Source: a virus. Taken from it: a DNA stretch of 64,000 nt. Positions 1 to 64,000 of this stretch are shown here, one piece after another (within the stretch, counting starts at the first letter, position 1; the number at the start of each line of letters is the position of its first letter). The position numbers and the translations under genes are program-made. The DNA lies in IMG/VR virus record IMGVR_UViG_3300027127_000005, positions 1 to 64,000 of that record; one strand, 5' to 3'. The notes beneath the pieces were generated by a model. The model made no database searches. It had not been told where the DNA came from and was given only the letters and a program-made list of their open reading frames with translations.

Positions 1-37
1 ACATTTTATCGTTATAAATGATTATTTCATCTTATGA

Positions 38-238
38 TTAAGTGTTAGTGTTTAGGTTAATCAGTTCTTTTTGAATCGTAATTACATCATATTCATCATC
101 TACACTTGATAGATCAACAGGTGCAAACTCAGAAAGATTTACAGTGTTGTTTGTATGAATGGGGGCATAGAAGAGTTCTTGAGTATCAGGATCAATTGTA
201 TAAACACAACCGTAGTTTTCTTTTTGAAGAATAATCAT
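38..238 (-). CDS. hypothetical protein, 66 aa
   Basis: Small acidic protein of unknown function. Its ATG overlaps the stop of the upstream 32-aa gene (ATGA, 235-238), which implies translational coupling. No motif recognised. Confidence 0.7.
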   Translation of the reverse strand: MIILQKENYGCVYTIDPDTQELFYAPIHTNNTVNLSEFAPVDLSSVDDEYDVITIQKELINLNTNT

Positions 239-333
239 TTGGTTTGAGAGTTAATAATTGCTTGTGCGATTAGAAGAAGTTCATTACCATCTTGTGCTTT
301 AGATAGTAGTTCAAGTTTTTCTTTACGTTTCAT
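235..333 (-). CDS. hypothetical protein, 32 aa
   Basis: Very short reading frame starting MKRKEKLELL. An AAAG purine tract lies just before the ATG. A longer in-frame extension exists but would overlap the 341-493 gene, so the short start is preferred. No function can be assigned. Confidence 0.5.
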   Translation of the reverse strand: MKRKEKLELLSKAQDGNELLLIAQAIINSQTK

Positions 334-340
334 CTTTGTT

Positions 341-493
341 TTAATCAATGACTGAGTAGTTGTCAACATCAATCTCTTTGAGAAGAGTTGTGTATGCTTG
401 AATAGATGCTTCAGTGCAATTATTCTTTTTGAGGTCTTGAATATAATACTCAAGTGCCTCGATAAGCATATGAGTTCGATTGGATTTTTCCAT
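341..493 (-). CDS. hypothetical protein, 50 aa
   Basis: Reads MEKSNRTHML and is mainly helical and charged. It fits between neighbours with one-base spacing, as in the rest of this operon. Function unknown. Confidence 0.6.
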   Translation of the reverse strand: MEKSNRTHMLIEALEYYIQDLKKNNCTEASIQAYTTLLKEIDVDNYSVID

Positions 494-494
494 T

Positions 495-638
495 CTAATT
501 ACTCATTACTTTATCGAATAAAGAATCATAAGCATCTTCACTTAACCATTCGGGAATCTCACAACCAGAATGAAATTCAATCAATGCTTGTAACACTTCA
601 AGTTCTTCAGGTGTGAATCGAAAGATGAGTTCAGTCAT
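495..638 (-). CDS. hypothetical protein, 47 aa
   Basis: Reads MTEL then FTPEELEVLQALIEF. The start overlaps the upstream stop (ATGA at 635-638). The FTPEEL...L pattern is common in small phage proteins. Function unknown. Confidence 0.65.
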   Translation of the reverse strand: MTELIFRFTPEELEVLQALIEFHSGCEIPEWLSEDAYDSLFDKVMSN

Positions 639-874
639 TGATAGAACCGATTGCGAATTTCATTACGAAGTTTATTGAGTGTCTGAATATCAGAAATATA
701 TGCTACATCAGAATGATAATGCTCCTCGAAACTTGCATAACCAAGAACATCAACAATATCTTGAATAGTCAAATCATCGTGTTCTTGCAACTGACATTCA
801 TCAAACTGATTGAAGTATCGAGTCAGAAATAACAGAGCATCAGAGTAGATGGTTTCAGTGAGAGTTTGAGTCAT
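635..874 (-). CDS. hypothetical protein, 79 aa
   Basis: Starts MTQTLTETIYSDALLFL. Acidic, predicted mostly helical, no recognised domain. Coupled by ATGA overlap to the downstream 47-aa gene. Confidence 0.7.
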   Translation of the reverse strand: MTQTLTETIYSDALLFLTRYFNQFDECQLQEHDDLTIQDIVDVLGYASFEEHYHSDVAYISDIQTLNKLRNEIRNRFYQ

Positions 875-875
875 T

Positions 876-1034
876 TCAGTTACTTACTTTACGTTCAATC
901 AGTTTAGCAGGAGATCCACAAGACCTATAAAACTCTACCATTGATTGTGCTTCTTGTAGAGTATTAAAGTATTGACTTCTCCATTCACAATCGTTGTAAG
1001 GCACCTGATAAGTAACTTCATACATTTGATTCAT
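876..1034 (-). CDS. hypothetical protein, 52 aa
   Basis: Start chosen at MNQMYEVTYQ because the upstream gene ends at 1036 and the ATG follows its TGA directly. The pattern YxVxYQVPYNDCEWRSQYFNT followed by a helix (EAQSMVEFYRSCG) resembles small phage proteins with a strand-strand-helix layout. Function unknown. Confidence 0.65.
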   Translation of the reverse strand: MNQMYEVTYQVPYNDCEWRSQYFNTLQEAQSMVEFYRSCGSPAKLIERKVSN

Positions 1035-1035
1035 T

Positions 1036-1200
1036 TCAGGCATTGATGAGTTGTTGAACTTGTGCGAAGGTTTTACATTGCCCTGCTTTAATAGCATTGA
1101 TGATGCTATAAGTCACAAAACCACAACGTTCAGTGGCAGGATCACAAATAGCATAACCTGCTTGCTTGGTTTGAACATCGAAAACAGTTTTGATCAGCAT
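1036..1200 (-). CDS. hypothetical protein, 54 aa
   Basis: Reads MLIKTVFDVQTKQAGYAICD, 54 codons. It ends two bases before the next ATG. Three cysteines (residues 19, 26, 42) but no clear zinc motif. Function unknown. Confidence 0.6.
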   Translation of the reverse strand: MLIKTVFDVQTKQAGYAICDPATERCGFVTYSIINAIKAGQCKTFAQVQQLINA

Positions 1201-1239
1201 TGTTTGTTGTTTGTGTGGGACAGATGAAAGAATTAAGAA

Positions 1240-1494
1240 CTAGATGCGAGCAAGTGCATCTTTCTTTTGCTTGGGATTAGAAACTTTCTTACACCAAGCA
1301 GACTTACGAGAAGAATTAACTTGAGAAGGAAGTTTCTGCTTACCTTGCACTTCATTCACAAGTTGAATCATTTGAATGAAGAATTGCTTTTCCATCCGTT
1401 GAGCAGCAGTCATTTCTTGAGTCTGAACTTCGTTCATCATAGCACGGATCTGGGTGTTTGTCAAGGTGGTAACGGTTCTTCTACCTATCAGCAT
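1240..1494 (-). CDS. hypothetical basic protein, 84 aa
   Basis: Starts MLIGRRTVTTLTNTQIR. Helical middle and a lysine-rich C-terminal third (KKVSNPKQKKDALARI), which suggests nucleic-acid contact, though that is inference. Confidence 0.65.
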   Translation of the reverse strand: MLIGRRTVTTLTNTQIRAMMNEVQTQEMTAAQRMEKQFFIQMIQLVNEVQGKQKLPSQVNSSRKSAWCKKVSNPKQKKDALARI

Positions 1495-1514
1495 CCCTGA
1501 TGGGTATGCTGGAC

Positions 1515-1733
1515 TCAGAACTGTTCATTTGCATAAGAATCAATCCCCCGAATAATTCCTTCAGCAAATGCAACAGCAATACTTGCCCAAAACTCAGGAC
1601 TTTTTACAAGATCAGAAATTGCTTTAATCCAATCTTGAGGAGTAGAGTTCTTCAGCATTTCCTTCTCTTCAGGAGTCAGATTGGAAATTGTTTCATTCCA
1701 ATCAGATTTAAGTTGTTGTTCGAGAGTTTGCAT
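1515..1733 (-). CDS. hypothetical protein, 72 aa
   Basis: Starts MQTLEQQLKSDWNETISNLT. A charged N-terminal half is followed by a more hydrophobic helix (FWASIAVAFAEGIIRGI), possibly membrane-associated. First gene after the module at 1740-1850. Confidence 0.65.
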   Translation of the reverse strand: MQTLEQQLKSDWNETISNLTPEEKEMLKNSTPQDWIKAISDLVKSPEFWASIAVAFAEGIIRGIDSYANEQF

Positions 1734-1739
1734 AAAGAA

Positions 1740-1850
1740 TGAAGAATGGGACTCGGGTGGGACCAGACCCCTCCACCTCTTTAATATACCACATCCAGGG
1801 GTCTGTGCTCATTTACTGTGCCACTAGAACAAGTGGCACACGGTATAAGA
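1740..1850 (-). promoter_or_regulatory. intergenic terminator-promoter module
   Basis: On the minus strand a perfect 8-bp stem (GTGCCACT/AGTGGCAC, 6-nt loop) is followed by GAGCACAGACCCC and then GGTATATTAAAG, a sigma70-like -10. The same layout recurs at 3360-3470, 4100-4200, 7600-7665 and elsewhere. Confidence 0.6.
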
Positions 1851-1852
1851 GA

Positions 1853-2101
1853 CTAGAGTTGAGACAGCACCCACATCATCGCAGATACTTCTTCTTTAGT
1901 ATTCCAACCATTTACATCTTCAGTCATATTTCCATTGGGACGGAAAATTGCAACTTCATAATTGTTCTCATTGATGTTGCCATAGAGACCACAATTCGGT
2001 GGACCAGCAACTACACTAATCTCCCAACCGTTGGAAAACTTATGTCGTGCTTGAATACACTCAGGAATATGATGGGGGTTAAACTTCAGAAGGTCAAACA
2101 T
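1853..2101 (-). CDS. hypothetical protein, 82 aa
   Basis: Starts MFDLLKFNPH. The segment HKFSNGWEISVVAGPPNCGLYG followed by NYEVAIFRPNGNM reads as a compact beta-rich fold. It overlaps the upstream gene by a few bases. Function unknown. Confidence 0.7.
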   Translation of the reverse strand: MFDLLKFNPHHIPECIQARHKFSNGWEISVVAGPPNCGLYGNINENNYEVAIFRPNGNMTEDVNGWNTKEEVSAMMWVLSQL

Positions 2102-2291
2102 TGTAAGTAACTTGATAAGAACTGAACTTTGTAACTGCGTCGAGAATCTTTAGATGTTCTTGCGTTGGTTCATAATCATCATTGTCAAACGGAGAAAGAA
2201 TATAAACCATTTGGTCGCAGATGAGTTTATGTAGAACCTTATAATTTTCCTTACTCAGTGTGATTTGCATTAAATCTTTATCCATTGTCAT
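2094..2291 (-). CDS. hypothetical protein, 65 aa
   Basis: Start placed at the ATG of MTMDKDLMQITL. The in-frame TTG two codons earlier lies against the upstream stop. Function unknown. Confidence 0.65.
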   Translation of the reverse strand: MTMDKDLMQITLSKENYKVLHKLICDQMVYILSPFDNDDYEPTQEHLKILDAVTKFSSYQVTYNV

Positions 2292-2293
2292 TT

Positions 2294-2626
2294 TCAAATA
2301 ACTTGTTGCGAGAGTGCATACTTCACAATCTCGGTGCGATTGTTCTTATATTGCAGAAGAAGTTCAATCAGAGGTTTGGTATCATCAGGATTTTGAACTT
2401 TTGGGTCACATTCACTATTGACAATAGCAGTGAAAATACTTGCAATCTCAAAATCAGATTCAAACAGAATTTCCCGATGCTCATCAATATAAAGATAATC
2501 ATCTACTGCACTACCAGAAAGTTTCAGAGGAATATCAGGACCAATCATACCCAAAGTTGCAAGTCGTTGCAATGCACCAACAACCCACATCAGTTTACAC
2601 TCATCAATTGTCAGTTGTGCGTTCAT
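2294..2626 (-). CDS. hypothetical protein, 110 aa
   Basis: Starts MNAQLTIDECKLMWVVGALQ. Predicted helical, acidic centre. Sits directly downstream of the DUF2786-type gene. Function unknown. Confidence 0.7.
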   Translation of the reverse strand: MNAQLTIDECKLMWVVGALQRLATLGMIGPDIPLKLSGSAVDDYLYIDEHREILFESDFEIASIFTAIVNSECDPKVQNPDDTKPLIELLLQYKNNRTEIVKYALSQQVI

Positions 2627-2670
2627 CGTATTAGGAATAAAGGGAAAAGTGAAGTAGAGGCGAGATTAAC

Positions 2671-3345
2671 TCACACTCCACACAGTTGTTTGGTCACAGA
2701 ACCAGTTGCTTGACGGTTCAGAGATACACCAGCACCAACGTTAGAACCAGCATAAGCACCAGCACCATTAGCACCATTCATCTTCTTTGCACGTCCGAAT
2801 CGCATCGTAGAGAGTTTATCACTCACTGCTTTTGCATCATCGTGAACTCGGTTCTCTGCTTTCTTCATTTCACGCAAACGCAGAGCAACATTATCTGCAA
2901 ATGCCTTGCGGAAATTAAGTTTGAAACTACGAGAAACAGTTGCACCAGTTAGAGCAGACATAATCTTCTCTGCTTGATATGCAACTTCTGCTTCTTTCTC
3001 CATCACTTGATTCAGGTAATCATAATAGAGACGCACTTGGATTTGTTGTGCTTCACTACCAATGATTTGCAGAGACTTAACATCACCATTCTTCATATAT
3101 GCCTTTGCATCATAGAAAGATGCAATCGCATTCAGAAGAGTTGTAAGTGCAACATTCACACGTTTGAAATTGATGAAAGATTCATCATAAACTTGAGTTT
3201 CAGTTGCTTCGGTGATTGTAACACCATACTGCTTACACAGTTTATCAATCATCTTGGCAGCAGCATCTGCTTCACCATCAAAAGAAGTTCCTTCCTGAAG
3301 TTTCAGGATAGACTGAATCTTGGAGATGACTTGTGAACGGTCCAT
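2671..3345 (-). CDS. DUF2786-type protein, 224 aa
   Basis: The N-terminus (ISKIQSILKLQEGTSFDGEA then DAAAKMIDKLCKQYGV) matches the DUF2786 pattern of a short repeat-like helix pair with EGT and multiple alanines. The C-terminal glycine/alanine stretch (GANGAGAYAGSNVGAGVSLN) resembles the tail seen in many phage members of this family. The family's biochemical role is not known to me. First gene of its operon, after the module at 3360-3470. Confidence 0.75.
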   Translation of the reverse strand: MDRSQVISKIQSILKLQEGTSFDGEADAAAKMIDKLCKQYGVTITEATETQVYDESFINFKRVNVALTTLLNAIASFYDAKAYMKNGDVKSLQIIGSEAQQIQVRLYYDYLNQVMEKEAEVAYQAEKIMSALTGATVSRSFKLNFRKAFADNVALRLREMKKAENRVHDDAKAVSDKLSTMRFGRAKKMNGANGAGAYAGSNVGAGVSLNRQATGSVTKQLCGV

Positions 3346-3359
3346 GTTAAAAGAATGAA

Positions 3360-3470
3360 GATTGAGACTCGGGTGGGACAGTGCGACCTGCTCCCTCCAC
3401 CCTTTAAGATTAGCATATTTGGGGGTCTGTGCCCATTTCGTGTGCCACTAGAACAAGTGGCACATCTCAA
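3360..3470 (-). promoter_or_regulatory. intergenic terminator-promoter module
   Basis: Minus strand: the perfect stem GTGCCACT/AGTGGCAC, then GGGCACAGACCCCC and an A/T-rich stretch. Close copy of the 1740-1850 module. Confidence 0.55.
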
Positions 3471-3478
3471 CACTGGAC

Positions 3479-3631
3479 TCACCGATTTGTGCTGATAATA
3501 TCAGCAACAGTGTAAAGTGTGTTTGCAGTTACATTCCTCACACTCGGAGAGAAAATAAATGCAACTGCAAAGATAAGAATTATAGTTCGCATCTTATTTG
3601 GTGGTCTAAATGTGAGTGTTTTAGTTCTCAT
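3479..3631 (-). CDS. small membrane protein, 50 aa
   Basis: Reads MRTKTLTFRPPNKMRTIILI with one hydrophobic segment (IILIFAVAFIF) flanked by arginines, consistent with a single transmembrane helix. A second ATG at codon 14 could be the true start. Start overlaps the upstream stop (TGATG). Confidence 0.6.
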   Translation of the reverse strand: MRTKTLTFRPPNKMRTIILIFAVAFIFSPSVRNVTANTLYTVADIISTNR

Positions 3632-3819
3632 CAGGCAGAGATGGCATAGAGTTTATCAAACTCATAAGCACCATCATCTTCCTCAACTGCCCGATAAACA
3701 ATCACATTCTCACCAGAGAGTTCAACACTCCAATCAAGTGCTTCATCTTTTGCTTCATATACATTGTCAAACCACTCAGCATCAATCAAATCAAAAGATG
3801 CGGGACAGATAACAAACAT
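3631..3819 (-). CDS. hypothetical acidic protein, 62 aa
   Basis: Start at ATG of MFVICPASFDLIDAEWFDNV. Very acidic C-terminal half (AVEEDDGAYEFDKLY). Function unknown. Confidence 0.65.
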   Translation of the reverse strand: MFVICPASFDLIDAEWFDNVYEAKDEALDWSVELSGENVIVYRAVEEDDGAYEFDKLYAISA

Positions 3820-3882
3820 TGGAATCAAAGAGTAAATGAATTAAATCCACAGAGGGAGAATTGAATCTCCCCCAAATTAAAC

Positions 3883-4080
3883 TCAGGCAGCAACCATAGC
3901 ACGGGCAATCTCATCATCATTCTCAGGACAATCAGCAATGCCCAGGTCTTCACAAACTTGCTCACGAGTGAGTTCAGTTTGATAGGGAACAAGAACATTC
4001 AGAATATCCAGAATGTCGTTGCCAGTATCACCCTGGCAGAGCATAGCAACCATCACATCACGAGAGAAATCAACAGTCAT
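3883..4080 (-). CDS. hypothetical acidic protein, 65 aa
   Basis: Starts MTVDFSRDVMVAML. Contains NDILDILNVLV and a helical acidic tail, a composition typical of small phage host-takeover proteins, but no domain is recognised. Confidence 0.65.
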   Translation of the reverse strand: MTVDFSRDVMVAMLCQGDTGNDILDILNVLVPYQTELTREQVCEDLGIADCPENDDEIARAMVAA

Positions 4081-4099
4081 TTTAGTTTGAGTTAGTTGG

Positions 4100-4200
4100 A
4101 CGTTTGTGGGTGGGTGTGACCCCTTCCACCCTTTAAGAATACCACATTTAGGGGTCTGTGCTCTTTTAGTGTGCCACTAGAAGAAGTGGCACAGGGCATC
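4100..4200 (-). promoter_or_regulatory. intergenic terminator-promoter module
   Basis: Minus strand: the stem GTGCCACT/AGTGGCAC, then GAGCACAGACCCC, then GTGGTATTCTTAAAGG. Same order as the 1740 module. Confidence 0.55.
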
Positions 4201-4207
4201 ATTGGAC

Positions 4208-4423
4208 TCAGTGAGATTCAGAGATTTCAACATAATCAAGATATTTCACACACCAACCAGTTCTGTCAGAAACTGCATCAGCAAGTTCATCTTCAGTCTC
4301 AACCTCAAAGACTTCACCAATCACGGATTTAGTGACTGCAACCTGTTCATCATAAGGAAGTTCCCCAGAGATTTCTTCTCCATCATCAAAATCAAACTCA
4401 ATGTCAGTTAGTTTCAGAAGCAT
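4208..4423 (-). CDS. hypothetical acidic protein, 71 aa
   Basis: Starts MLLKLTDIEFDFDDGEEISG. Strongly acidic. Last gene before the 4100-4200 module. Function unknown. Confidence 0.65.
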   Translation of the reverse strand: MLLKLTDIEFDFDDGEEISGELPYDEQVAVTKSVIGEVFEVETEDELADAVSDRTGWCVKYLDYVEISESH

Positions 4424-4425
4424 TG

Positions 4426-4674
4426 TCAGACACCAATAAAAGGATTAGCAAGTTGTGGAATCGTATTGAAGTCTACAACTTCATACGGAATAGTGTGATT
4501 GAGATATTCTTCAATCTCAAGATTCATCTCAATGCGATTGAGAAACTTCTTGGATTGACTTTGACCCATAAAAGTGAGAGTCTTCAAGAACCACTCTTGA
4601 GATACATCACCAAAAGGTGTTTTGATGGGGTAGAAATCTACCACCATGTTTCCATCGTTAGATTGAAGTTTCAT
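4426..4674 (-). CDS. hypothetical protein, 82 aa
   Basis: Starts MKLQSNDGNMVVDFYPIKTP. Follows the ArdA-like gene with a 2-base gap, so it is likely co-expressed with it. Function unknown. Confidence 0.7.
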   Translation of the reverse strand: MKLQSNDGNMVVDFYPIKTPFGDVSQEWFLKTLTFMGQSQSKKFLNRIEMNLEIEEYLNHTIPYEVVDFNTIPQLANPFIGV

Positions 4675-4676
4675 AT

Positions 4677-5072
4677 TCAGAATTTGGTATCAAAAACAAA
4701 ACCATTGACATAAACAGAATCAAGATTGTCAAAGGTATTTTCCCAGTCAATCTCAATAAAAGCAGGGAAATCAACAGAATAACAATCAGTTACAAAGTTT
4801 TCCGCATAATCTGCTTTAGACTCCCATTCACCACGGTAAGCATCTTCAAAGGAAGAGAGATTATCAATACCAAACTCTTCAATGAAAGTATCTACAGCAC
4901 GATAGTTATAAGATTCACCAAACTGAACATACTCTTCGTAATACTGAACAAATGTATCTTCACCATGCTCACCGATGAAAATATACATATCTTCATCATA
5001 ATAGGATTGCTCAACCAAATCCTTAATGAAATCAACAGTGGATTCTTTAAGTTGCATTTCAGTTGCAGGCAT
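4677..5072 (-). CDS. ArdA-like antirestriction protein, 131 aa
   Basis: The C-terminal half has the ArdA pattern: a helix ending FIEEFG, then FEDAYRGEW-S-ADYAENF, then FIEIDWEN and YVNGFVF. ArdA proteins are acidic DNA mimics that occupy the DNA groove of type I restriction enzymes. This one is very acidic and slightly shorter than the roughly 165-aa family norm; the shortfall is at the N-terminus. Coupled to the 4426 gene. It would protect incoming phage DNA from host type I systems, which is inference from family. Confidence 0.7.
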   Translation of the reverse strand: MPATEMQLKESTVDFIKDLVEQSYYDEDMYIFIGEHGEDTFVQYYEEYVQFGESYNYRAVDTFIEEFGIDNLSSFEDAYRGEWESKADYAENFVTDCYSVDFPAFIEIDWENTFDNLDSVYVNGFVFDTKF

Positions 5073-5173
5073 TGGGTCTCTTAACCTCGATTACTTTGTA
5101 ATGATAGCACCCCAGAGGGGGAAATGGGGGGTTTGGTGGACAGTCCCCCAACTGTCACAGTCTCACACTAGAC

Positions 5174-5356
5174 TCACTCATCATACCAGTATTCATAATC
5201 TTTCACAATATCATCAGGATGATGATACTTTTCAGTCATACGTTCAATAAAGTCTCTCACTTCACCATCATCCATCTCATCATTAAAGAAAAGTGCAACG
5301 TTTACACTTTTGTGAGTAGGAATACGTCCTTGTGTCAGAGTGTTTTCTTCTTCCAT
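5174..5356 (-). CDS. hypothetical acidic protein, 60 aa
   Basis: Starts MEEENTLTQGRIPTHKSVNV. The acidic tail contains IVKDYEYWYDE. Start overlaps the upstream stop at 5356. Function unknown. Confidence 0.65.
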   Translation of the reverse strand: MEEENTLTQGRIPTHKSVNVALFFNDEMDDGEVRDFIERMTEKYHHPDDIVKDYEYWYDE

Positions 5357-5763
5357 TAAAATTGTTCTTCGATTAGTTTAGAAAGTGCTTCAAAAGTATA
5401 ACCCGTATCGTTCAGATTGGCAATATACTCCTTATAGGACCAATCATCTTTATCATCATCCTCAGTAACATCAACTCGAACTTGAGGACTATGAAGAGAA
5501 AATCCTGCCCAATTCATCACAGATTTAGGCAGAAACTCACCCTCACCATCGAAATACCAATAGTCCATTGGTTCAGGATTAGTTTCATCACTATTTTCAT
5601 CATGACTCCTAAACTCCCATTGAGTATCGTGTTCTTGTGAATAAAGGTCACACAGAACACCAAGGCAACAATAACCATTTGCACCACGGAGTTTCCCACT
5701 GCCTTGTTCGTATTTGCCAGAAAGCAGAGCATCAACCCATTTCTGTTTAATTTCAGGATTCAT
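5356..5763 (-). CDS. conserved phage protein, 135 aa
   Basis: The start MNPEIKQKWVDALLSGKYEQ and the motif RGANGYCCLGVLCDLY match a widespread phage protein family of about 120-150 aa with a conserved CCLGVLCD signature. Molecular role unknown. An upstream in-frame start is rejected because it overlaps the 5765-5950 gene. Confidence 0.75.
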   Translation of the reverse strand: MNPEIKQKWVDALLSGKYEQGSGKLRGANGYCCLGVLCDLYSQEHDTQWEFRSHDENSDETNPEPMDYWYFDGEGEFLPKSVMNWAGFSLHSPQVRVDVTEDDDKDDWSYKEYIANLNDTGYTFEALSKLIEEQF

Positions 5764-5764
5764 T

Positions 5765-5950
5765 TTAGTTTTCAGTGTCGTTGATGTCATCAAACCAAGT
5801 GTCAAGTGAATTAAAGATTTCTGTAACTATACTATCAGATATAGAATCAATGTGTGGTTCTGAATTATGCTTAAAAGCACGATTGTATCCAAACCTTACA
5901 CCTTCTTCTATTGCCATTTCTAATACGGCACGGAACTTAGGTTTCATCAT
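5765..5950 (-). CDS. conserved small protein, 61 aa
   Basis: Starts MMKPKFRAVLEMAIEEGVRF. The pattern AIEEGVRFGYNRAFKH...DSI followed by an acidic tail resembles small cyanophage proteins I recall. Role unknown. Confidence 0.7.
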   Translation of the reverse strand: MMKPKFRAVLEMAIEEGVRFGYNRAFKHNSEPHIDSISDSIVTEIFNSLDTWFDDINDTEN

Positions 5951-6129
5951 TCATACGCAGGAAACTGACTTTCTGGTCCATACTCTTTCACATACTCAGG
6001 AAAGGCAAGAATCAGTCTAGTTTTATTTGATGGGTCTGCTTTTCGCATTGCATAAGCAAGTGCAACAACAAATGAACCACCAAATGATTCCATTCGGTTC
6101 ATCATTTCATCAATTTCAATAGCAGTCAT
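5947..6129 (-). CDS. conserved small protein, 60 aa
   Basis: ATG start MTAIEIDEMMNRMESFGGSF. The motif FGGSFVVALAYAMRKADPSN followed by FPEYVKEYGP resembles a common small phage family. Role unknown. It overlaps the neighbouring gene starts by 4 bases. Confidence 0.75.
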   Translation of the reverse strand: MTAIEIDEMMNRMESFGGSFVVALAYAMRKADPSNKTRLILAFPEYVKEYGPESQFPAYE

Positions 6130-6392
6130 CGGCAAGTCCAAGGAAGAGTTTTCAGTTCATCATCAGTAAATTGAATACCATCATCAAGTCGTGCTTCATT
6201 CTTATACAAATACCACTGCTTGAAGTTAGTAATGTGTCCTCGCAAATCACCATCCTCATCTACAAAATATACAAGGACATCACAATACTTATTTCTGTCC
6301 CAAGTTAGAATGGTGCATTTACGAATGGGTGCTTTTTCAAATTCAATATCATCAAGTTTTTCAATAGGATAATCAGTAAAGGCATCAAGCAT
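6126..6392 (-). CDS. hypothetical protein with paralog at 40046, 88 aa
   Basis: Starts MLDAFTDYPIEKLDD. Paralog of 40046-40330, sharing KYCDVLVY, NEARLDDGIQFT and the ELKTLPWT tail. The upstream sequence including the promoter is also shared, so gene and promoter were duplicated together. Beta-rich; function unknown. Confidence 0.75.
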   Translation of the reverse strand: MLDAFTDYPIEKLDDIEFEKAPIRKCTILTWDRNKYCDVLVYFVDEDGDLRGHITNFKQWYLYKNEARLDDGIQFTDDELKTLPWTCR

Positions 6393-6402
6393 TTGAAGTT
6401 CC

Positions 6403-6475
6403 TTTGTGTATGAGAGTATTATAAGGCATCAAAGGGCACTCCGAAGGATGCCCTGTGCCAGTTTTCAGAGTGCCA
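6403..6475 (-). promoter_or_regulatory. terminator-promoter module
   Basis: Minus strand: CTGGCACAGGGCATCC with a UUCG-type loop and GAGTGCCC 3' arm (terminator-like), then TGATGCC and TATAATACTCTCATAC. The -10 hexamer TATAAT is perfect; no TTGACA-like -35 is seen. Confidence 0.65.
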
Positions 6476-6507
6476 TCACTTACCAGTCAGACCACCAGGT
6501 AGGGCAA

Positions 6508-6675
6508 TCAGTCCCAATCGTTGATGTTCCAGATGCCCCACTGGCGACCGTTGAAGTGGGCGTCTCGGGTGGCGATTGCCTGCTCACGCTGGGCGTTAGT
6601 ATAGTTGTTCCACAGTGAGAGGTCGCCGCTGTTGTAACAGTCGGACCATATCTTGTTTGCTTCGGTCAGGGTCAT
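6508..6675 (-). CDS. hypothetical protein, 55 aa, G+C-rich
   Basis: ATG start MTLTEANKIWSDCYNSGDLS. Codon use is clearly richer in G+C than all neighbours, which suggests recent acquisition. Tryptophan-rich C-terminus (GRQWGIWNINDWD). Function unknown. Confidence 0.65.
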   Translation of the reverse strand: MTLTEANKIWSDCYNSGDLSLWNNYTNAQREQAIATRDAHFNGRQWGIWNINDWD

Positions 6676-6677
6676 CG

Positions 6678-6752
6678 GTTTGTTTCGTATGAGAGTATTA
6701 TAAGGCATCTGGTGCCTCTGTGCTCTTTTAGTGTGCCAGTGCTACAACTGGC
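6678..6752 (-). promoter_or_regulatory. terminator-promoter module
   Basis: Minus strand: GTGCCAGTTGTAGCACTGGCAC stem-loop read in two arms (GTGCCAGT/ACTGGCAC), then GAGCACAGAGGCACC, then TGCCTTATAATACTCTCATACG. Strong copy of the module with a perfect TATAAT. Confidence 0.65.
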
Positions 6753-6755
6753 ACA

Positions 6756-7025
6756 TCACCATTGATAATACCTGAACTCATCAGTAGTATCTGCATCAGG
6801 GTCAAAGAGAACATATTTTGCATTATATTTTTCTTGCACCAATTTCAACAGGTCGCACAAGCAAACCAATCCACCCTGATAATAGAAATCCCTCATCTCT
6901 GAAACAGTGGAAACAAGAGCACATTCTTTGTTTCCAACATAAGAAAATTCATCAATCTTTGCTGCTTCCAATGGATGTAGGTGTGCAGTAGAAAGAATAA
7001 TCAGACTGTGTGTTTCCATAGTCAT
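6756..7025 (-). CDS. hypothetical protein, 89 aa
   Basis: Start at ATG of MTMETHSLIILSTAHLHPLE. The N-terminal strand IILSTAHLHPLEA and later YQGGLVCL/LVQEKY resemble DUF5983-like phage proteins, but I am not certain. Role unknown. Confidence 0.65.
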   Translation of the reverse strand: MTMETHSLIILSTAHLHPLEAAKIDEFSYVGNKECALVSTVSEMRDFYYQGGLVCLCDLLKLVQEKYNAKYVLFDPDADTTDEFRYYQW

Positions 7026-7231
7026 CAATTCACAGCAAGGACAAGATTGGCAACTCGGTTCTCAGGAACAAACTCCTGCAGTTTATCATAAATCCGTTGG
7101 AATTGACCCCCAAGGTGCATATAATAAGCAGAGAGTTGATAATTCTCTGCAAGTTGAAGAGCATTTTCTTTCTCTTCAAGTACGGACATAATATCCAACA
7201 ACTCACCAGAGGTAAAAGAAATAGAAGTCAT
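7025..7231 (-). CDS. hypothetical protein, 68 aa
   Basis: Starts MTSISFTSGELLDIMSVLEE. Helical, likely coiled-coil core. Coupled to both neighbours by short overlaps. Function unknown. Confidence 0.65.
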   Translation of the reverse strand: MTSISFTSGELLDIMSVLEEKENALQLAENYQLSAYYMHLGGQFQRIYDKLQEFVPENRVANLVLAVN

Positions 7232-7410
7232 TTGATGTTAAAGATGTCAAACAGTTCTTGTTGAGTCTTAGTGAAGAGAGTATCAGGTTCAGGATAGTTG
7301 TAAAGTTCTTCCTGAAACTCTTTGTAATGGCAAAGAATGTCTTGCAGAGCAAGCAATTGTTTATCAGTCAAAACTTCCTCAATAGTCAGAACAGTATCAA
7401 GCATTTCCAT
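7228..7410 (-). CDS. hypothetical protein, 60 aa
   Basis: Starts MEMLDTVLTIEEVLTDKQLL. Helical and acidic. TGATG overlap with the upstream gene at 7410. Function unknown. Confidence 0.65.
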   Translation of the reverse strand: MEMLDTVLTIEEVLTDKQLLALQDILCHYKEFQEELYNYPEPDTLFTKTQQELFDIFNIK

Positions 7411-7574
7411 CAGTAATCACTCCCATCATTTGTGCATTGTTGAATCCAATAAGAATAAGCAGGAAAGTTTTGTGGATGACTCCTATCTCGTTGATACCAG
7501 TTGAATGCAAGATTCACTCTGTTTTCTGGAATCATCAAATAAGGAATCTTAGAAAGATGTGGGGTGTAAGTCAT
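7410..7574 (-). CDS. hypothetical protein, 54 aa
   Basis: Reads MTYTPHLSKIPYLMIPENRV with aromatic-rich tail (WYQRDRSHPQNFPAYSYWIQ). First gene downstream of the module at 7600-7665. Function unknown. Confidence 0.6.
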   Translation of the reverse strand: MTYTPHLSKIPYLMIPENRVNLAFNWYQRDRSHPQNFPAYSYWIQQCTNDGSDY

Positions 7575-7599
7575 TGAAGGTCTTCCTCAACCATAGAAC

Positions 7600-7665
7600 T
7601 ACTATAACACATTTAGGGGTATGTGCTCATTTACTGTGCCAGTGCTACAGGTGGCACAGGATATC
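7600..7665 (-). promoter_or_regulatory. terminator-promoter module
   Basis: Minus strand: the stem GTGCCA/TGGCAC with CCTGTAGCAC loop, then GAGCACATACCCC and TGTTATAGTAG. Weaker -10 than the 6403 copy. Confidence 0.5.
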
Positions 7666-7672
7666 ATTGGAC

Positions 7673-7837
7673 TCACGTTAAGTTGTGTATGAACTTCTTC
7701 AGTAGATGTTTGCCCTTATCTACATCAAATCGTTCATCTAACGTTACCATCAGTTCTTCAATGAGTTCAGCATAACATTTCGGAACCCGAATATGGGTTG
7801 TTTCTCCTGACTGTGGAAATTTCTTTGTAAATGGCAT
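7673..7837 (-). CDS. hypothetical protein, 54 aa
   Basis: Reads MPFTKKFPQSGETTHIRVPK, then YAELIEELMVTLDERFDVDK. The strand-then-helix layout with IRVPKCYAELIEEL resembles a ribbon-helix-helix DNA-binding fold, a tentative reading. It lies just downstream of the helicase. Confidence 0.55.
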   Translation of the reverse strand: MPFTKKFPQSGETTHIRVPKCYAELIEELMVTLDERFDVDKGKHLLKKFIHNLT

Positions 7838-7864
7838 AATTCTATGTGGGACACATAATATAAT

Positions 7865-9100
7865 TTATACACCAAGAACTTCACCTTTCACAAAGATAGT
7901 ATCCACAACATTTTGAAGTTGCTTTGCAATCTTATCACCATAGTTGTTATTAACAGGAATCGTGATAGTGCCAAATGGTTTCTTGTAGAAAGCAAACTCT
8001 CCTGCTTTCATCTTACCATCTGCGATTGCTTTACGGTCATCACCGTGCATACGGATAACCCGTCCAACAGTCTGTGCCATTTCAATCAATGGAAGATTGC
8101 GAAGCATAATGCAATCAGTCAATCCCTGCACGTTCATACCCTCAGACAAGATGCTGTAGTGAAACACAATGAACTTCTTTTCTGGGTCTGCACCAAACTC
8201 ATTCATCTTCTCAAAGAAGACTTCACGAGACACTTTCTGTTTGTCAATATAAGCACCGTGCTTAGAAGTGATATGCATAATCGTATAACCCATATCATTG
8301 AGTTGTTGAAGCAAATCACTCTCAGTAAACATTGCCCAGATTACTTTGGTGCTAGGAGCAGCAACAAGAACTTTAGGTGCATCACAATCAGAAATCTCTG
8401 ACAGGATACCTACAATGTTCTCTGCATCTACAAATGCAGCATTTTCTTTAGTGCGAATGGTTTGTGCTTCATAAGGCACAACTTTGGGAGGAATAATACT
8501 ACCAGCATCAATCAGTTCTTGTGCAGGAATACTGATGATGTTGTTGCCATAAACATCAGTATTATTCATAGACTCCATACTGTTATTGAACTTCGGAGTT
8601 GCAGTGAAGAAATAAGCATTATCTGCAACTGATGAAGTATGAGCAATACCCACAAAGTTAGATGGTTTCACGCAATGATGTGCTTCATCAAAATACACAA
8701 CATCAATTTCAATATCAGACTCATTCACCCGACCAATCGAATTGTAAGTGGTGAAGATAAACTGATGCTTGCCACTTCCGATTGCAGTGTCATTGTATTC
8801 TGCAATGTCTGCTGGACGTGTAGAGGATTGATGATGAGTTTCACCACTGTGAACGTGCATATAAGCAACATTCTGGTCCTTGAGATATGCTTCAAACTCA
8901 GAACAAAGTTGATTTGCAAGCAGAATACGAGGAGCAACAACAACAAATGTCATTGGTTCCAGTGCGTTAAGAATCCTCTGACGAGCATCTTCCATCATCA
9001 CAACAGTTTTCCCACCACCAGTAGGAATATACACAGAACCTTTAATGGAGTTCTGAACTGCTTTCAGAGCACGTTGTTGATAAGGAAGAAGAGTCAGCAT
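7865..9100 (-). CDS. superfamily 2 DNA/RNA helicase, 411 aa
   Basis: Starts MLTLLPYQQRALKAVQNSIK. Motif I is GGGKT (about residue 30), motif II is DEAH in VYFDEAHH, motif III-like region TATPKF, and the C-terminal RecA lobe carries motif VI QTVGRVIR. This is a compact two-domain SF2 helicase of the kind T4-like phages use in recombination and repair (UvsW-like in layout, but I cannot assign orthology). ATG preferred over the in-frame TTG one codon earlier. Confidence 0.85.
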   Translation of the reverse strand: MLTLLPYQQRALKAVQNSIKGSVYIPTGGGKTVVMMEDARQRILNALEPMTFVVVAPRILLANQLCSEFEAYLKDQNVAYMHVHSGETHHQSSTRPADIAEYNDTAIGSGKHQFIFTTYNSIGRVNESDIEIDVVYFDEAHHCVKPSNFVGIAHTSSVADNAYFFTATPKFNNSMESMNNTDVYGNNIISIPAQELIDAGSIIPPKVVPYEAQTIRTKENAAFVDAENIVGILSEISDCDAPKVLVAAPSTKVIWAMFTESDLLQQLNDMGYTIMHITSKHGAYIDKQKVSREVFFEKMNEFGADPEKKFIVFHYSILSEGMNVQGLTDCIMLRNLPLIEMAQTVGRVIRMHGDDRKAIADGKMKAGEFAFYKKPFGTITIPVNNNYGDKIAKQLQNVVDTIFVKGEVLGV

Positions 9101-9124
9101 CAATAAGTCAAGTAACGTTTGTAT

Positions 9125-9190
9125 TCATACATTATAGCACCCCTCCCGTGCGTTCGGGAAGAGTGCTGGACGGTTCCACAAGTGGCACAG
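9125..9190 (-). promoter_or_regulatory. terminator-promoter module
   Basis: Minus strand: a hairpin AGCACTCTTCCCGAACGCAC... with GGGAGGGGTGCT arm, followed by GCTATAATGTATG. The TATAAT is perfect and drives the helicase gene. Confidence 0.6.
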
Positions 9191-9193
9191 AGG

Positions 9194-9328
9194 TCACATA
9201 AACTCGGCCATATAATAATCAACAGTCACTTCTAGTTCTGCTGCTTTACGTTCAATCTCCATTGCATACTCATCTGCATACTCAGCAGACTCGTGATTAC
9301 AAAACAGGTCAAGAGTAGAATCGTGCAT
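9194..9328 (-). CDS. hypothetical acidic protein, 44 aa
   Basis: Reads MHDSTLDLFCNHESAEYADE. Acidic and helical. It ends at the 9125-9190 module. Function unknown. Confidence 0.55.
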   Translation of the reverse strand: MHDSTLDLFCNHESAEYADEYAMEIERKAAELEVTVDYYMAEFM

Positions 9329-9369
9329 TTTTCTTTGATTAAACAATTTATGTAAAATAAACTTAAACA

Positions 9370-9750
9370 TCAGAACAAAATTGGTTCAAGAGTAGGTTCA
9401 GCAAACCCAAACTCAACAGGAGAAACTTCCTTAAACTCATCAGTTCCAGGAATCTGCTTATAGCAGTGCAAAGAACCCTCAAGAACCTTATTAAGTTCAG
9501 TATTCACCTTATCAACCCCTACAGAGTCATTATACTCAGGTTCAGGGGTCTTGTCAACCACATCAAAGATGATTAGATTGACACAAGCATCCTTTGCTTC
9601 TTTGAGAGTCTTTGTGACTTGTTGAGGAGTGTCTACAACATCAACAATAATCCACTTAGCAGCAGATGCTTTACGAATGAATCCAACAGTGTTAGAATCC
9701 TTCTGAACTTCGTAGATACCAGCAGACAGACGAGGAAAGGTGAAAGACAT
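9370..9750 (-). CDS. hypothetical protein, 126 aa
   Basis: Starts MSFTFPRLSAGIYEVQKDSN. Small alpha/beta fold with VGFIRKASAAKWIIVDVV. The start has the same GATTATGTCTTTCAC context as the next upstream gene. Function unknown. Confidence 0.7.
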   Translation of the reverse strand: MSFTFPRLSAGIYEVQKDSNTVGFIRKASAAKWIIVDVVDTPQQVTKTLKEAKDACVNLIIFDVVDKTPEPEYNDSVGVDKVNTELNKVLEGSLHCYKQIPGTDEFKEVSPVEFGFAEPTLEPILF

Positions 9751-9752
9751 AA

Positions 9753-10010
9753 TCAAGAAAGTTTTTTGATGTTGAGAAAGACCATTTGCATTGCTTCACC
9801 GTTCACATAAAAGAACACATAGTTTTTGTGAACTTCAATGTCACCATCTACAGTGGAGAGGTCAACATAATCATCCCCATCATTGTCGGAAATGTAAGGA
9901 TTGTCGTCCGTATCATACCCCACAAAGTATAGAGTGTCATTCACGCAGACAGCATAAGCATCTGCCAGGAGTTCGTGAAACTTTTCAAGAGTGATAGTGG
10001 TGAAAGACAT
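9753..10010 (-). CDS. hypothetical acidic protein, 85 aa
   Basis: Starts MSFTTITLEKFHELLADAYA. The centre is rich in Asp (YDTDDNPYISDNDGDDYVDL), with no EF-hand spacing. TGA then TT then ATG junctions on both sides indicate an operon. Confidence 0.7.
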   Translation of the reverse strand: MSFTTITLEKFHELLADAYAVCVNDTLYFVGYDTDDNPYISDNDGDDYVDLSTVDGDIEVHKNYVFFYVNGEAMQMVFLNIKKLS

Positions 10011-10012
10011 AA

Positions 10013-10174
10013 TCAATAAACAGGTTTGGAAGAGATTTCTTTCCACTCTCGTGGAAAGATTTCGTTAGCAATCTTATCGGTGAGTTTTACACTGTTGATG
10101 GGTTTGATGTTGCTTCTGCGTTGAAACGTCTCGACAGTTCCATCCTTAAACTTAACTGTAATGTTGTAAAGCAT
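10013..10174 (-). CDS. hypothetical basic protein, 53 aa
   Basis: Reads MLYNITVKFKDGTVETFQRR. A beta-hairpin beginning and a basic end. Same TGATTATG junction as its neighbours. Function unknown. Confidence 0.6.
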   Translation of the reverse strand: MLYNITVKFKDGTVETFQRRSNIKPINSVKLTDKIANEIFPREWKEISSKPVY

Positions 10175-10176
10175 AA

Positions 10177-10425
10177 TCAATAGCAATACTCAGGAAGAAT
10201 ACAGAAATTACCACAATACATACGAACCCATTTCAAGGTGTCAGCATAGCAACGAGGTTCAGATACTACTGTGCTCACATTCTTACGAGGATTGTAAGCA
10301 ACCGCAATATAACGATAAAAATCAGGAGATTCTTCAATCTCTTGAATCCACATTTGATTGACATTACCTTCATGCCAATCCCAACGAGAGGTGGTGTAGT
10401 TAAAGATAGTATCGAGGTCTGCCAA
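10177..10425 (-). CDS. hypothetical protein, 82 aa, probable TTG start
   Basis: AAGGAG lies five bases before a TTG that begins (M)ADLDTIFNYTTSRWDW. The upstream ATG of the same frame sits inside the repeated intergenic module, before its -10, so it is unlikely to be translated. Tryptophan-rich; function unknown. Confidence 0.6.
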   Translation of the reverse strand: MADLDTIFNYTTSRWDWHEGNVNQMWIQEIEESPDFYRYIAVAYNPRKNVSTVVSEPRCYADTLKWVRMYCGNFCILPEYCY

Positions 10426-10439
10426 GTGGTCTCCTTTGC

Positions 10440-10512
10440 TTGTGTCCCTGTATTGTAGGGCATCAGGGGGGTCTGTGCTCATTTACTGTGCCAGTGCTAC
10501 AGGTGGCACATC
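10440..10512 (-). promoter_or_regulatory. terminator-promoter module
   Basis: Minus strand: GTGCCA/TGGCAC stem, GAGCACAGACCCCC, then GATGCCCTACAATACAGGG with TACAAT as -10 for the 10177 gene. Confidence 0.55.
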
Positions 10513-10522
10513 GGTATCAATC

Positions 10523-10753
10523 TTACCCCTCATATTTCGATTGCCTTGTCTTTACATACTCAAGATTATTCCATTGTTCATAATAACACAATACAAGAAG
10601 ATGGTCTTTCTTATGAAATGAACCTTTATTGCAGACTTTATCTTTTACTGCAATCTCAATAGAAACATACGCATCATCTTTGAAATAAATCCATCCCTCT
10701 AGATTTTTCCACCTGACATAATCATCAACTTTGGGTTTGTAATGAAGTGGCAT
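10523..10753 (-). CDS. hypothetical protein, 76 aa
   Basis: Starts MPLHYKPKVDDYVRWKNLEG. The pattern KVDDYVRW..LEGWIYFKD..YVSIEI looks like a small SH3-like barrel, as in a number of phage proteins. Function unknown. Confidence 0.65.
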   Translation of the reverse strand: MPLHYKPKVDDYVRWKNLEGWIYFKDDAYVSIEIAVKDKVCNKGSFHKKDHLLVLCYYEQWNNLEYVKTRQSKYEG

Positions 10754-10794
10754 CTATAAATTAAATAATTTCTTTAATTTATACTCACTTCAAA

Positions 10795-10926
10795 TTACAA
10801 TTTTTTAATTACTACTGCTTTATCATAAGCATCAAACATTTTCTCATCACGTTGAATTGCAAATGAGTTCCATCCAAGAACAGCAATAAAAGCAAGAAAG
10901 ATGTAAGTAATAGTTTTAGAGTTCAT
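10795..10926 (-). CDS. small membrane protein, 43 aa
   Basis: Reads MNSKTITYIFLAFIAVLGWN: one N-terminal hydrophobic helix followed by a charged tail. Function unknown. Confidence 0.6.
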   Translation of the reverse strand: MNSKTITYIFLAFIAVLGWNSFAIQRDEKMFDAYDKAVVIKKL

Positions 10927-10928
10927 AA

Positions 10929-11102
10929 TCAGAAAGAAAGGTAAGGGTGGTCAGGGTCAAGCACATCTACAGTGTTATCTGCAAAATGAAATTTGTGCAT
11001 TGGACAAAACTCATCATAACTAATGTCATAAATTGACACATCCATCTTCAACTGCTCCAGAGTGAGAGTCTGAAGAATCTCCAGAAGATTTTGATAAGTC
11101 AT
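10929..11102 (-). CDS. conserved small protein, 57 aa
   Basis: Reads MTYQNLLEILQTLTLEQLKM and ends TVDVLDPDHPYLSF. The MTYQ...L.QL..DVS.YD and VLDPDHPYL patterns resemble a small protein common in cyanophages as I remember them. Role unknown. Confidence 0.7.
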   Translation of the reverse strand: MTYQNLLEILQTLTLEQLKMDVSIYDISYDEFCPMHKFHFADNTVDVLDPDHPYLSF

Positions 11103-11224
11103 CAGATTACTTTGAGTTTGCGTTTGATGTGCTGCAATGCTTGTTTTCTTGCTTTGAGTTTCCCCTTACAAGAACCTTTAGTATTCTTATTTTTTCCTGA
11201 GTTGTGCTGCCAATTTGGAGTCAT
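11102..11224 (-). CDS. small basic protein, 40 aa
   Basis: Reads MTPNWQHNSGKNKNTKGSCK. Lysine-rich throughout, likely nucleic-acid binding by composition only. Preceded by a strong GGGAGGG ribosome-binding site. Confidence 0.55.
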   Translation of the reverse strand: MTPNWQHNSGKNKNTKGSCKGKLKARKQALQHIKRKLKVI

Positions 11225-11311
11225 CCCTCCCCTTTGCTTGTCTCCATAGTATAACACCCCTCCAGGGGGTTTGGAGAGGTGTTAGGGACAGTGCTACAAG
11301 TGGCACACTGA

Positions 11312-11488
11312 CTATTTTTTGAGAGTCTTGGTTTCTAATCCATTAACAACCATTCCTTTCTTAATCATTTTCATCATTGCTTCCTGTGCGGATTCAAGTT
11401 GAAAATAACAAGCAAACTTTCTCTTCCCCATAAACTCATATTCTACAGTATAAAACTCATTATTGAGTTTAGGCATAAGAGTATTCAT
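11312..11488 (-). CDS. hypothetical protein, 58 aa
   Basis: Start placed at MNTLMPKLNNEFYTVEYEFM, inside the 3' end of the HNH gene. Two earlier starts are possible. Sequence GKRKFACYFQLESAQEAMMK resembles a strand-helix phage mini-protein. Function unknown. Confidence 0.55.
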   Translation of the reverse strand: MNTLMPKLNNEFYTVEYEFMGKRKFACYFQLESAQEAMMKMIKKGMVVNGLETKTLKK

Positions 11489-11945
11489 TCCACTCTGGGT
11501 CATTTGCTCTATCGAGAGCAAATAGCATCTTATTCAGTGGTTTTTTTGGAATAGTGCGAAGAGACAAATTAGTTTCTTCAAGAAGTTTATCACTTTTTTT
11601 AGAGTTGCAAGGCATACAAGCAACAGTAAGATTTTCCCAAGTATCTTCACCACCACGAGAACGTGGGATGATGTGGTCAATAGTTAGTTCTTTAGTCGAA
11701 CCACAATACTGACACTTATGACCATCACGTTTATAAATCATTGCTCGTGATGGTCTATTTTGCATTAGTTTCTCGTAGGGCAACTTAATGTAATTGACCA
11801 GTCGAATGACTCTCTTACCAAGTGCTTGTGCTTTGTTCTTCATAAGCAGCACGATTGCTCTTTTCCAATTAGTAAAGTTAATTGGTTCATAGGATGCGTT
11901 TAGAACAAGAATAGTTTGATTTGGTTCAATTTTTAAGTAGTCCAT
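11469..11945 (-). CDS. HNH endonuclease, 158 aa
   Basis: N-terminal region VLNASYEPINFTNWKRAIVL followed by a C-terminal HNH core: CQYCG, then LTIDHIIPRSRGG, then ENLTVACMPCNSKK. Two CxxC pairs hold a zinc and the His-Asn-His residues form the active site. This layout is common in cyanobacteria and their phages and usually acts as a nicking or double-strand nuclease. No shared 5' hairpin leader here. Confidence 0.85.
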   Translation of the reverse strand: MDYLKIEPNQTILVLNASYEPINFTNWKRAIVLLMKNKAQALGKRVIRLVNYIKLPYEKLMQNRPSRAMIYKRDGHKCQYCGSTKELTIDHIIPRSRGGEDTWENLTVACMPCNSKKSDKLLEETNLSLRTIPKKPLNKMLFALDRANDPEWNEYSYA

Positions 11946-11993
11946 CGACCTTTTGCGAGTTTAATGTGTGGGAAGATTCTACCTTCCTTATAT

Positions 11994-12767
11994 CTAGATG
12001 TCAAAAAGTAAATCTGGATTAAATCCAGTTCCTTGTCCAGGATACCCACCAGGATTACAAATCACTCGGCAACCTTCAATCATATAATTAAAAGCAGTGT
12101 GAGTGTGTCCGTGTGCCCAGTATTTAATTTGTGGATGATTAACAATCAAATCATCCAGATTACTACAATAGGCACCATTTGCGTGTTTCTTGAATTGCTG
12201 TGGAACCGATTGATAACTCGGTGCATGATGACTGATGACAAATACATTGTCATTGAGTGTTTGTAGTTGATTCAACAGATACTTCTTACTATCCTTATGA
12301 AAATTAAGAGTGTCAGTTGGATTCAGTTTCCGATACTTTGGAGTAATACGAATAACTTTGTAGTCATTCATCACTTGTGCTGCTTCCATCATCTCTAGAG
12401 CATTTTCATTTCTAAAGTCAGTCCAGAGAGTGAAACCTATAAAGTTCCAGTCTCCAATCTTAACTGTGTCATTGTCAAGGATTTGGAAATTATGAGGAAG
12501 ATGCTCTTTTATTTTCCTCTTACTTCCTTCGTAATTGTATCCATAATAGCAATGATTCCCAAGAACATATAATATATGTGAAAAATCTTTTGAACATTTA
12601 TCCACAAAACGAAGATAAATGTCTTTTAATTTTCCATTTGTTTTTAAATACTTTGCTGGAAATATATCTCCTGCCAGCACTAATATATCAGCAGTTCCTA
12701 AGTTTGGAATTTCTTCAAAAGAGTTTAAAAATTCAAGGTGCAAATCTGATGCTACTTTAACTTTCAT
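11994..12767 (-). CDS. metallophosphoesterase, 257 aa
   Basis: All calcineurin-type metal motifs are visible: DLH in VASDLHLEF, GDIF, GNH in VLGNHCYYG, HH in VISHHAPS and GHTH near the C-terminus. Length is normal for single-domain members, which hydrolyse phosphomono- or diesters with two metal ions. The substrate is unknown. Start overlaps the 3' end of the GIY-YIG gene by 11 bases. Confidence 0.85.
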   Translation of the reverse strand: MKVKVASDLHLEFLNSFEEIPNLGTADILVLAGDIFPAKYLKTNGKLKDIYLRFVDKCSKDFSHILYVLGNHCYYGYNYEGSKRKIKEHLPHNFQILDNDTVKIGDWNFIGFTLWTDFRNENALEMMEAAQVMNDYKVIRITPKYRKLNPTDTLNFHKDSKKYLLNQLQTLNDNVFVISHHAPSYQSVPQQFKKHANGAYCSNLDDLIVNHPQIKYWAHGHTHTAFNYMIEGCRVICNPGGYPGQGTGFNPDLLFDI

Positions 12768-13332
12768 TTTGAATTTTAGTAATTTTTAAAATATCTTTGT
12801 GAGGTGATTTCTGGAGATTGCAAGCTAAATTAAATAAATTTTGTTTTTTGTATCCATTGTTTCTTCCCCACTCCGTCAAACAATGAACAGTTTCTTTTTT
12901 TCCATTTAAAAATTCAACTTCATAATAATTTGACCTTGGATTGTTTTTTCCTAAGACATTGTGATGATTTTTGCTTATTTTTAATTTTGTTTCCTTTTTA
13001 TGTCCTTTTCCAAACAAAGGGTGCAATTTTCCTTTCATAACTGGGAATTTTCCTCCACCTGGAGAACTATTCAGTCCTTTTTCTAAAGTATTAAATGTTT
13101 CAATATAAAAACATTCTTTTCCATTTAATTGATTGACCTCACACTGCTCAACAATCCCAATTATGAAATCATCCCATCCAGTTTTATTTGCTTGTATGTA
13201 TAATTTTGCTCTGGAACTTTTTGCAGATGCGTATTTGTGATATCTTAGTCTATCTTGTATACTTCTTCTGGTTTGTCCAATATATTTCTCTCCAGTGGAA
13301 ATACAGTGGATACAATAAATAGTACCTTTCAT
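12757..13332 (-). CDS. GIY-YIG homing endonuclease, 191 aa
   Basis: N-terminal GIY-YIG domain: GTIYCIHC, then KYIGQTRRSIQDRLRYHK, with the catalytic Arg in RLRYH and Glu in NGKECFYIETFN. The linker contains GKLHPLFGKGHKKETKLKIS, a NUMOD3-type DNA-binding motif. T4 Seg proteins are the closest functional analogues. It carries the hairpin/late-promoter leader at 13333-13445 and lies directly after tRNA-Arg. Confidence 0.85.
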   Translation of the reverse strand: MKGTIYCIHCISTGEKYIGQTRRSIQDRLRYHKYASAKSSRAKLYIQANKTGWDDFIIGIVEQCEVNQLNGKECFYIETFNTLEKGLNSSPGGGKFPVMKGKLHPLFGKGHKKETKLKISKNHHNVLGKNNPRSNYYEVEFLNGKKETVHCLTEWGRNNGYKKQNLFNLACNLQKSPHKDILKITKIQNES

Positions 13333-13445
13333 AACTGCTCTTTGTTGGGTGCAATAGTATTTATATTAGAAGAGGGGACATTTCTGCCCCCACTATCTTA
13401 CCTGTGAAGATTGCACCCAACTCAGGCACTATTATTTATATTAAA
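13333..13445 (-). promoter_or_regulatory. covarying hairpin leader with late promoter, copy 1
   Basis: A 12-bp perfect stem (13344-13355 with 13410-13421; GTTGGGTGCAAT on plus) encloses a hairpin with GAAA tetraloop (GGGGGCA/TGTCCCC) and the T4 late promoter TATAAATA (13358-13365). A second TATAAATA-like box lies upstream at 13434-13441. Transcripts entering from upstream contain the whole stem; those starting at the inner promoter would lack its 5' arm. Confidence 0.75.
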
Positions 13446-13518
13446 CAGGCATACCTGGATTCGAACCAGGGATAAGGCTTTAGAAGAGCCGTGTGATAAT
13501 CCACTTCACCATATGCCC
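13446..13518 (-). tRNA. tRNA-Arg (anticodon UCU)
   Basis: Acceptor GGGCATA with TATGCCT (one G-U), T-arm CTGG-TTCGAAT-CCAG, anticodon stem GGCT/AGCC with loop CTTCTAA. Isolated from the main tRNA cluster, directly upstream of a GIY-YIG gene. Confidence 0.9.
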
Positions 13519-13603
13519 AAGAGACCCTCTGGTTTGTGCATTGTTAAGAGGCATAGAGGGTGTGGGTCTTATTCAAAGTTTGGACCTTTGATGCCCGTAA
13601 GAA

Positions 13604-13855
13604 TTAACCGTTAAGGACTTGAGATTCAGAATCCTCTGGGTCAATTTTATTTAGCACATACTGAATCGGGTTCATTTTCTTTTGGATTTCACTTTCCAGT
13701 TCACGGAAAGTGCCAACCAGTGCTTCAAGAAGGTCAGAACCAGTCAAATCTTCGTAATCACAATCATCAAAGATGTTTTCTTGAAAATACTCAACAAGTT
13801 GTTCTTGAAGATTTTCAACCATTTGACGAGATGCAGACTTGTTGCGACGTGCCAT
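13604..13855 (-). CDS. hypothetical protein, 83 aa
   Basis: Starts MARRNKSASRQMVENLQEQL: basic N-terminus then a helical acidic body. Function unknown. Confidence 0.65.
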   Translation of the reverse strand: MARRNKSASRQMVENLQEQLVEYFQENIFDDCDYEDLTGSDLLEALVGTFRELESEIQKKMNPIQYVLNKIDPEDSESQVLNG

Positions 13856-13893
13856 AATAAAATTAGTTGGTTAAGAAATTAAAGAATCAAAAA

Positions 13894-14124
13894 TCAAACA
13901 GAAGTTACAATACCATCTGCATCGGTGAGAGTCACTTCACCTTCATCTTCATCTTCAGAATCCACAGGTTCAGAATAGTTCTCAAGCACGGTGGAATCAT
14001 AGTTATCAAGTGCTTCGATGAGTTCAGCACCAGTTTCTGCTTTAGTCAGACTAACAATCAGTTGAGCAGCAGCAGGGTTGGTATCAACGATTTCGGAAGC
14101 AAGAGCAATCAGTTTAGCAGACAT
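13894..14124 (-). CDS. hypothetical acidic protein, 76 aa
   Basis: Starts MSAKLIALASEIVDTNPAAA. Helical half followed by a very acidic stretch (SEPVDSEDEDEGEVTL). Function unknown. Confidence 0.65.
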   Translation of the reverse strand: MSAKLIALASEIVDTNPAAAQLIVSLTKAETGAELIEALDNYDSTVLENYSEPVDSEDEDEGEVTLTDADGIVTSV

Positions 14125-14209
14125 TTAATGAAAAGTCAAGGGAACGAAAAATGGGTAACTTTATTGGTTAGATATTTCCAACCCATTGGCAAACCCGTTC
14201 CAAATGAAA

Positions 14210-14353
14210 TCAAATACTTAAAGAGTATTCAATTTCAATTTCATCTTCATCGGGAAGACCAAGTTGAAGACCAATAAAGTCCTCATAATCAACACCGAGA
14301 AACTTTTTAGCAAAGTCCTCGTAATCATCGTGAAGAACACAAGTGTCAATCAT
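14210..14353 (-). CDS. hypothetical acidic protein, 47 aa
   Basis: Reads MIDTCVLHDDYEDFAKKFLG. A very strong ribosome-binding site (AAGGAGG, seven bases before ATG) supports it. Function unknown. Confidence 0.65.
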   Translation of the reverse strand: MIDTCVLHDDYEDFAKKFLGVDYEDFIGLQLGLPDEDEIEIEYSLSI

Positions 14354-14384
14354 CTTGAAACCTCCTTGACTTGATGAATACATC

Positions 14385-14440
14385 ATAGCACAGGTTCTGG
14401 GGTCTGTAAAGTGTTATGTGCCAGAAGAATCAGTGGCACA
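14385..14440 (-). promoter_or_regulatory. terminator-promoter module
   Basis: Minus strand: GTGCCACTGATTCTTCTGGCAC stem-loop, then CACAGACCCCAGAACC and TGTGCTATGATG. Drives the 14210 gene. Confidence 0.5.
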
Positions 14441-14448
14441 AGGCACAA

Positions 14449-14625
14449 TCAAACATCGTAAAACCGATTTTGCCTTATCTCATCTTGATAGGTTTTATTT
14501 ATCCATTTTTCATTAAAAGGAGATATCATATAATTATAATGTTCTACCCAACGACCAGAAAAATCTAGGATTAGATTATAATTTTGAAACTTATCGTAGA
14601 AACCAATAGAATCAAGGACTAACAT
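14449..14625 (-). CDS. hypothetical protein, 58 aa
   Basis: Reads MLVLDSIGFYDKFQNYNLIL. Aromatic-rich. Function unknown. Confidence 0.55.
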   Translation of the reverse strand: MLVLDSIGFYDKFQNYNLILDFSGRWVEHYNYMISPFNEKWINKTYQDEIRQNRFYDV

Positions 14626-14701
14626 GGTGTTGATTGATTACGAAGTAATTATAGCAGGATTTGAGGTGCTGTGATCTTTTAGTGTGCCAGTGCCACAAGT
14701 G

Positions 14702-14932
14702 TCACAGAGTATCAACATCCTCCAACAATTCTGGGTAGTAGTCTGTAACCTCTGTAATCAATTCTTCATCATTATAATCTGCTAGATTATCTTTCAAAGT
14801 ATCATAAACAAAACGTTCCATAGTCTTATAATCCATTCCTCCAATCGTTTGCTGGATATAATCCTCAACAAGTTGCTCACGATTAAAAGACATTTTGTTA
14901 AACACCAAGATTTCAGTATAAAGGTCAGACAT
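14702..14932 (-). CDS. conserved small protein, 76 aa
   Basis: Helical protein with NREQLVEDYIQQTIGGMDYK followed by DEELITEVTDYYPELLE. Resembles a common cyanophage small protein as I recall. A second ATG at codon 14 may be the true start; the first lies 3 bases after the upstream stop. Confidence 0.7.
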   Translation of the reverse strand: MSDLYTEILVFNKMSFNREQLVEDYIQQTIGGMDYKTMERFVYDTLKDNLADYNDEELITEVTDYYPELLEDVDTL

Positions 14933-14934
14933 AA

Positions 14935-15156
14935 TTAGACAACATCAATTTCGGCAAGTTTCTTTTGTTGACGCAGTTCCTTCACAATCATCTGAAGTTC
15001 AGAAATATCTTCATTCAGAATTGTTAGGTCATCGTACATCATCTCTGCTTGATAAACACTTCTACACTTTTTATATTGCTTTGAGAGTTTATCAAACTTT
15101 TTCTTTGCTTCTTTGAGTTCTTTTTCGTACTCTTGAATGGATTTTGAATAATTCAT
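14935..15156 (-). CDS. coiled-coil protein, 73 aa
   Basis: Starts MNYSKSIQEYEKELKEAKKK: heptad-like Leu/Ile spacing and dense charge over the full length, so a coiled coil is likely. Function unknown. Confidence 0.65.
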   Translation of the reverse strand: MNYSKSIQEYEKELKEAKKKFDKLSKQYKKCRSVYQAEMMYDDLTILNEDISELQMIVKELRQQKKLAEIDVV

Positions 15157-15281
15157 TTGCGATAAGGACTAGACCAGTAAGAACGGAAAACAGTAATAAC
15201 AATAACAGCAGTGCTAATAACACCAACCAAACCAATAAAGGTAGTGGCATCACCAGTAAAATTGAATGTGTCGAACATCAT
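15153..15281 (-). CDS. small membrane protein, 42 aa
   Basis: Reads MMFDTFNFTGDATTFIGLVG; a hydrophobic helix (FIGLVGVISTAVIVITVF) then basic tail. ATGA overlap with 14935-15156. Confidence 0.65.
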   Translation of the reverse strand: MMFDTFNFTGDATTFIGLVGVISTAVIVITVFRSYWSSPYRK

Positions 15282-15379
15282 TTGAGTGATTTACTTCGTA
15301 ATCATAGCACCCTTTCGGTGCGTAATCAAGTGCAAATGGACAGTGAAAAAACTGTCCATTGTTATACCTATGTAGACAA

Positions 15380-15568
15380 TTAAGGAGTTGGGTCAAAATA
15401 AACGATTTCTTCCAGTGCAGGAAGAATCTCGTATTGAATAACATCAAGATGCTGGAGATTGATGGTCATATCCATCATATGAAGTTTATTCTCACGTTCT
15501 GCAAGTTCTTTAAGAATCTTGTAAGCACGTTCAACTTCTGAATATGCGTAAACAGTGTTACTCACCAT
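15380..15568 (-). CDS. hypothetical protein, 62 aa
   Basis: Starts MVSNTVYAYSEVERAYKILK. Helical; ends EIVYFDPTP. Overlaps the upstream gene by 7 bases. Function unknown. Confidence 0.65.
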   Translation of the reverse strand: MVSNTVYAYSEVERAYKILKELAERENKLHMMDMTINLQHLDVIQYEILPALEEIVYFDPTP

Positions 15569-15825
15569 TCCCCTCGTTGGATTAGAATCTTTTTAATTTC
15601 AGAAAATACAAACTTTTTCAGTTTAGCATCTTCAGTTGTCTCATATGCAAGATAGAGTCTCTTCAGATAATCTTCTTGTGTGCAAACTTTAACTACTTTT
15701 GCATCGGTCATTCCAATATCACGCAAAGGAGAACCTGCTTTAACTTTTGCCCTACCAAAGTTCCCAGATACAGAGCCTTGAGTGCGAAGTTTAGGTTTGA
15801 TTTTAGAAAGATTGGAAGCAGTCAT
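15562..15825 (-). CDS. hypothetical basic protein, 87 aa
   Basis: Starts MTASNLSKIKPKLRTQGSVS. Basic N-terminal half, helical C-terminal half (FVFSEIKKILIQRGEW). First gene after the 15835-15910 module. Confidence 0.65.
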   Translation of the reverse strand: MTASNLSKIKPKLRTQGSVSGNFGRAKVKAGSPLRDIGMTDAKVVKVCTQEDYLKRLYLAYETTEDAKLKKFVFSEIKKILIQRGEW

Positions 15826-15834
15826 TGCTCTTTT

Positions 15835-15910
15835 TGAATATGAGACTATTATAGGGCATCCACAGGGGGATTGGTGGGGTCTTGTGCCAGTTTCACAAGT
15901 GTCACAGGTT
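15835..15910 (-). promoter_or_regulatory. terminator-promoter module
   Basis: Minus strand: GTGACACTTGTGAAACTGGCAC, then CAAGACCCC, TGTGGATGCCC and TATAATAGTCTCATA. Perfect TATAAT. Confidence 0.6.
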
Positions 15911-15921
15911 TGGTGAGTAAG

Positions 15922-16227
15922 TCATTTTTTCAGTTTCCTCACTCGTTCAAGATACTCATTACTCTGTTGATACAATCGTTCAATCAAATCCTCAATATCA
16001 GAGATTGCGATTTCATTATACTCACGATTCAGGTTTTCGCAACGCAGAGCATCAATTGCAGATTGTAATGCAATTGCTTGCATATGCATCATACTAATTG
16101 GTCCTCCAGTTGGTAATGATTCACACTCCATATTGTAGTAGTCATTATACCTTTGGAGAACACGATTACTCTTCTCCCTTCGTTCAGCAACTTCAAACAT
16201 TTCATCTGGATAAAATCTATCTTCCAT
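15922..16227 (-). CDS. hypothetical protein, 101 aa
   Basis: Start at MEDRFYPDEMFEVAERREKS. Helical, with methionine-rich centre (GGPISMMHMQAIALQSAIDA). Function unknown. Confidence 0.65.
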   Translation of the reverse strand: MEDRFYPDEMFEVAERREKSNRVLQRYNDYYNMECESLPTGGPISMMHMQAIALQSAIDALRCENLNREYNEIAISDIEDLIERLYQQSNEYLERVRKLKK

Positions 16228-16254
16228 AATGTTCCTTTGATTTCTCATATTATA

Positions 16255-16307
16255 CAACAAAAAAGGTGCCCCGTAAAGGCACCTTGTTCCAGTTCGTCAA
16301 GTGTCCT
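16255..16307 (-). terminator. terminator plus TATAAT promoter after GIY-YIG gene
   Basis: Minus strand: GGTGCC-TTTACGG-GGCACC stem-loop followed by TTTTTT, a textbook rho-independent terminator, then TTGTTGTATAATATGAG. It begins with GGACACTTGACGAACTGG directly after the endonuclease stop. Confidence 0.75.
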
Positions 16308-17096
16308 TTATGATACTCTTATTCTTCTAGAAGTATCTATTCCTTTATGTTTTTGATATTTTGAAAGTCCTCCTGGTGTAGAAATATGTCCTGTTTCAAG
16401 ACACATCCATCTTTGAGAACTTGTTGTTTTTCCTGCTTGTATTCTTACTGATTTTGATACTTTTTTACCATCCTCACTCATCTGTTCTTTTGTTCTTCCG
16501 TGAGCACCTACTTTCAGTTCTGCTGCCCTTTTCCCTCCTATTTTTCCTGCTTCACTTCTTATTTTTTGTTTTTCTTCTTCCGTTAAAGAAAAAATTCCCG
16601 AACCTTGTTCTTTATTTTTTAATCCACCTTTACTTCTTTGTTCATTAGTTAAAGTAAATAAACCAGTTCCAGTTTTTCTATGTTTTTCTACCATTTTTTT
16701 AGAATTTTCACTTAATTGTTCTTTTGTGAGTGCGTGAAATCCCAATCCAAGTTCTTTTACTTTTAATCCAGATTTTTTTCCAATTTCTCTTGCTTGTTCT
16801 GTTGGTCTTATATAAGAAAATTTTGTAGATGTTTGATATGCCCTATTAGAAAAATGTGGATTTTCAACTACTTTATAATATTCTTGTAAAGTAATCTCAT
16901 CATCATATGCCTCTTCTCTTGTAGCATAATCACTTTTCAAGATTATCTTTTGAGTTGGTTTGAATGTCTTATCCCTGTAAGAACCAAAATATCTTACATC
17001 ATCTTCTGGTAAACATTTACAAGTTCTACTACCAAAATATCCTCTACCATATTCCTCATAGGAATAATAAACATAGTGATACTCTTTGAGTTCCAT
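16308..17096 (-). CDS. GIY-YIG-type endonuclease with repeated DNA-binding motifs, 262 aa
   Basis: N-terminal GIY-YIG-like domain (YHYVYYSYEEYGRGYFGSRT, then VRYFGSYRD, catalytic-type Glu in DDEITLQEYY). The middle has four copies of a 20-aa motif of the form GxGxFxLTxEExxxxxxxxG. The C-terminus SQRWMCLETG...LSKYQKHKGIDTS is shared with the 38641 and 40989 proteins, so it is probably a target-recognition module. Uses hairpin leader copy 2. Its insertion seems to have truncated the 17193 gene. Confidence 0.75.
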   Translation of the reverse strand: MELKEYHYVYYSYEEYGRGYFGSRTCKCLPEDDVRYFGSYRDKTFKPTQKIILKSDYATREEAYDDEITLQEYYKVVENPHFSNRAYQTSTKFSYIRPTEQAREIGKKSGLKVKELGLGFHALTKEQLSENSKKMVEKHRKTGTGLFTLTNEQRSKGGLKNKEQGSGIFSLTEEEKQKIRSEAGKIGGKRAAELKVGAHGRTKEQMSEDGKKVSKSVRIQAGKTTSSQRWMCLETGHISTPGGLSKYQKHKGIDTSRRIRVS

Positions 17097-17203
17097 AGTT
17101 CTGCTTTATGTTGTGTCGCAATAGTATTTATACAAGAAAAGGTGCCCGAAAGCACCCAATCTCTGCTATGGTTGCGACACACATAAGCACTATTATTTAT
17201 CAG
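17097..17203 (-). promoter_or_regulatory. covarying hairpin leader with late promoter, copy 2
   Basis: Stem TGTGTCGCAA (17112-17121) with TTGCGACACA (17172-17181), extended five more pairs past a one-base bulge toward the start codon. It encloses the terminator GGTGCTTTCGGGCACC-TTTTC and TATAAATA (17125-17132). Confidence 0.75.
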
Positions 17204-17342
17204 TATCTTCTTTATCCATTGTTTTTTCTATTTCAAGTTTAGTTTCTGGTGTTTTGGTTCCAAGAGTAAGAGTTTCAAGAGTTGGAGAAGGAATACGGGA
17301 CGTTTCTTTACCATTTGTATAGAAGATTAGGTCTTCACTCAT
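17193..17342 (-). pseudogene. truncated paralog of the 21787 gene, 49 aa
   Basis: Reads MSEDLIFYTNGKETSRIPSP and matches the N-terminus of 21787-22329 (MSDIIYYKNGEETFRISPST, then PETKLEI in both). The reading frame stops inside the hairpin leader of the adjacent GIY-YIG gene, where the longer paralog continues for another 130 residues. It is probably a gene cut short by endonuclease insertion; the short product may still be made. Confidence 0.6.
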
Positions 17343-17380
17343 TTGTATTTCAGTTCCTTTAGTGCCTCATAATTTATAAG

Positions 17381-17457
17381 AGTGTCTGGTGGGATTTGAA
17401 CCCACGTTGATTAACCGTTTTGCAGACGGTTGCCTTCACCACTCGGTCCACAGACAC
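17381..17457 (-). tRNA. tRNA-Cys (GCA)
   Basis: Acceptor GTGTCTG/CAGACAC, T-arm GTGGG-TTCAAAT-CCCAC, anticodon stem ACCGT with loop CTGCAAA, discriminator U. A second tRNA-Cys lies at 51041. Confidence 0.9.
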
Positions 17458-17477
17458 AGCACCAGACGATTATACTA

Positions 17478-17750
17478 TCAAATGTTAAAATTGTCAAAGG
17501 TTTTGTTGATAAAGGAATAAATCCCGTTGATGGTTTCAATCGGAACCCAAGCAGGTTCTTCACCATCAAAAGAAACCAGACCTTCTACTACATTTTTCTC
17601 TTTGATTTTGGAATAGATGGTTCGTGTTTGTTGAACCTTACTCAAAGGGTTGTTGGGTACAACCGATTGAACAAGTTGAGTTTTGAAGTAATCAAGAAGT
17701 TTTTGGTAATCTTCGTCGGATACTTTTGCTTGGAGTGGTTCTTTGTTCAT
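17478..17750 (-). CDS. hypothetical protein, 90 aa
   Basis: Starts MNKEPLQAKVSDEDYQKLLD. Alpha/beta; ends INGIYSFINKTFDNFNI. Lies between tRNA-Cys and a promoter module. Function unknown. Confidence 0.65.
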   Translation of the reverse strand: MNKEPLQAKVSDEDYQKLLDYFKTQLVQSVVPNNPLSKVQQTRTIYSKIKEKNVVEGLVSFDGEEPAWVPIETINGIYSFINKTFDNFNI

Positions 17751-17764
17751 AAAAATAGAGTATT

Positions 17765-17832
17765 TGTTATGTGTATGAGACTATTATAAGGCATCTGGTG
17801 CCCCTGTGGAGGGGTCTTGTGCCAGTTGGTCA
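17765..17832 (-). promoter_or_regulatory. terminator-promoter module
   Basis: Minus strand: GACCAACTGGCACAAGACCC, CTCCACAGGGGCACC, then AGATGCC and TATAATAGTCTCATAC. The upstream gene's stop codon (TGA, 17830-17832) lies inside the module. Confidence 0.65.
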
Positions 17833-17979
17833 GGTGTCCTCTTTCTTCTGCTTTTCAATAAGTTCTCTCAGTTTCTCTCTACCATAAGTCGTCAATTCTT
17901 TTTTAGAGTTTCTCAAGTCTTCAATCTCCCTTTCATAAAGAAAGAAACCATCAGGAAGATTCCCGTATTGTTCGGTCAT
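17830..17979 (-). CDS. hypothetical protein, 49 aa, duplicated at 20405
   Basis: Reads MTEQYGNLPDGFFLYEREIE and ends ELIEKQKKEDT. It differs from the 20405-20554 product at only about three residues. Charged helical C-terminal half. Confidence 0.65.
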   Translation of the reverse strand: MTEQYGNLPDGFFLYEREIEDLRNSKKELTTYGREKLRELIEKQKKEDT

Positions 17980-18158
17980 TTTTTCCAACCACCATTAATT
18001 GTAGCATAAAACTCATCAAAACAATTTAAACCGTGACATCTTTCATTTAATCTTTCCAAACTATGGGTCATCAAAAATCCCCAAATAGAAAATGCCTCCT
18101 TAACTCTCCAATATCCACCACGAAGTTTGAGATAAAGAATATAAAGTTCTTCATTCAT
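17976..18158 (-). CDS. hypothetical protein, 60 aa
   Basis: Starts MNEELYILYLKLRGGYWRVK. Helical with aromatic residues. ATGA overlap with the 49-aa gene. Function unknown. Confidence 0.65.
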   Translation of the reverse strand: MNEELYILYLKLRGGYWRVKEAFSIWGFLMTHSLERLNERCHGLNCFDEFYATINGGWKK

Positions 18159-18345
18159 CTCTTATCTCCTTGAACCATTTAGCAAATTCAATCCATTTTG
18201 TATCGTTGAATGCTTCTGAACGATTGGCAGTGCTGAAGTCTTGGTTCCCATTTTCAGCACAAAATTTATCAAGTGCGTGTTTAATCTCACACCTCATAAG
18301 GTATCGGTGCCTATTAACCATTTCGCAGATTTGTTCGTCAGTCAT
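18151..18345 (-). CDS. hypothetical protein, 64 aa
   Basis: Start at MTDEQICEMVNRHRYLMRCE. Helical; C-terminal TKWIEFAKWFKEI. Function unknown. Confidence 0.65.
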   Translation of the reverse strand: MTDEQICEMVNRHRYLMRCEIKHALDKFCAENGNQDFSTANRSEAFNDTKWIEFAKWFKEIRDE

Positions 18346-18524
18346 TGTTCCCAAGCATAAGATTTCAGGAATTCATTATCCCTTTGAAGTGTTTCAATTT
18401 TATCATACAAATCATCAATAATTTCAATCAAGGCATCATAATCAATCGTTTCAGTTGTTCTACCATCCTCCATATCCTCATAGTAGGAATACTGGAGTTG
18501 TTGTTTTAGGTTTCGTTCAGTCAT
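18342..18524 (-). CDS. hypothetical protein, 60 aa, paralog at 19316
   Basis: Starts MTERNLKQQLQYSYYEDMED. Shares MTERN.K..L..S.Y.DMEDG..TETI.Y..LI.II with the 19316-19495 product. Ends in a short coiled coil. Confidence 0.7.
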   Translation of the reverse strand: MTERNLKQQLQYSYYEDMEDGRTTETIDYDALIEIIDDLYDKIETLQRDNEFLKSYAWEQ

Positions 18525-18705
18525 AATAAGTGTTTGCGTGTCCGTAGTTCAAATAATACCAGAATAGGTTTCTCATTCTCTCTTCATTTGGATATCCATC
18601 AAGATGGTTCCACATATGATTTCTCCAACTATACACACAATACTCAAAGAGATGGATTGAGGTATAGATGTTCCACTTTTTCCAAGTGTCTTTCTTTTTA
18701 GTCAT
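18517..18705 (-). CDS. hypothetical aromatic-rich protein, 62 aa
   Basis: Starts MTKKKDTWKKWNIYTSIHLF. Unusually rich in Trp and Tyr. Function unknown. Confidence 0.65.
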   Translation of the reverse strand: MTKKKDTWKKWNIYTSIHLFEYCVYSWRNHMWNHLDGYPNEERMRNLFWYYLNYGHANTYYD

Positions 18706-18711
18706 TTTCAG

Positions 18712-19050
18712 TCATCGCAACATCTCTTTCATTTTGCGTATTGCGTCATTAAATCCCTCAACAAGCAATTCAGTATTCACATTCTGCGAACCAGAAGCAC
18801 TTTGTTCTTCTAAAATCCAGTCTTCCACCAAATCTACAATATCATTACAAGTATCAAACTCGAAACCAAGTTCATCTACCAATCTATTAAAAAGTTTTTG
18901 TGCTTGGTGTTTTTTCACCAACCTATTCACAACTTCATCGGCAATTTTGAATCCAATTGAAGCAGGATTATCTTTCTCATCCCACTCTACTTCATCAGCA
19001 ACTTCATCTGGTGTATATTTTTTATAAGGATACTCTTCTATTTGTTTCAT
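18712..19050 (-). CDS. hypothetical protein, 112 aa, related to the 20975 protein
   Basis: Start at MKQIEEYPYKKYTPDEVADE. Shares EVEWDEKDNP, DEVVNRLVKK.QAQKLFNRL.DE and EEQSASGSQNVNTE with the 271-aa protein at 20975-21790, so it is a short member of that mosaic family. Helical. Confidence 0.65.
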   Translation of the reverse strand: MKQIEEYPYKKYTPDEVADEVEWDEKDNPASIGFKIADEVVNRLVKKHQAQKLFNRLVDELGFEFDTCNDIVDLVEDWILEEQSASGSQNVNTELLVEGFNDAIRKMKEMLR

Positions 19051-19159
19051 AACTTGCTTCTGGTTGTTTGAAACTCTCAAAGATACCAGGTGCCATAAAA
19101 TACAGAGCAGCAATACAAAATCCCGTGATTATTCCAAGTGTGTATGGTGAGTGTTTCAT
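19022..19159 (-). CDS. small membrane protein, 45 aa
   Basis: Reads MKHSPYTLGIITGFCIAALY. One hydrophobic helix. It overlaps the next gene by about 29 bases. Confidence 0.55.
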   Translation of the reverse strand: MKHSPYTLGIITGFCIAALYFMAPGIFESFKQPEASYETNRRVSL

Positions 19160-19323
19160 TTTTGGTTCTTACATTCACATTCATAATACCCCATCAAATA
19201 TGCCTTTTTGATTAGACCTTCTTCAAGTAATTGTTGGGATCTTTTTTTTGGTTTATTGACATTCATTTGAAAATAGAGGTCATCAATCACTTCTTGTTCA
19301 ATTTTCAGTTTGTTTTCAGTCAT
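19156..19323 (-). CDS. hypothetical protein, 55 aa
   Basis: Reads MTENKLKIEQEVIDDLYFQM and ends YYECECKNQK. Helical and charged. ATGA overlap with the membrane protein downstream. Confidence 0.6.
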   Translation of the reverse strand: MTENKLKIEQEVIDDLYFQMNVNKPKKRSQQLLEEGLIKKAYLMGYYECECKNQK

Positions 19324-19495
19324 TGTTCATTTCCGAGTGTGTATGTTGAGATTTTTCAAGTTGTTCAATTCTATCACACAACTCTGTGATAATAGAAATC
19401 AAGGAAGGATAACAAATGGTTTCAGTATCATTCCCATCCTCCATATCATAATAAACAGAGTGAGAGAGTTCTTTCTTGAAGTTGCGTTCAGTCAT
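19316..19495 (-). CDS. hypothetical protein, 59 aa, paralog of 18342
   Basis: Reads MTERNFKKELSHSVYYDMED. Paralog of 18342-18524 with a different C-terminus. Confidence 0.65.
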   Translation of the reverse strand: MTERNFKKELSHSVYYDMEDGNDTETICYPSLISIITELCDRIEQLEKSQHTHSEMNND

Positions 19496-19574
19496 TTGTA
19501 AAAAGATAGAATGTCCTCTGCGGTTTGGGTGATGAGTTCTTGTGTGATATGAGAATACTCACATTCTCTGGGTG

Positions 19575-19640
19575 TATAGGAGTATTATACACCATCCAGA
19601 GGCACCCAGAGAATCCCCTGTGCCAGTTCATCAAGTGTCC
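19575..19640 (-). promoter_or_regulatory. terminator-promoter module
   Basis: Minus strand: GGACACTTGATGAACTGGCA, CAGGGGATTCTCTGGGTGCC, then TGGTGTATAATACTCC. Contains TATAAT. Confidence 0.6.
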
Positions 19641-20030
19641 TCAATCCTTAATAAGTTCCACCAAGTCATCAAACTTATTATACACTTCTTCAAGACCATA
19701 AGCGTGTCCCTGTTCCCAAGCAAGGTCAAAACACATGAACCTTTTAGGATTATCAGTCACACCATAATCTTCAAACAAATCATTCTGGAACTGTACTTGA
19801 AGATTAAACTCTTCATCAGTATATTTTTTGCGTTGTGCCTTGTATGCGTCCTCATCCAAAATTTCTTGAATGAGAGCATTAGGATATTCTTCTTTTAGTT
19901 CTGCTTTATCCTTTTCCCAAGTAGGACCAGACCAAAGAACTACACCCTTATCATAAACATAAGAGGTGATGTAATCCTTTTTGTTGGGATAAACAGTTTG
20001 GGGTTTGGAGTAGTAATCAAAGGGTTTCAT
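19641..20030 (-). CDS. hypothetical protein, 129 aa
   Basis: Starts MKPFDYYSKPQTVYPNKKDY. Contains YVYDKGVVLWSGPTWEKDKA, then acidic helices. Function unknown. Confidence 0.7.
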   Translation of the reverse strand: MKPFDYYSKPQTVYPNKKDYITSYVYDKGVVLWSGPTWEKDKAELKEEYPNALIQEILDEDAYKAQRKKYTDEEFNLQVQFQNDLFEDYGVTDNPKRFMCFDLAWEQGHAYGLEEVYNKFDDLVELIKD

Positions 20031-20039
20031 CAGGGTTCT

Positions 20040-20112
20040 GTGTGTATGAGACTATTATAGGGCATCTGGTGCCCCTGTGGAGGGATCTTGTGCCAGTTCG
20101 TCAGGTGTCCTA
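20040..20112 (-). promoter_or_regulatory. terminator-promoter module
   Basis: Minus strand: GGACACCTGACGAACTGGCA, CCCTCCACAGGGGCACC, AGATGCCC, TATAATAGTCTCATAC. Almost base-for-base the same as the 17765 copy. Confidence 0.65.
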
Positions 20113-20128
20113 CAGATCCAAGAGTTTT

Positions 20129-20380
20129 TCATCGTCCATCGTGAATAATGAAGTTGGACGGATGAATATAGGTTTCACTTTCTGCTAAAATAACGAATGT
20201 TTCTTTTAACTCTTCGTCAGTGTAAGAAATATTACTCCCCCAATAACCTTGTTTTTCGGTGTCCCACCAGACAGATGATCTCAAATTTGCAAATTTTTCT
20301 ACGGACCAAATGCCTGTATGTAAGAGAGTTCCCTTATACCTATTACCATCAGGTCCTTCCAGTAAAAGAATTTTGTACAT
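20129..20380 (-). CDS. hypothetical protein, 83 aa
   Basis: Starts MYKILLLEGPDGNRYKGTLL. Beta-rich; function unknown. Confidence 0.65.
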   Translation of the reverse strand: MYKILLLEGPDGNRYKGTLLHTGIWSVEKFANLRSSVWWDTEKQGYWGSNISYTDEELKETFVILAESETYIHPSNFIIHDGR

Positions 20381-20404
20381 TACAGTTTGCCTTTAATACG
20401 TTCG

Positions 20405-20554
20405 TCAGGTGTCCTCTTTCTTCTGCTTTTCAATAAGTTCTCTCAGTTTCTCTCTACCATAAGTCGTCAATTCTTTTTTAGAGTTTCTCAAGTCTTCAAT
20501 CCCCTTTTCAGAAAGAAAGAAACCATCAGGAAGATTCCCGTATTGTTCGGTCAT
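20405..20554 (-). CDS. hypothetical protein, 49 aa, copy of 17830
   Basis: Reads MTEQYGNLPDGFFLSEKGIE. Nearly identical to 17830-17979, including the downstream DNA up to GGACACC-TGA. Recent duplication 2.6 kb apart. Confidence 0.65.
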   Translation of the reverse strand: MTEQYGNLPDGFFLSEKGIEDLRNSKKELTTYGREKLRELIEKQKKEDT

Positions 20555-20781
20555 TAGAAATAATCCTTCCTCACACATTCTGTTTCAAGGTCTTCTACTC
20601 GGTCTTGTAAATCCATAATAATCTCAAGGATTTTCAAAGCATCAAGATTTCCATTCTCATCAGTAATAATTGAGAGATATGATTGATTTATAATCTCTCG
20701 TTGTTCTTCATATGGTTTGTAATGCCACTCTTTTCTTTGTTTTTGAGTATAAGTATCCCAATCTGCTGGATTGTATCTCAT
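20554..20781 (-). CDS. hypothetical protein, 75 aa
   Basis: Starts MRYNPADWDTYTQKQRKEWH. C-terminal coiled coil (KILEIIMDLQDRVEDLETEC). Coupled on both sides. Confidence 0.65.
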   Translation of the reverse strand: MRYNPADWDTYTQKQRKEWHYKPYEEQREIINQSYLSIITDENGNLDALKILEIIMDLQDRVEDLETECVRKDYF

Positions 20782-20978
20782 CTCAAATCTCTCTCTAAAA
20801 TATCAATACAATCTGCCCATCCACTGAAATAGTCAAAATCGTATTTGTTGTTGTCTTCTTTATGGTAATTTTTCAACCATTCTTTCACAACATTCACAAT
20901 CTCATTTGCGATTACATCACCAGATTGAACGGCATCGTGAGTATAATACCATTCCGTAAGTCGTTCGTGGAGTTTCAT
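20778..20978 (-). CDS. hypothetical protein, 66 aa
   Basis: Starts MKLHERLTEWYYTHDAVQSG. The tail FSGWADCIDILERDL resembles the WNDCLKLMRDKI tail of 30209 and the GYEECLTVLGENL tail of 28738, a shared C-terminal pattern. Confidence 0.65.
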   Translation of the reverse strand: MKLHERLTEWYYTHDAVQSGDVIANEIVNVVKEWLKNYHKEDNNKYDFDYFSGWADCIDILERDLR

Positions 20979-21790
20979 TTCTTATTCCTCAATTTTGATT
21001 TGATTTTCTGCAAAAGTTCATTATGTGCTTCTACAGCAACTTCGGTATTGATATTTTGAGACCCCTCTGCCGATTGTTCTCGTGGAAGAAATAATTCTAC
21101 AATATCCAGTAAATCTGCAGTACACTCATCAATAGTCCAGTGTTTGCTATAGCAAGTAGTCCACCACTTATAAATTCGGGTTTCTAGGGTTTCCCCCAAC
21201 TCAAACTTCAAGAACTCTGGTGGATTTTCCTCCCACTTCTTCAACATTCTATTCACAACTTCATCAGTAATATAAGAAGCAGAATTCTCTGTCGCAGAAT
21301 TCCACTTATTCTCCAACCTATCCAGAACCTCATTCATAGGTTTTGGATTATCCTTCTCATCCCACTCCACTTCATCATAATGCTCTGGTTCATCATACAA
21401 TCTATTGTAGAGTTTTTGTGCTTGTTGTTGTTTTATCAACCTATCAACTACTTCATCAGTAATATAATAAGCAGAATTCTCTGCTGCAGAATTCTCTGCT
21501 GCAGAATTCCATTTGTTCTCCAACCTATCCACAACTTCCTCCATCGGTTTTGTTTGTTCTTCTACTGAAACTTCTTTTGGTTGTGCTGCCTCATAACCCT
21601 TCTGGAATGCTTCCCAACTTATAACATCCCAATCACTTACAGCAAAACTACTTGTTTCTGGATAATGTCCGTAGGCATCCCTGTATGCCTTTTCTACATC
21701 TGTTGTGCTTGCTTCAAGTTGCTCCAATACTTTGAGGTTATGTTGCATCGTAGCAATTTTTTCTTTTAGTTCTTCAATTGGGTTAGTCAT
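20975..21790 (-). CDS. mosaic protein with internal duplication, 271 aa
   Basis: N-terminal coiled coil, then a Y.GHYP-type segment (VEKAYRDAYGHYPETSSFAV). The middle holds two copies of EVVDRLENKWNSAAENSA and ITDEVVDRLIK (about residues 83-120 and 155-190). C-terminus has EQSAEGSQNINTE, shared with 18712. Related segments occur in 21787 and 28738, so this gene family grows by module exchange. Role unknown. Confidence 0.7.
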   Translation of the reverse strand: MTNPIEELKEKIATMQHNLKVLEQLEASTTDVEKAYRDAYGHYPETSSFAVSDWDVISWEAFQKGYEAAQPKEVSVEEQTKPMEEVVDRLENKWNSAAENSAAENSAYYITDEVVDRLIKQQQAQKLYNRLYDEPEHYDEVEWDEKDNPKPMNEVLDRLENKWNSATENSASYITDEVVNRMLKKWEENPPEFLKFELGETLETRIYKWWTTCYSKHWTIDECTADLLDIVELFLPREQSAEGSQNINTEVAVEAHNELLQKIKSKLRNKK

Positions 21791-22329
21791 TTCTTATTCC
21801 TCAAAATCCAAAATTGAATTTGGTCAGCAAGGTCATCAATACATTCATTAACAGACCACATATTTTTAGATGTGAATGTATCCATCCACCATCGGTCTAT
21901 CACCTGACGGATTGTTTTATTTTCTACATTTTCACTAATATCGTGTTCAATTTCATCATATTCGGGAGGGTCATCAACTGGAACTGCTTTTGGTTGTGTT
22001 ACTCGATAACCTGCTAAAAAAGCACCCCACCTTGCGTCTTCACTTGGAGAACCTAATGGATACTCACCACACCAGTCCTTATATGCTTCTTCTATTGGTG
22101 ATTTTGGTTTAGGATAAGCATTCTTAAGTTTTTCAAAAAACTCTTTTGTTTCTTCACAATATTCAACATACTTATCAAGCATGTGAAGTTCGTCAAGTGT
22201 GAGTTCAAGTGTGAATTTTTGTTCAATCATTTTGATTTCAAGTTTAGTTTCAGGGCATTTGGTTCCAACAGTTGAAGGAGAAATACGAAATGTTTCCTCA
22301 CCATTTTTGTAGTAGATTATATCACTCAT
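21787..22329 (-). CDS. mosaic hypothetical protein, 180 aa
   Basis: Starts MSDIIYYKNGEETFRISPST, shared with the truncated 17193 gene. Then a coiled coil, an IEEAYKDWCGEYP segment like those of 20975 and 28738, and a WSVNECIDDLADQIQFWILR tail like TIDECTADLLDIVELFLPR of 20975. Confidence 0.7.
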   Translation of the reverse strand: MSDIIYYKNGEETFRISPSTVGTKCPETKLEIKMIEQKFTLELTLDELHMLDKYVEYCEETKEFFEKLKNAYPKPKSPIEEAYKDWCGEYPLGSPSEDARWGAFLAGYRVTQPKAVPVDDPPEYDEIEHDISENVENKTIRQVIDRWWMDTFTSKNMWSVNECIDDLADQIQFWILRNKK

Positions 22330-22573
22330 TATCAGTAAGTCCTACTTCCTCCTCCAGTTTAGCATAGTTTGCTGCTTCCCAACCAGCAACAAAAGATGCG
22401 TGTATCCAACCATACATAATGTCCTCACGGGTCTTTTCGTCTTCTACTTTACAGTCCCCATAAAACCACTCACTACGAAAAGTATAAGGACTATAAAAGT
22501 CATTAAACCACTTTACAAAGGCATCCTCTGCGTCATCGTGAAAGTTCCAATCGTTCGTAGGATGTTTAGTCAT
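22322..22573 (-). CDS. hypothetical protein, 83 aa
   Basis: Start at MTKHPTNDWNFHDDAEDAFV. Ends with GWIHASFVAGWEAANYAKLE, a helical motif seen in related small phage proteins. Function unknown. Confidence 0.65.
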   Translation of the reverse strand: MTKHPTNDWNFHDDAEDAFVKWFNDFYSPYTFRSEWFYGDCKVEDEKTREDIMYGWIHASFVAGWEAANYAKLEEEVGLTDNE

Positions 22574-22748
22574 AAGGTTGTTGTGGGTCTTTTTTCCAAT
22601 TAGAAGTATAAACAATCCAAGGTTCTACACCGTGAGACATTTCAGCAGTCCAGTGTTGTCCATTCTCATCAATAGCATCCAAATAATGAATACCTGATTT
22701 TGGTCCAATCACTCGTGTGATGTGTGTGAATTTTACTCGTTCAGTCAT
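22566..22748 (-). CDS. hypothetical protein, 60 aa
   Basis: Starts MTERVKFTHITRVIGPKSGI. Beta-rich with Trp residues; overlaps both neighbours. Function unknown. Confidence 0.65.
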   Translation of the reverse strand: MTERVKFTHITRVIGPKSGIHYLDAIDENGQHWTAEMSHGVEPWIVYTSNWKKDPQQPYD

Positions 22749-22968
22749 TTTCTTTCATACAAGGATACTCAAACTTTTCACCAATACATTCTAACATAGT
22801 GCGGGCAAAGGTAATCTCACCATAAGCACAACCATCTTCAAAGGCATCATCATAACTACCAGCACTTGGAGTATAATCATCTCCAAATAGACCTTCATAG
22901 CAGTGTTTTACCTCTGCTACTTCTTTGAGAACCTTGAGGAGAAGATTGAGTTTTTCTTCGTTAGTCAT
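22741..22968 (-). CDS. hypothetical protein, 75 aa
   Basis: Starts MTNEEKLNLLLKVLKEVAEV. Helix followed by an acidic centre. Function unknown. Confidence 0.65.
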   Translation of the reverse strand: MTNEEKLNLLLKVLKEVAEVKHCYEGLFGDDYTPSAGSYDDAFEDGCAYGEITFARTMLECIGEKFEYPCMKEND

Positions 22969-23171
22969 TTCAGTTGTGCTTTGAGTTGATTTACAAGGTC
23001 TTTTGCTTGATTTAGAAACTCTCTGGATTGATGTGCCCTATCTTTATGAATGAGCACCCAATCAGGTTTTTCCGTACTTTCAATTACACAACCATTTCCA
23101 ATCGTTCCCCGTGTGTATTCAATCGCATTCCAAAGTTGATTCAGTTGTTCTTTGGTGATTTGCGTAGTCAT
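22965..23171 (-). CDS. hypothetical protein, 68 aa
   Basis: Starts MTTQITKEQLNQLWNAIEYT. Two helices around GNGCVIESTEKPDW. Function unknown. Confidence 0.65.
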   Translation of the reverse strand: MTTQITKEQLNQLWNAIEYTRGTIGNGCVIESTEKPDWVLIHKDRAHQSREFLNQAKDLVNQLKAQLK

Positions 23172-23491
23172 TTCAGTTCTCCATAAGAAAGTGTTTTGAT
23201 TTCTTCTTTATTCAAAGTTTTGACATAACCACGAGGATAATCATTATCATAAGCATTAAAGACAAAAACAGGAATGTTTCGTTCTTTACAGATTTGTTTG
23301 AACTTTTCTTCATTCAGTTCAAACTTACCAACATACTCAACATTTGGATACATATCCCAAGATGCTACAAGTCCTCCTGTATAATAACCCCACTCAAACT
23401 CATCAAGTTCTTGAATGATTTGTTCTACATCTTGAATATTCTCTGGATTAGTGTAGATGCGTCCGTATCCTTTGTAAGTGAAGGCAGTCAT
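23168..23491 (-). CDS. hypothetical protein, 107 aa
   Basis: Starts MTAFTYKGYGRIYTNPENIQ. Alpha/beta; includes FKQICKERNIPVFVFNAYDN. Function unknown. Confidence 0.7.
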   Translation of the reverse strand: MTAFTYKGYGRIYTNPENIQDVEQIIQELDEFEWGYYTGGLVASWDMYPNVEYVGKFELNEEKFKQICKERNIPVFVFNAYDNDYPRGYVKTLNKEEIKTLSYGELK

Positions 23492-23500
23492 TTCAGTTCC

Positions 23501-23830
23501 TCAAAATTTCTCTTCAATTTCTTGTTTTGTTGCTACTTCCACAGTAGGATAATTCACATCCTCATAACCATACAATTCAAAATCCCTAATCAGGTCTGTA
23601 ACAAGATTATCACACAGATAATCAGCAAAAATGTTCGGGTCAAGTTCTCCATCATTTGTAAGCATATCATGATTCTTATGCTTTTCAGGGTCAAACCTAA
23701 TATAAAAAGTTACTTTATAACCTTGTAGATTTTCCAGAGCATCCTTTGTCTTCTGTTGTTCCTTATGCTTTTGGATTTGAAGTTGAAGTTCGTTGAGTTG
23801 TTCTTCGGTCAGTTGTGAAAGGTCAATCAT
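23501..23830 (-). CDS. hypothetical protein, 109 aa
   Basis: Starts MIDLSQLTEEQLNELQLQIQ: N-terminal coiled coil then a strand-rich part (YKVTFYIRFDPEKHKNHDML). Function unknown. Confidence 0.7.
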   Translation of the reverse strand: MIDLSQLTEEQLNELQLQIQKHKEQQKTKDALENLQGYKVTFYIRFDPEKHKNHDMLTNDGELDPNIFADYLCDNLVTDLIRDFELYGYEDVNYPTVEVATKQEIEEKF

Positions 23831-23991
23831 CCAACAAAAAGATTTGTAGAAATGTCGTAAAAGTATTGAGGTGGTTCTTCTGGTTTCTTTTTCTTTTCTG
23901 GTTGATAAGAACTTTGTGGTTTTGATTGAGTTTTTAGATACTCTTTGACTTCTTCTACACTCATTTCGTAGAGTTTTGGTTGTTCAGTCAT
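23827..23991 (-). CDS. hypothetical protein, 54 aa
   Basis: Start at MTEQPKLYEMSVEEVKEYLK. Low-complexity Lys/Pro/Glu centre. Function unknown. Confidence 0.6.
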   Translation of the reverse strand: MTEQPKLYEMSVEEVKEYLKTQSKPQSSYQPEKKKKPEEPPQYFYDISTNLFVG

Positions 23992-23992
23992 T

Positions 23993-24166
23993 TCAGTTCT
24001 GGTGTTGTTTGAGGTGAAGTTTGATACAATCCATAACATCATCAAGAGTTTTAGCACTACCCTCATAGTAGTAATCCATATTCATTACATCTGTGACTTT
24101 GAGTTTGTAATAAAATCTATCATCAGGGAAATACTGGTGGATGTCGATGTGAGTTTCGTAGTCCAT
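23993..24166 (-). CDS. hypothetical protein, 57 aa
   Basis: Start at MDYETHIDIHQYFPDDRFYY. Strand-rich then a helix (LDDVMDCIKLHLKQ). Function unknown. Confidence 0.65.
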   Translation of the reverse strand: MDYETHIDIHQYFPDDRFYYKLKVTDVMNMDYYYEGSAKTLDDVMDCIKLHLKQHQN

Positions 24167-24179
24167 CGGTTTGGTTGCG

Positions 24180-24240
24180 TATGAGACTATCATACCACCT
24201 AAAGAGGCATCCAGAGAATCCCCTGTGCCAGTTCTTCAAG
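24180..24240 (-). promoter_or_regulatory. terminator-promoter module
   Basis: Minus strand: CACTTGAAGAACTGGCACAG, GGGATTCTCTGGATGCC, then GGTATGATAGTCTCATACGC. The -10 is TATGAT. The 24236 gene's TGA lies in the module's CACTTGAAG. Confidence 0.55.
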
Positions 24241-24394
24241 TGTTCTCACCCAAGTTCTTATAAATCGCATCCATCCATATCTTATCAAGATATTTCCGTT
24301 CTTCATCAGTAATCATATTTGCTCTCATATACTCTTCAAAGGTGATGTTATTATCATCCAAGAACTTTTGGAGTTCTTTTACTTCATCAGTCAT
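24236..24394 (-). CDS. hypothetical protein, 52 aa, paralog of 24678
   Basis: Reads MTDEVKELQKFLDDNNITFE. Shares ELQKFLDDN.IT.EEYMRANMI with the broken copy at 24678. Confidence 0.65.
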   Translation of the reverse strand: MTDEVKELQKFLDDNNITFEEYMRANMITDEERKYLDKIWMDAIYKNLGENT

Positions 24395-24648
24395 TTTGTT
24401 ATAGGTACAAAAAATCTATTTACACTATACTTTCCATTCCTCATACACCCATAAAAAGTCATAACACCACTAATATCTTGATACTGTGGATTTTCCAATT
24501 CAATCTGTTCTTCAGTTTTTTTCAATTGGTTTTCAATACCCTCTATTGTAGTGAATGTTTGATTTTCTTTTACAATATCTTGAGGAATGCTCTTGAATTC
24601 ATTTTCAAGAAATTCTCTTTGTTCTTGTGTAAGTTCAAGTTTAGTCAT
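24391..24648 (-). CDS. hypothetical protein, 85 aa
   Basis: Starts MTKLELTQEQREFLENEFKS. Coiled coil then a strand-rich end (ISGVMTFYGCMRNGKYSVNR). Function unknown. Confidence 0.65.
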   Translation of the reverse strand: MTKLELTQEQREFLENEFKSIPQDIVKENQTFTTIEGIENQLKKTEEQIELENPQYQDISGVMTFYGCMRNGKYSVNRFFVPITK

Positions 24649-24677
24649 AATAACCTCTATTCAAAATACCATAAAAT

Positions 24678-24770
24678 TCATCTCTTCATCAGAATCATAT
24701 TTGCTCTCATATACTCTTCAAGTGTGATTTTATTATCATCCAAGAACTTTTGGAGTTCTTCAAGGTTCAT
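24678..24770 (-). pseudogene. frameshifted paralog of the 24236 gene, 30 aa
   Basis: Reads MNLEELQKFLDDNKITLEEY then ANMILMKR. Compared with 24236 one A is missing after ATGATT, so the frame leaves the ITDEER sequence and stops early. Confidence 0.5.
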
Positions 24771-25131
24771 AATCATAAACCTCAAAGGTTATTCTTTTAC
24801 CACAACTGAAACATCCAATAGCATCAACCTCTAAAGATACACATTTTACTTGTGCGGTTCCATTCTTTACTTTTTCTGCCAATTCTAAGAAAGCATCATT
24901 CCCACTGTATTTGTCGTAGGATTTGATTTTTGTAATACCTGTGTTTGATGTTGCTACTGATGGAGTTGTGAGATTGGATGCGACTGAAATATTAGTTGAA
25001 TTTAGTTTTTTTAGTTCCTCAAAAAATTCAAGTGTAAGTTCATACTCCTCTTTCTTTGATTCTTCTTTCTTTGGTTCTTCTTTCTTTTCTGGATAAATCT
25101 CATAATATTTTTGAATTAAGGGATTAGTCAT
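24760..25131 (-). CDS. hypothetical protein, 123 aa
   Basis: Starts MTNPLIQKYYEIYPEKKEEP. Lys/Glu-rich N-terminal part, then a CFSCG motif near the C-terminus, only one Cys pair. Function unknown. Confidence 0.65.
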   Translation of the reverse strand: MTNPLIQKYYEIYPEKKEEPKKEESKKEEYELTLEFFEELKKLNSTNISVASNLTTPSVATSNTGITKIKSYDKYSGNDAFLELAEKVKNGTAQVKCVSLEVDAIGCFSCGKRITFEVYDYEP

Positions 25132-25149
25132 TTCTCATTCTCCATATAT

Positions 25150-25365
25150 TCACGGGTAAAAATTACTCCTGGTTTCTTCTGCAAACTTTACAACCTGAAA
25201 GTGATGCAAACAAGAACTAAAAGGATTTCTCCAAGAAATCCAGTTTTTTCTCTTTTCGCACCAATAGATGTGTTTGTAGAAATATCCATCGGGTCTTATA
25301 TTATAATATAAACAACAATAATATCCACTTTCTTTAGGATTTCCAGTAGTCCATTTATGTATCAT
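25150..25365 (-). CDS. hypothetical protein, 71 aa
   Basis: Starts MIHKWTTGNPKESGYYCCLY. The pattern P.ESGYY...Y and WRNP is typical of small phage proteins related to the DUF551-like group. Beta-rich; role unknown. Confidence 0.65.
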   Translation of the reverse strand: MIHKWTTGNPKESGYYCCLYYNIRPDGYFYKHIYWCEKRKNWISWRNPFSSCLHHFQVVKFAEETRSNFYP

Positions 25366-25466
25366 TTCTTACACCGATGTAATGGAATACGAATAAACTG
25401 AAAGAACCTTCCAATATATCCTATCTGCTCTCCGCATTTTTGGCAACAATAAGATGGGTGGGTCAT
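25362..25466 (-). CDS. zinc-binding-like peptide, 34 aa
   Basis: Reads MTHPSYCCQKCGEQIGYIGR. Motif CCQKC and a later C, possibly a half zinc ribbon. Coupled by ATGA to the next gene. Confidence 0.5.
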   Translation of the reverse strand: MTHPSYCCQKCGEQIGYIGRFFQFIRIPLHRCKK

Positions 25467-25666
25467 CCCCCTACATCTCCACTCACTACAATAGGTTCTA
25501 CATCACCACAGACAACTTCTGCGTTCATTTGTTCCATAATAATAGACACCTTATCCATAACTCTTTCTCTGGTTTCTTGTGTCCAAATACTATTTCCCAC
25601 GACATTTAAACTTTTATAGAGAGTATTATGGATTACCATAAGGTCTGCTGCTGATAGTTTAGTCAT
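25463..25666 (-). CDS. hypothetical protein, 67 aa, paralog at 27022
   Basis: Start at MTKLSAADLMVIHNTLYKSL. Shares KL.A.DL....DTL..SL and the helix-rich middle with 27022-27225. Confidence 0.65.
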   Translation of the reverse strand: MTKLSAADLMVIHNTLYKSLNVVGNSIWTQETRERVMDKVSIIMEQMNAEVVCGDVEPIVVSGDVGG

Positions 25667-26193
25667 TTGTCGTTCCAAGTAAAATCAAGAAGCATCCTAG
25701 TAAAGTATCTCACAACACGATTTGGTTTCTTTTTCAGATACACTTTGATGTTTGGTTTGATGTCCCAGTATCCTACCTCATCTTTACCAATTCTAAACTC
25801 TGTAGTCCAATCTACAGCACTGCTCACACCAAGAGTAGAACAATCTAACTTACCTACTGTAAGTCTGACTGGGAATTGTCCGTGTTCCTTCGCATACTCA
25901 AAGTTCTCAATAATTCTATTGAACTTTGTTTCATACAAAGTTTCAGCAATATACTTTGACTTATAAAAACTATTCTTTGTTCTCTCAATCAAATCATCAA
26001 ACTTCTCCTCACATTCCTGTTGGATTTCTTCTAATGATTTGGGTGGTTCTGGAATATCAAGATAATTTTTGATTACATCAAAATACTCAAAATCTTCTGT
26101 GTAATAAAAAGCACCAACAACATAAGGAAGAATACTTTGAGGTGCTCCTTTGAGTTTGTTTGGGTTGAGTTTATATCCTATTCTTTCAGTCAT
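25663..26193 (-). CDS. hypothetical protein, 176 aa
   Basis: Starts MTERIGYKLNPNKLKGAPQS. A long helical centre (EEIQQECEEKFDDLIERTKN) and a strand-rich C-terminal part. One of the longest genes in this island. Function unknown. Confidence 0.7.
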   Translation of the reverse strand: MTERIGYKLNPNKLKGAPQSILPYVVGAFYYTEDFEYFDVIKNYLDIPEPPKSLEEIQQECEEKFDDLIERTKNSFYKSKYIAETLYETKFNRIIENFEYAKEHGQFPVRLTVGKLDCSTLGVSSAVDWTTEFRIGKDEVGYWDIKPNIKVYLKKKPNRVVRYFTRMLLDFTWNDK

Positions 26194-26336
26194 TTTCTAA
26201 TCACAGCAATTACTTTACGATTTGGATACTTCTCTACAATTATATCACGAGCATTCTCATAATCAATAGCATCCTTTACGGTTTCATAATACACAGTTTT
26301 ATCTGCATCATCCCAAGTTTGAACTTCGTAAGTCAT
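26190..26336 (-). CDS. hypothetical protein, 48 aa, perfect copy at 29366
   Basis: Reads MTYEVQTWDDADKTVYYETV. DNA is identical to 29366-29512. Small strand-helix-strand fold ending KVIAVIRK. Confidence 0.65.
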   Translation of the reverse strand: MTYEVQTWDDADKTVYYETVKDAIDYENARDIIVEKYPNRKVIAVIRK

Positions 26337-26340
26337 TTCT
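26190..26340. repeat. perfect 151-bp direct repeat, copy A
   Basis: Identical to 29366-29516 with no mismatch, 3,176 bp apart, covering a complete 48-codon gene. First mismatches are at 26189/29365 and 26341/29517. Confidence 0.9.
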
Positions 26341-26587
26341 CCTCCCAATTTGCTCTCACATCTTTATAAGGTTCTGCTTTTACTACATTATGAATAGTAG
26401 GAGTAGTGCTTGAAGCAGGTGGAATATAAGGAGTGCTATAAAGTGGTGGAGATTTACTCAAATACTCTTCTACAATATTACAAGACCATCCATCCTCATA
26501 GAACTGCTTACCATAGAAAATAGCATCTTCCTTATTTGGAAAGGAAGCAACATAAGTGTCGTTGTGATAAAGTGAATAAACTTTCAT
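26333..26587 (-). CDS. hypothetical protein, 84 aa
   Basis: Starts MKVYSLYHNDTYVASFPNKE. Strand-helix start, then a Pro/Ser/Thr-rich linker. Function unknown. Confidence 0.65.
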   Translation of the reverse strand: MKVYSLYHNDTYVASFPNKEDAIFYGKQFYEDGWSCNIVEEYLSKSPPLYSTPYIPPASSTTPTIHNVVKAEPYKDVRANWEEK

Positions 26588-26784
26588 TTTACATTCTCCC
26601 TTGCTTTGCGAGCAGCATCATAAAGTTCCCGAAGTCGTTGCGACCTTTCATCTCTCTTTTTGACTTGTTCTGGACTATTATACCACACACTATCAGTTCC
26701 GTGTAATGGGCAATCTGGATTGAGGTTTTTGGTGTCGGAGGTCTTCATTCCTATTTGAAGATAAGAACAGGTGCATTTAGTCAT
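26584..26784 (-). CDS. small protein with DCPLHG motif, 66 aa
   Basis: Starts MTKCTCSYLQIGMKTSDTKN. Has C.C and NPDCPLHG, a zinc-binding-like pair seen in many small phage proteins, then a basic helix. Confidence 0.65.
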   Translation of the reverse strand: MTKCTCSYLQIGMKTSDTKNLNPDCPLHGTDSVWYNSPEQVKKRDERSQRLRELYDAARKARENVK

Positions 26785-27020
26785 ACCACAAACTCCTCAC
26801 ATTTTCGTTCATTCACATTATACTGCCTTTTCGCAGAATAAGGAATAGCACCTTTCCACTTTGGAATTTGGTTCATTTCATCTACCCCAGTCCAATCCAC
26901 AAGTTCTGGTGTTTCTTCTTTCACATAATACTGGGCATTTGCGAGTGCCTCTTTCTCATCTTCGGCAAGAATAACGATTTCAGTTTCGTAGGTTAGTTTA
27001 TAGAGTTTCATTTCAGTCAT
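26781..27020 (-). CDS. hypothetical protein, 79 aa
   Basis: Start at MTEMKLYKLTYETEIVILAE. The pattern YKLTYE..IVILAEDEKEAL is a common strand-helix phage mini-fold. Function unknown. Confidence 0.65.
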   Translation of the reverse strand: MTEMKLYKLTYETEIVILAEDEKEALANAQYYVKEETPELVDWTGVDEMNQIPKWKGAIPYSAKRQYNVNERKCEEFVV

Positions 27021-27021
27021 T

Positions 27022-27225
27022 TCAAATACCTGCGTCAGCATCAATTGTGAAGTTTGCTTTGTCTGTGATAATCTCTACACTCATATCATTCATAATGATT
27101 TCAAGTTTTTTAAGGACACCATCCCGTGCTTCTTTTGTAGCAGAACCAGTCCAATAATTATTCTGACTTAAAGAATGAAGTAGAGTGTCTGTGAGAATAT
27201 AAAGGTCTAATGCTGTGAGTTTCAT
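27022..27225 (-). CDS. hypothetical protein, 67 aa, paralog of 25463
   Basis: Starts MKLTALDLYILTDTLLHSLS. Paralog of 25463-25666. Function unknown. Confidence 0.65.
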   Translation of the reverse strand: MKLTALDLYILTDTLLHSLSQNNYWTGSATKEARDGVLKKLEIIMNDMSVEIITDKANFTIDADAGI

Positions 27226-27392
27226 TTCAGTTCCTCAATAATAGATTTGATTTGTTTGAGATTATCATAGTTTTCTTTATGAAAATCATAAAGTTCAGAA
27301 TAGTTAGTTTCCTCACGGATTTCCCAAGAAAGTTCTTCCATTTGTCCTGATGCTTCTTCAAGATAATAGTTGAGAGTATCAAGTAAAGTCAT
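27222..27392 (-). CDS. hypothetical protein, 56 aa, paralog of 29175
   Basis: Reads MTLLDTLNYYLEEASGQMEE. Shares LSWEIREETN and YDNLKQIKSIIE with 29175-29369. Helical. Confidence 0.65.
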   Translation of the reverse strand: MTLLDTLNYYLEEASGQMEELSWEIREETNYSELYDFHKENYDNLKQIKSIIEELK

Positions 27393-27604
27393 AATCCTTT
27401 GCGTGATACTTCTTCATTTAATTCCCAACCAGCATCGTGCCCCACTTTGAAACCTTTAGTATAACCTTCATCATAAAGTTCTCGGGCAAACTTCAAGAGG
27501 TCTTCTTCATCACATTCCCAGTAAATGTCGTGTGTTGTTTTACTTATGTGTCTATCAAACCCATAGGTGTTAGCAAGTTTGATGATTTCTTCATTTAAAA
27601 TCAT
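27389..27604 (-). CDS. hypothetical protein, 71 aa, paralog of 34543
   Basis: Starts MILNEEIIKLANTYGFDRHI. Shares almost the whole N-terminal half (FDRHISK.T.DIYWECDEED) with 34543-34737. Distantly like the MTDEQIL family at 32925 and 36074. Confidence 0.7.
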   Translation of the reverse strand: MILNEEIIKLANTYGFDRHISKTTHDIYWECDEEDLLKFARELYDEGYTKGFKVGHDAGWELNEEVSRKGL

Positions 27605-27831
27605 TAGAGTGCCTCCAATTCATCAGCAATCTCAAGAATATCCTTGGATTTTACCATATAAGTTCCATCTTCCCAAGTCTCATAATCACTTACAATAGCA
27701 CGAATAACAGAAGCAAGAATTTTTCTACTATCCTTATCCAAATAAGTAGAAAAATTCTCCACAGGGGTCATTAGTGCTTCTGAATATCCGTTGATGTAAG
27801 TATCCCATACTTTTTGTGCTCTTTCAGTCAT
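27604..27831 (-). CDS. MTERA-family protein, 75 aa
   Basis: Starts MTERAQKVWDTYINGYSEAL and ends EIADELEAL. Member of a local family with 27828, 34737, 34937, 35134 and possibly 44409: MTERA start, an A.VIR.I helix and the LADELEAL tail. Confidence 0.7.
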   Translation of the reverse strand: MTERAQKVWDTYINGYSEALMTPVENFSTYLDKDSRKILASVIRAIVSDYETWEDGTYMVKSKDILEIADELEAL

Positions 27832-28034
27832 AATGCCTCCAATTCATCAGCATATTCATTCAGTTCATCAGCAATATGAATAAACAAGGGTTCTTGGTCA
27901 ATAATTCCATCTCTATGAATGATAGAAGAAATCACACGAATAGAAGATGCTAGTGCTTGTTTCATATCATCGGTGGGTTCAACAATCAATTCTGCTTTGA
28001 ATGTTTCCCAGATTTGGTATGCGGTATTCGTCAT
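27828..28034 (-). CDS. MTERA-family protein, 68 aa
   Basis: Starts MTNTAYQIWETFKAELIVEP, ends EYADELEAL. Tandem neighbour of 27604. Confidence 0.65.
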   Translation of the reverse strand: MTNTAYQIWETFKAELIVEPTDDMKQALASSIRVISSIIHRDGIIDQEPLFIHIADELNEYADELEAL

Positions 28035-28258
28035 AGCAACTCCAATTCATCACAAATACCATCAATATCCTTTAAGCAGTCATCATAACCAAGAACATAC
28101 ATCACATTTAGTTCATCCTTAAAATCAACAGGATTTTGTCCTGATAGTTGCTTACGAAGGTGTTGAAGAACCTCTTGAAGCATCCAAGCAGTATTGTGTG
28201 CTTCACTTTTACAAATAACTTTTAGGAGTTCTTCTGCTTTTTCTTTATTTGTGGTCAT
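28031..28258 (-). CDS. hypothetical protein, 75 aa
   Basis: Start at MTTNKEKAEELLKVICKSEA; ends ICDELELL, like the MTERA family tail. Function unknown. Confidence 0.65.
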   Translation of the reverse strand: MTTNKEKAEELLKVICKSEAHNTAWMLQEVLQHLRKQLSGQNPVDFKDELNVMYVLGYDDCLKDIDGICDELELL

Positions 28259-28421
28259 AATACATTTCCTGTTCATAACGGACATAATCACTTTGAAGAT
28301 AGTTAAAGAACTCTCCGTCTTCACTTCTCATAGTATAGCACCATTCATCAAAGATTTCTCCAATCCACCACCAACCAACTTGGATTTTCTCAAAGAAGTT
28401 CATAGGTCTGTTGTATTTCAT
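28245..28421 (-). CDS. hypothetical protein, 58 aa
   Basis: Start at MKYNRPMNFFEKIQVGWWWI. Aromatic-rich. Overlaps neighbours by a few bases. Function unknown. Confidence 0.6.
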   Translation of the reverse strand: MKYNRPMNFFEKIQVGWWWIGEIFDEWCYTMRSEDGEFFNYLQSDYVRYEQEMYYDHK

Positions 28422-28741
28422 TTCTCCTCTACCCAAGTACAATCAAAACAAAGTTTCATCATAAACCTCACAAACCTATTAGGAACGTGTCCTTCTTGTG
28501 GAGTATAAGCAATTCCACAACCAGGACTACCACCAAACATATAACAAGTCCAATTAGATTGTTTTGGATTATGAATGTAGGAAGATATATAAGGATACGG
28601 TAGATTATCCCCAGAAGGTTTTACTGGTTGTCCTATGTTATACTCCATCGCATCAACATCCCAACCACAACATTCCACAGCACTATGAAGTGTAGAAAGA
28701 AACTCTGGGGTGATAAGTTCTTTGAGTTCTTGTTTCGTCAT
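28418..28741 (-). CDS. hypothetical protein, 107 aa
   Basis: Start at MTKQELKELITPEFLSTLHS. Contains WTCYMFGGSPGCGIAYTPQE. Several Cys, no clear zinc spacing. Function unknown. Confidence 0.65.
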   Translation of the reverse strand: MTKQELKELITPEFLSTLHSAVECCGWDVDAMEYNIGQPVKPSGDNLPYPYISSYIHNPKQSNWTCYMFGGSPGCGIAYTPQEGHVPNRFVRFMMKLCFDCTWVEEK

Positions 28742-29178
28742 TTCAAATTTTCTCCCAAAACAGTAAGACATTCTTCATATCCTTTCAAGTATTCTCCAGT
28801 CATCACATTATGAGTGTATTGAGACATCCATTCTTTTACAATTTCACAAAACTCATCACAATCAGGTACAATCCATACTGTTTCATGAAATAATTGATGA
28901 AGAGTTTTGAGTTCTTCTGGTTCTTCTTCTGGTTCTTGTGATACTTTCTCTTCATAAGCAGCATTATAACCCTGCTCAAAATTCGTCCAAGTTGAACCAT
29001 CCCAACAAGTATCGGCAATATCAGTCACAGGATACCTACCATAAACTCTTTTGAATGCTTCTTCTACTGGTGATTTTGTTTTTTCCAGTTCCTCCAAGAA
29101 TGAGAGTTTCTTCTCAAGCATTTTGATTTCTGCTTTTACTTTTTGAATTTCAGTCATTTCAGTTTGAATTTCAGTCAT
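28738..29178 (-). CDS. mosaic hypothetical protein, 146 aa
   Basis: N-terminal coiled coil, then VEEAFKRVYGRYPVTDIADT, WTNFEQGYNAA (compare WEAFQKGYEAA in 20975), then a C-terminal helix pair. Member of the mosaic family with 20975 and 21787. A second ATG at codon 8 may be the start. Confidence 0.65.
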   Translation of the reverse strand: MTEIQTEMTEIQKVKAEIKMLEKKLSFLEELEKTKSPVEEAFKRVYGRYPVTDIADTCWDGSTWTNFEQGYNAAYEEKVSQEPEEEPEELKTLHQLFHETVWIVPDCDEFCEIVKEWMSQYTHNVMTGEYLKGYEECLTVLGENLK

Positions 29179-29369
29179 TTCAGTTTCTCAATAATGGATT
29201 TGATTTGTTTGAGATTATCATAAAGTTCTTTATTGAAATCATAACATTCAGTCAAATGGTCTATGTTGTTGTCCTCAAAGTTAGTTTCCTCACGGATTTC
29301 CCAAGACAAACCATCCATATCTGCTGCGGTTTCTGTGAGAAAGTATTCAAGTGTTTCAAGTAAATTCAT
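29175..29369 (-). CDS. hypothetical protein, 64 aa, paralog of 27222
   Basis: Starts MNLLETLEYFLTETAADMDG. Helical. See 27222. Confidence 0.65.
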   Translation of the reverse strand: MNLLETLEYFLTETAADMDGLSWEIREETNFEDNNIDHLTECYDFNKELYDNLKQIKSIIEKLK

Positions 29370-29512
29370 TTTCTAATCACAGCAATTACTTTACGATTTG
29401 GATACTTCTCTACAATTATATCACGAGCATTCTCATAATCAATAGCATCCTTTACGGTTTCATAATACACAGTTTTATCTGCATCATCCCAAGTTTGAAC
29501 TTCGTAAGTCAT
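29366..29512 (-). CDS. hypothetical protein, 48 aa, perfect copy of 26190
   Basis: MTYEVQTWDDADKTVYYETV. Identical protein and DNA to 26190-26336. Start at 29512 preferred since the shared sequence ends just beyond it. Confidence 0.65.
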   Translation of the reverse strand: MTYEVQTWDDADKTVYYETVKDAIDYENARDIIVEKYPNRKVIAVIRK

Positions 29513-29516
29513 TTCT
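29366..29516. repeat. perfect 151-bp direct repeat, copy B
   Basis: See copy A at 26190-26340. Confidence 0.9.
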
Positions 29517-29532
29517 TCTCCCAAAAAGGGTT

Positions 29533-29718
29533 TCATTTCAATCCACTCATACAAATAGAACAAAGACAATCATCAGTTTTAGGAACTCTAAACATAATGT
29601 GATTTCCAGAGCAACAATCTCTATCACCACATTTCATACAATTATCACAAACCCACTCTTTTTGATTACGACATTTTACAAAATCTTCAAGAGTGTATTG
29701 TTGGAGAATAGAAGTCAT
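29533..29718 (-). CDS. cysteine-rich zinc-finger-like protein, 61 aa
   Basis: Starts MTSILQQYTLEDFVKCRNQK. Cys groups CDNCMKCGDRDCC and CLCSICMSG suggest one or two bound zinc ions. Function unknown. Confidence 0.65.
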   Translation of the reverse strand: MTSILQQYTLEDFVKCRNQKEWVCDNCMKCGDRDCCSGNHIMFRVPKTDDCLCSICMSGLK

Positions 29719-29864
29719 TCTAATACATCAATAAGTTTGTTAAACATCCAAGAGATTATGAGTGCCTGCCCCCAAGTAAGAGGAAATAAAGACACAAGTG
29801 CCCAACCCATCAATCCCACAAAAATATAAAATCCAATTGTTTCACCAATCTCGTGTTTAGTCAT
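29715..29864 (-). CDS. small membrane protein, 49 aa
   Basis: Reads MTKHEIGETIGFYIFVGLMG. Two hydrophobic stretches (IGFYIFVGLMGWALVSLF and ALIISWMF). Confidence 0.65.
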   Translation of the reverse strand: MTKHEIGETIGFYIFVGLMGWALVSLFPLTWGQALIISWMFNKLIDVLE

Positions 29865-29865
29865 T

Positions 29866-30075
29866 TCAGTTCACCTTAATAGGGGGGTCAATCAATCCTG
29901 GTGGAATTACATACCAGATAATGTTGTTTGTTTTGCGAATATCTGTTAGAGCATACATAAACTCATCAATAGTATTAAAAGATAATACTTCAAAGTCCTC
30001 TTCTTGATGAAGAGAAATTTTTTTATTTTGAATATCTACCACATATCTTATTGGAGTTTTAAGAAGTTCAGTCAT
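29866..30075 (-). CDS. hypothetical protein, 69 aa
   Basis: Start at MTELLKTPIRYVVDIQNKKI. Beta start, helix, then IIWYVIPPGLIDPP. Function unknown. Confidence 0.65.
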   Translation of the reverse strand: MTELLKTPIRYVVDIQNKKISLHQEEDFEVLSFNTIDEFMYALTDIRKTNNIIWYVIPPGLIDPPIKVN

Positions 30076-30212
30076 TTGTGGCAATAATCCCAAATCCGTT
30101 GTTCCACCAATTCTAACACATCGGGGGGCACATAGGAAGTGTCTGTGGTTCTTGGAAGTTTTGCGACTTCCTCACAGATAAGTTCCAGTTCCATTAGAGT
30201 GTAGTCAGTCAT
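30072..30212 (-). CDS. hypothetical protein, 46 aa
   Basis: Reads MTDYTLMELELICEEVAKLP. Helical. Coupled on both sides. Confidence 0.6.
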   Translation of the reverse strand: MTDYTLMELELICEEVAKLPRTTDTSYVPPDVLELVEQRIWDYCHK

Positions 30213-30568
30213 TTAATTTTATCACGCATAAGTTTCAGACAATCATTCCAACCATTATTATAATCCTCACCATCTTCAATCACTTCAGCAGGCAACCATC
30301 TTTCCACCACACCACAAATCTCTTCCTTATGAACATAATTTGTCCCGTAATACACTTCATGTAATGCCTCATAAAGTGTCGGTGGTTTTGGTTCTTCTAC
30401 TCGTTGATACTTTACACCACCAATTTCAATAATATCAGGAGGTTGTTGGTTAGTCATTTGTTTAGTATAAGGACAATATTCAGGTTCAAAGCACCCACCT
30501 TGAGTTGCGTTGGTTTCTACATTCTCTGGTGCATAACACCATCCACAATCCCAGTATTTACATTTCAT
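30209..30568 (-). CDS. cysteine-rich hypothetical protein, 119 aa
   Basis: Starts MKCKYWDCGWCYAPENVETN. N-terminal Cys cluster (C.YWDCGWC, then GGCFEPEYCPY) of the kind that binds zinc, a linker, and a helical C-terminal half ending WNDCLKLMRDKIK. Confidence 0.65.
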   Translation of the reverse strand: MKCKYWDCGWCYAPENVETNATQGGCFEPEYCPYTKQMTNQQPPDIIEIGGVKYQRVEEPKPPTLYEALHEVYYGTNYVHKEEICGVVERWLPAEVIEDGEDYNNGWNDCLKLMRDKIK

Positions 30569-30699
30569 TCTTCAATCTCCACATTTCCCCAACGATTGAG
30601 TGCTTCACGAATAGTATTTCTAACTTCAGGATAAAGATTGTAATACCCTCCAATCTCATCCCAGAGTTCATCAATTTGTTCGTCGGTTGGTTCAGTCAT
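30565..30699 (-). CDS. hypothetical protein, 44 aa
   Basis: Reads MTEPTDEQIDELWDEIGGYY. Helical and acidic. Confidence 0.6.
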   Translation of the reverse strand: MTEPTDEQIDELWDEIGGYYNLYPEVRNTIREALNRWGNVEIEE

Positions 30700-30788
30700 T
30701 TCTTTCTATCCATAAAGTATTCAAGTAGTCCCAAAAACATAGAACCTCCCATATAAACAATCAAAACAATCATAACAAATTCAGGCAT
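30696..30788 (-). CDS. small membrane peptide, 30 aa
   Basis: Reads MPEFVMIVLIVYMGGSMFLG: mostly one hydrophobic helix with a charged tail. Coupled by ATGA. Confidence 0.55.
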   Translation of the reverse strand: MPEFVMIVLIVYMGGSMFLGLLEYFMDRKK

Positions 30789-31050
30789 CTTTCAAATCCT
30801 TATCTTCAATAAGAATCACAGTCTCAAAAGGCAACTCACATCCCAATACACAATAAGAACCAAACTTATTCATCAAGTCCCACATTATAAACTCACAGTA
30901 TCCATTTTCATCTTCTTTAGGTGGTTCATAAGGAAACTTATCCAATTTACCGTGAGAGTTCCAAAAATCTTCCCACTGTTTCTTATGAAGTTCTTTACCG
31001 AACTTCGTGAGACGAATCTTGACGTTGGTATTAATGTTGAAGGATTTCAT
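30781..31050 (-). CDS. hypothetical protein, 89 aa
   Basis: Start at MKSFNINTNVKIRLTKFGKE. The pattern VKIRLTKFGKELHKKQWEDF...YEPPKEDENGYCEFIMWDLM is familiar from small phage proteins of unknown role. Confidence 0.65.
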   Translation of the reverse strand: MKSFNINTNVKIRLTKFGKELHKKQWEDFWNSHGKLDKFPYEPPKEDENGYCEFIMWDLMNKFGSYCVLGCELPFETVILIEDKDLKDA

Positions 31051-31262
31051 TTCACATCCACCCAATCATCATAATAATATCCATAAGAACCTCCACCACT
31101 ATGATTTTTACATAGAATATTACTACAAGAAAACCAATAGTCAAAGTTTTTACTTTCTGGTCGCACTTCCAAAAGAGATTGATTACACAGGTATTCTAAC
31201 ACAGGATTTTCACAATCGGTACATTTACCAACAACACCCAAACAATCTGGTGGTTCAGTCAT
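31047..31262 (-). CDS. cysteine-rich hypothetical protein, 71 aa
   Basis: Start at MTEPPDCLGVVGKCTDCENP. CTDCENP.LEYLC then SCSNILCKNH: likely a zinc ribbon. Confidence 0.65.
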   Translation of the reverse strand: MTEPPDCLGVVGKCTDCENPVLEYLCNQSLLEVRPESKNFDYWFSCSNILCKNHSGGGSYGYYYDDWVDVK

Positions 31263-31264
31263 AA

Positions 31265-31426
31265 TCAATCAGTAGTTTTAGAAGAACTATAAGAAGTATA
31301 AAGCAAACCAGACATAAAGAGAAACCATCCCCAACCAGCAATCCCGTGAAGAGCAAGAATGATTCCTCCAATCACACAGGCAACAGAAGTTAGATTAGCA
31401 AGAAGCAGAATAAGTGCGTGGTTCAT
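31265..31426 (-). CDS. small membrane protein, 53 aa
   Basis: Start at MNHALILLLANLTSVACVIG. Two hydrophobic helices separated by HGIAGWG. Confidence 0.65.
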   Translation of the reverse strand: MNHALILLLANLTSVACVIGGIILALHGIAGWGWFLFMSGLLYTSYSSSKTTD

Positions 31427-31434
31427 TCGTTTTA

Positions 31435-31505
31435 TGTTTGTAAGATTATTATACGACAAAGGGCACCAGATTTCAAGGGCACCTATGCCAGTTCTTCAAG
31501 TGTCC
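31435..31505 (-). promoter_or_regulatory. terminator-promoter module
   Basis: Minus strand: GGACACTTGAAGAACTGGCA, TAGGTGCCCTTGAAATCTGG, TGCCCTTTGTCG, TATAATAATCTTAC. Perfect TATAAT. Confidence 0.6.
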
Positions 31506-31883
31506 TGCCACAAACTTATTGTAAAGAAATACTTGTGCTTGTCCCTTCGTTGAAACCACAATATTATAACCCAGTTTATTGATAATCTTTTCTAATCTTT
31601 CTCTGTGAAAACTAGCACCACTCCAGGTATGAGGATAATGGTCAATAAACTCCACACTCTTACCAGGATTTTCAAGTGCTTCTGTGATTGCTTTGTGATA
31701 AAGAACAGTAGTTCTTCCAGTTCCTCTGGTTTCTTGTTCGTATTTTTGAATGACTTTATCAGCAAGAGACATACTAACTCCATATCTATTGATAGGACTA
31801 CCATTTGCATCATCCATCAAATTTTTCAATCTTTTTAGAGCATCGTAAAGGTCTTCAGCAAGTTGTTTGTAATTGGCAGTCAT
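31473..31883 (-). CDS. hypothetical protein, 136 aa
   Basis: Starts MTANYKQLAEDLYDALKRLK. The helix pair is followed by RGTGRTTVLYHKAITEALEN, a stretch like a degenerate nucleotide-binding loop (GTGRT), then EFIDHYPHTWSG and a C-terminal helix. A P-loop lacking the lysine is possible; function unknown. Confidence 0.65.
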   Translation of the reverse strand: MTANYKQLAEDLYDALKRLKNLMDDANGSPINRYGVSMSLADKVIQKYEQETRGTGRTTVLYHKAITEALENPGKSVEFIDHYPHTWSGASFHRERLEKIINKLGYNIVVSTKGQAQVFLYNKFVAGHLKNWHRCP

Positions 31884-32107
31884 TTTTTATCCCCCCACAG
31901 TTGCTCAAAATGCTTACCACCTCTACCACAATACATCTCAAGATTTCTGGCAACTCCACAATACTCACCTTTTTTGTCTCCAGTCACCAAATCACCAGTT
32001 ATGATTGGATTGTAACATTTATCAAAATAGTTACTCCCAAAAAGATGTCCTAACCAATTCTTCTCATAGTAGAGACAATCTTTGCATAGTTTGCGTTGTT
32101 CAGTCAT
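31880..32107 (-). CDS. cysteine-containing hypothetical protein, 75 aa
   Basis: Starts MTEQRKLCKDCLYYEKNWLG. CKDC, then KCYNP and EYCG spacing suggests a zinc-binding phage mini-protein. Confidence 0.65.
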   Translation of the reverse strand: MTEQRKLCKDCLYYEKNWLGHLFGSNYFDKCYNPIITGDLVTGDKKGEYCGVARNLEMYCGRGGKHFEQLWGDKK

Positions 32108-32316
32108 TTGCAGTCCCTCTCTGGGTCAAAGTCAATATATTCTACCACAGATTTTTTGATACGAGAACAAAGTGCTTCTTGTGCTTGTTCCAAAGTAGAA
32201 TACCCACCATCAAAAGAAGGTTCAACGGTATTATGCCACCAGAACAAAAACTTTTCTTGCGGATAATACCGAATAACATCACCATAAGTTCCTTTTTTAA
32301 TACGATACTTATTCAT
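32104..32316 (-). CDS. YRIKK-family protein, 70 aa
   Basis: Starts MNKYRIKKGTYGDVIRYYPQ. Three-member local family with 32319 and 35612: YRIKK.....RYYPQ...LFWWHN, a helix EEA, then VEYI. Looks like a small beta-sheet with one helix. Confidence 0.7.
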   Translation of the reverse strand: MNKYRIKKGTYGDVIRYYPQEKFLFWWHNTVEPSFDGGYSTLEQAQEALCSRIKKSVVEYIDFDPERDCK

Positions 32317-32318
32317 AA

Positions 32319-32528
32319 TTAATCTAGGTCGTAAATGTATTCTACACTCTTTTCTTTTTTCTTTAATTTTTGAATGGCATATGTTGCTTCTTCAAGTGTC
32401 GAAAATCCACCATCACCATTATAAGGAGAGGAATAAATGAGATTATGCCACCAAAACAAATGCTTTACTTGTGGAAAATATCTTGTTCCGTCATCATCAG
32501 TTACTTTTTTAATGCGATAGTTTTTCAT
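32319..32528 (-). CDS. YRIKK-family protein, 69 aa
   Basis: Starts MKNYRIKKVTDDDGTRYFPQ. Tandem paralog of 32104. Confidence 0.7.
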   Translation of the reverse strand: MKNYRIKKVTDDDGTRYFPQVKHLFWWHNLIYSSPYNGDGGFSTLEEATYAIQKLKKKEKSVEYIYDLD

Positions 32529-32587
32529 TGGTTCATATGGTAAAAAATCTTCACGGATAAGTCGGGATTTTGGAGGTTCTGGTTTTT

Positions 32588-32761
32588 TTATTTCACACCA
32601 CCATAAGTACCAAAGAGGTTTTTGAGTTCGTGATAAACAAGCACCAGTTCTTTATCCGGTGTTAGACATCCACTATCCTTTTCAGTTCGTAGAAGTTCGT
32701 AGAGTTCTTTTGCTTGGTCTTCGGTGAGTGTAAGATGGTAAGTTTTACTGATTTTAATCAT
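32588..32761 (-). CDS. hypothetical protein, 57 aa
   Basis: Reads MIKISKTYHLTLTEDQAKEL. Strand then helices, possible small regulator fold but unassigned. Confidence 0.6.
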   Translation of the reverse strand: MIKISKTYHLTLTEDQAKELYELLRTEKDSGCLTPDKELVLVYHELKNLFGTYGGVK

Positions 32762-32928
32762 AGTTTATTCCTATAAGTGTATGTAATTTCTCCAGTTTCC
32801 TTATTCATTAGGTATGCCCAGTCAGTTGGAATTGTATCACAACAATCCCGAAACTTTTCAGTTGAAGATACTTCCATCACAATAGGAAGATTGTTAGAGT
32901 GATGATAAAAGATTGCTACAAGAGTCAT
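32758..32928 (-). CDS. hypothetical protein, 56 aa
   Basis: Reads MTLVAIFYHHSNNLPIVMEV. Alpha/beta. ATGA overlap with the 57-aa gene. Confidence 0.6.
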   Translation of the reverse strand: MTLVAIFYHHSNNLPIVMEVSSTEKFRDCCDTIPTDWAYLMNKETGEITYTYRNKL

Positions 32929-33134
32929 TGTGGGTCTCCTACAAGTCCAGTTGGATAAGATGAGTTCAGGTATTCAGCATCAGCACGACTTTCCCAACCA
33001 TTTTCATTACCAATTTCGTAGATTGCTCGGGCAAAGTTCAAGAGGTCTTCATTCTCTCCACACCATTCATTCACAGAAGTAAGAACATAAAGATGTTCAG
33101 ACGCAATTTGAAGGATTTGTTCGTCGGTAATCAC
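32925..33134 (-). CDS. MTDEQIL-family protein, 69 aa
   Basis: Starts MITDEQILQIASEHLYVLTS. Family signature EQIL.IA..H then ED.L.FARAIYE.GNENGWES, shared with 36074 and more distantly with 27389 and 34543. Common among phages; role unknown. Confidence 0.7.
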   Translation of the reverse strand: MITDEQILQIASEHLYVLTSVNEWCGENEDLLNFARAIYEIGNENGWESRADAEYLNSSYPTGLVGDPQ

Positions 33135-33286
33135 TGTGGGTTCTCCGATTCAAGACTATAAGCACGAGCAAAATACCCCTGCTCAAAATACCACATTCTC
33201 AGTGCGTCAATAGCAAGAAATGTCTTTTCTTCGTCAGTAGTTCCTGATTTGACGGCATTGAAAACTTTTGTTTGAAGTTCGGTCAT
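33131..33286 (-). CDS. hypothetical protein, 51 aa
   Basis: Reads MTELQTKVFNAVKSGTTDEE. Helical; ends EQGYFARAYSLESENPQ. Confidence 0.6.
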   Translation of the reverse strand: MTELQTKVFNAVKSGTTDEEKTFLAIDALRMWYFEQGYFARAYSLESENPQ

Positions 33287-33456
33287 TGGAGTTTAGATTT
33301 GAGTTCTTGGAGTTCTTTTTGTAGTTTATTGATTTGAGCAGATTGATAATCAATTTGATTATTTTGTTTGTTTATAAGTTCAACTATTTTGATGATTGAA
33401 TCTCCATATGTAACTACGGCACTTGAAAGTTGTTCAATTGATTGTTGGATAGTCAT
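33283..33456 (-). CDS. coiled-coil protein, 57 aa
   Basis: Start at MTIQQSIEQLSSAVVTYGDS. A heptad-rich coiled coil to the end. Confidence 0.65.
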   Translation of the reverse strand: MTIQQSIEQLSSAVVTYGDSIIKIVELINKQNNQIDYQSAQINKLQKELQELKSKLQ

Positions 33457-33469
33457 TGGAGTTCCTTTG

Positions 33470-33540
33470 TTTGTCCTACTATTATAAGGCATCACAGACC
33501 ACTCTGGATGCCTACTGTGCCAGTTCTTCTACTGGTACAC
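33470..33540 (-). promoter_or_regulatory. terminator-promoter module
   Basis: Minus strand: CCAGTAGAAGAACTGGCACA, a stem GGCATCC.../GGTCTGTGATGCC, then TATAATAGTAGGAC. Confidence 0.6.
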
Positions 33541-33732
33541 ACTCCCTTTCTGTCCTGGTTCATTACTACCCGTGCATTCTAACTTATGGTCGGTTGCTTT
33601 GGGGCATCTTTTATTACCACAAGTAGGGCACAGAACCATTCTAAACATACGTTGATGCCCTGTCTGTTCTTCACAACATTTTTGACACCAACAGTTTAGA
33701 TTATTTTGTAGTTCGTAGAGGGGTTTAATCAT
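33529..33732 (-). CDS. zinc-ribbon-like conserved phage protein, 67 aa
   Basis: Contains CWCQKCC, then MVLCPTCGNKRCPKATDH, then CTGSNEPGQKGS. The CPTCGNKRCP.A..H...CTGSN.PGQ.GS signature is common in tailed phages and coordinates zinc. Function unknown. Confidence 0.75.
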   Translation of the reverse strand: MIKPLYELQNNLNCWCQKCCEEQTGHQRMFRMVLCPTCGNKRCPKATDHKLECTGSNEPGQKGSVYQ

Positions 33733-33980
33733 TTCTCACTCCAATACTCTTCATAATCATAAAAATCTCTGGGTTCTACATATGGTTTATCACAACCAGT
33801 ATAAGCATACATTTTGTTGTTTATTTTATACCAATCGTGGTTGAGACAATACCAGAAATCCATAACATACCAATCATAAAACCCCAAACTTTCTCTATAT
33901 GTGAGAGCACACTCCAGAGTGTCCTTTGGAATGGTCATCCAGATTTTCCACTTATCAAAGATTATTCGTGTGAGGTTCAT
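33729..33980 (-). CDS. hypothetical protein, 83 aa
   Basis: Start at MNLTRIIFDKWKIWMTIPKD. Very rich in Tyr and Trp. Function unknown. Confidence 0.65.
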   Translation of the reverse strand: MNLTRIIFDKWKIWMTIPKDTLECALTYRESLGFYDWYVMDFWYCLNHDWYKINNKMYAYTGCDKPYVEPRDFYDYEEYWSEK

Positions 33981-34126
33981 TTTTGGTTCTCCTCTATCCA
34001 AACATTTACAATACCATTAGACAAATCCTTTTCATTATTATCTTCATCATAAACAGAGAGTTCTACATTATCAGGAGGATTGAGAACTTCTTTGAGATAT
34101 TCTGTGAGTTGTTTGTTTTCAATCAT
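33977..34126 (-). CDS. hypothetical acidic protein, 49 aa
   Basis: Reads MIENKQLTEYLKEVLNPPDN. Helix then strands. Confidence 0.6.
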   Translation of the reverse strand: MIENKQLTEYLKEVLNPPDNVELSVYDEDNNEKDLSNGIVNVWIEENQK

Positions 34127-34317
34127 TTCTGGTTCTCCAACTTCAAATAATCATACTTAATTTTACAATCTTTTGGGTTCTCCATACACAAAACAAGAGT
34201 TTCATTCACTCCTTTTTTGTATCCTTGTCCGTCAGCAAATAGCAACATACCCACAAGAGAAAAACAAAAACCGAATAAAAGAATAAGTCCCCACAAATTA
34301 TCATCATTACTATACAT
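34123..34317 (-). CDS. small membrane protein, 64 aa
   Basis: Start at MYSNDDNLWGLILLFGFCFS. One transmembrane helix, then LCMENPKDCKIKYDYLK, a Cys-Cys segment also present in 44603. Confidence 0.65.
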   Translation of the reverse strand: MYSNDDNLWGLILLFGFCFSLVGMLLFADGQGYKKGVNETLVLCMENPKDCKIKYDYLKLENQK

Positions 34318-34318
34318 T

Positions 34319-34546
34319 TCAGTTTCTCCCAACAAAATCTTTGATTTGTGGAACTTCTCCACAAATCTCATTCACTCTTCCTACTGTTTGGTCTTTGAGT
34401 GCTTGACGACACTCCAAGTTCTTATTGTATGTTTGTTGAAAGAGTGCTCGTTGTTGTTGCTCACTATAGGTGATAGAAGTAGCAGCAACGATTATAATAA
34501 AGAATACAGACAAAACTGCCCAATCAATTTCTTCAAAGTTTTTCAT
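34319..34546 (-). CDS. small membrane protein, 75 aa
   Basis: Starts MKNFEEIDWAVLSVFFIIIV. One N-terminal transmembrane helix; the rest is helical with two Cys. Confidence 0.65.
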   Translation of the reverse strand: MKNFEEIDWAVLSVFFIIIVAATSITYSEQQQRALFQQTYNKNLECRQALKDQTVGRVNEICGEVPQIKDFVGRN

Positions 34547-34737
34547 ACATTTTCATCTCCCATTACGATTGAAGTGTCATAACTACCTTCATTATAACCC
34601 ATTTCGTGAATTATTAGAGCAAACTTCAGAAGGTCTTCTTCATCACATTCCCAGTAAATGTCGTTTGTTGCTTTACTTATGTGTCTATCAAACCCACAGG
34701 TTTTAGCAAGAACAAGAATTTCTTCATTTAAAATCAT
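34543..34737 (-). CDS. hypothetical protein, 64 aa, paralog of 27389
   Basis: Starts MILNEEILVLAKTCGFDRHI. N-terminal 43 residues nearly match 27389; the C-terminus differs. Confidence 0.7.
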   Translation of the reverse strand: MILNEEILVLAKTCGFDRHISKATNDIYWECDEEDLLKFALIIHEMGYNEGSYDTSIVMGDENV

Positions 34738-34940
34738 TAGAGTGCCTCAAGTTCATCAGCAAGTTCAATAAGGTCTATGGAACTAACCACCCATCTTCCA
34801 CAATCATCATCACCATGATAGTATCCAAATTCACTTACAATCTCACGAATAACAGCAGAAACACATTCTTCATCATAGTAAACAGATTTTTCTTTTGCTC
34901 TTTGATATGCTTTCATAATCCTTTTTGCTCTTTCAGTCAC
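34737..34940 (-). CDS. MTERA-family protein, 67 aa
   Basis: Starts MTERAKRIMKAYQRAKEKSV; ends IELADELEAL. One of three tandem copies. Confidence 0.7.
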   Translation of the reverse strand: MTERAKRIMKAYQRAKEKSVYYDEECVSAVIREIVSEFGYYHGDDDCGRWVVSSIDLIELADELEAL

Positions 34941-35137
34941 AGTGCCTCCAGTTCCTCACACAATTTTAACACATCAGCACACATAATCACACCAGGACTT
35001 TGTTGGAGTTGGTTGATGACTTCACGGAGAACATTAGCAATCGCATCATCATTAAGTTTTTCAATAATAAAATCTTGTCTTTTATCTGCGAAAGTGAGAT
35101 AAAATGCTTCCATAATCCTTTGTGCTCGTTCAGTCAT
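34937..35137 (-). CDS. MTERA-family protein, 66 aa
   Basis: Starts MTERAQRIMEAFYLTFADKR; ends LCEELEAL. Middle tandem copy. Confidence 0.7.
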   Translation of the reverse strand: MTERAQRIMEAFYLTFADKRQDFIIEKLNDDAIANVLREVINQLQQSPGVIMCADVLKLCEELEAL

Positions 35138-35319
35138 AGTGCCTCCAATTCATCAGCAAGTTCAATAAAATCGTCAGCATTCAATTCGGCAAGACCATAA
35201 CTATCCCATTCAAAACAATTAGCAATCTCACGAATAGCAGCAGCAACTCCATCCTTTGGAAAGTTGTAAGTATCCTCTGCTTCGTATGCTTTCATAATCC
35301 TTTTTGCTCTTTCAGTCAT
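35134..35319 (-). CDS. MTERA-family protein, 61 aa
   Basis: Starts MTERAKRIMKAYEAEDTYNF; ends IELADELEAL. First of the tandem group. Confidence 0.7.
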   Translation of the reverse strand: MTERAKRIMKAYEAEDTYNFPKDGVAAAIREIANCFEWDSYGLAELNADDFIELADELEAL

Positions 35320-35540
35320 TTCAGTTCTGGTGTTGTTTGAGGTGAAGTTTCAGTGAAATCAAGATAACAATTGTATTCTGAACCCCAGTTATGAATTTTT
35401 AGTGTTTTGCCAGAGAGGAATGTGATTTCAAGATACTCTCCATATGCAGTATCATAAAGAGAATAATCCTTGATGTCTCCACTTTCTTTCAGAACTTCCA
35501 ACTCTTCAGGATGTCTGATTTTAAATTTTTCTGAGGTCAT
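35316..35540 (-). CDS. hypothetical protein, 74 aa
   Basis: Starts MTSEKFKIRHPEELEVLKES. Small mixed alpha/beta protein; function unknown. Confidence 0.65.
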   Translation of the reverse strand: MTSEKFKIRHPEELEVLKESGDIKDYSLYDTAYGEYLEITFLSGKTLKIHNWGSEYNCYLDFTETSPQTTPELK

Positions 35541-35547
35541 CAGGTGT

Positions 35548-35612
35548 CTGTGTCTATGAGAGTATTATAAGGCAAAACACACCCCATCACAAGGAGGAGT
35601 GTGCCAGTTCTT
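35548..35612 (-). promoter_or_regulatory. terminator-promoter module
   Basis: Minus strand: AAAGAACTGGCACACTCCTC then GGGTGTGTTTTGCCT and TATAATACTCTCATAG. Perfect TATAAT. Confidence 0.6.
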
Positions 35613-35827
35613 TAAGTGTCCAAATTGTAAATATACTCTACATTTTTTTTATTTCTTGCTCTGGAGTTGATATCTTGAAGTGCTCCATCATAAGTTTCAT
35701 AAAAACCAACAAATGAAGAACTTCTTGGATATATATTTTCCCAAAAAAAGAATAATACTCTTTCTTGTGGATAATATATTGCTCCCAAAACATCGTGATT
35801 TACTTTTTTAATACGATACTTATTCAT
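35612..35827 (-). CDS. YRIKK-family protein, 71 aa
   Basis: Starts MNKYRIKKVNHDVLGAIYYP. Paralog of 32104 and 32319, diverged in the middle. Confidence 0.7.
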   Translation of the reverse strand: MNKYRIKKVNHDVLGAIYYPQERVLFFFWENIYPRSSSFVGFYETYDGALQDINSRARNKKNVEYIYNLDT

Positions 35828-35834
35828 AATGTCT

Positions 35835-35907
35835 TTGTGTCTATGAGAGTATTATAGGGCATCCACAAGGTCTGTGGTAAGGTCAGTGGTCAGTTTGGGA
35901 AGTGTCC
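35835..35907 (-). promoter_or_regulatory. terminator-promoter module
   Basis: Minus strand: GGACACTTCCCAAACTGACC, then TGTGGATGCCC and TATAATACTCTCATAG. Confidence 0.6.
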
Positions 35908-36081
35908 TTATTTGTCGTGAAACCAATTGTAAGCAATCATCCACAATACTCCCCAAGCAGTTCCAAACATAAACCACAAAACATACTGTGGAAAGAACAA
36001 AGCAACTAACAGAACACCAAACCAAAGTGAAGGAACATAGATTGTTTTTAGAGATTTGATGTATTTGAGTAGTTTAGTCAT
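35908..36081 (-). CDS. small membrane protein, 57 aa
   Basis: Reads MTKLLKYIKSLKTIYVPSLW. Two hydrophobic helices; ends in WFHDK. Confidence 0.65.
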   Translation of the reverse strand: MTKLLKYIKSLKTIYVPSLWFGVLLVALFFPQYVLWFMFGTAWGVLWMIAYNWFHDK

Positions 36082-36289
36082 AGTTATAATCAGTAGGATA
36101 AGAGGAGTTCAGGGATACACTTTCTTGGTGACTTTCCCAACCATTTTCATTACCCATTTCATAAATTGCTTGGGCAAACTCAATAAAATCTTCGGGAGTT
36201 CCGAAATATTCAGAACAACTACCATCGTCTCTCAATCCACCCTCTTGAAAGTGAAATCTTACAAGTTCAAGAATTTGTTCGTCAGTCAT
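36074..36289 (-). CDS. MTDEQIL-family protein, 71 aa
   Basis: Start at MTDEQILELVRFHFQEGGLR. Shares FAQAIYEMGNENGWES with 32925. Confidence 0.7.
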   Translation of the reverse strand: MTDEQILELVRFHFQEGGLRDDGSCSEYFGTPEDFIEFAQAIYEMGNENGWESHQESVSLNSSYPTDYNYD

Positions 36290-36552
36290 AAGTACCTCAT
36301 CATTCGTGAGTAAGAATAGTTGCAAGTAGAAGGGTCTTCTGCGTCAAAAGAGGTTTTACATTCCTCATTTACTTTACGCATCGTTTCTTCAAAGATAATG
36401 TCCTTTTCCAGTTCGTAGGGTGATGCTACTTTGAGATAGGTTTGATACTGATACTCGTTGAGGTCTTTGGATGGAATGTATCCCTTATATGAGATGATTT
36501 GTTGAATTGCTTTTTTAGTTGGTTCTTCCCAGTCCTCTTTGAAGTTGAACAT
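36286..36552 (-). CDS. hypothetical protein, 88 aa
   Basis: Starts MFNFKEDWEEPTKKAIQQII. Helical. Function unknown. Confidence 0.65.
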   Translation of the reverse strand: MFNFKEDWEEPTKKAIQQIISYKGYIPSKDLNEYQYQTYLKVASPYELEKDIIFEETMRKVNEECKTSFDAEDPSTCNYSYSRMMRYL

Positions 36553-36555
36553 TAT

Positions 36556-36732
36556 TCATTTCTCATCAAAAAATTTACCATTAAATCTACCGGGATAAAG
36601 TTTTTGAACACCACCCCGTCCATACTTGATTTCACATTCTAACTGAATAACATAAACATAAACTGATTTAGGAACTTTGAAGTGTTCCAGTTCTCTGGTC
36701 TCCTGATTATAGCAGGAAATATGACAAGTCAT
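36556..36732 (-). CDS. hypothetical protein, 58 aa
   Basis: Reads MTCHISCYNQETRELEHFKV. Beta-rich, ends RFNGKFFDEK. Confidence 0.6.
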   Translation of the reverse strand: MTCHISCYNQETRELEHFKVPKSVYVYVIQLECEIKYGRGGVQKLYPGRFNGKFFDEK

Positions 36733-36735
36733 TTT

Positions 36736-36960
36736 TTAATTCCCCCCACCTTTTTCAGTTACTTTTTTTATCCATTCTCTTTCTTTTTCAACCCTGTCTT
36801 TTGTCAAAATTTCATATTGTTCGTCGGTAGGAATAGGAGGAAGTTTTACCCATCCAGAAGGTGTTCCACACATAAAATCTCCATCACTCCACATCCACAG
36901 AGTTCCATCGGCACATAATGCTCTATTTCCAGAGATTTGTATAGGTGTTCTTTCAGTCAT
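36736..36960 (-). CDS. hypothetical protein, 74 aa
   Basis: Starts MTERTPIQISGNRALCADGT. The segment ADGTLWMW...GWVKLPPIPTDE reads like a single blade of a beta-propeller-like fold. Function unknown. Confidence 0.65.
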   Translation of the reverse strand: MTERTPIQISGNRALCADGTLWMWSDGDFMCGTPSGWVKLPPIPTDEQYEILTKDRVEKEREWIKKVTEKGGGN

Positions 36961-37139
36961 TCTTCTATCCTTTCATAATCAGCAAAACCATCTGGATTTA
37001 GATGTCCTACTGTGAGTTTGATACTTGTTCCAGTAAGTTCGTGTTGAAGAACAACTCTATGAGAATACTGCTCCATTACAACATAAACATCATTAGAGTT
37101 CTTATGTTTCCATTTAGAACCTATTGGTATTTCAGTCAT
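36957..37139 (-). CDS. SH3-like small protein, 60 aa
   Basis: Starts MTEIPIGSKWKHKNSNDVYV. Pattern GSKWKHKNS.DVYVVM...VVLQHE resembles small phage barrel folds. Similar opening to 39501 (QVGSRWARADGSKGYVTVEG). Confidence 0.65.
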   Translation of the reverse strand: MTEIPIGSKWKHKNSNDVYVVMEQYSHRVVLQHELTGTSIKLTVGHLNPDGFADYERIEE

Positions 37140-37142
37140 TCT

Positions 37143-37370
37143 TCATTCTCCACAAAGTTTAAGTGCTGGAACTTTTTCGTGAGTTGTATCCTTGGTCCAA
37201 GAAAATACCTCTTCGTGTTTTCCATAATACCAAGCATCATGATAGTCCAGTAAGATTTCAAGTTCTTCAAAATGACTAACATCATCTACTCCACCCTCAT
37301 AACCACGAACAACCACTCTCAAATCTTGTGGATACTCTTTAAGTTTTTCAATCAATTCAGCAACAGTCAT
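37143..37370 (-). CDS. MTVAE-family protein, 75 aa
   Basis: Start at MTVAELIEKLKEYPQDLRVV. Shares MTVAE.IEKLKE.PQD with 38176. A conserved phage family of unknown role. Confidence 0.7.
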   Translation of the reverse strand: MTVAELIEKLKEYPQDLRVVVRGYEGGVDDVSHFEELEILLDYHDAWYYGKHEEVFSWTKDTTHEKVPALKLCGE

Positions 37371-37627
37371 TCTTGCCACCCCTCAAAGTATTCTGTGAAA
37401 AAGTTAAAACTCAAACCAACCTTACCAACTTGAAAATCTACTCCAAGAAAAGAAGAAGAAGTAAGAAATGAGAGCATGATGTGTAATCCACCATTACTAT
37501 GAACTAACCTACTGGGGTTCTCATAATTCACCCAAAGTAATGAAAGATTTTTGATGATGCCAAACTGCCAGGTGTGGTCAGTATCCCCATCATCCCAAAC
37601 TTTTTTGTCATATTGAAAAAATTTCAC
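37367..37627 (-). CDS. hypothetical protein, 86 aa, distant paralog of 44131
   Basis: Starts MKFFQYDKKVWDDGDTDHTW. Shares the start MKFFQ, an H.W...F segment and hydrophobic C-terminal half with 44131. Possibly membrane-associated. Confidence 0.65.
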   Translation of the reverse strand: MKFFQYDKKVWDDGDTDHTWQFGIIKNLSLLWVNYENPSRLVHSNGGLHIMLSFLTSSSFLGVDFQVGKVGLSFNFFTEYFEGWQE

Positions 37628-37854
37628 TGTGGGTCTCCAATAAGTCCAGTAGTTCCAAAAGTATCAAATGTAGTATCTTCCATCCACTTTCTCAAATCAA
37701 CGATTTCATACCAGTCATATCTATACTTTGATTTTGATGATATTTCCTCCCATTTTTCTTGTGCTTCCTCTTTAGTTTCATAACAAGCAATCCAATCACC
37801 AGTATAAGCAGAAGGGTAATAGTTGTCCCCCGCAATCAAAAGATAAGGTTTCAT
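37624..37854 (-). CDS. hypothetical protein, 76 aa
   Basis: Start at MKPYLLIAGDNYYPSAYTGD. The pattern YLLI.GD.YYPS..TGDW then E..KEEA...WE is a known phage mini-protein pattern; role unknown. Confidence 0.7.
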   Translation of the reverse strand: MKPYLLIAGDNYYPSAYTGDWIACYETKEEAQEKWEEISSKSKYRYDWYEIVDLRKWMEDTTFDTFGTTGLIGDPQ

Positions 37855-38006
37855 TTCTCCACCTTTTGGCAAATACCAGTATCAGGAAGAACTCCAAGAA
37901 TATGTGTGGCAAATATAACTCCACCAAGCATTACAGTTGGAGCAATCAGAAGAAACAATAGAATGCTAAGAGGCATAGCAAGGTAATCTTGAAAAAAGTA
38001 TTTCAT
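37851..38006 (-). CDS. small membrane protein, 51 aa
   Basis: Reads MKYFFQDYLAMPLSILLFLL. Long hydrophobic segment, then LPDTGICQKVEK. Confidence 0.6.
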   Translation of the reverse strand: MKYFFQDYLAMPLSILLFLLIAPTVMLGGVIFATHILGVLPDTGICQKVEK

Positions 38007-38179
38007 CGGTCAAAGTATCCAGAAGGTTTGTAATCACTAATGTATTGAGTTTTTAGTTGAATATCAAATGGGTCAATATCAGGGTGTTTTTCTTTGATGA
38101 AGGTTTTACACTCATCACGGGTAGAAAAGGCACAGAGAATGTTTCCATGATAAAGTGCGACTTCAATTGCTTCAATCAT
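38003..38179 (-). CDS. hypothetical protein, 58 aa
   Basis: Reads MIEAIEVALYHGNILCAFST. Strand-helix fold; function unknown. Confidence 0.6.
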   Translation of the reverse strand: MIEAIEVALYHGNILCAFSTRDECKTFIKEKHPDIDPFDIQLKTQYISDYKPSGYFDR

Positions 38180-38355
38180 TCTTCTACCTCAAATCCACCA
38201 ATACCAATATCTACAAAGGTAGAACCATCTACATCCTCAAAGAGTTGGAAGTCAAAATCACCTTCGTAAAAGTGATACTTATGCCCATCTGTGATTTTTA
38301 CTTCTTTGTCTTGTGGAAACTCTTTGAGTTTCTCAATCCATTCAGCAACAGTCAT
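38176..38355 (-). CDS. MTVAE-family protein, 59 aa
   Basis: Reads MTVAEWIEKLKEFPQDKEVK. Paralog of 37143 with a shorter, acidic C-terminal half. Confidence 0.65.
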   Translation of the reverse strand: MTVAEWIEKLKEFPQDKEVKITDGHKYHFYEGDFDFQLFEDVDGSTFVDIGIGGFEVEE

Positions 38356-38537
38356 TAGTAATCACCCTCCTCCACAGGAAATAGTTCATCATACTCTTCA
38401 TCAGTCAGAGTGAGATACTGAACATCAGCATCTTGGTGTTCTTCGGCATACACCATACGGTAATGATTGAATTGGTTGAGGTCTGTGCTGCCGTATTCTA
38501 CGACACCATCAACAAGACACAAATAATTGAGAGACAT
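38355..38537 (-). CDS. hypothetical acidic protein, 60 aa
   Basis: Starts MSLNYLCLVDGVVEYGSTDL. First gene after the 38545-38640 module. Function unknown. Confidence 0.65.
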   Translation of the reverse strand: MSLNYLCLVDGVVEYGSTDLNQFNHYRMVYAEEHQDADVQYLTLTDEEYDELFPVEEGDY

Positions 38538-38544
38538 CGGTTTG

Positions 38545-38640
38545 GTTTCTTATAAGGTTATTATACGACAAAGGGCACCTGTTTTCAAGTGCCCCTGTGA
38601 CGGTTTGGAAAGTGTCCCTGTGACGGTTTGGAAAGTGTCC
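38545..38640 (-). promoter_or_regulatory. terminator-promoter module with tandem repeat
   Basis: Minus strand: two tandem GGACACTTTCCAAACCGTCA units, then GGGGCACTTGAAAACAGGTGCCC (terminator-like stem) TTTGTCG and TATAATAACC. Confidence 0.65.
38595..38640. repeat. 23-bp tandem duplication
   Basis: The unit beginning CTGTGACGGTTTGGAAAGTG occurs twice in direct succession (38595-38617 and 38618-38640), directly after the endonuclease stop codon. Confidence 0.85.
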
Positions 38641-39405
38641 CTATGATATTCGTTTTCTTTTAGAAGTGTCTATATCTCTCTTTTTTTGATATGTTGAAAG
38701 AGCACCAGCATTACTAATATAACCTGTTTCAAGACACATCCATCTTTGAGAATTTACTTTTTGAATAATTTTTAACCTTTCTTCTTTTGGTATAGAAAAG
38801 GCACCGATTTTTAGTTCATAGGTTTTTTTACCACCCATTTTACCATCTTTTGATTTCTCATCTTCTGTCCTACTATGAATACCTTTACCAAGTTCTTTAC
38901 ACTTATTTCCACCCATTTTAGCAACTTCAACTCTTTCTTCTTTTGTAAAATTGTGAATACCGACTTTCAATTCTACAAATTTATTTCCAACTTCTTTTCC
39001 AATATTTTGTCTCAAAATTCTAACATCTTCACTAATATTACCCATCTTTTCTCTGGTTTCTATTGAATGAACTCTCCCTTTATTTTTTTCAGTAATTATC
39101 TCACTAAATCTATTTCTACATTTTTCATAAAGATAAGAATTGTAATATCTTTTGTTATTTTTCATTCTCATATGAGCATTAGTCATTTTGTGAGTTTTAT
39201 AATGATGAACACCATATCTCACTATACATATTTTTTCAAGTAGTGCGTGAGCAACATAATGTTCTCTTGAAGTAAGAACTACAACTCTATTATTCTTTCC
39301 GTAAATACTTACTGGAAAGATGTGGTGTTTTTCTGTATATCCATCAGGTGGAGTTCTGTTCTCTGCTTTCCTGATGAGATTACAATAAACTTTTAGATAG
39401 TTCAT
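38641..39405 (-). CDS. HNH-type endonuclease with shared C-terminal module, 254 aa
   Basis: N-terminal nuclease region YTEKHHIFPVSIYGKNNRVV, LTSREHYVAHALLEKI has the HH...N...EHYVAH pattern of HNH homing enzymes. The middle carries three GxGxHxxTxEE repeats and the C-terminus SQRWMCLETGYIS...LSTYQKKRDIDTS matches the 16308 and 40989 proteins, whose N-termini are GIY-YIG. Start at MNYLKVYCNLIRKAENRTPP, right behind hairpin leader copy 3. Confidence 0.75.
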   Translation of the reverse strand: MNYLKVYCNLIRKAENRTPPDGYTEKHHIFPVSIYGKNNRVVVLTSREHYVAHALLEKICIVRYGVHHYKTHKMTNAHMRMKNNKRYYNSYLYEKCRNRFSEIITEKNKGRVHSIETREKMGNISEDVRILRQNIGKEVGNKFVELKVGIHNFTKEERVEVAKMGGNKCKELGKGIHSRTEDEKSKDGKMGGKKTYELKIGAFSIPKEERLKIIQKVNSQRWMCLETGYISNAGALSTYQKKRDIDTSKRKRIS

Positions 39406-39498
39406 TTCTACTCTGTAAGTCGCAATACTATTTATACAAGAAAAGGTGCCCGAAAGCACCTCTTCCACCTATAATGCGACTTACAGGTATTGTTATTT
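39406..39498 (-). promoter_or_regulatory. covarying hairpin leader with late promoter, copy 3
   Basis: Stem CTGTAAGTCGCA (39413-39424) with TGCGACTTACAG (39475-39486), 12 perfect pairs. Inside: GGTGCTTTCGGGCACC-TTTT terminator and TATAAATA (39429-39436). Confidence 0.75.
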
Positions 39499-39500
39499 AG

Positions 39501-39761
39501 TCATTCTACAATCAAACAATAACGACACTGAAAACTAAAAGTTTCTTTTTGCCAGATTTTCTTCACACCATTTTCTTCCCAAGAATACACAACTTCATAA
39601 CAAGGGTCTGTGCTCCCATAAGAATTGAGACCTTCAACAGTCACATAACCTTTGGAACCATCTGCCCGTGCCCAACGAGAACCAACTTGGATTTCGTGTG
39701 GTTTGAAGAAATGACGGACCACTGCTTTGCGTCCATCTATGATTTCGGTTTCATAGTTCAT
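39501..39761 (-). CDS. hypothetical protein, 86 aa
   Basis: Starts MNYETEIIDGRKAVVRHFFK. Barrel-like stretch QVGSRWARADGSKGYVTVEG and a Cys-x2-Cys end (QCRYC). Function unknown. Confidence 0.65.
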   Translation of the reverse strand: MNYETEIIDGRKAVVRHFFKPHEIQVGSRWARADGSKGYVTVEGLNSYGSTDPCYEVVYSWEENGVKKIWQKETFSFQCRYCLIVE

Positions 39762-40018
39762 TTTAGTTCTCCATAAAGTTCAAGAATACGACGAGCAACT
39801 ACGATCGCAAGTTGTTTGTTCCCAATAGACACACATTCGGTGATACTTTTAGTTGTTGAATCGTGGTTCTTTTCAGTGTATTCAATATACACCCCACCAT
39901 TATCTGCTTGAAGTTTTGCAGTATGAGTTACACCTTCTGCTTCATCAGTGAGTTCATAAACATCAGTGGTGCTATGAAGAATTTCAGTTCCAGGAATAAG
40001 TCTGTAGAAGTCGGTCAT
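39758..40018 (-). CDS. hypothetical protein, 86 aa
   Basis: Starts MTDFYRLIPGTEILHSTTDV. Beta-rich then a C-terminal helix ending ELYGELK. Function unknown. Confidence 0.7.
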   Translation of the reverse strand: MTDFYRLIPGTEILHSTTDVYELTDEAEGVTHTAKLQADNGGVYIEYTEKNHDSTTKSITECVSIGNKQLAIVVARRILELYGELK

Positions 40019-40045
40019 CGGTTTGTTGTCTATGAGAGTATTATG

Positions 40046-40330
40046 TCAAATGTAACGAGGAGAACTTATTTCAGTCCAAGGAAGAGTTTTTAGTTCTTCA
40101 TATGTAAATTGAATACCATCATCAAGTCGTGCTTCATTTTTATAGAGATAGAACTGCTTGAAATTCACAACAGTTCCTCTCAAATCACCATATTCATCTA
40201 CTTGATAAACAAGAACATCACAATACTTATTTCTATCATAAGTCAGGATTGTTGCCTTACGAATAGGTGCTTTTTCTCCCGCAACATCACCATAAGATGG
40301 AATAGGATAATCAGTAAAGGCATCAAGCAT
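40046..40330 (-). CDS. hypothetical protein, 94 aa, paralog of 6126
   Basis: Starts MLDAFTDYPIPSYGDVAGEK. Paralog of 6126-6392 with the promoter region also conserved. Confidence 0.75.
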   Translation of the reverse strand: MLDAFTDYPIPSYGDVAGEKAPIRKATILTYDRNKYCDVLVYQVDEYGDLRGTVVNFKQFYLYKNEARLDDGIQFTYEELKTLPWTEISSPRYI

Positions 40331-40339
40331 TTGGAGTTC

Positions 40340-40402
40340 CTTTGTGTATGAGAGTATTATAGTGCAAAAAGGGCACCTGTGGAGTGCCCCTGTGCCAGTT
40401 CT
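40340..40402 (-). promoter_or_regulatory. terminator-promoter module
   Basis: Minus strand: GAACTGGCACAGGGGCACTC, CACAGGTGCCCTTTTTGCAC and TATAATACTCTCATAC. GGGGCAC/GTGCCC stem then TTTTT: a good terminator directly before TATAAT. Confidence 0.7.
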
Positions 40403-40705
40403 TCAAGTGTCCTGATAATACATCCCCTGTCCATCAAAAATATAATCAGGTTGAGAATACTCTAAACCACTTTCATATAACTTTGTTTCTCCTTCTGTAT
40501 AAACCTCAAAAGAATGAGTTTTCAAGTATTCTTCCATTTGTTCGTGGATTTTTACTCCCCGTTTATATGCTTCTGCTTCTTCAGGAACTACACTATCAAT
40601 AGCAGCACGGAGAGCAGCAGTAATACCTCCTTGCTGATAGTTTGGGGGCAATTCACGATAGAAGGCATCTACAACTGCTTGTGCTTCAGGAGTAAGTTCA
40701 GTCAT
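40403..40705 (-). CDS. hypothetical protein, 100 aa
   Basis: Starts MTELTPEAQAVVDAFYRELP. Helix-rich; ITAALRAAIDSVVPEEAEAY recalls the MTERA family centre. Ends MYYQDT, its stop lying in the module's GGACACTTGA. Confidence 0.7.
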   Translation of the reverse strand: MTELTPEAQAVVDAFYRELPPNYQQGGITAALRAAIDSVVPEEAEAYKRGVKIHEQMEEYLKTHSFEVYTEGETKLYESGLEYSQPDYIFDGQGMYYQDT

Positions 40706-40908
40706 CGGTTAGGATTGATGTAATTGGGCAGTTGAAAGTTGATGTAAGGTCTTACCTGATTTCCATTCTCATCATAGATACCATCAAAGTCAATCTCTGC
40801 ATGAGTGTCGCAATCATAACTATAAAAATCAAAAGAGGCATTATAACGACGCAGGAGTTCCTCAAAGTCCCTCATAAATGCGTCGGTGATTTGTTGTTGG
40901 TCAGTCAT
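40702..40908 (-). CDS. hypothetical protein, 68 aa
   Basis: Starts MTDQQQITDAFMRDFEELLR. Function unknown. Confidence 0.65.
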   Translation of the reverse strand: MTDQQQITDAFMRDFEELLRRYNASFDFYSYDCDTHAEIDFDGIYDENGNQVRPYINFQLPNYINPNR

Positions 40909-40914
40909 CGGTTT

Positions 40915-40988
40915 GGTTGCTTATGAAGTCATTATACAACGAAAAAGGGCACCTGTGGAGATGCCCTGTGCCAGTTCTTCAAGTGTCC
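40915..40988 (-). promoter_or_regulatory. terminator-promoter module
   Basis: Minus strand: GGACACTTGAAGAACTGGCA, then GGGCATC-TCCACA-GGTGCCC (7-bp stem) TTTTT, then TTGTATAATGACTTC. Clearest terminator in this series. Confidence 0.75.
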
Positions 40989-41774
40989 TTATGATACTCT
41001 AACTCGTTTGGAAGTATCTATACCTTGTTTCTTTTGATATATTGAAAGTGGTCCTGGTGTTGTTATATATCCCGTCTCAAGACACATCCATCTTTGAGTA
41101 CCTGTAGTTTTCCCTCCTTTCTTACCACCTTTACTTCCACCTATTTTACCACCATTAGAAGATATAATTTTTCTTTCCTCTTTAGTTAGAGCAAATATTC
41201 CTACTCCAAGTTCTTTTGTTTTTGTACCACCTTTTTTACCATCTTCAGTCATTTTTTCTTTACTTCTTCCAGCAACTCCAATACCAAGTTCGCAATTTCT
41301 TTTACCTACTTTACTTGAAAGTTTTGTTCTTTCTTCTGGAGGTACGGAAAAACAACCTATTGCTTTTTCAAAAGTTTTTCTTCCTATTTCACTTCTTTCT
41401 TCTGGTGTTAAGGCAAACAAACCTCTTTTTTCTTCATACATTTTTTTACCTGTTTTTTGTCCATTTTTTCTAGAAACATCAATAGAAAACTTTCCACCAC
41501 ATGCTTCGTTAAGACACCATTTATCAGTATTAAAAACTGGTCTAATTAATCTTTCTTCAATATCTAATGCTTCTAACCAACCTTCATCTGTGAAGTTAAA
41601 AAGTTGAAGTATCTGCTTTTTAGGAGTATAAAAATTCCACATCCACTTATGAGTTTCAGGAGAACCCATATAGTATTCATTAAACTTCTTCTCTTTATGA
41701 ACACCATAATAGTAATACAAAACTTCCTCAAAGATAATCTTGTATATGTAAATTCTTGGACTTTGTGCAGTCAT
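40989..41774 (-). CDS. GIY-YIG-type endonuclease with shared C-terminal module, 261 aa
   Basis: N-terminal GIY-YIG-like part: IYIYKIIFEEVLYYYYGVHK, then YYMGSPETHKWMW and EALDIEERLIRP (putative catalytic Glu). Four GxxxFxLTPEER repeats follow, then the C-terminus TQRWMCLETGYITTPGPLSI shared with 16308 and 38641. Start at the ATG (41774) after leader copy 4. The gene abuts the 40915-40988 module. Confidence 0.75.
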   Translation of the reverse strand: MTAQSPRIYIYKIIFEEVLYYYYGVHKEKKFNEYYMGSPETHKWMWNFYTPKKQILQLFNFTDEGWLEALDIEERLIRPVFNTDKWCLNEACGGKFSIDVSRKNGQKTGKKMYEEKRGLFALTPEERSEIGRKTFEKAIGCFSVPPEERTKLSSKVGKRNCELGIGVAGRSKEKMTEDGKKGGTKTKELGVGIFALTKEERKIISSNGGKIGGSKGGKKGGKTTGTQRWMCLETGYITTPGPLSIYQKKQGIDTSKRVRVS

Positions 41775-41884
41775 AGTTCTTTCTGTTACAGTTCGCAATA
41801 ATATTTATACAAGAAAAGAGGACATTTCTGCCCTCTAATCTTTACCTGATAAGGTGCGAACTATAACAGGTACTATTATTTATT
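41775..41884 (-). promoter_or_regulatory. covarying hairpin leader with late promoter, copy 4
   Basis: 15-bp stem (41783-41797 with 41855-41869) with one G-U pair. Inside: AGAGGGCA-GAAA-TGTCCTCT-TTTC terminator and TATAAATA (41802-41809). Confidence 0.75.
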
Positions 41885-42134
41885 CAACAATTGAACATAA
41901 AGGGAACACTCGCACACTTGAAATAAATCCTGGTTTTGTATATTTGTCCTTATAGTTTGAAGCAAAAATTCGTGCTTCATTTTGAGTTTCAAAAACTCCA
42001 AAGTATCGGTGAAGTCCCTCTACACCTTCATATTTGTTATAAAGTCCCACTATCCACTTATGAGAATGTTCTGGATATGAATCATTTTCGGCAATCCAGT
42101 CGTAGTATGCGTCCTTATTCATTTCAGTTTTCAT
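41880..42134 (-). CDS. hypothetical protein, 84 aa
   Basis: Starts MKTEMNKDAYYDWIAENDSY. Contains KWIVGLYNKYEGVEGLHRYF and FETQNEARIFASNY. The stop TAA lies inside the ATAAATAATA of the adjacent leader. Confidence 0.65.
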   Translation of the reverse strand: MKTEMNKDAYYDWIAENDSYPEHSHKWIVGLYNKYEGVEGLHRYFGVFETQNEARIFASNYKDKYTKPGFISSVRVFPLCSIVE

Positions 42135-42412
42135 TGTGTTACCTCAGTAGTAGTTACTGGTGGTGGAGGTGGTGGCAGTATAGCAGGTTGTGGTGCTACT
42201 GTTTGAACTGTAGGTTGTGGGAGATTTACAGGTTCTGGAGCAACTTGTGGTTGTTGTGTTTGTTCAAGTTTCTTTTCCAGTTCCATTACCTTTTGGTCCA
42301 ATGGAGTCAAAGGAACTTCTTTTTGTGAATCTGCCAGTTTCCAACCAGTAGCACCAGCAGCAAAGATACTGGCAAGAGCAGCAACAACAGAAACAGTCTT
42401 AGAAAAACTCAT
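42131..42412 (-). CDS. membrane-anchored proline-rich protein, 93 aa
   Basis: N-terminal signal-anchor (VSVVAALASIFAAGATGWKL), coiled-coil (LDQKVMELEKKLEQTQQ) and a long Pro-rich tail. The layout is spanin-like, with a helix, a rod and a flexible end spanning the envelope, but no lysis gene identification is possible. Confidence 0.6.
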   Translation of the reverse strand: MSFSKTVSVVAALASIFAAGATGWKLADSQKEVPLTPLDQKVMELEKKLEQTQQPQVAPEPVNLPQPTVQTVAPQPAILPPPPPPVTTTEVTQ

Positions 42413-42570
42413 TTTGAATCAGCAATTTTGTAAGGGAACTCTTCGTCCGACAACTCATCATACAGCAGTCGGGCAAAAATTAGGTGGGGTCTTGTGCCAC
42501 TTTCAATTGCGGAACTGGTGGCAACAGTCCAAAAAATATCAAGTTCGTGTTTTGGTGGAAGAGGTTTCAT
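42409..42570 (-). CDS. hypothetical protein, 53 aa
   Basis: Reads MKPLPPKHELDIFWTVATSS. ATGA overlap with the proline-rich gene. Function unknown. Confidence 0.6.
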   Translation of the reverse strand: MKPLPPKHELDIFWTVATSSAIESGTRPHLIFARLLYDELSDEEFPYKIADSK

Positions 42571-42598
42571 AAATTTTAAAATTACACCTATTATTATA

Positions 42599-43366
42599 TC
42601 ATAAAATTTGACGAACTTTCCATCCTTTATGTTGTTTTAACTTTCCCCTTAACACTTTTGAAAGGCAAGAAGAATCTAATCCATATTTTTTACCAAATTT
42701 CATCAAAGTAGTAAATTCCTCTATAATTTCTCCATTAGGTGAAGTAAAAAGAAAATGTCTTCTCTGCAAATTTGAAATTGTGTTTCTATGTTCTTCACTT
42801 AAAATTTTATTTTTCATTTTTCTTTTTGTTTCTTCACTTATTTTTTTCCCAATATTTGCTTGTCTTATTTTTTCTTTAGTTTCTTCAGTATGCAATCTAC
42901 CCTTACTACATTTACTTATTTTTTCTCTTGTTTCTTTGGATATATTTTTTTTAGATTCTCTCATTTTCCTTTTAGTTTCTTCCGTATGAAATTTACCAGT
43001 CATAGATTTACTTTTTTTTATTCTAGTTTTTAAGGAATAAACTCTATTTTTTGATGATTCACTTATTTTTTTTAATGCTTCTTCAGAAAAATTTGAAGAA
43101 CCTTGCCCACCATCAGTCCTATTGAGTAAAATACCAGTTTTCAAATTTTTCCTACCAAAAATCGCAATCATATAAATTTCGTGTCTAAATGCTTCTTCTT
43201 CGGTTAAATTTTGCTTTAATAATATTACTCTTGATTTATCTTTAGGTGGTTTTATGTCAGTTTTTTTCCTACTATAATATCTTCTTCCACTACCTTTACC
43301 TATGTAATAAGGAGTCCTATCTTCTCTTAAATACGCATAGGTATAAAATCTTTTAGGATTTACCAT
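42599..43366 (-). CDS. GIY-YIG homing endonuclease with NUMOD3 repeats, 255 aa
   Basis: GIY-YIG core: FYTYAYLREDRTPYYIGKGS, Arg-Arg-Tyr-Tyr follow, Glu in FRHEIYMIAIFG, then LLNRTDGGQGSS. Several NUMOD3 repeats (HTEETKRKM, KFHTEET, RLHTEETKEKI) and a C-terminal NUMOD1-like helix-turn-helix (TLMKFGKKYGLDSSCLSKVL). This is the classic layout of phage homing enzymes. Leader copy 5. Confidence 0.85.
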   Translation of the reverse strand: MVNPKRFYTYAYLREDRTPYYIGKGSGRRYYSRKKTDIKPPKDKSRVILLKQNLTEEEAFRHEIYMIAIFGRKNLKTGILLNRTDGGQGSSNFSEEALKKISESSKNRVYSLKTRIKKSKSMTGKFHTEETKRKMRESKKNISKETREKISKCSKGRLHTEETKEKIRQANIGKKISEETKRKMKNKILSEEHRNTISNLQRRHFLFTSPNGEIIEEFTTLMKFGKKYGLDSSCLSKVLRGKLKQHKGWKVRQIL

Positions 43367-43470
43367 AACTGCTCTTAACTTGGTGGTTATTAGTATTTAT
43401 ACAGGAAAAGCACTCGAAAGTGCTTTATCCCAACCCGAAAAGAACCACCAAGTCAGGCATTTTTATTTAT
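43367..43470 (-). promoter_or_regulatory. covarying hairpin leader with late promoter, copy 5
   Basis: 11-bp stem (43378-43388 with 43443-43453). Inside: AAAGCACT-TTCG-AGTGCTTT-TCC and TATAAATA (43394-43401). Confidence 0.75.
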
Positions 43471-43485
43471 CAGGTAGTTTCTTCA

Positions 43486-43797
43486 TCATCCAACTACTCT
43501 CCAACAAACAGTTGCATTTCCATTATTAACATTTGCAATCTTACGAAATGCTCCATAACTCATATCCATATCAGCGTGAGAATATGGACCTCTATCAGTC
43601 ACGGTCACATAAACTTGTTTCCTATTGTCTTGATTTGTAATCCGAAGTCGTGTTCCAAACTTAAGATAAGGATGGGCTACGGTATGGGCATAAGCATCAA
43701 ATCTTTTTCCTGATGCAGTTCTCTGACCATCAAAACCATCACCTACTCCATAGTAAGTTGCAATTCCACAAGTCAGTCCAGCAATCAATCCAATCAT
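43486..43797 (-). CDS. RlpA-like double-psi beta-barrel protein, 103 aa
   Basis: Follows the RlpA pattern: GIATYYGVGDGFDGQRTASG, then HTVAHPYLKFGTRLRITNQD, then VTVTDRGPYSHADMDMSYGA. The conserved Asp (DRGPY) and His (VAH) of the fold are present. RlpA proteins are peptidoglycan lytic transglycosylases. A short hydrophobic N-terminus (MIGLIAGLTC) could be a weak export signal. Candidate lysis or cell-wall enzyme; substrate not shown. Confidence 0.75.
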   Translation of the reverse strand: MIGLIAGLTCGIATYYGVGDGFDGQRTASGKRFDAYAHTVAHPYLKFGTRLRITNQDNRKQVYVTVTDRGPYSHADMDMSYGAFRKIANVNNGNATVCWRVVG

Positions 43798-44156
43798 TCT
43801 TTGTCCAACTCCTCATCAAGTTTCAAATCATCAATCAAATTACCTACAAGGTCATCAAGGTCATCAAACATTTCTTTGGTGAATGGAATCAGTTTCTCTT
43901 CACCTCTATCAATTCTATCACACATTTCTATCAGGTATTCAAGAAACTCTTTAGGATATGTTTCATCTAGATTGATAGAAGTCCAGAACCAATTATAACA
44001 TTCTTCATATGGGTCGTCAGTTTTCAGCAGAGCATAATCCTTATAGTTTCCACTGATAAGGTCTCTCCACATCTTGAAGTTATTTCCTACCTCCCTCCAA
44101 CCAGTTTGCAGGCAGTGACCGAAATAATACTCAAACCAATTCAGTTTTGTCTTCAT
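43794..44156 (-). CDS. hypothetical acidic protein, 120 aa
   Basis: Starts MKTKLNWFEYYFGHCLQTGW. Aromatic N-terminal half, acidic helical C-terminal half. Function unknown. Confidence 0.7.
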   Translation of the reverse strand: MKTKLNWFEYYFGHCLQTGWREVGNNFKMWRDLISGNYKDYALLKTDDPYEECYNWFWTSINLDETYPKEFLEYLIEMCDRIDRGEEKLIPFTKEMFDDLDDLVGNLIDDLKLDEELDKE

Positions 44157-44412
44157 CTATTTGCTCCAGTCGTTCCCAATTCCAAGTACGCTCAATAAAT
44201 CCAACATCAAATCCGAACTTATATACCCAGAACAAAATACTCAGCAGACCACTACTACCAAAAGTGATTTGAATGTAGGGCCAAGAAGGAAAATCATTCC
44301 AACTTACAGATGTTTGAAGAAGTGCCCAACGGTCTGTAAAGAAGAATTGAACGTACCATTCGTGCCCAAAATCTTCACGATAAAACCATTTAGCAACTTG
44401 AAAAAATTTCAT
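44131..44412 (-). CDS. hypothetical protein, 93 aa, distant paralog of 37367
   Basis: Starts MKFFQVAKWFYREDFGHEWY. Hydrophobic central strand and GLLSILFWVYKFGFDVGF, possibly membrane-inserted. Confidence 0.65.
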   Translation of the reverse strand: MKFFQVAKWFYREDFGHEWYVQFFFTDRWALLQTSVSWNDFPSWPYIQITFGSSGLLSILFWVYKFGFDVGFIERTWNWERLEQIDEDKTELV

Positions 44413-44606
44413 TGTTTCAGTTCCTCAGCAAGTTGCAACATATCGTTCTTATCTAGAACAATCAAATCGTTTTGTGCCGTATAAGATATCACATAGTTAC
44501 TAGCAAGTGAAAGAATAGCAGCAACTAACTTTTCTTCAGTATTAGCACCTTGATTAGTTCTCTGCTCCCACACAGCACTCATAAACTCTTTTGCTCTTTC
44601 ATTCAT
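44409..44606 (-). CDS. MTERA-family-like protein, 65 aa
   Basis: Starts MNERAKEFMSAVWEQRTNQG; ends QLAEELKQ. Diverged relative of the 34737-35319 group. Confidence 0.65.
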   Translation of the reverse strand: MNERAKEFMSAVWEQRTNQGANTEEKLVAAILSLASNYVISYTAQNDLIVLDKNDMLQLAEELKQ

Positions 44607-44836
44607 TTTTTATTTTTCTTTTCTTCAGTTTGAGGTTTTGGTTGAGTATAAGGGATTCTACCAGTTTCATTATACATCAGAATATCATACTTGAACTTAC
44701 ATTCAAGTGGTTTCTGATTACACATTTTAAGTGCATTATTAGTAATTGTATTTACAGAAGTTGCACCACCAATAGCAAATCCAGCAATTGCAGTTAGAAT
44801 CAGAACTGGATAAGCAATGATAGATTTAATAAACAT
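44603..44836 (-). CDS. small membrane protein, 77 aa
   Basis: Start at MFIKSIIAYPVLILTAIAGF. One transmembrane helix, then MCNQKPLECKFKYDILMY, like 34123, and a charged tail. Confidence 0.65.
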   Translation of the reverse strand: MFIKSIIAYPVLILTAIAGFAIGGATSVNTITNNALKMCNQKPLECKFKYDILMYNETGRIPYTQPKPQTEEKKNKK

Positions 44837-44840
44837 AATT

Positions 44841-45200
44841 TCAATCCCAAGAAACGTTTTGAACAAGGAAACCTGGCATCACATAAGTCAAACCAGTGCT
44901 AGAAGGTTTGTAATCCCATTTATACTCGTACTTATTATGACTATCCCAAGTTACGAATCCTTTTTCTTTATCAAATCGTGATTTAATTGTCAAACTAAAA
45001 CGATTTGAGTAAATGTTGCGTGTGCGAAGTGCTCCACCTTTCTCACGAGTTTCAACTACTTTACATACATCTGTTATAAATTGGGTCGATGTTTCTACTG
45101 CACACGAAGTTTCGTAGGCAAACGATCGATGAGTTTTCTGTTCTTGTGCAAATACAGGAGAAGTCAGAAAAAGAGAAGAAAGAAGAAGAATGCTTTTCAT
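44841..45200 (-). CDS. exported protein with signal peptide, 119 aa
   Basis: Start at MKSILLLSSLFLTSPVFAQE: a typical Sec signal peptide with cleavage after VFA. The mature part holds two Cys (likely disulfide) and is beta-rich. Function unknown. Confidence 0.75.
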   Translation of the reverse strand: MKSILLLSSLFLTSPVFAQEQKTHRSFAYETSCAVETSTQFITDVCKVVETREKGGALRTRNIYSNRFSLTIKSRFDKEKGFVTWDSHNKYEYKWDYKPSSTGLTYVMPGFLVQNVSWD

Positions 45201-45202
45201 AA

Positions 45203-45409
45203 TCATTTAACAATTTGCCAGTTAAAATCTTGTGTTTTGTTTAGAGTGAATTTGTATTTTCCATTCACTGATGTCAGGAACATAGTTCCATCTTTTTCAT
45301 CATCTACATAGCAACTATGTAGATTATCCATCTCTACATCAAACCTGACTTTTGCCAGATTTGACACAGGTTCTACACAAACAAATTTACGTTTAGTTGC
45401 AGTTGCCAT
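45203..45409 (-). CDS. hypothetical protein, 68 aa
   Basis: Start at MATATKRKFVCVEPVSNLAK. Beta-rich; function unknown. Confidence 0.65.
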   Translation of the reverse strand: MATATKRKFVCVEPVSNLAKVRFDVEMDNLHSCYVDDEKDGTMFLTSVNGKYKFTLNKTQDFNWQIVK

Positions 45410-45411
45410 AA

Positions 45412-45819
45412 TCACTTATTCATTTGGAGAGTAGGAACAGGCATACCACCTTCAGTAGGCACATAGATGGTTACATTACCATTCTTACTGCCATCTTCGA
45501 TACCAGTGATATACAGATACTGAAGATACTCACGATTGTCCTTCAGACTATCACCGATGATTTGGTTTGCCTTGGCAACACCAGAAGCACGGATGATTTC
45601 AGCATCAGCAAGTTGTTGAGCACTATCTTTCTTTGCTTGTGCTTCCAGAACCGCAACCTGACGAGTGTATTCTGCCTTTTGCAGTTCTGCTTTACCAGCA
45701 AGAGATTGTTGCCACACATTATACATTGGTCCACCAATAAACAGCAGAGCAATAACAACTACAAACCCAACACCAAATACAATGGCAACAGGGGTGTTGG
45801 GATCATCGTAACGATTCAT
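45412..45819 (-). CDS. SPFH/prohibitin-like membrane protein, 135 aa
   Basis: One N-terminal transmembrane helix (VAIVFGVGFVVVIALLFIGG) then a long charged helix (ELQKAEYTRQVAVLEAQAKK, AEIIRASGVAKANQIIGDSL) matching the C-terminal helix of prohibitins and HflC. The SPFH head itself appears reduced. Likely a membrane scaffold. Confidence 0.7.
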   Translation of the reverse strand: MNRYDDPNTPVAIVFGVGFVVVIALLFIGGPMYNVWQQSLAGKAELQKAEYTRQVAVLEAQAKKDSAQQLADAEIIRASGVAKANQIIGDSLKDNREYLQYLYITGIEDGSKNGNVTIYVPTEGGMPVPTLQMNK

Positions 45820-45838
45820 AATTTACCTCAAATAAAGT

Positions 45839-46177
45839 TCAGGGAGTAATCCAATCGTAACTACCAGGAGTTTCTACACTCTCATTCCCATCATATTCAT
45901 CAATACGATAAGGACCAGAGACCTCAGCAATAGCAAGTTTAGCACACATTCCGTCTGCTTTGGCACCCATTTCTTCTACAACTTGAACAAGAATAGGATC
46001 GTGACGGGAAATATCATAATCACCATAGTATTTGTGACTGTTGAACATACTCTTGGAGTTTGGGACATATTCTGGATTGGGTTTCAATCCATCATAACCC
46101 AATTCAATCATTCGGTCCATTGCCTCATTAGAGAGACCGAACCCACCGTAGCAGGCATTATATACTACTTTAGTCAT
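45839..46177 (-). CDS. conserved phage protein, 112 aa
   Basis: Starts MTKVVYNACYGGFGLSNEAM. The KVVYN.CYGGF.LS..A opening is a widely shared phage protein family of unknown role. Lies between the SPFH-like and pilin-like genes. Confidence 0.75.
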   Translation of the reverse strand: MTKVVYNACYGGFGLSNEAMDRMIELGYDGLKPNPEYVPNSKSMFNSHKYYGDYDISRHDPILVQVVEEMGAKADGMCAKLAIAEVSGPYRIDEYDGNESVETPGSYDWITP

Positions 46178-46179
46178 AA

Positions 46180-46374
46180 TCAGTTATAAGTACAGAGTTG
46201 AGTGATACGACCGTATTGAATGCCTTCAGACCATTTGCCTCCAGCAGCAATACAGGATTGTTTGGATGGAACAATAGAGTTGCCTGTGGCAATACTAAAC
46301 AAAGCAACACATCCAATACCAGCAATAGCAACAACAATCAGCAACTCAATAAGAGTAAATCCTTTAGAGTTCAT
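46180..46374 (-). CDS. type IV pilin-like protein, 64 aa
   Basis: N-terminus MNSKGFTLIELLIVVAIAGI carries the prepilin peptidase signature: positive leader, Gly before the cleavage site, Phe +1, Glu at +5 and a hydrophobic helix. The rest is short with two Cys (GKQSC-type pair, C and LCTYN), like the C-terminal loop of pseudopilins. Start at the ATG rather than the GTG one codon earlier. Probably inserted in the membrane and perhaps processed by the host PilD. Confidence 0.8.
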   Translation of the reverse strand: MNSKGFTLIELLIVVAIAGIGCVALFSIATGNSIVPSKQSCIAAGGKWSEGIQYGRITQLCTYN

Positions 46375-46859
46375 CACAGTTTAAATGGAGAAACAATCAC
46401 ACGAGGTTCAACATAAACAGGGCGGGTTTTGCCACTGCCAGAAGGATCAGAACACATCACCCAAGTTCCTTCAGCACTGGAAGGAGAGAACAAACCATTA
46501 GGATCTGCCTGAGGAAGAGTTGTGCCAGTGTATTCATACTTCTCTGGATTAGTGTATTGAGTGGCAGCAGGAAGACCATACCCAATAGAATTACACAGAA
46601 ACACTGGACGACCAGTAGTTTCGGGAACAGTGTAAGTATAAGTCACCAGACCATCCTGGTCACGCATCTCAATAATCTGCTTCAGCAATTTACGTTCACG
46701 GAAGTTCTTGATGGCAGGCATACCCGTTTGTGATGTGCCTTCTTGTAGAATGCGTTCTTGTTGAGCACGTTGCTTATCATCAGAATCTTCATATTCTTCA
46801 CACCCAACAAGAGTTACACTCAGAAGTGCGATTGAAGCAAGAGCAATAAAAGGTTTCAT
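46374..46859 (-). CDS. lipoprotein, 161 aa
   Basis: Signal MKPFIALASIALLSVTLVGC ends in the lipobox LVGC, so the mature protein would be lipid-anchored. Mature part FLCNSIGYGLPAATQYTNPE, then NGLFSPSSAEGTWVMCSDPS is a pattern found in several phages. Function unknown. TGATG overlap with the pilin gene. Confidence 0.8.
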   Translation of the reverse strand: MKPFIALASIALLSVTLVGCEEYEDSDDKQRAQQERILQEGTSQTGMPAIKNFRERKLLKQIIEMRDQDGLVTYTYTVPETTGRPVFLCNSIGYGLPAATQYTNPEKYEYTGTTLPQADPNGLFSPSSAEGTWVMCSDPSGSGKTRPVYVEPRVIVSPFKL

Positions 46860-46864
46860 AGTTT

Positions 46865-46927
46865 TGTTGATTACTTTGTAATTATAGCAGGGATTGAGGG
46901 GAATGGGAGGGGTCTTGTGCCAGTTCG
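46865..46927 (-). promoter_or_regulatory. terminator-promoter module
   Basis: Minus strand: CTGACGAACTGGCACAAGAC, CCCTCCCATTCCCCTCAATC, CCTGC, TATAATTAC. Drives the lipoprotein and pilin genes. Confidence 0.6.
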
Positions 46928-47383
46928 TCAGAGTGTCAGGGTCTTAAGAGTCTCATCTTGACTTGATTTCAGAAGAACCTTAAGAGCATCATATTGAACT
47001 TGAGTCAGTTCAAGAGTTTGAGTCTTATAGTTTGGATTTTGTGTAACTCCCCAACGAACATCACAATAATTATCAGTCGCAAGAACCTTAAGAGTTTCTA
47101 CTGGTGCGTTTGGATTTTGTGCAACCCCATAACGAACATTATAATTCTCATCAGTCGCAAGAACTTCTAAAAGTTCTACAGGTGTGTTTGGATTTTCTGC
47201 AACCCCCCAACGAACATCAACATTCTCATCAGTCGCAAGAACCTTTAGAGTTTCTACAGGTGTGTTTGTATTATTTGCTAGTTCATATTTTTCATCAAGA
47301 GAAAGTGTGAGAACATCAGGTTCATTTACTTCCTTAAGAACTTTAAGGACGATTTCTGCGATTTGTTCTGGAGTGTAGTTCAT
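46928..47383 (-). CDS. LRV-like repeat protein, 151 aa
   Basis: Start at MNYTPEQIAEIVLKVLKEVN. At least four tandem 24-26-residue repeats of the form NPNTPVETLKVLATDEN-VRWGVA, the leucine-rich-repeat-variant/HEAT-like alpha-alpha pattern. Such repeats form protein-binding superhelices. Phage-specific target unknown. Confidence 0.75.
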   Translation of the reverse strand: MNYTPEQIAEIVLKVLKEVNEPDVLTLSLDEKYELANNTNTPVETLKVLATDENVDVRWGVAENPNTPVELLEVLATDENYNVRYGVAQNPNAPVETLKVLATDNYCDVRWGVTQNPNYKTQTLELTQVQYDALKVLLKSSQDETLKTLTL

Positions 47384-47394
47384 CAGGGATTTGG

Positions 47395-47454
47395 TTGTGT
47401 ATAAAGTCATTATAGGGCATTTGAGGGGGTTTTGGGGTTCTATTGTGCCAGTTG
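47395..47454 (-). promoter_or_regulatory. terminator-promoter module
   Basis: Minus strand: CTGACAACTGGCACAATAGA, CCCCAAAACCCCCTCAAATG, CCC, TATAATGAC. Perfect TATAAT. Confidence 0.6.
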
Positions 47455-48006
47455 TCAGAGTGTCCTTACCCCCTTATGATTTTTATAAAATGGTGCCTTG
47501 AAGTAATGATTTGCCGAACTATGAAATAAAATTATTCCTTCAGGATTCATAAACCCTGGAGAGGCAACAGAACCATAATCCCAAAGTTTATCCATCGCAT
47601 CATCAAGTTCATTAGTGCTAAACTCTCCAGTATAAAGAGTAGGAACAACATAACAACACTCTGGTTTGTTTTCATAATTCCAGATACTCACATTAAACAA
47701 GGAGAACCTTTTCTCACCTTTGGGTAGATTATAACCTCGTTGAATACCACTACCCCACCATTCTCCGTGATGACGACCAGCACCAAGTTTCATCAGTTCA
47801 TCTTTATTTTCAGATGCCCAACGATGAAACCCAAAATTGTCAGACTCTGCACTCAACCAACGATTGCGACTTCCGATAAACATATCTCCATCGTCAGTGA
47901 TGTAGATAATACCATTAGTGCCGTCAATCTTTTCAGTGACAATACATTCCTTATGAAGACGGGGGATTTTAGCAAAAGGAACGAACTCGGGGTAGTTTTC
48001 GGTCAT
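47455..48006 (-). CDS. RNA ligase, nucleotidyltransferase family, 183 aa
   Basis: Covalent-nucleotidyltransferase motifs: KIDGTNG (motif I, K is the AMP acceptor) in TEKIDGTNGI, GEWWGSGIQRG (motif III-like), PEGIILFH (motif IV) and FKAPFYK (motif V). Short, without a C-terminal domain, as in small phage Rnl2-like ligases. It would seal nicked RNA, and T4-like phages use such enzymes to repair cleaved tRNA. The neighbouring tRNA cluster makes that role plausible. Confidence 0.8.
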   Translation of the reverse strand: MTENYPEFVPFAKIPRLHKECIVTEKIDGTNGIIYITDDGDMFIGSRNRWLSAESDNFGFHRWASENKDELMKLGAGRHHGEWWGSGIQRGYNLPKGEKRFSLFNVSIWNYENKPECCYVVPTLYTGEFSTNELDDAMDKLWDYGSVASPGFMNPEGIILFHSSANHYFKAPFYKNHKGVRTL

Positions 48007-48011
48007 TATAA

Positions 48012-48317
48012 TCAGTTAGGAAGATTAGAGATAAAAGATTGAAGGTCAGCAGGCATAGCATCAGCAGGAACCTCTACAGCACGGTGCCGAATAATATCTG
48101 CGAGTGCTTTCTTATGTGCTGGATCTGCCTTGATGTACTCAAACTGCATATTTTGCAGTTCTTGAACAGCACCAGTTCGGAAGGACTTTGATTGCTCAAA
48201 GGTATTCCTACGAACATTCTCAAACTTAGGACCGAAGAATGCAGTGAAGATAAGTTGGTGGTAGGCAACACCCCAAAGAAGAGCAACACCGCCTACAATA
48301 GCAAGAATAGGTTTCAT
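48012..48317 (-). CDS. membrane-anchored protein, 101 aa
   Basis: Starts MKPILAIVGGVALLWGVAYH: one N-terminal membrane helix, then FEQSKSFRTGAVQELQNMQF and ADIIRHRAVEV, matching a familiar phage family. Role unknown. Confidence 0.7.
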   Translation of the reverse strand: MKPILAIVGGVALLWGVAYHQLIFTAFFGPKFENVRRNTFEQSKSFRTGAVQELQNMQFEYIKADPAHKKALADIIRHRAVEVPADAMPADLQSFISNLPN

Positions 48318-48496
48318 TTGATTAACAGATCAGGTGTATAGGTAGAGATAATCCTTTCAAGTAACACGTAATAAGAATATGGAGGAAAGATTGCGGCTCC
48401 GAGTTTTAAGTTCCAAACAGGAGACAATACAACTCCAGCAACCCAGGCAAATATAAAAATAACTGAGGACAAATTAGATGAAACTGAAGCTTTCAT
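48314..48496 (-). CDS. small membrane protein, 60 aa
   Basis: Starts MKASVSSNLSSVIFIFAWVA. One transmembrane helix. Coupled to 48012. Confidence 0.65.
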   Translation of the reverse strand: MKASVSSNLSSVIFIFAWVAGVVLSPVWNLKLGAAIFPPYSYYVLLERIISTYTPDLLIK

Positions 48497-48509
48497 TGGA
48501 TTTCGTTGA

Positions 48510-48580
48510 TTACCTGTGTATTATAGCAGGTCTGCAGGAGCATTGGAGGTATTGTGTGCCAATATGAGGACTGGCACAAG
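48510..48580 (-). promoter_or_regulatory. terminator-promoter module
   Basis: Minus strand: GTGCCAGT...ATTGGCAC stem, then CAATACCTCCAATGCTCCTG, then GACCTGCTATAATAC. TATAAT drives 48314 and the genes after it. Confidence 0.6.
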
Positions 48581-48586
48581 GCATAA

Positions 48587-48611
48587 AAATAGGAGGCATT
48601 ACACCTCCTTG
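48587..48611 (-). terminator. rho-independent terminator after tmRNA
   Basis: Minus strand: AGGAGG-TGTAATG-CCTCCT stem followed by ATTTTTA. Ends the tRNA/tmRNA transcript. Confidence 0.8.
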
Positions 48612-48828
48612 TAAGTTTTGGGTAAGAAGGAAACTTATAACCCCCTCACTCGTTTAGTTCAAACCAATGCGGTTTGACGAGAGAAAGCAACAATTTTGTT
48701 TGCGTTTGTTTTCTTGTCCCGTCAACAGATACAACATAAACCCCAGTCGATTCTAATTTACCCCCAAGAAGTGGAGATAATCGGTACTGCCCCGATGTCC
48801 TGGAATATAGAGGTCACATCCTCTTGAA
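48612..48828 (-). ncRNA. ssrA: two-piece (permuted) tmRNA
   Basis: Order on the minus strand is acceptor piece, a 6-nt spacer (CTTCTT), then coding piece, as in circularly permuted tmRNA of picocyanobacteria. Acceptor piece: T-arm ATCGG-GGCAGTA-CCGAT, then TATCTCC and discriminator A (48772). Coding piece starts at G 48765, GGGGGTA then ATCGACTGGGG. The acceptor stem GGGGGTA/TATCTCC pairs fully and has the G3-U70 wobble that AlaRS needs. CTGGGGT pairs with ATTCCAG to form P2. The tag reading frame gives ANKIVAFSRQTALV and TGA. A TTGACT / TATAAT promoter lies just upstream (48860-48832). Confidence 0.9.
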
Positions 48829-48906
48829 CTTATTATATAGTACCATAAAGAGTTTTATGAGTCAAGTTTCAATATAATGTTCTATGAAATGACAGTTAGC
48901 ACTAAG

Positions 48907-48978
48907 TGGAGGATAAGGAAATCGAATCCTTATTTCTGAATTGCAAATCCAGAGTAATAACCGTTATACGAATCCCCC
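48907..48978 (-). tRNA. tRNA-Ala (UGC)
   Basis: Acceptor GGGGGAT/ATCCTCC with a G3-U70 pair (the AlaRS identity element), T-arm AAGGA-TTCGATT-TCCTT, anticodon loop TTTGCAA. A register giving GCA (Cys) is possible but leaves mismatches in the anticodon stem. Confidence 0.8.
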
Positions 48979-48985
48979 ATTTTGG

Positions 48986-49057
48986 TGGCGGGGGGTGGAA
49001 TCGAACCACCAACCTGAAGCTTATGAGACTTCTGTGCAACCACTACACTTCCCCACG
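48986..49057 (-). tRNA. tRNA-Met (CAU)
   Basis: Anticodon stem GAAGT/GCTTC with loop CTCATAA, T-arm GGTGG-TTCGATT-CCACC, acceptor with one mismatch at position 1-72. One of three CAU tRNAs here; one could be an Ile2 tRNA read after lysidine modification. Confidence 0.8.
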
Positions 49058-49080
49058 ATATTTGGATAATTTATATCCAA

Positions 49081-49153
49081 CTCCAGATGTAGGTACTGCC
49101 CCTACCAATCTCCGATTAACAGTCGGGCCCGTTCGCTTGCTCGGTCATCTGGA
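49081..49153 (-). tRNA. tRNA-Asn (GUU) with unusual T-loop
   Basis: Acceptor TCCAGAT/ATCTGGA, anticodon loop CTGTTAA, but the T-arm is GTAGG-GGCAGTA-CCTAC, without TTC. The D-loop AGCAAGCGAA lacks the GG pair. Same T-loop as the tmRNA acceptor piece. Confidence 0.75.
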
Positions 49154-49162
49154 ATAAGAATG

Positions 49163-49324
49163 TCAAGTATTCATTAAATACTCAACTGTATTTACTACGT
49201 CATTCATAGCATCTCGTAAATTTTCTCTTTGGCCTGATTCTTGTTTAACAATTGGACGAGAATCTTCACATAAAGTCCATCTCCATTGATTCATTTCTTT
49301 ACAGTGCCAAAGATTAATTTTCAT
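49163..49324 (-). CDS. hypothetical protein, 53 aa
   Basis: Reads MKINLWHCKEMNQWRWTLCE. A small protein gene inside the tRNA cluster. Confidence 0.6.
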   Translation of the reverse strand: MKINLWHCKEMNQWRWTLCEDSRPIVKQESGQRENLRDAMNDVVNTVEYLMNT

Positions 49325-49469
49325 GTTTATTGTATTCGATTTTAATCCAATTCAGAAGTGCATTAAGTTCCATTCTTTTTTCTTCAGTAAGATCAAATTT
49401 CTTATTGAATAGATAAAAGTCTAGTGCCTCAATTACAACTTCTCTATCTCTTTGTGAAATTAAGGACAT
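49314..49469 (-). CDS. hypothetical protein, 51 aa
   Basis: Start at MSLISQRDREVVIEALDFYL. Helical. Overlaps the next gene by 11 bases. Confidence 0.6.
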   Translation of the reverse strand: MSLISQRDREVVIEALDFYLFNKKFDLTEEKRMELNALLNWIKIEYNKHEN

Positions 49470-49508
49470 AATGAATTTGTAGTATTTGGAGATATTTAGT
49501 TCTCCAAG

Positions 49509-49582
49509 TCGGGATGACAGGATTTGAACCTGCAACATCTTGAACCCAAATCAAGCACTCTACCAAGTTGAGCTACATCCCG
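49509..49582 (-). tRNA. tRNA-Pro (UGG)
   Basis: Acceptor CGGGATG/CATCCCG, T-loop TTCAAAT, anticodon loop TTTGGGT on stem CTTGA/TCAAG. Confidence 0.9.
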
Positions 49583-49585
49583 TGG

Positions 49586-49657
49586 TGGGTGATGAGGGAT
49601 TCGAACCCCCGACTGTCTCGGTGTAAACGAGAAACTCTACCACTGAGTTAATCACCC
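49586..49657 (-). tRNA. tRNA-Val (UAC)
   Basis: Acceptor GGGTGAT/ATCACCC, T-loop TTCGAAT, anticodon loop TTTACAC. Confidence 0.9.
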
Positions 49658-49660
49658 TGG

Positions 49661-49732
49661 AGCGAAATAGGAGATTCGAACTCCTGACGTTCTGCTTGGA
49701 AGGCAGACATTCTACCGCTGAATTAATTTCGC
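49661..49732 (-). tRNA. tRNA-Gly (UCC)
   Basis: Acceptor GCGAAAT/ATTTCGC, discriminator U, anticodon loop CTTCCAA. Confidence 0.9.
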
Positions 49733-49768
49733 ATTATTTGATTGTAAGACAGAATCAAAATTCTGTCA

Positions 49769-49840
49769 AGCCCCCGACTAGATTCGAACTAGCAACCTTC
49801 TCATTACAAGTGAGATGCACTACCATTGTGCTACAAGGGC
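49769..49840 (-). tRNA. tRNA-Thr (UGU)
   Basis: Acceptor GCCCTTG/CGGGGGC with two G-U pairs, anticodon loop CTTGTAA. Confidence 0.9.
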
Positions 49841-49861
49841 ATTATGCTTCATAAGAAGCAA

Positions 49862-49948
49862 CGGAAGGTGGGAGAGTCGAACTCCCAAGGGCTTTAACAC
49901 CTCAACGCTTTTCAAGAGCGGTTCCGTCACCAATCGGATTGACCTTCC
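49862..49948 (-). tRNA. tRNA-Ser (UGA)
   Basis: Acceptor GGAAGGT/ACCTTCC, discriminator G, long variable arm, anticodon loop CTTGAAA. Confidence 0.9.
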
Positions 49949-49987
49949 TTATAATCTATCTTTAAAGGGTGCCAGCACCCTATAAAT

Positions 49988-50191
49988 TTATTTAGAACTT
50001 ACAAAAGTGTTGATTCTATCAGCAAGTTTTTCAACTTCTTCGTATGTAGGATAATCTGGATAATCCATCTTAACCGTATTCATAGAATTTTCATTCCAAC
50101 AACGGGCAGTATCATACTCAATGCTAAACTTATCGTTAGCAAATGCATATGCTTGCTTAAAAATCTCAAATCGTAGTTCGTAAGGTGACAT
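49988..50191 (-). CDS. conserved cyanophage-type protein, 67 aa
   Basis: Start at MSPYELRFEIFKQAYAFAND, preceded by AGGAG. The MSPYELR.EI...A and the tail E.LADRINTFVSSK resemble a small family I recall from cyanophages. Role unknown. Confidence 0.75.
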   Translation of the reverse strand: MSPYELRFEIFKQAYAFANDKFSIEYDTARCWNENSMNTVKMDYPDYPTYEEVEKLADRINTFVSSK

Positions 50192-50285
50192 TCTTTTACT
50201 CCTGTGTGTTTGTGCGTTTGATGGATTAAGTGTGATATATCTCATAAGGATATAACAGGGACTTAACCTCTATCAATAGTATATA

Positions 50286-50305
50286 TGACATTCAATTGAA
50301 TGTCA
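50286..50305. repeat. 20-bp perfect palindrome at HNH gene end
   Basis: TGACATTCAATTGAATGTCA reads the same on both strands and includes the HNH stop codon. Possible terminator or protein-binding site. Confidence 0.6.
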
Positions 50306-50749
50306 AGCGTCCTTTGAGAGATTAACATTAGATGCTTTATCTCTATAGTTTTTTCTCCTATAAATGTTTCTTTGCGTATTTTTTGATTTTTTATTTTTTA
50401 CCCCAAAGGTGTCAGTTTGACTATGGCAATTTGGACATAGCATTCTTATATTGTCTTTTGTATTGTTATCTGGGTTGCCATCAATATGGTCAAATTGAAA
50501 AGTAATTGGTTTACTATTCCATTCTTGTATTCCACACATCAAACATTTATGATTTTGTTTTTCACTAATCCACTTTTTTGCGATTTCTGGTGGAACTCCT
50601 TTTTTATTATTGTAATTCCCATTTAACCATTCGGTTAAAAGTTTATTTGATTGATATTTTTGTTGGCATTTATTAGAACAATACTTACCAGTCTTTTGAG
50701 ATGGACTGAAAGAAAACTCAATACCACAAGTTAAGCAGTTGGACTTCAT
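50303..50749 (-). CDS. HNH homing endonuclease with zinc finger, 148 aa
   Basis: An N-terminal CxxC...CxxKC zinc finger (CLTCGIEF, then YCSNKCQQKY), then HNH core: HKCLMCGI, FQFDHIDGNPDNN, NIRMLCPNCHSQ. Basic tail. Placed right behind a tRNA fragment, so it probably occupied a tRNA gene. Confidence 0.85.
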   Translation of the reverse strand: MKSNCLTCGIEFSFSPSQKTGKYCSNKCQQKYQSNKLLTEWLNGNYNNKKGVPPEIAKKWISEKQNHKCLMCGIQEWNSKPITFQFDHIDGNPDNNTKDNIRMLCPNCHSQTDTFGVKNKKSKNTQRNIYRRKNYRDKASNVNLSKDA

Positions 50750-50770
50750 AATAGTTAGAGCAGTTGTAAT

Positions 50771-50778
50771 TATTTATA
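50771..50778 (-). promoter_or_regulatory. T4-type late promoter
   Basis: TATAAATA, 22 bases before the HNH start. A short possible stem (AATAG with CTATT) surrounds it. Confidence 0.6.
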
Positions 50779-50780
50779 AT

Positions 50781-50807
50781 ACTCTATTCCACTGAGTTAA
50801 GAGGACA
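50781..50807 (-). pseudogene. 5' half of a tRNA
   Basis: Reads GTCCTCT-TA-ACTC-AGTGGAATA-GAGT: a full 5' acceptor strand and D-arm (4-bp D-stem). The anticodon and T-arm are absent; the late promoter and HNH gene follow directly. The sequence looks most like the 5' half of a tRNA-Arg(UCU) type, but that is inference. Confidence 0.65.
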
Positions 50808-50810
50808 AGG

Positions 50811-50882
50811 CGAAGGGTGAGGGATTTGAACCCCCATCGCAAGGTTTTGGAGACCTGCATCTTACCATTAGACCAACCCAAC
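50811..50882 (-). tRNA. tRNA-Trp (CCA), acceptor with mismatches
   Basis: Anticodon loop CTCCAAA on an AGGT/ACCT stem, T-loop TTCAAAT. Acceptor GTTGGGT with ACCCTTC has U-U at pairs 2-71 and 3-70, so it may be decaying or corrected. Confidence 0.75.
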
Positions 50883-50886
50883 GTGG

Positions 50887-50960
50887 TATCCGTGAGAGGA
50901 TTTGAACCTCCAACACCTACCCCCTCAAGGTAGTGCCTCTTCCGATTGGGCTACACGGAC
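50887..50960 (-). tRNA. tRNA with anticodon GAG (Leu codons), short variable loop
   Basis: Acceptor GTCCGTG/CACGGAT, anticodon stem CTACC/GGTAG with loop TTGAGGG, only 5 variable bases. Leu tRNAs normally have a long variable arm; this one does not. Confidence 0.8.
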
Positions 50961-50963
50961 GAG

Positions 50964-51035
50964 TTCCAGAACTAGGATTCGAACCTAGACGTACACCTTC
51001 AAAGGGTGCTGACCTGCCAGTTAGTCGATTCTGGA
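50964..51035 (-). tRNA. tRNA-Gln (UUG)
   Basis: Acceptor TCCAGAA/TTCTGGA, anticodon loop CTTTGAA on CACC/GGTG. Confidence 0.9.
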
Positions 51036-51040
51036 GTAGG

Positions 51041-51116
51041 AGTCTAGGGTGGGATTCGAACCCACGGTGATAAGAGTTTTGCAGACTCTCGCATTCGACC
51101 ACTCTGCCACCTAGAC
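51041..51116 (-). tRNA. tRNA-Cys (GCA)
   Basis: Acceptor GTCTAGG/CCTAGAC, discriminator U, anticodon stem AGAGT/ACTCT with loop CTGCAAA. Confidence 0.9.
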
Positions 51117-51149
51117 ATTTGAACTATCTGGAATTTCCAGATAGTTGAG

Positions 51150-51221
51150 AGCCCCCAGTCGGATTTGAACCAACGACCTACTCATTACTAGTGAGTTGCT
51201 CTACCACTGAGCTATAAGGGC
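51150..51221 (-). tRNA. tRNA-Thr (AGU)
   Basis: Acceptor GCCCTTA/TGGGGGC, anticodon loop CTAGTAA. A34 is rare in bacterial tRNAs other than Arg(ACG). Confidence 0.85.
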
Positions 51222-51223
51222 GG

Positions 51224-51295
51224 GGTGCCATATGAGATTTGAACTCATCTACCCAGTTTCACAAACTGGTTCCTTAACCACTAGGATAATGACAC
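51224..51295 (-). tRNA. tRNA-His (GUG)
   Basis: Acceptor GTGTCAT/ATGGCAC, discriminator C as required for His, anticodon loop TTGTGAA. The -1 base in the DNA is T, so G-1 is not encoded. Confidence 0.9.
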
Positions 51296-51296
51296 A

Positions 51297-51368
51297 AGGC
51301 AGTAGTGGGAATTGAACCCACGGTCGCATCGGTATGAATGATGTGCTTTACCACTCAGCTATACTGCC
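51297..51368 (-). tRNA. tRNA-Met (CAU), second
   Basis: Acceptor GGCAGTA/TACTGCC, anticodon loop TTCATAC. Could be Met or lysidine-modified Ile2. Confidence 0.85.
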
Positions 51369-51370
51369 AG

Positions 51371-51458
51371 CAGAAAGGGAGGGATTCGAACCCTCGGAGG
51401 GATATTCTCCCTCGGAAGTTTAGCAAACTTCTACCTTAAGCCTCTCGGTCACCTTTCT
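51371..51458 (-). tRNA. tRNA-Ser (GCU)
   Basis: Acceptor AGAAAGG/CCTTTCT, long variable arm, discriminator G, anticodon loop TTGCTAA. Confidence 0.9.
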
Positions 51459-51509
51459 ATGTTGTCTTGAAGCAACCCATAAGGGTTTTATGTTGCCCGA
51501 AGGCAACAA
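51459..51509 (-). other. hairpin spacer between tRNAs
   Basis: Minus strand holds TTGTTGCC-TTCG-GGCAACA and further short stems. No gene. Probably a processing or stability element between tRNA-Ser and tRNA-Ile. Confidence 0.5.
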
Positions 51510-51581
51510 TTGGAATAGTGAGATTTGAACTCACGACTTCTGCGTTATCAGCACAGCACTCTACCACTGAGTTATATTCCA
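51510..51581 (-). tRNA. tRNA-Ile (GAU)
   Basis: Acceptor TGGAATA/TATTCCA, anticodon loop CTGATAA on CTGTG/CGCAG. Confidence 0.9.
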
Positions 51582-51586
51582 TTATG

Positions 51587-51741
51587 TGCCCTTGGTGGGG
51601 AATGATCCCACTCTCAATAGACTTGAGGTTTCGTACAAGAAGTACCCTTACGAGGGGAATCTTATCAGTGTGGGTTCAGCACACCTATCTAAAACTACTT
51701 TGTCAAGTTGAACCCTATTTCACCGTCCCAACGGCAAGGGC
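51587..51741 (-). ncRNA. unassigned 155-nt RNA with tRNA-like ends
   Basis: Begins GCCCTTG and ends CAAGGGC plus A, a perfect 7-bp acceptor-like stem, with spacers of only 3 and 5 bases to tRNA-Phe and tRNA-Ile. The 3' part has a T-arm-like GTGGG-ATCATTC-CCCAC and before it a variable-arm-like CTCAA-GTCTA-TTGAG. The 5' part has CCGT-TGGG-ACGG, then GGGTTCA pairing with TGAACCC about 30 bases later. No tag reading frame and no group I core. No convincing anticodon arm. Unknown function. Confidence 0.6.
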
Positions 51742-51744
51742 AAG

Positions 51745-51818
51745 CGGGAACAGTCGGATTTGAACCGACAACACCAAGATCTTCAATCCTGTGCTCTACC
51801 AATTGGAGCTATGTTCCC
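51745..51818 (-). tRNA. tRNA-Phe (GAA)
   Basis: Acceptor GGGAACA/TGTTCCC, anticodon loop TTGAAGA on stem CAGGA/TCTTG. Confidence 0.9.
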
Positions 51819-51846
51819 AGTTGTTTTAAAATCCCAATAAAGGGAA

Positions 51847-51922
51847 CACCGTAGAGGGGAGTCGAACCCCCAAAAATTCACCTTGAAAGGGTGATGACTT
51901 TAACCAGTTTGTCTACTACGGC
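51847..51922 (-). tRNA. tRNA-Glu (UUC)
   Basis: Acceptor GCCGTAG/CTACGGT, discriminator G, anticodon loop CTTTCAA on TCACC/GGTGA. Confidence 0.9.
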
Positions 51923-51987
51923 ACACAGAGTAATCTAAAAGATTGTTAGATTACCTGGAATATGAAGTATCCCTAAAGATACTTCAA
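51923..51987 (-). other. hairpin spacer between tRNAs
   Basis: Two perfect stems on the minus strand: GAAGTATC/GATACTTC and GTAATCTAA/TTAGATTAC. No gene. Confidence 0.5.
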
Positions 51988-52061
51988 CGACGATGAGGAG
52001 ATTTGAACTCCCGACTTCTTCCGTGACAGGGAAGCACTCTAGACCGCTGAGTTACACCGTC
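51988..52061 (-). tRNA. tRNA-Asp (GUC)
   Basis: Acceptor GACGGTG/CATCGTC, discriminator G, anticodon loop CTGTCAC on CTTCC/GGAAG. Confidence 0.9.
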
Positions 52062-52065
52062 AAGG

Positions 52066-52147
52066 TGGGAGAGACAAGATTTGAACTTGTGAAGGCAGAG
52101 CCGACGATTTTACAGACCGTTCCCATTAACCACTCGGGCACTCTCCC
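52066..52147 (-). tRNA. tRNA-Tyr (GUA)
   Basis: Acceptor GGGAGAG/CTCTCCC, long variable region, anticodon loop CTGTAAA. Confidence 0.9.
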
Positions 52148-52169
52148 ATTAGATAAGTTTAATGACTTT

Positions 52170-52763
52170 CTAGGTCAAATGAGAATAAAGATTATTCAAA
52201 TAATCTTTTTTGTCTTCATCCGAAAGTTTTTGATAATGTGCCCATCTAACTCTAATAGTTTCAATACCTAATGATTTTAGATATTCATCTCTATAAAAGT
52301 TAGACTTAACTATCCTTTCATCCACATAATGCTGTTCTCCATCTATTTCAAGAGCAATATCTCCGATACGGAAATCAATACTATAAATTGATACTGGTTG
52401 CTCCGAAATAAAAGAAACTCCTTTATCTAATAACCACTTTTCAAAATAACTTTCTGGGTAAGATTGTCCTTTCGAATAATGATTAAGTTTATAAGGAACT
52501 TTATCTGGATTTTCTTTCAGATAGTTTTTTCTAGCAATAGAGATTTTTTTCTTTGTTTCCTCAGTTAGTGGGTGGCTTGGCGCAAGTTTGCGTGCCTGAC
52601 TCTTATTTCTGGAAACAAAATCACCTCGTTGTTTTGCTTTGCATAGTGTAGCAGATGTGACTCCATATTTATTTTGGAGTTTCTCCCAAGTCATACCATC
52701 ATTATGGTCCTTTTGAATAAGAGACCAATCATAACGTTTATGATATTTTGATTTGTTTTCCAT
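52170..52763 (-). CDS. Vsr/EDxHD-type homing endonuclease, 197 aa
   Basis: N-terminal helix-turn-helix-like part (WEKLQNKYGVTSATLCKAKQ), a NUMOD3-like element (LTEETKKKISIARK), then the nuclease: YPESYFEKWLLDKGVSFISE, IDFRIGDIALEIDGEQHYVD, LGIETIRVRWAHY. The D...E-D-x-H/Q-H pattern is that of the very-short-patch-repair (EDxHD) nuclease fold. Leader 52768-52813 with late promoter. Confidence 0.8.
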   Translation of the reverse strand: MENKSKYHKRYDWSLIQKDHNDGMTWEKLQNKYGVTSATLCKAKQRGDFVSRNKSQARKLAPSHPLTEETKKKISIARKNYLKENPDKVPYKLNHYSKGQSYPESYFEKWLLDKGVSFISEQPVSIYSIDFRIGDIALEIDGEQHYVDERIVKSNFYRDEYLKSLGIETIRVRWAHYQKLSDEDKKDYLNNLYSHLT

Positions 52764-52767
52764 TATT

Positions 52768-52813
52768 TTGGTTAAGTATCTAACTTATTTATACAAGTAT
52801 AATACTTAACCAA
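52768..52813 (-). promoter_or_regulatory. hairpin leader with late promoter, EDxHD gene
   Basis: 12-bp perfect stem (52768-52779 with 52802-52813) encloses TATAAATA (52786-52793). No terminator hairpin inside. The 5' arm starts directly at the 3' end of tRNA-Lys. Confidence 0.7.
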
Positions 52814-52885
52814 TGAGTTCGGTGGGACTCGAACCCACAACCTTCGCCTTAAAAGGGCGTTATTCTACCATTGAATTACGAACTC
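52814..52885 (-). tRNA. tRNA-Lys (UUU)
   Basis: Acceptor GAGTTCG/CGAACTC, anticodon loop CTTTTAA on CGCC/GGCG. Confidence 0.9.
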
Positions 52886-53020
52886 AATAATATGGTAAAT
52901 ATTCAGTTTTCAAGTTTCTTTGAGGACTGCTTCCCCCACCGACTCAAGTAATATACCAGAGTTTGGACCCTGGTGGCAAATCATACGACCAGTTGAACAA
53001 CTGGCACAAGGCATAAAAAA
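52886..53020 (-). promoter_or_regulatory. promoter region of the tRNA cluster
   Basis: Minus strand: CCAGTTG/CAACTGG stem, then ACCAG...CTGGT stem and TATATTAC as -10. No gene seen. Likely start of the tRNA/tmRNA transcript, after the terminator at 53021. Confidence 0.55.
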
Positions 53021-53047
53021 GAGGGAGAACCTTTTGGATTCTCCCTC
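53021..53047 (-). terminator. rho-independent terminator
   Basis: Minus strand: GAGGGAGAA with TTCTCCCTC, 9 perfect pairs, followed by TTTTTTA. Ends the late 53073-60763 unit. Confidence 0.85.
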
Positions 53048-53072
53048 TTCATTGCTTTTATGGTTTGTTCTT

Positions 53073-53171
53073 TTAACTTTGACTTACCATATTCGCAACC
53101 AAGAGGGTCTCTCCAATAAACCAGCGGTTCATCGGATAATCACTCTTAGGTTGTGTATGAAGGTTAGTCAT
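53073..53171 (-). CDS. small late protein, 32 aa
   Basis: Reads MTNLHTQPKSDYPMNRWFIG, directly behind TATAAATA. Function unknown. Confidence 0.55.
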   Translation of the reverse strand: MTNLHTQPKSDYPMNRWFIGETLLVANMVSQS

Positions 53172-53189
53172 TGTTTTAAGTCGTTGTTT

Positions 53190-53197
53190 TATTTATA
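53190..53197 (-). promoter_or_regulatory. T4-type late promoter
   Basis: TATAAATA, 19 bases before the 32-aa gene's ATG. Confidence 0.65.
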
Positions 53198-53200
53198 AGG

Positions 53201-53398
53201 TCAAGAAGCAACTTTTTCTGCTTTTTTAGCATTCTTTACTTCGGAGATTTCTGCTCTACGAGTCTTTGCAAGTTTTGCAATTTCTTGCAGAGCTTTCCTT
53301 GCTCTAGTTCCAGCAGAACTATTTCCAGTTTCAAACTTCTCATCTTCTTGTTTCCAAGTTTCAAAAACAGAAGCAATTTGATTTACAGTATCAGACAT
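53201..53398 (-). CDS. hypothetical basic protein, 65 aa
   Basis: Starts MSDTVNQIASVFETWKQEDE. The sequence NSSAGTRARKALQEIAKLAK...RRAEISEVK is like small histone-like or capsid-interior proteins in cyanophages; this is inference. Late promoter at 53425. Confidence 0.7.
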   Translation of the reverse strand: MSDTVNQIASVFETWKQEDEKFETGNSSAGTRARKALQEIAKLAKTRRAEISEVKNAKKAEKVAS

Positions 53399-53424
53399 AA
53401 TTGTTATAAAAATAAAATAATTAT

Positions 53425-53432
53425 TATTTATA
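53425..53432 (-). promoter_or_regulatory. T4-type late promoter
   Basis: TATAAATA upstream of the 65-aa gene. Confidence 0.65.
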
Positions 53433-53490
53433 TATGTAATTTTAAACTATTAGTTTAAAATTGTCAAATTATCATCCTTGAATATAAGAA

Positions 53491-54336
53491 TCAACGATGG
53501 GTTCTCTTCCAATTCAATTCCACATTGTCTGGTTCATAAAGACTACCTTGCTCATATCCCTTTTTGATATGGTGCTTAACCTTCTTACCACCAACTCTAG
53601 ACATATTTCTAAGTTGCTTAGCTGTTGGGTCAGATTTAACATTAAGACCAATTCCACTTTCGGGGTCATTAATCTCATTTCCTAATCTAAATGCCTTACG
53701 TCTTGCTTGTTTAGACATTCTAGAAACAGGAAGGTCTTTCCTTTCTTCATACATATCGTATTCTTCACAAATACTTTCTCTCCACTCTTCACTCATATTC
53801 ACCATAATTGCTTCTGCTGCTTCATAAGTATCAGCATATCCTTCATCAAGGAGGTGAGAAAGAACTAAATCATAAAGGTCAAAACTTTCTTCACTTACAC
53901 CTCTTGCTATTTGTCTAGCAAGTTTCTTACCTTTTGGTTTTCCACCAGGACCTGATGGTTCACCTGCTTCTTCTGGATTATAGTCATATGAGTCAGTTTC
54001 ATCAGCAGCTCTATACATATTTCTATCACTTTGAGTCATAAATCTACGTTTACGACCTTGGTCAGATGATGTTGGTCTAGGATCAGTTCTTCTAGCATGA
54101 CTTGCTGCCACATCACCACCTTTAGTTCTCTTATCCTTGTTACGTTCCCTAGCAAGAGCACTAAAAGAAAGATGTGCCTTTGGAGTTAATCCATACGAAC
54201 CTTCTGCTTCATCAATATCTTGAAGATAAGGAGAAGCATAAGGCCAACGATTCATTACATTGTGCTCCTCAGAAGAAGCTTCTGTAAGAATTTGATGCGA
54301 AAGATAAGAAATGTTCTGAAGGTCCTTATAGTTCAT
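53491..54336 (-). CDS. virion-type protein with DEGYAD domain, 281 aa
   Basis: The segment LYDLVLSHLLDEGYADTYEA then IMVNMSEEWRESI (about residues 157-200) is shared with 57862 and 57200. The N-terminus is polar and low in motifs; the C-terminus is basic. Proteins with this DEGYAD..A..IM.NMSE.W motif occur as virion structural proteins of cyanophages to my memory. Late promoter at 54362. Confidence 0.7.
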   Translation of the reverse strand: MNYKDLQNISYLSHQILTEASSEEHNVMNRWPYASPYLQDIDEAEGSYGLTPKAHLSFSALARERNKDKRTKGGDVAASHARRTDPRPTSSDQGRKRRFMTQSDRNMYRAADETDSYDYNPEEAGEPSGPGGKPKGKKLARQIARGVSEESFDLYDLVLSHLLDEGYADTYEAAEAIMVNMSEEWRESICEEYDMYEERKDLPVSRMSKQARRKAFRLGNEINDPESGIGLNVKSDPTAKQLRNMSRVGGKKVKHHIKKGYEQGSLYEPDNVELNWKRTHR

Positions 54337-54361
54337 TGGTTTTTTATAGTTTTATATAATT

Positions 54362-54369
54362 TATTTATA
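54362..54369 (-). promoter_or_regulatory. T4-type late promoter
   Basis: TATAAATA upstream of the 281-aa virion-type gene, overlapping the end of the methylase gene. Confidence 0.65.
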
Positions 54370-55204
54370 AAACTGAATCCAGAACATAGTTTGTAACTAA
54401 CAATTCTGTTTTAACGTTGTCCTGAGTTCCTTTTTCCCCACGATGAACCATTGAATATCGGAGTTTCCATTCATTCAAATTGTACTCTTTATAACGATTC
54501 AGCAACCAATCATTTAGATTATATGTAATCATAAAACGATGAGGGCACTTATCTACATCATCAGCAAATCTTTCGTGTGAGAATGATGAATGAAGTTTCC
54601 TTCCAGTTCCATAAAGGAAATCCTTGATATCATAAGGTGGGTCAAGAAATACAAATACTTCCTCACCAGGGTCATTCATTACCTCGGCATAATCAATATT
54701 AGTAATCTTCCAATTCTTGATAATATAAGAATACTTTGGAAGTTTATCAATTCCAACCAAAGAGAAGTTGGAACGTGATGCTTGAACTGAGAAAGTAGAA
54801 TTCTCAGTCAAACCAGAATAAGAACACTTATTCAGAATAAAGAAAGCAACTGCTTGTTCTAATGGTTCAAGAGTTTCAATGTCACTCTGATACCGATCGA
54901 ACAAGTCTTTATGTGCTTCATCATCTCCATTCACTTCTTCTTTGATTGCTCTTAATTTGTCTTTAAGAACTTGTCCATTATCACGGAGTTGAATCCAAAA
55001 GTTATAAAGATAAAAATACTTATCATTTACCCAAATAGGAACTTTTGGATAGTTCTGCGAAACCATTAAAGAAATGCTTCCACCACCCAAGAATGGTTCT
55101 CTAAACTCCTTGAAATCACTAGGAAACCAAGGAGCAAGAGTTTTAAGTGCTTTACTCTTTCCTCCGGGATAACGGAGCATTGTCTTTAATGGAAATTGTT
55201 TCAT
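54365..55204 (-). CDS. Dam-like N6-adenine DNA methyltransferase, 279 aa
   Basis: Class D12 layout: RYPGGKSKAL (motif X), REPFLGGGSISL (motif I, SAM binding), then NKCSYSGLTE, and DPPY (motif IV catalytic) in FVFLDPPYDIKDFLY. Length matches Dam/T4-Dam. It methylates adenine in a short site, probably GATC by family. Stop-to-start distance to 55210 is 5 bases. Confidence 0.85.
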   Translation of the reverse strand: MKQFPLKTMLRYPGGKSKALKTLAPWFPSDFKEFREPFLGGGSISLMVSQNYPKVPIWVNDKYFYLYNFWIQLRDNGQVLKDKLRAIKEEVNGDDEAHKDLFDRYQSDIETLEPLEQAVAFFILNKCSYSGLTENSTFSVQASRSNFSLVGIDKLPKYSYIIKNWKITNIDYAEVMNDPGEEVFVFLDPPYDIKDFLYGTGRKLHSSFSHERFADDVDKCPHRFMITYNLNDWLLNRYKEYNLNEWKLRYSMVHRGEKGTQDNVKTELLVTNYVLDSVL

Positions 55205-55209
55205 TTAGT

Positions 55210-55794
55210 CTATTGTGCTTGTTCCCAAATGTATTTTAGCAGAGTTTTGCTCTCAGGTACAACATTAACTTCTTCTACATCATTTATGCCATCATAAATC
55301 ATTGTAATATCTTCCTGAGAAACTGAGAAAGTAATTCTCGATTTACCTTCAGTAAAGTTTTTAGAAAACAGAAGTTTTGCGTCAAGAACGGCAAGTCGGT
55401 GAGTCCAAGGATCAATCAAAACAAACCATTCGGACCTAGTTTTGAACTCAGAAACTCCCGACTGAGTTTTTTTGAAATCCCAAGTTTTTGATTTGATCAA
55501 CCAAGATTTCTTTTCTTGGGGTTCCAAACCAAATTTTTTCGTTTTTGCATCCCAAAGATGTTTTGTGCGATAAAGACCATCTGGGTCATTTTTTTCTTTC
55601 TTTTCTGATGCTTTAATATCAATATATTTTGAGAAGGTTTCAATGAATCCAAATTCAATTGATTCACCCCTAGCAAAACAATCAATCCCTTCATTTAGGG
55701 GATACATCGCAGCAACTTTATTTGCTTGAATGAAGAATTTTTTATATTCCTCAGAGGGAATAGTTTTCAAATCGGAAATAAACTGTTCAATCAT
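55210..55794 (-). CDS. unassigned protein next to Dam, 194 aa
   Basis: Start at MIEQFISDLKTIPSEEYKKF. Alpha/beta protein. FIETFSKYIDIKAS and a later KSWLIKSKTW could be a remnant PD-(D/E)xK core (Asp, then IDIK), which next to a methylase would suggest a restriction-type nuclease. That is inference; no family is recognised. Confidence 0.65.
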   Translation of the reverse strand: MIEQFISDLKTIPSEEYKKFFIQANKVAAMYPLNEGIDCFARGESIEFGFIETFSKYIDIKASEKKEKNDPDGLYRTKHLWDAKTKKFGLEPQEKKSWLIKSKTWDFKKTQSGVSEFKTRSEWFVLIDPWTHRLAVLDAKLLFSKNFTEGKSRITFSVSQEDITMIYDGINDVEEVNVVPESKTLLKYIWEQAQ

Positions 55795-55823
55795 AATACT
55801 AATAACTGAAATAATGTGTGTTT

Positions 55824-55838
55824 GCCCTTTCGGGCAAG
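55824..55838 (-). terminator. stem-loop after tRNA-Leu
   Basis: Minus strand: TTGCCC-GAAA-GGGCAA with a GAAA tetraloop, just after the tRNA 3' end. No long T run. Confidence 0.5.
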
Positions 55839-56181
55839 TGCGAGTAGGGAGACTTGAACTCCCACGGGCAATGCCCAACAGATTTTCTTACCACTATAGT
55901 TTTCACTACCCTTTCGGTTTGTGGTCTGGACTATACCTTCACCATACCTTTCAGTTTAGGTGTTCCCCGTCTAGTCTCTACACGTTTTGCATTTTCTAGA
56001 TAATTCCAACCCTCTCTAGAAGCACATTGGGTAGCCGTTGTCTTTCCAACTGTCTTGCAACTTCGCTCGGTATTGCCATTTTACAGGTTTCACCGAATTT
56101 GAGGAATTACACTCATAAGGTTTCCCAAATGAGGCTCAATTTTCATAAGTCTGGTGTGTCTACCGATTCCACCATACTCGC
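55839..56181 (-). tRNA. tRNA-Leu (UAA) split by a group I intron
   Basis: 5' exon 56147-56181 ends ...GACTT (U34). 3' exon 55839-55886 starts AAAATCTG. Joined, the anticodon loop is CTTAAAA = UAA, acceptor GCGAGTA/TACTCGC, discriminator A, long variable arm GGGCA-TT-GCCC and T-arm GGGAG-TTCAAGT-CTCCC. The break is after U34, exactly where cyanobacterial and plastid tRNA-Leu(UAA) introns sit. Confidence 0.9.
55887..56146 (-). other. group I intron in tRNA-Leu(UAA), 260 nt
   Basis: Starts ATGAAAATTGAGCC and ends with G, as for the cyanobacterial intron. Core elements are visible in order: GGGAAACC, Q-like GGCAATACCGAGC, R-like GTAGAGACTAGACGGG, S-like AAGGTATAGTCC. No open reading frame inside. 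Probably self-splicing. Confidence 0.85.
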
Positions 56182-56223
56182 TTGTATGAGACCATTATAA
56201 CTCAAAGAATCATAATAGTCAAG

Positions 56224-56296
56224 TGCTCGTTACTGGGATCGAACCAGTCTATCAGGTCTTATGAGGACCGCGCTTTCGCCAGAGAGCTAAACGAGC
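56224..56296 (-). tRNA. tRNA-Met (CAU), third
   Basis: Acceptor GCTCGTT/AACGAGC, T-loop TTCGATC, anticodon loop CTCATAA on GGTC/GACC. Confidence 0.85.
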
Positions 56297-56706
56297 GTTT
56301 GTAGAAACTCTCCCCAACTATTACCATAATGAATTATATGATGACAGTTGTGGCAAAGAAGATCGCATTTATCTACTTCTTCTTTAATAGTATCCCATTT
56401 TCTATTAGCAAAAGATCTCCCATCAAGTTTTAATTCTTTTTGGGAAGGATCTCTGTGGTGAAAGCATAGTGTTGCAGGTCTATCTTCACCACAAGTTTGG
56501 CACTTACCACCTTTATATTGAAGTGCTTTCCATTTATTGGAATATGCACGTTCTTTTTGTTCGGTATAAGTATTTCTATTCACAACACAAGGATCATTTC
56601 TATACCTCCACCTTTGACGACAGGTTTCATTGCAATAAAGTTTTGCTCTTCCACCCTTTCTTTGGTGTTGTGGAACTTCTTTTCCACACGATTTACAGTT
56701 AATCAT
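56287..56706 (-). CDS. HNH endonuclease, 139 aa
   Basis: Start at MINCKSCGKEVPQHQRKGGR. Zinc-finger N-terminus (CKSCG...CNETCR), then HNH core CQTCGEDRPATLCFHHRDPS, CDLLCHNCHHIIHY. Its 3' end overlaps tRNA-Met by 10 bases. Late promoter at 56733. Confidence 0.8.
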   Translation of the reverse strand: MINCKSCGKEVPQHQRKGGRAKLYCNETCRQRWRYRNDPCVVNRNTYTEQKERAYSNKWKALQYKGGKCQTCGEDRPATLCFHHRDPSQKELKLDGRSFANRKWDTIKEEVDKCDLLCHNCHHIIHYGNSWGEFLQTLV

Positions 56707-56732
56707 TTGTGTTATGAAGATATACATACACC

Positions 56733-56740
56733 TATTTATA
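56733..56740 (-). promoter_or_regulatory. T4-type late promoter with adjacent hairpin
   Basis: TATAAATA 26 bases before the HNH ATG. An 8-bp stem GCTATTCG/CGAATAGC lies just upstream but does not enclose the promoter, unlike the five cassettes. Confidence 0.6.
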
Positions 56741-56777
56741 ATAGATGCATTCGCTATTCGCAAATAACGAATAGCAA

Positions 56778-56865
56778 TACGAGTGCCTGGATTCGAACCA
56801 GGTCAAAGCCGCTAATCTGGCGGAAAGAGTTTATAAGACTCCTCTGACTACCAAGTCTCACTCGC
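56778..56865 (-). tRNA. tRNA with anticodon UAU (Ile AUA) and long variable arm
   Basis: Acceptor GCGAGTG/CACTCGT, anticodon stem GGAGT/ACTCT with loop CTTATAA, T-arm CCTGG-TTCGAAT-CCAGG. The variable arm is long (CCGC-CAGATTA-GCGG), a Leu/Ser/Tyr hallmark, although the anticodon reads AUA Ile. Confidence 0.75.
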
Positions 56866-56903
56866 TTGAACCAGATCAATTATAGAGGATCTGGAACTCT
56901 TTG

Positions 56904-57122
56904 TCAAACAGAAATCAAAGTCCCATCTTTACGAAATTGAGAAATAAGTTTCCCAACACTATCAGCAACTTTAACCTGTTCTTTCACCAAAGTCAAGTCA
57001 TTGCACTTGAAGACATAAACTTGCTCTGGTTTGTAGGTGTAAGCAATACCTACCTGATTTTCAGCATAATCAAACTGAATCTTTGCGATAGCAGAAGAAT
57101 CAGTGAACTCAAGAACTTCCAT
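56904..57122 (-). CDS. KTSC-like small protein, 72 aa
   Basis: Starts MEVLEFTDSSAIAKIQFDYA. The pattern SSAIAKI.FDY....IAYTY...VYVFKC and then DSVGKLISQF resembles the KTSC domain found in phage proteins. Role unknown. Confidence 0.65.
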   Translation of the reverse strand: MEVLEFTDSSAIAKIQFDYAENQVGIAYTYKPEQVYVFKCNDLTLVKEQVKVADSVGKLISQFRKDGTLISV

Positions 57123-57134
57123 CGGTTTTCCCTT

Positions 57135-57199
57135 GATTACCTAGTAATCATACCACGGATGCTGCTGCGTGGCAAGGGGAGTGGACGGTTCGGAAAGTG
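57135..57199 (-). promoter_or_regulatory. terminator-promoter module
   Basis: Minus strand: GACACTTTCCGAACCGTCCA, then CCTTGCCACGCAGCAGCATC and GTGGTATGATTAC. The -10 is TATGAT. Confidence 0.5.
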
Positions 57200-57358
57200 T
57201 CAGTCCTTAATAATTGTAGTGAACCAAGTCTCACTCATACCCTCAATGATTTTATTTGCAGATTCATTGTCATCTGCATAACCCTCCGAGATGAGATGCT
57301 CTATAAGTTGTGAATGAATCTTATAGGTTTCCTGCAATTCTCTTGGTGTTGGTTTCAT
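57200..57358 (-). CDS. DEGYAD-domain mini-protein, 52 aa
   Basis: Reads MKPTPRELQETYKIHSQLIE. LIEHLISEGYADDNESANKI then IEGMSETW is the same motif found in 53491 and 57862, here as an almost isolated domain. Late-like box AATAAATA upstream (57377-57384). Confidence 0.7.
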   Translation of the reverse strand: MKPTPRELQETYKIHSQLIEHLISEGYADDNESANKIIEGMSETWFTTIIKD

Positions 57359-57375
57359 CTGACTACTTTTTTCTT

Positions 57376-57783
57376 TTATTTATTCAAAAACCCTCTCATA
57401 CCAGTAGTAGCAACGAAACTCTCAAGACCTTTGTTAATCGGACGAACTTTGATGTAAATTTCATCAGGAACTTCACCAAAGTATCCTTGCAACCAAGGGC
57501 ACAACCAAACAGGAAGACACATAGTCGTATCAGTATAAGTTGTACCTTCTTCATCGGATACTTCTTTCACAAGAAGAGTATCATAATCATCAGGTTCTTC
57601 AAGAAAGAGAGAAATCTCAACTTCATCACCTTCAATTGGATACTTCCCAGTCTTGAAGAAGCAATGTTCGTCAATTGCTTCTTCAGTTCCATTCATCAGA
57701 AGTTCTTCAACTGTATCATTATGAGAATGATTGAAGTGGTAAAGATTGTCGTCTAGTTTGATTGCTACAACTGTAAGTTCCAT
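57376..57783 (-). CDS. hypothetical protein, 135 aa
   Basis: Start at MELTVVAIKLDDNLYHFNHS. Mixed alpha/beta. Function unknown. Confidence 0.7.
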   Translation of the reverse strand: MELTVVAIKLDDNLYHFNHSHNDTVEELLMNGTEEAIDEHCFFKTGKYPIEGDEVEISLFLEEPDDYDTLLVKEVSDEEGTTYTDTTMCLPVWLCPWLQGYFGEVPDEIYIKVRPINKGLESFVATTGMRGFLNK

Positions 57784-57784
57784 A

Positions 57785-57861
57785 AGAGTCTTGTGTTTCA
57801 AGTAGTATAGCACAAAAAAAGGTGCCTCGGGGACACCTTGGGACAGTTTGGGAAGTGGTCC
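57785..57861 (-). terminator. terminator plus promoter
   Basis: Minus strand: AAGGTGTC-CCCGA-GGCACCTT then TTTTTTT (strong rho-independent terminator), then GTGCTATACTACTTG with TATACT as -10. Confidence 0.75.
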
Positions 57862-58551
57862 TCACCCGTGCTCTCCCATTGCTTTTTGCTTACGAAGTTT
57901 CTTTGGATTTTTGGTTATTCCACCTTCTCCTTTTGAAGTTGAAATTCTTCTTTCTTCGGGGTCTTGGTCTTTGCCATAAGTATAAAAATCGCTAGACCTT
58001 CTCAGTCTTCTTGTTTTTGGGTCTAATCCCTGTCTTACATTAAACCTAGATGGAGGAGTTGCTGTTTTTTCATCAAGAACTTCCTCTAGAACAATACTCT
58101 CTCTCCAATCTTCACTCATATTCACCATAATGACTTCTGCTTGTTCTTGAGTATCAGCATAACCTTCATCAAGAAGATGTGAGAGGATGATGTCGTAATA
58201 ATCATAACTATCCCGAATACCTTGCCCGTCACTTCTCATTAACCTATTCCCAAATGCTTTTTTCTTTTTCTCACCCTTTTCTTTGTTTGCTGCTGCCTTT
58301 GCCTGCGATTTTTCTGGATTGTGAAACGCACTAACAGCAAATTGATTGCTTGCTCTATTTTGCAATTTTTCACCTTCGGGAGTATTGCTGGGAAGTGTTC
58401 CAGCATACATATTTCCACGAGTAGCAGTTTTTTTTGATTTATTTAATAATTGATGTCCCCTGTTTCTTGCTTTATCTCCAAGGTCTTTATAACTTTCATC
58501 ATAAACCTGATTATAAGCTTCTTGAAGGGCACGAAGGTCTTGTGAGTCCAT
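57862..58551 (-). CDS. virion-type protein with DEGYAD domain, 229 aa
   Basis: Starts MDSQDLRALQEAYNQVYDES. LQEAYNQVYDE is a typical N-terminus of cyanophage virion proteins, perhaps a scaffold or targeting peptide. The DEGYAD..EQAEVIMVNMSEDWR motif follows at about residue 125. Basic C-terminus. Late-like box CATAAATA at 58572. Confidence 0.7.
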   Translation of the reverse strand: MDSQDLRALQEAYNQVYDESYKDLGDKARNRGHQLLNKSKKTATRGNMYAGTLPSNTPEGEKLQNRASNQFAVSAFHNPEKSQAKAAANKEKGEKKKKAFGNRLMRSDGQGIRDSYDYYDIILSHLLDEGYADTQEQAEVIMVNMSEDWRESIVLEEVLDEKTATPPSRFNVRQGLDPKTRRLRRSSDFYTYGKDQDPEERRISTSKGEGGITKNPKKLRKQKAMGEHG

Positions 58552-58571
58552 TTTTACAAATACTTTTTAGT

Positions 58572-58579
58572 TATTTATG
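58572..58579 (-). promoter_or_regulatory. T4-like late promoter variant
   Basis: CATAAATA, one base away from the consensus, 21 bases before the 57862 gene's ATG. Confidence 0.5.
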
Positions 58580-58586
58580 TATATTA

Positions 58587-59435
58587 TCAGTCTGCCTTTC
58601 CGACCATCAATCCAGTTTTTGCGGACCTCTCAGTGCTTCTTTTGCCGAATGCTTTCTTATAAAGTTTTGCTCTCTTTTCTGCACCAGTTTTCTTATCTTC
58701 ACCAGACATCACAGCAGTTGGTTTTCCAATCACAGTATCACCTTTCTGTGCTCCTGCTCTCTTTAAATGTTTTGGAGTATCTTTAAGTGCTTGAATAAAG
58801 TTTCTTCCTCTTTCCATTTGTTGATGTTTATCACCTTTTCCAACTTCACTATCTCGGTGCATAATATCTACGGTATGAACTTTACCTGTCTTATTTGCAC
58901 CTGTCTTTGTCATTTGCTTTTTCAAGTCTTTCACTCTTCTTACACTTTCACTTGAAGGTGCAGTCTTGAGTTTAGTCATTCCAGTTGCAGTTCTTCCTGC
59001 TGGTTTGAACTTCTTAATTAGTTGTTCTCCCTTTGCTGCTTTTCTTGCCGATGAATGAGTTCTGATGTAATGGTCTTGTTCTGTGCTGCCAATATCATCT
59101 TCAGTCCATTCACTATCATAAGTTGTATAATCTTTTGCTTTGGTTCTCAAATCTTTAGTGGAATACTTACCAGTTCCTTTGAGTCCTGCTTTCTTTGCAA
59201 CTGATGCTGTAGTTCTCTCTTGCCTATCCATATCAGCACCACGACCACGGGCAAGAGTTACTTTACCTCTGGTTCTTTTACCACTTCTTTCACCACCAGA
59301 ACTTTCTTCAAGTTCTTCAATATCTTCTTTCACACAACGATTATAAGTCTTTCCAAAGAGTTTTTGAGTGCCTTTCTTTTTATATCCAGGCCAGCACTTC
59401 TTTGCTTCTGAAATAAATTCTTGATAAGTCTTCAC
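58587..59435 (-). CDS. basic virion-type protein, 282 aa
   Basis: Starts MKTYQEFISEAKKCWPGYKK. The MKT(Y/F)xEFxxEA start is shared with 59432 and internally with 59927 (KTFKEFVEES) and is common in late cyanophage proteins. CWPGYKKKGTQKLFGKTYNR is another recurrent block. Very basic, presumably packaged with DNA or structural. Confidence 0.7.
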   Translation of the reverse strand: MKTYQEFISEAKKCWPGYKKKGTQKLFGKTYNRCVKEDIEELEESSGGERSGKRTRGKVTLARGRGADMDRQERTTASVAKKAGLKGTGKYSTKDLRTKAKDYTTYDSEWTEDDIGSTEQDHYIRTHSSARKAAKGEQLIKKFKPAGRTATGMTKLKTAPSSESVRRVKDLKKQMTKTGANKTGKVHTVDIMHRDSEVGKGDKHQQMERGRNFIQALKDTPKHLKRAGAQKGDTVIGKPTAVMSGEDKKTGAEKRAKLYKKAFGKRSTERSAKTGLMVGKAD

Positions 59436-59887
59436 TTTGAACCCCAGATAGAATATCTACCACCATACTTACCTCTCCAAGAATTTTCTGCATTACGTTT
59501 TGCTTGAACTCTATCAGTTGCAGTTGTTCCTGGTTTTGGTGCAGTCTTTGCTCCTCTTGCCTTCTTCACTCCTCTTCCAGAACCACCTTCACCGTGCTCG
59601 TGTGGTTTGAATCCCATTGTAGGTCCTCCGTGGGTTCCACCTGCTTGAATTGCGGGAGCACCACCTACTTTACCTTGCCTGTATCTTCCAAGGTCAGCAA
59701 CAGGATTGATTTGCTTTTTCTCAATAGTTCTTGTTTCCCACTTTTTACCACTACCTTCTGGTGCTTTTTGCACAGTTTTTTGTGTCTTAGTTACATAAAG
59801 AGGAGTCTTCTTCTTTCCCTTTACTTTATCCTCTTTACGCATCTCAACGAGGTATGCTTCTTCTAGGAACTCTCTGAAAGTTTTCAT
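59432..59887 (-). CDS. basic virion-type protein, 151 aa
   Basis: Starts MKTFREFLEEAYLVEMRKED. Glycine- and lysine-rich, low complexity. Late promoter box at 59906. Confidence 0.7.
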   Translation of the reverse strand: MKTFREFLEEAYLVEMRKEDKVKGKKKTPLYVTKTQKTVQKAPEGSGKKWETRTIEKKQINPVADLGRYRQGKVGGAPAIQAGGTHGGPTMGFKPHEHGEGGSGRGVKKARGAKTAPKPGTTATDRVQAKRNAENSWRGKYGGRYSIWGSK

Positions 59888-59905
59888 TTTTTTAACTTTT
59901 ATTTT

Positions 59906-59913
59906 TATTTATC
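59906..59913 (-). promoter_or_regulatory. T4-type late promoter
   Basis: GATAAATA box upstream of the 59432 gene and its downstream partners. Confidence 0.6.
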
Positions 59914-59926
59914 TTGTTTTTTTTTA

Positions 59927-60763
59927 CTAATCTTCTCCTCTTCTAGTCTTTCTTCTTGCTTTATTCACAAGAGTAGTGAAAGCTCTCATGGGACTAATAA
60001 CATTATCAATATCTTTTAGTTTACTGCGATTAGTTCTTTCAAATGCGTGAAACTTGCTGTGATGAAATCCTGGTTTTTGTGGTTTAAACTTTGAGACTGT
60101 ACCTTTATCAGCAACAACTAGATTTCTTGGGTCATTGCCATGATACTTTTTTTCTTTTGCTTGCTTTTTCTTATGTCTCAATACATCACCAGGAGACATA
60201 TCTTTCATTTCTTTACCAGAGGTTTCTATTTCAGTTGCATGATGAACTTCTCCACCACGTTTTCTTGCCAATCTATGCTTATATTCAACCTTTGCTCTCT
60301 CTTTTGGTGTTAGTTGCCCTGTTGCCTTTTTAGTTCTTTCTTCACGGTCTTGTTTGTGCTTTTCTCTAGCTTGAACTGAAGCAATGCCATACTTAGGATT
60401 TTCTTTTGTTCCTCTATTTTTAATGAAAGTTCCATCTGGCAATTTCCCTCCATGATGTCTCATTAACTCATCTTTAGTTGAGAAATGTATTCCTTCCCTA
60501 ATTATTATTGATTCTTCCACAAACTCTTTGAAAGTCTTTTTCTTACGATTACGTGCTGGTTCAGATACTCTTGCACTATCTAAATTTCTATTTGCTTCTT
60601 TTCTTTTTCTCATTAGTTCTCCCATCAAAGGAAGACTGGGTGCAGCATCGTGCCCAGATCTTACTAATGATTGAGGAGATTGTGCAGCATTTGCAGCAAA
60701 TGATAATGCCAAAACTGCATTTGCTGCAACATCTCTTTTTCTACCTTCAGAAAGCATTTGCAT
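59927..60763 (-). CDS. virion-type protein, possibly nuclease-like, 278 aa
   Basis: Start chosen at MQMLSEGRKRDVAANAVLAL behind GATAAATA and an AGG box. A KTFKEFVEES block lies at about residue 78. The C-terminal half has GGEVHHATEIET, NDPRNLVVADKGTVSK and GFHHSKFHAFER, a His-rich HNH-like spacing (HH...N...H) that could be a metal-binding nuclease; not certain. Confidence 0.65.
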   Translation of the reverse strand: MQMLSEGRKRDVAANAVLALSFAANAAQSPQSLVRSGHDAAPSLPLMGELMRKRKEANRNLDSARVSEPARNRKKKTFKEFVEESIIIREGIHFSTKDELMRHHGGKLPDGTFIKNRGTKENPKYGIASVQAREKHKQDREERTKKATGQLTPKERAKVEYKHRLARKRGGEVHHATEIETSGKEMKDMSPGDVLRHKKKQAKEKKYHGNDPRNLVVADKGTVSKFKPQKPGFHHSKFHAFERTNRSKLKDIDNVISPMRAFTTLVNKARRKTRRGED

Positions 60764-60779
60764 ACAAAAATACCTTTGA

Positions 60780-60935
60780 TTATTTATCAAAGGCAGGAGA
60801 ATCAACATAAGAAAGAGACTTAACAAAAAGTTCAGTAAATCGTTCTTGTTTTTCTGGATGTACGTATGCTGGATTTTGCGAGATTGCCTTACGCAAAACA
60901 TCCATTTCTTCAAATTCTTCTTTACTTAAACTCAT
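60780..60935 (-). CDS. conserved small protein, 51 aa
   Basis: Reads MSLSKEEFEEMDVLRKAISQ. Strong AAGGAG. Stop TAA lies within the GATAAATAA late box of the next gene. Resembles a small cyanophage family I recall (LFVKSL motif). Confidence 0.65.
   Translation of the reverse strand: MSLSKEEFEEMDVLRKAISQNPAYVHPEKQERFTELFVKSLSYVDSPAFDK
60781..60788 (-). promoter_or_regulatory. T4-type late promoter
   Basis: GATAAATA, overlapping the stop of the upstream 51-aa gene. Confidence 0.6.
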
Positions 60936-61007
60936 TAAATGCTCCTTATTTTTGTGTTAGTATTCTAACACATTATCTATCAATATGTAGTTTTCTTAAG
61001 AATTTAT

Positions 61008-61367
61008 TTATGTTTCTGTGAACTTTTGTAAAGTTTCAATATCTTTATCCAATTCGTTTTTTTGTCTTATTTTATCATAATATTCATAGAGGGAATTATG
61101 AACATCCATTAAATGGTCAACCCAGAAACCAGAAGGATAAATTCCAAGTGCATCTTGAAGTCCACGATGAGAAGTTCCTTCCTGTTCTGCCTTACACATA
61201 ATGTAACAGATTGCCTGAACCATATCAAGTTTATCTTCTTCAGAAAGCATAAAATACTTTCCTACTGCTCGTTGCTTTGCTTCTTCATTTGCTTTTTGAA
61301 TTTGTTTACATTCATCAGAATCCCACCATTCTTGGAGAGAACGACCAAATTCATTAGGTTTAGTCAT
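61008..61367 (-). CDS. conserved hypothetical protein, 119 aa
   Basis: Starts MTKPNEFGRSLQEWWDSDEC. Helical. Part of the 61-64 kb block that I recognise as conserved in cyanophages. Role unknown. Confidence 0.7.
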   Translation of the reverse strand: MTKPNEFGRSLQEWWDSDECKQIQKANEEAKQRAVGKYFMLSEEDKLDMVQAICYIMCKAEQEGTSHRGLQDALGIYPSGFWVDHLMDVHNSLYEYYDKIRQKNELDKDIETLQKFTET

Positions 61368-61591
61368 TATTCTCCAAACATAGTCCCAAAGAAACCACTA
61401 CTTCCTGGTTTACGATTTTCCAATTTATCAAGAAGTGCATCAGTGCTTTGGAGAGAATTAATACGATTGATAATATCGGCAATTACACTACAAACCATAG
61501 GTCGCTCTTGACGAGCAGCATATGCAAGAGCATTACGCAATGATGCTTCTGCTTCTTTCAGTGATTCTTCAACAGATTGTGATAATGCCAT
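61367..61591 (-). CDS. conserved small protein, 74 aa
   Basis: Start at MALSQSVEESLKEAEASLRN. Four-helix-like. Common in cyanophages as I recall. Confidence 0.7.
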   Translation of the reverse strand: MALSQSVEESLKEAEASLRNALAYAARQERPMVCSVIADIINRINSLQSTDALLDKLENRKPGSSGFFGTMFGE

Positions 61592-61592
61592 T

Positions 61593-62228
61593 TCAATTCT
61601 CCTTAATCCAAAATCCATCAGCAGTCATAGTCCATCCAGCAGCAATTGTCTCATCATAAGTCATTTGTTTTTCAATTTTTTTAAGAAGATAAGAACCATC
61701 ACCCTGATCCACCCATTCAATTTGATCCCCTTCTTCTAGGTTTGCTGCCTCTAGAAGATCGTCAGGGAAAGTAACAAAGTATTCAGCACTAGGACCATCT
61801 ACTTCAATGGGAAGTTGCCACTTGGTTACTTTATCCTTCTTTTGATTGGCAATGCCATACTCAAGATCACTGTGCCCCCAAGGACGCATACCATCATCCT
61901 TTTCTTCTTCTGGGTAATAATGCTCTTCCCAGAAGGAAGTCCAAGACTTTTTACATTCTGGTGATGGGTTATCTTTATCACATACAAGATTTTCTTTCTT
62001 CTCAAGATATTCATCATATGCTGGGATATGTCCTTTACCATTACCATTTAATAATGCAAGGAGTTCATAACAACGAGAAGTCTGATTTTTGTAAGAATAA
62101 TAGTTTTCTTCAACTACTTTACGAATACAGTCATAAATTTCTTGTGGAGATGCTTCTGCAGAGTTTAGAGCATCTTCTACCCAAGTCTCAAGTTTTTCAA
62201 GAGAATACTTTTTATAGTCAAAGTTCAT
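61593..62228 (-). CDS. protein with AbrB-like C-terminal domain, 211 aa
   Basis: Starts MNFDYKKYSLEKLETWVEDA. N-terminal helices, a Trp/Asp-rich middle, then WQLPIEVDGPSAEYFVTFPD plus LEEGDQIEWVDQGDGSYLL, a swapped-hairpin AbrB/SpoVT-like DNA-binding pattern (about residues 140-190). Possible transcription regulator. Confidence 0.7.
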   Translation of the reverse strand: MNFDYKKYSLEKLETWVEDALNSAEASPQEIYDCIRKVVEENYYSYKNQTSRCYELLALLNGNGKGHIPAYDEYLEKKENLVCDKDNPSPECKKSWTSFWEEHYYPEEEKDDGMRPWGHSDLEYGIANQKKDKVTKWQLPIEVDGPSAEYFVTFPDDLLEAANLEEGDQIEWVDQGDGSYLLKKIEKQMTYDETIAAGWTMTADGFWIKEN

Positions 62229-62376
62229 TAAGATAATCCTTGATTGCTTGCTCCATAATAACCTGAATCTCCTTCTGCGTCAACCCATTCATCCAAGACC
62301 ATTTTGGGTCTTGTGGGTCCCAATCCATAGTATAAGACCCATCTTCATTTTGAGTGATTTTTAAAGTATCTTCCAT
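62218..62376 (-). CDS. conserved small protein, 52 aa
   Basis: Reads MEDTLKITQNEDGSYTMDWD then WSWMNGLTQKEIQVIMEQAI. Resembles a small conserved cyanophage family. Overlaps the next gene by 11 bases. Confidence 0.7.
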   Translation of the reverse strand: MEDTLKITQNEDGSYTMDWDPQDPKWSWMNGLTQKEIQVIMEQAIKDYLNEL

Positions 62377-62576
62377 CACATATCAATATGAATATCAGAT
62401 TCCCAAGATTTCTTTTCAACTTTACGAAGAGTTTTAAGTTCTTTATAAAGGTCTTTAATCTGTTGATATGCTTCCTCTGGTGAAATTTTATCACTAATTT
62501 CAAGACCAGCAATTAGAGCAACCTTATCACCAAATCGGGCAAGTGCTCTTTCGAATTCAGTTAGAGTTTCGTACAT
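62376..62576 (-). CDS. conserved small helical protein, 66 aa
   Basis: Starts [20 protein letters not shown]. Directly before the ferredoxin in a shared operon with 1-base overlaps. Confidence 0.7.
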   Translation of the reverse strand: MYETLTEFERALARFGDKVALIAGLEISDKISPEEAYQQIKDLYKELKTLRKVEKKSWESDIHIDM

Positions 62577-62866
62577 CAGAGATTCTCCTCTTGTTCGGTT
62601 TCAATCACACAATCACTCAGAGGATATGCAACACAAAGCATAGAGAAACCTTCATTCATTTGGTCATCATCAAGGAAGGATTGTTCGGAATTATCCACTT
62701 CACCTTCCACAACTTTACCAACGCAGGCAGAGCAAGCACCAGCACGACAAGACGAAGGAAGGTCGATGCCTGCGTATTCGGCAGCATCAAGAATGTATTG
62801 GTCTTCAGGGCATTGAATAGTTTGTTCGGTTCCGTCAGCAGAACGGAGAGTTACATTAAAAGTCAT
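62576..62866 (-). CDS. petF: plant-type 2Fe-2S ferredoxin, 96 aa
   Basis: Classic ligand set: Cys at [14 protein letters not shown] (C-x4-C-x2-C) and a fourth in [11 protein letters not shown], with the beta-grasp fold around. It matches cyanobacterial PetF in length (about 97 aa). In cyanophages such ferredoxins carry electrons from photosystem I, for example to phage PcyA or PebS, or to host FNR. No such partner is seen in this window. Confidence 0.9.
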
Positions 62867-63108
62867 TTGTCTAAAGTATAATTGCTTAGATTGTAAGTTA
62901 TGGGATGAATATTGTCAATCTTTTCTTGTAGTCTCTTTTCAACTTCATACAAACAGTTAGTGAGTTCTACATTTTCTTCTTCCAATCTTTTGATATCAAG
63001 AAGAAGAGCATTATACTTTTCTTCCAAATCAATAATTTTATCAAAAAGTGACATATCAGTTGTTGGAATCTGGTAAGGTTTTAAAAAATCATCAATCCAT
63101 TTAAACAT
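62863..63108 (-). CDS. coiled-coil protein, 81 aa
   Basis: Starts [20 protein letters not shown], then a long coiled coil ([20 protein letters not shown]). Coupled to the ferredoxin gene by 4 bases. Confidence 0.7.
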
Positions 63109-63320
63109 TAGATTACTCCTATTTCTTTAAGATATGCTTGATACCTCATAAAACCCCCAAGTCTTACTGGTCTTCCCAAACTATTGCAACATTCAACATA
63201 ACTATTGAATTCAAACCACGGTGTTGTCGGGTCGATTTGGGGGAATTGGCTCTTTTGTATGTAGTTGTTTGATGAATTTAGAAAGTTCTGTAGTTTCGTT
63301 CCATTCCCAGATTGTTCCAT
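63108..63320 (-). CDS. hypothetical protein with uncertain start, up to 70 aa
   Basis: The frame PWFEFNSYVECCNSLGRPVR then GFMRYQAYLKEIGVI looks like a real short protein, but its upstream part overlaps the 63211-63348 gene in another frame. The true start is probably near the middle, possibly a non-ATG codon. Confidence 0.4.
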   Translation of the reverse strand: MEQSGNGTKLQNFLNSSNNYIQKSQFPQIDPTTPWFEFNSYVECCNSLGRPVRLGGFMRYQAYLKEIGVI

Positions 63321-63348
63321 CTTTTTGCGTATAAGTTCTTTTAGTCAT
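63211..63348 (-). CDS. hypothetical protein, 45 aa
   Basis: Reads MTKRTYTQKDGTIWEWNETT, a recurrent small phage-protein opening. Overlaps most of the putative 63108 gene's N-terminus in a different frame. Confidence 0.6.
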   Translation of the reverse strand: MTKRTYTQKDGTIWEWNETTELSKFIKQLHTKEPIPPNRPDNTVV

Positions 63349-63554
63349 ATTTTTTCAAAACACACACTATTAAAATTACCACAAACTCCCCTTAAAGTCA
63401 ATTTTGTATGATAAGAATGAACGTTTACTGTTTCTACACAATACACAAAATTTTCAAATAAGGTGTTTCTTGGGTCATCATTGGAACCCCAATTAATTTG
63501 TGCTTGGGTACAACCAATGTAAATTACTTTATCCCCGTGTTTAAAGTTTTCCAC
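63345..63554 (-). CDS. SH3-like small protein, 69 aa
   Basis: Starts MENFKHGDKVIYIGCTQAQI. HGDKVIYIG at the start and HTKLTLRGVCG at the end fit a small barrel. Function unknown. Confidence 0.7.
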   Translation of the reverse strand: MENFKHGDKVIYIGCTQAQINWGSNDDPRNTLFENFVYCVETVNVHSYHTKLTLRGVCGNFNSVCFEKI

Positions 63555-63756
63555 CTACCTCTCCTTCATAACGTCTGGATTCAGGGAAACCTTCCTGCCT
63601 CCCTTTAAGATAGTAACGGGTCGCTGAGATACATTGCTCTTCAGTGAGAGACGTGATAAGTCCATTGTCGTCTTTGTCTGTTGAATACCAGAGTCCATAC
63701 TTTTTTTCTCGAACATAAAATGCATCATCATAAAGTTGTTCCACTCTTAACTCCAT
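63541..63756 (-). CDS. conserved cyanophage-type protein, 71 aa
   Basis: Start at MELRVEQLYDDAFYVREKKY. YGLWYSTDKDDNGLI then LTEEQCISATRYYLKGRQEG and the VGGKL end recall a conserved cyanophage family. Role unknown. Confidence 0.75.
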   Translation of the reverse strand: MELRVEQLYDDAFYVREKKYGLWYSTDKDDNGLITSLTEEQCISATRYYLKGRQEGFPESRRYEGEVGGKL

Positions 63757-64000
63757 CGACTTGAATATAAATTGTAGTAGTATCGTTCCAATGCCTAATC
63801 GCATTGGCACATATGAATATGTTAGTAATAAAATAAGTTGCAAATAGAATTGTTCTAATAATTGCAACTTTATCTGCTTCCTTATTATTTTTTCCTACTT
63901 TTTCTCCCAGTGCCTTGCACCATAGTCTCCACATCTGTTCCAGGTTTAATGAATAGTTGATAATCTGTTTTTTTGAACTTGGATTTAACAATATACTTTT
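63728..64000 (-). CDS. conserved membrane protein, start may lie outside the window
   Basis: KKQIINYSLNLEQMWRLWCK then one transmembrane helix (IIRTILFATYFITNIFICAN). Common in cyanophages as I recall. Only a TTG start is seen near 63991, and the frame stays open to the window edge, so the real start may be beyond it. Confidence 0.65.
   Translation of the reverse strand, partial: KSILLNPSSKKQIINYSLNLEQMWRLWCKALGEKVGKNNKEADKVAIIRTILFATYFITNIFICANAIRHWNDTTTIYIQVDGVKSGTTL

Follow-up and report, generated by a model that had tools for sequence, protein, structure and literature searches.

A 155-nt segment of a viral tRNA operon is best read, with reasonable probability, as specifying a phage non-coding RNA on a tRNA scaffold that would be cut out of the operon and whose core would bind a target, the same kind of RNA as the species 1 RNA (rnaC) of phage T4. 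This reading of the RNA, which we refer to as class A, is based on its fixed place between tRNA-Phe and tRNA-Ile, covariation among its relatives, a closer likeness between loci than that of its flanking tRNAs, a conserved core and the rarity of a motif within that core. It is also based on the lack of a promoter- or terminator-like site, the frame of T4 rnaC and the RNA-ligase and tmRNA genes nearby.

The class A locus and its neighbors

The class A RNA lies in a 64,000-nt stretch of DNA (the window) that is part of a 71,415-base IMG/VR virus record. The source virus is uncultured and appears cyanophage-like, the tRNA array of the window being closest to the arrays of the cultured cyanophages S-PM2 and S-CREM1. 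The RNA is on the minus strand, as is the dense array of some 20 tRNA genes to which it belongs. The principal features of the locus and the window are:

51587–51741, minus strand: the 155-nt tRNA-scaffolded RNA (class A); 10 loci, all at a Phe/Ile junction
51744–51818, minus strand: tRNA-Phe(GAA), upstream neighbor in transcription (ARAGORN/Rfam; Rfam ends 51745–51818)
51510–51581, minus strand: tRNA-Ile(GAU), downstream neighbor (ARAGORN/Rfam)
47455–48006, minus strand: short RNA-ligase protein of 183 aa near the tRNA array (Pfam RNA_ligase, 48.2 bits)
48593–48846, minus strand: phage-encoded tmRNA near the array (Rfam cyano_tmRNA, 84.9 bits; permuted tmRNA, 68.2 bits)
55905–56156, minus strand: group I intron match adjoining a tRNA-Met gene (58.8 bits)
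13524–13560, minus strand: abiF RNA match adjoining tRNA-Arg(UCU) (48.8 bits)

At the class A locus itself neither ARAGORN nor Rfam, even at E ≤ 10, identified a tRNA or a member of any other family. No promoter-like site was found between tRNA-Phe and tRNA-Ile, nor a terminator-like site on the strand of the RNA. CCA is not encoded at its 3′ end, as is also the case for most tRNA genes of the array. The RNA-ligase protein possibly has a role in tRNA repair, and the tag of the phage tmRNA was read as ANKIVAFSRQTALV. The window also has several homing endonuclease genes, and the inter-tRNA spacers at 51458–51510, 51923–51987 and 51116–51149 are themselves simple hairpins (e.g., GUUGCCUUCGGGCAAC).

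Relatives and distribution

To find relatives, we took five parts of the RNA and scanned sequence collections repeatedly with patterns, exact or degenerate, derived from them. Nine were found in viral contigs (L002, L003, L004, L005, L007, L012, L014, L023 and L025), all of them between tRNA-Phe and tRNA-Ile. A covariance model of the 88-nt core identified all ten loci at E ≤ 3e-29, once per record; in the 0.96 Mb searched it had no other match below E = 0.7, and the weak further matches were at chance level. Wider pattern scans of viral contigs returned the same nine loci and chance matches, mostly in coding DNA, and one further candidate (L029) was rejected as its 18-mer match was by chance. 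The class A patterns had no match in 84,980 species genomes, and a blastn search of the locus against cultured phages gave short tRNA-like fragments only.

Mean identity between the loci was 91% for the class A RNA and 98% for its core, compared with 83% for each of the neighboring tRNAs (Phe and Ile) and 69–76% for the other tRNAs of the arrays. These arrays recombine (between the window and L005, tRNA-Ser is 100% identical but tRNA-Phe 71%), so recent transfer may be part of the reason why the RNA as a whole is so similar between loci, and the comparison of the RNA with tRNAs is weaker than the comparison of parts within the RNA. Based on comparison of these sequences, the class A RNA was confirmed as a conserved and real feature. 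The relatives bear out the first-pass annotation of the locus, made from the letters of the window, in describing a discrete element that is not a tRNA, has ends like those of one and is structured in place of the anticodon region.

A tRNA-like frame around a closed insert

Alignment of the ten sequences shows a predicted architecture with a tRNA-like frame (acceptor, D-like arm, T-arm and discriminator), an insert closed by a stem that we term P2, and a near-invariant core. From 5′ to 3′ along the RNA, the elements of the frame and insert are:

51735–51741, minus strand: acceptor-like stem, 5′ strand GCCCUUG, pairing with 51588–51594
51723–51734, minus strand: D-like arm CCG-UUGGGA-CGG (UUGGUA in L012, L014 and L023)
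51715–51719, minus strand: P2a stem, 5′ strand AAUAG, in the anticodon-stem place; outer pair A-U in six, C-G in three, mismatched in L007
51703–51708, minus strand: P2b stem, 5′ strand ACUUGA; 100% paired, three pairs varying through G-U
51691–51695, minus strand: P3 stem, 5′ strand GUUUU, with RAAAC at 51628–51632; 100% paired, one pair U-G in seven and U-A in three
51635–51665, minus strand: P5 stem AUAAGA/UCUUGU with a variable apical hairpin; P5 100% paired
51616–51626, minus strand: 3′ strands of P2b and P2a, UCAAGU CUAUU; 98–100% paired as P2, at the site of a previously described variable-arm hairpin
51595–51611, minus strand: T-arm-like hairpin GUGGG-AUCAUUC-CCCAC; invariant in 10/10
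51588–51594, minus strand: acceptor-like stem, 3′ strand CAAGGGC, with discriminator A at 51587

The ends of the RNA are as they had originally been described: GCCCTTG and CAAGGGC pair perfectly in the window as a 7-bp acceptor-like stem, the discriminator position is an A, GTGGG-ATCATTC-CCCAC forms a 5-bp stem with a 7-nt loop, and with the Rfam tRNA ends the spacers are 3 nt on the tRNA-Phe side and 5 nt on the tRNA-Ile side.

A model of nine helices was counted on the window and the nine relatives against 500 shuffles. Of its cells, 98.8% were paired compared with 97.1 ± 0.4% in the shuffles, and four pairs had changed on both sides compared with 1.2; on all measures none of the 500 shuffles equaled the real alignment, although related sequences can exceed such shuffles, so we placed weight on specific pair-change events. 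When the partners were slid, pairing fell to 37–45%. Compensatory changes, the proposed check on homologous loci, were found in the acceptor, the D-like arm and the P2 stem. The first acceptor pair is G-C in eight sequences, G-U in one (L023) and A-U in one (L007); substitutions in this stem leave most positions paired, one pair being broken in three of the ten. In L007 both partners differ in two pairs of the D-like arm, where an indel makes the alignment uncertain. The support for P2a is one clade-level double change, from A-U to C-G, and the stem is broken in L007. Read by eye in the alignment, the apical hairpin of P5 has the variants CCC/GGG, CUC/GAG and ACC/GGU. Folding energy by itself was only moderately better than that of shuffles (z −2.2). 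The T-arm and its loop were also found in tRNAs called in unrelated phage contigs (Thr in L008, Ile in L009, Phe in L011 and Met in L019).

Three bases separate the D-like arm from the start of P2, and four separate the end of P2 from the T-arm; as modeled, this placement corresponds to an anticodon stem with a short variable loop. The variable-arm hairpin of the first-pass annotation (CTCAA/TTGAG) is present in the window but broken in four relatives (78% of cells), whereas the long-range P2, which uses the same bases, is kept in 98–100%. The local hairpin is therefore probably wrong, and these bases probably form the P2 stem that closes the insert.

The conserved core and a predicted pseudoknot

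The core and its two most conserved elements are:

51661–51718, minus strand: near-invariant 58-nt core, AUAGGGUUCAACUUGAYAAAGUAGUUUUAGAUAGGUGUGYUGAACCCACACUGAUAAG
51709–51714, minus strand: GGUUCA bulge inside P2, between P2a and P2b; invariant in 10/10
51668–51684, minus strand: hairpin GUGUG-CUGAACC-CACAC; invariant except for C/U at the first loop base

Only 3 of 58 columns vary in the core compared with 38 of 101 elsewhere in the RNA (Fisher p = 3e-6; p = 0.001 without L007). We propose that the GGUUCA bulge may pair with UGAACC of the hairpin loop (51673–51678) to form a pseudoknot. Since the bases of the bulge and hairpin never vary, the pseudoknot is a prediction from complementarity, without support from covariation. 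Among 20,000 dinucleotide shuffles, one contained the composite motif, in which P2 carries a six-base bulge that matches a 5-bp hairpin's loop at any position of the insert; this form of the test was picked after the motif had been seen. RNAalifold prefers a nested alternative, GGGUUCA/UGAACCC, for the same bases, and the P2 model without the pseudoknot is 3–11 kcal/mol less stable than the free minimum-energy fold; calculated energies do not discriminate between nested and pseudoknotted folding.

The CUGAACC loop contains a GAA and was considered as a Phe anticodon. This was rejected, as C37 and C38 would be atypical for a tRNA and the loop complements the P2 bulge. The ten sequences do not have a stop-terminated reading frame in common, which bears out the earlier statement that there is no tag frame and indicates that the RNA encodes neither a tag nor a peptide.

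Comparison with T4 species 1 RNA

The T4 species 1 RNA has been known for fifty years. It is a late RNA confirmed by Northern blot and has no assigned function (PMC9697503; PMC3014915). In the record that we used, rnaC is a 139-nt RNA of the T4 tRNA operon (L030:1409–1547), and we aligned it with five homologues (L102–L106; RB69, two Enterobacter phages, an Aeromonas phage and Yersinia phage TG1). Across these six T4-like phages the acceptor, variable hairpin and T-arm were 91.7% paired compared with 81.5% in shuffles, with seven pairs of the frame changed on both sides (0 of 500 shuffles). Two U-U mismatches interrupt the acceptor in most of the phages; in Yersinia phage TG1 all 7 bp are paired. 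The covarying acceptor, variable hairpin and T-arm indicate that T4 rnaC, too, consists of a long insert within a tRNA frame.

Class A RNA and T4 rnaC are both non-tRNA RNAs inside a phage tRNA operon, on the same strand as the tRNAs and separated from them by spacers of a few nucleotides, and both have a T-arm and stem-forming ends. In class A the acceptor and D-like arm covary and the T-arm is invariant. In T4 rnaC a structured insert of about 85–90 nt replaces the D and anticodon arms; unlike class A, rnaC has no D-like arm adjoining the acceptor, and it has a canonical UUCGAAU T-loop and a 10-bp variable hairpin. There is no sequence homology between the two, and the class A core model found no match in the whole T4 record. 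Such homology is needed for descent from rnaC, not for belonging to the same kind. Based on the covariation of the frame in the rnaC homologues, the "new class" of RNA proposed in the first-pass annotation was too strong a term.

Other RNAs in related tRNA arrays

Using the tRNA-Phe end as the query, we collected 62 viral loci and surveyed their Phe/Ile junction. Class A RNA was present in 6, a second RNA in 15, a third in 10 and other RNAs in 6; the junction had only a few bases in 23, and 2 loci were not such arrays. The second RNA is structured, about 119 nt long (UUGACCUUUAUGGUCACGGAG...) and had chance-level Rfam matches only (E 6–7; L038, L039, L042, L043, L044, L046, L051, L056, L062, L063, L068, L072, L075, L077 and L081). 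The third is 135–163 nt, is closed by a 9–10-bp stem (GGGUUGCUG/CAGCAACCC), has an internal hairpin of variable size and had no Rfam match at E ≤ 10 (L059, L061, L069, L070, L071, L080, L082, L085, L089 and L091).

Recurrent inter-tRNA segments were also observed at other junctions. An RNA at the Gly/Asp junction (L012:877–1009, L041 and L048; Gly/Asn in L099) has AAAGUAGUUUAAAU(A/U)GGUG, a T-arm-like hairpin with the loop UUCGAUU and a closed acceptor-like hairpin. We considered it as a class A homologue through a common AAAGUAGUUU-(N)-RAUAGGUG, L041 and L048 being close relatives; this was suggestive by eye and was not upheld by the core model. An unannotated tRNA-like RNA of about 90 nt (L028:5477–5571, which is S-CREM1; L067, L092 and L003) has two T-arm-like hairpins (GACGGUUCGAUUCCGUC, GGUGGUUCGAAUCCACC) and a D-like arm that adjoins the acceptor, and ARAGORN makes no call on it. 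Overall, the arrays in these phages resemble islands of RNAs that have yet to be described.

Alternative identities

The class A RNA could be a tag-less derivative of tmRNA, with a tRNA-like domain, P2 for the anticodon stem and a pseudoknot, that acts with SmpB or EF-Tu or competes with tmRNA. Its elements follow the tmRNA order (acceptor, D-like arm, P2, pseudoknot, T-arm), and a tmRNA about 100 nt longer is encoded by the phage itself. However, the RNA had no match at E ≤ 10 to the standard, cyanobacterial or permuted Rfam tmRNA models, the ten sequences lack a conserved tag reading frame, and the third acceptor pair is C-G (U-G in one sequence) rather than the G-U (G3-U70) that marks alanine. 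In addition, the core model did not confirm an apparent likeness to a second, tmRNA-resembling RNA of the arrays (E = 0.7, in another register). We consider such a derivative unlikely. A link to permuted tmRNA through a similar 3′ hairpin had been seen by eye only and was set aside.

It is likewise improbable that the segment is a cis-acting structured spacer for processing or insulation between tRNA-Phe and tRNA-Ile, with no role of its own as an RNA. Unrelated structured RNAs do occupy the same junction in related arrays, as this would have it, but in 23 of the 62 sampled arrays tRNA-Ile directly follows tRNA-Phe, so no spacer is needed, and the class A core is conserved in sequence, not in pairing alone.

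A tRNA gene with an insertion or intron, decaying or spliced, would account for the tRNA-like ends, and the group I intron and homing endonuclease genes show that such elements occur elsewhere in the window. Yet no intron family matched the class A locus at E ≤ 10, including group I (RF00028), while the intron of the window itself was found. Furthermore, the 5′ strand of the acceptor runs directly into the D-like arm with no 8–9 linker, P2 pairing takes the place of the anticodon stem, conservation is highest in the insert and none of the relatives has an insert-free tRNA. The interrupted tRNA suggested in the first-pass annotation is therefore not supported, and we regard it as very unlikely. 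An intact tRNA (RF00005) was rejected on the negative ARAGORN and Rfam results and the presence of P2 in place of the anticodon stem.

Least credible is a bacterial Y RNA of the YrlA type, whose tRNA-like end would be presented to a nuclease complex with the Ro60/Rsr protein, as no Rfam Y-RNA family matched at E ≤ 10 and the tRNA-like part of class A is formed by its two ends, the reverse of the YrlA layout. YrlA is a non-coding RNA that does have a tRNA-like domain, and it was proposed to be a competitive inhibitor of an anticodon nuclease (PMC7790460).

GOLLD and ROOL, which phages and prophages carry, often close to tRNA islands, are structured RNAs without assigned function (PMC12286853). 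Both are much larger than class A, many GOLLD members exceeding 800 nt, and their Rfam models did not match the class A RNA. We know of no tRNA-like ends in either.

Proposed processing and role

In view of its tRNA-like ends, its place in the array and the short spacers (3 and 5 nt), we would expect the tRNA-scaffolded non-coding RNA that we favor to be transcribed together with the array tRNAs, with RNase P producing the 5′ end, RNase Z or exonucleases generating the 3′ end and CCA possibly being added. The core would fold as a pseudoknot, GGUUCA of the bulge with UGAACC of the loop, and bind one specific partner. Our leading guess for its role is that of a decoy for a tRNA-directed host factor, a decoy being among the possibilities raised in the first-pass annotation.

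A broader speculation, which we put forward as possible but rather doubtful, is that the tRNA body is the natural scaffold with which phages express and stabilize unrelated cargo RNAs. The class A RNA would then be a decoy cargo tying up a tRNA-directed host defense and the T4 species 1 RNA another cargo, and tRNA arrays would be islands of exchangeable counter-defense RNAs.

The occurrence of a second, independent RNA with the frame of T4 rnaC but a different core suggests that a tRNA body with a structured insert is a recurring phage design and not an oddity of T4. The invariant core offers a concrete bait for pull-down experiments, and the junction, at which RNAs replace one another, is a place to seek more of them. 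If the core binds a tRNA-directed host factor, the class A RNA would represent counter-defense by RNA; in any case, RNAs of this kind now lend themselves to functional tests.
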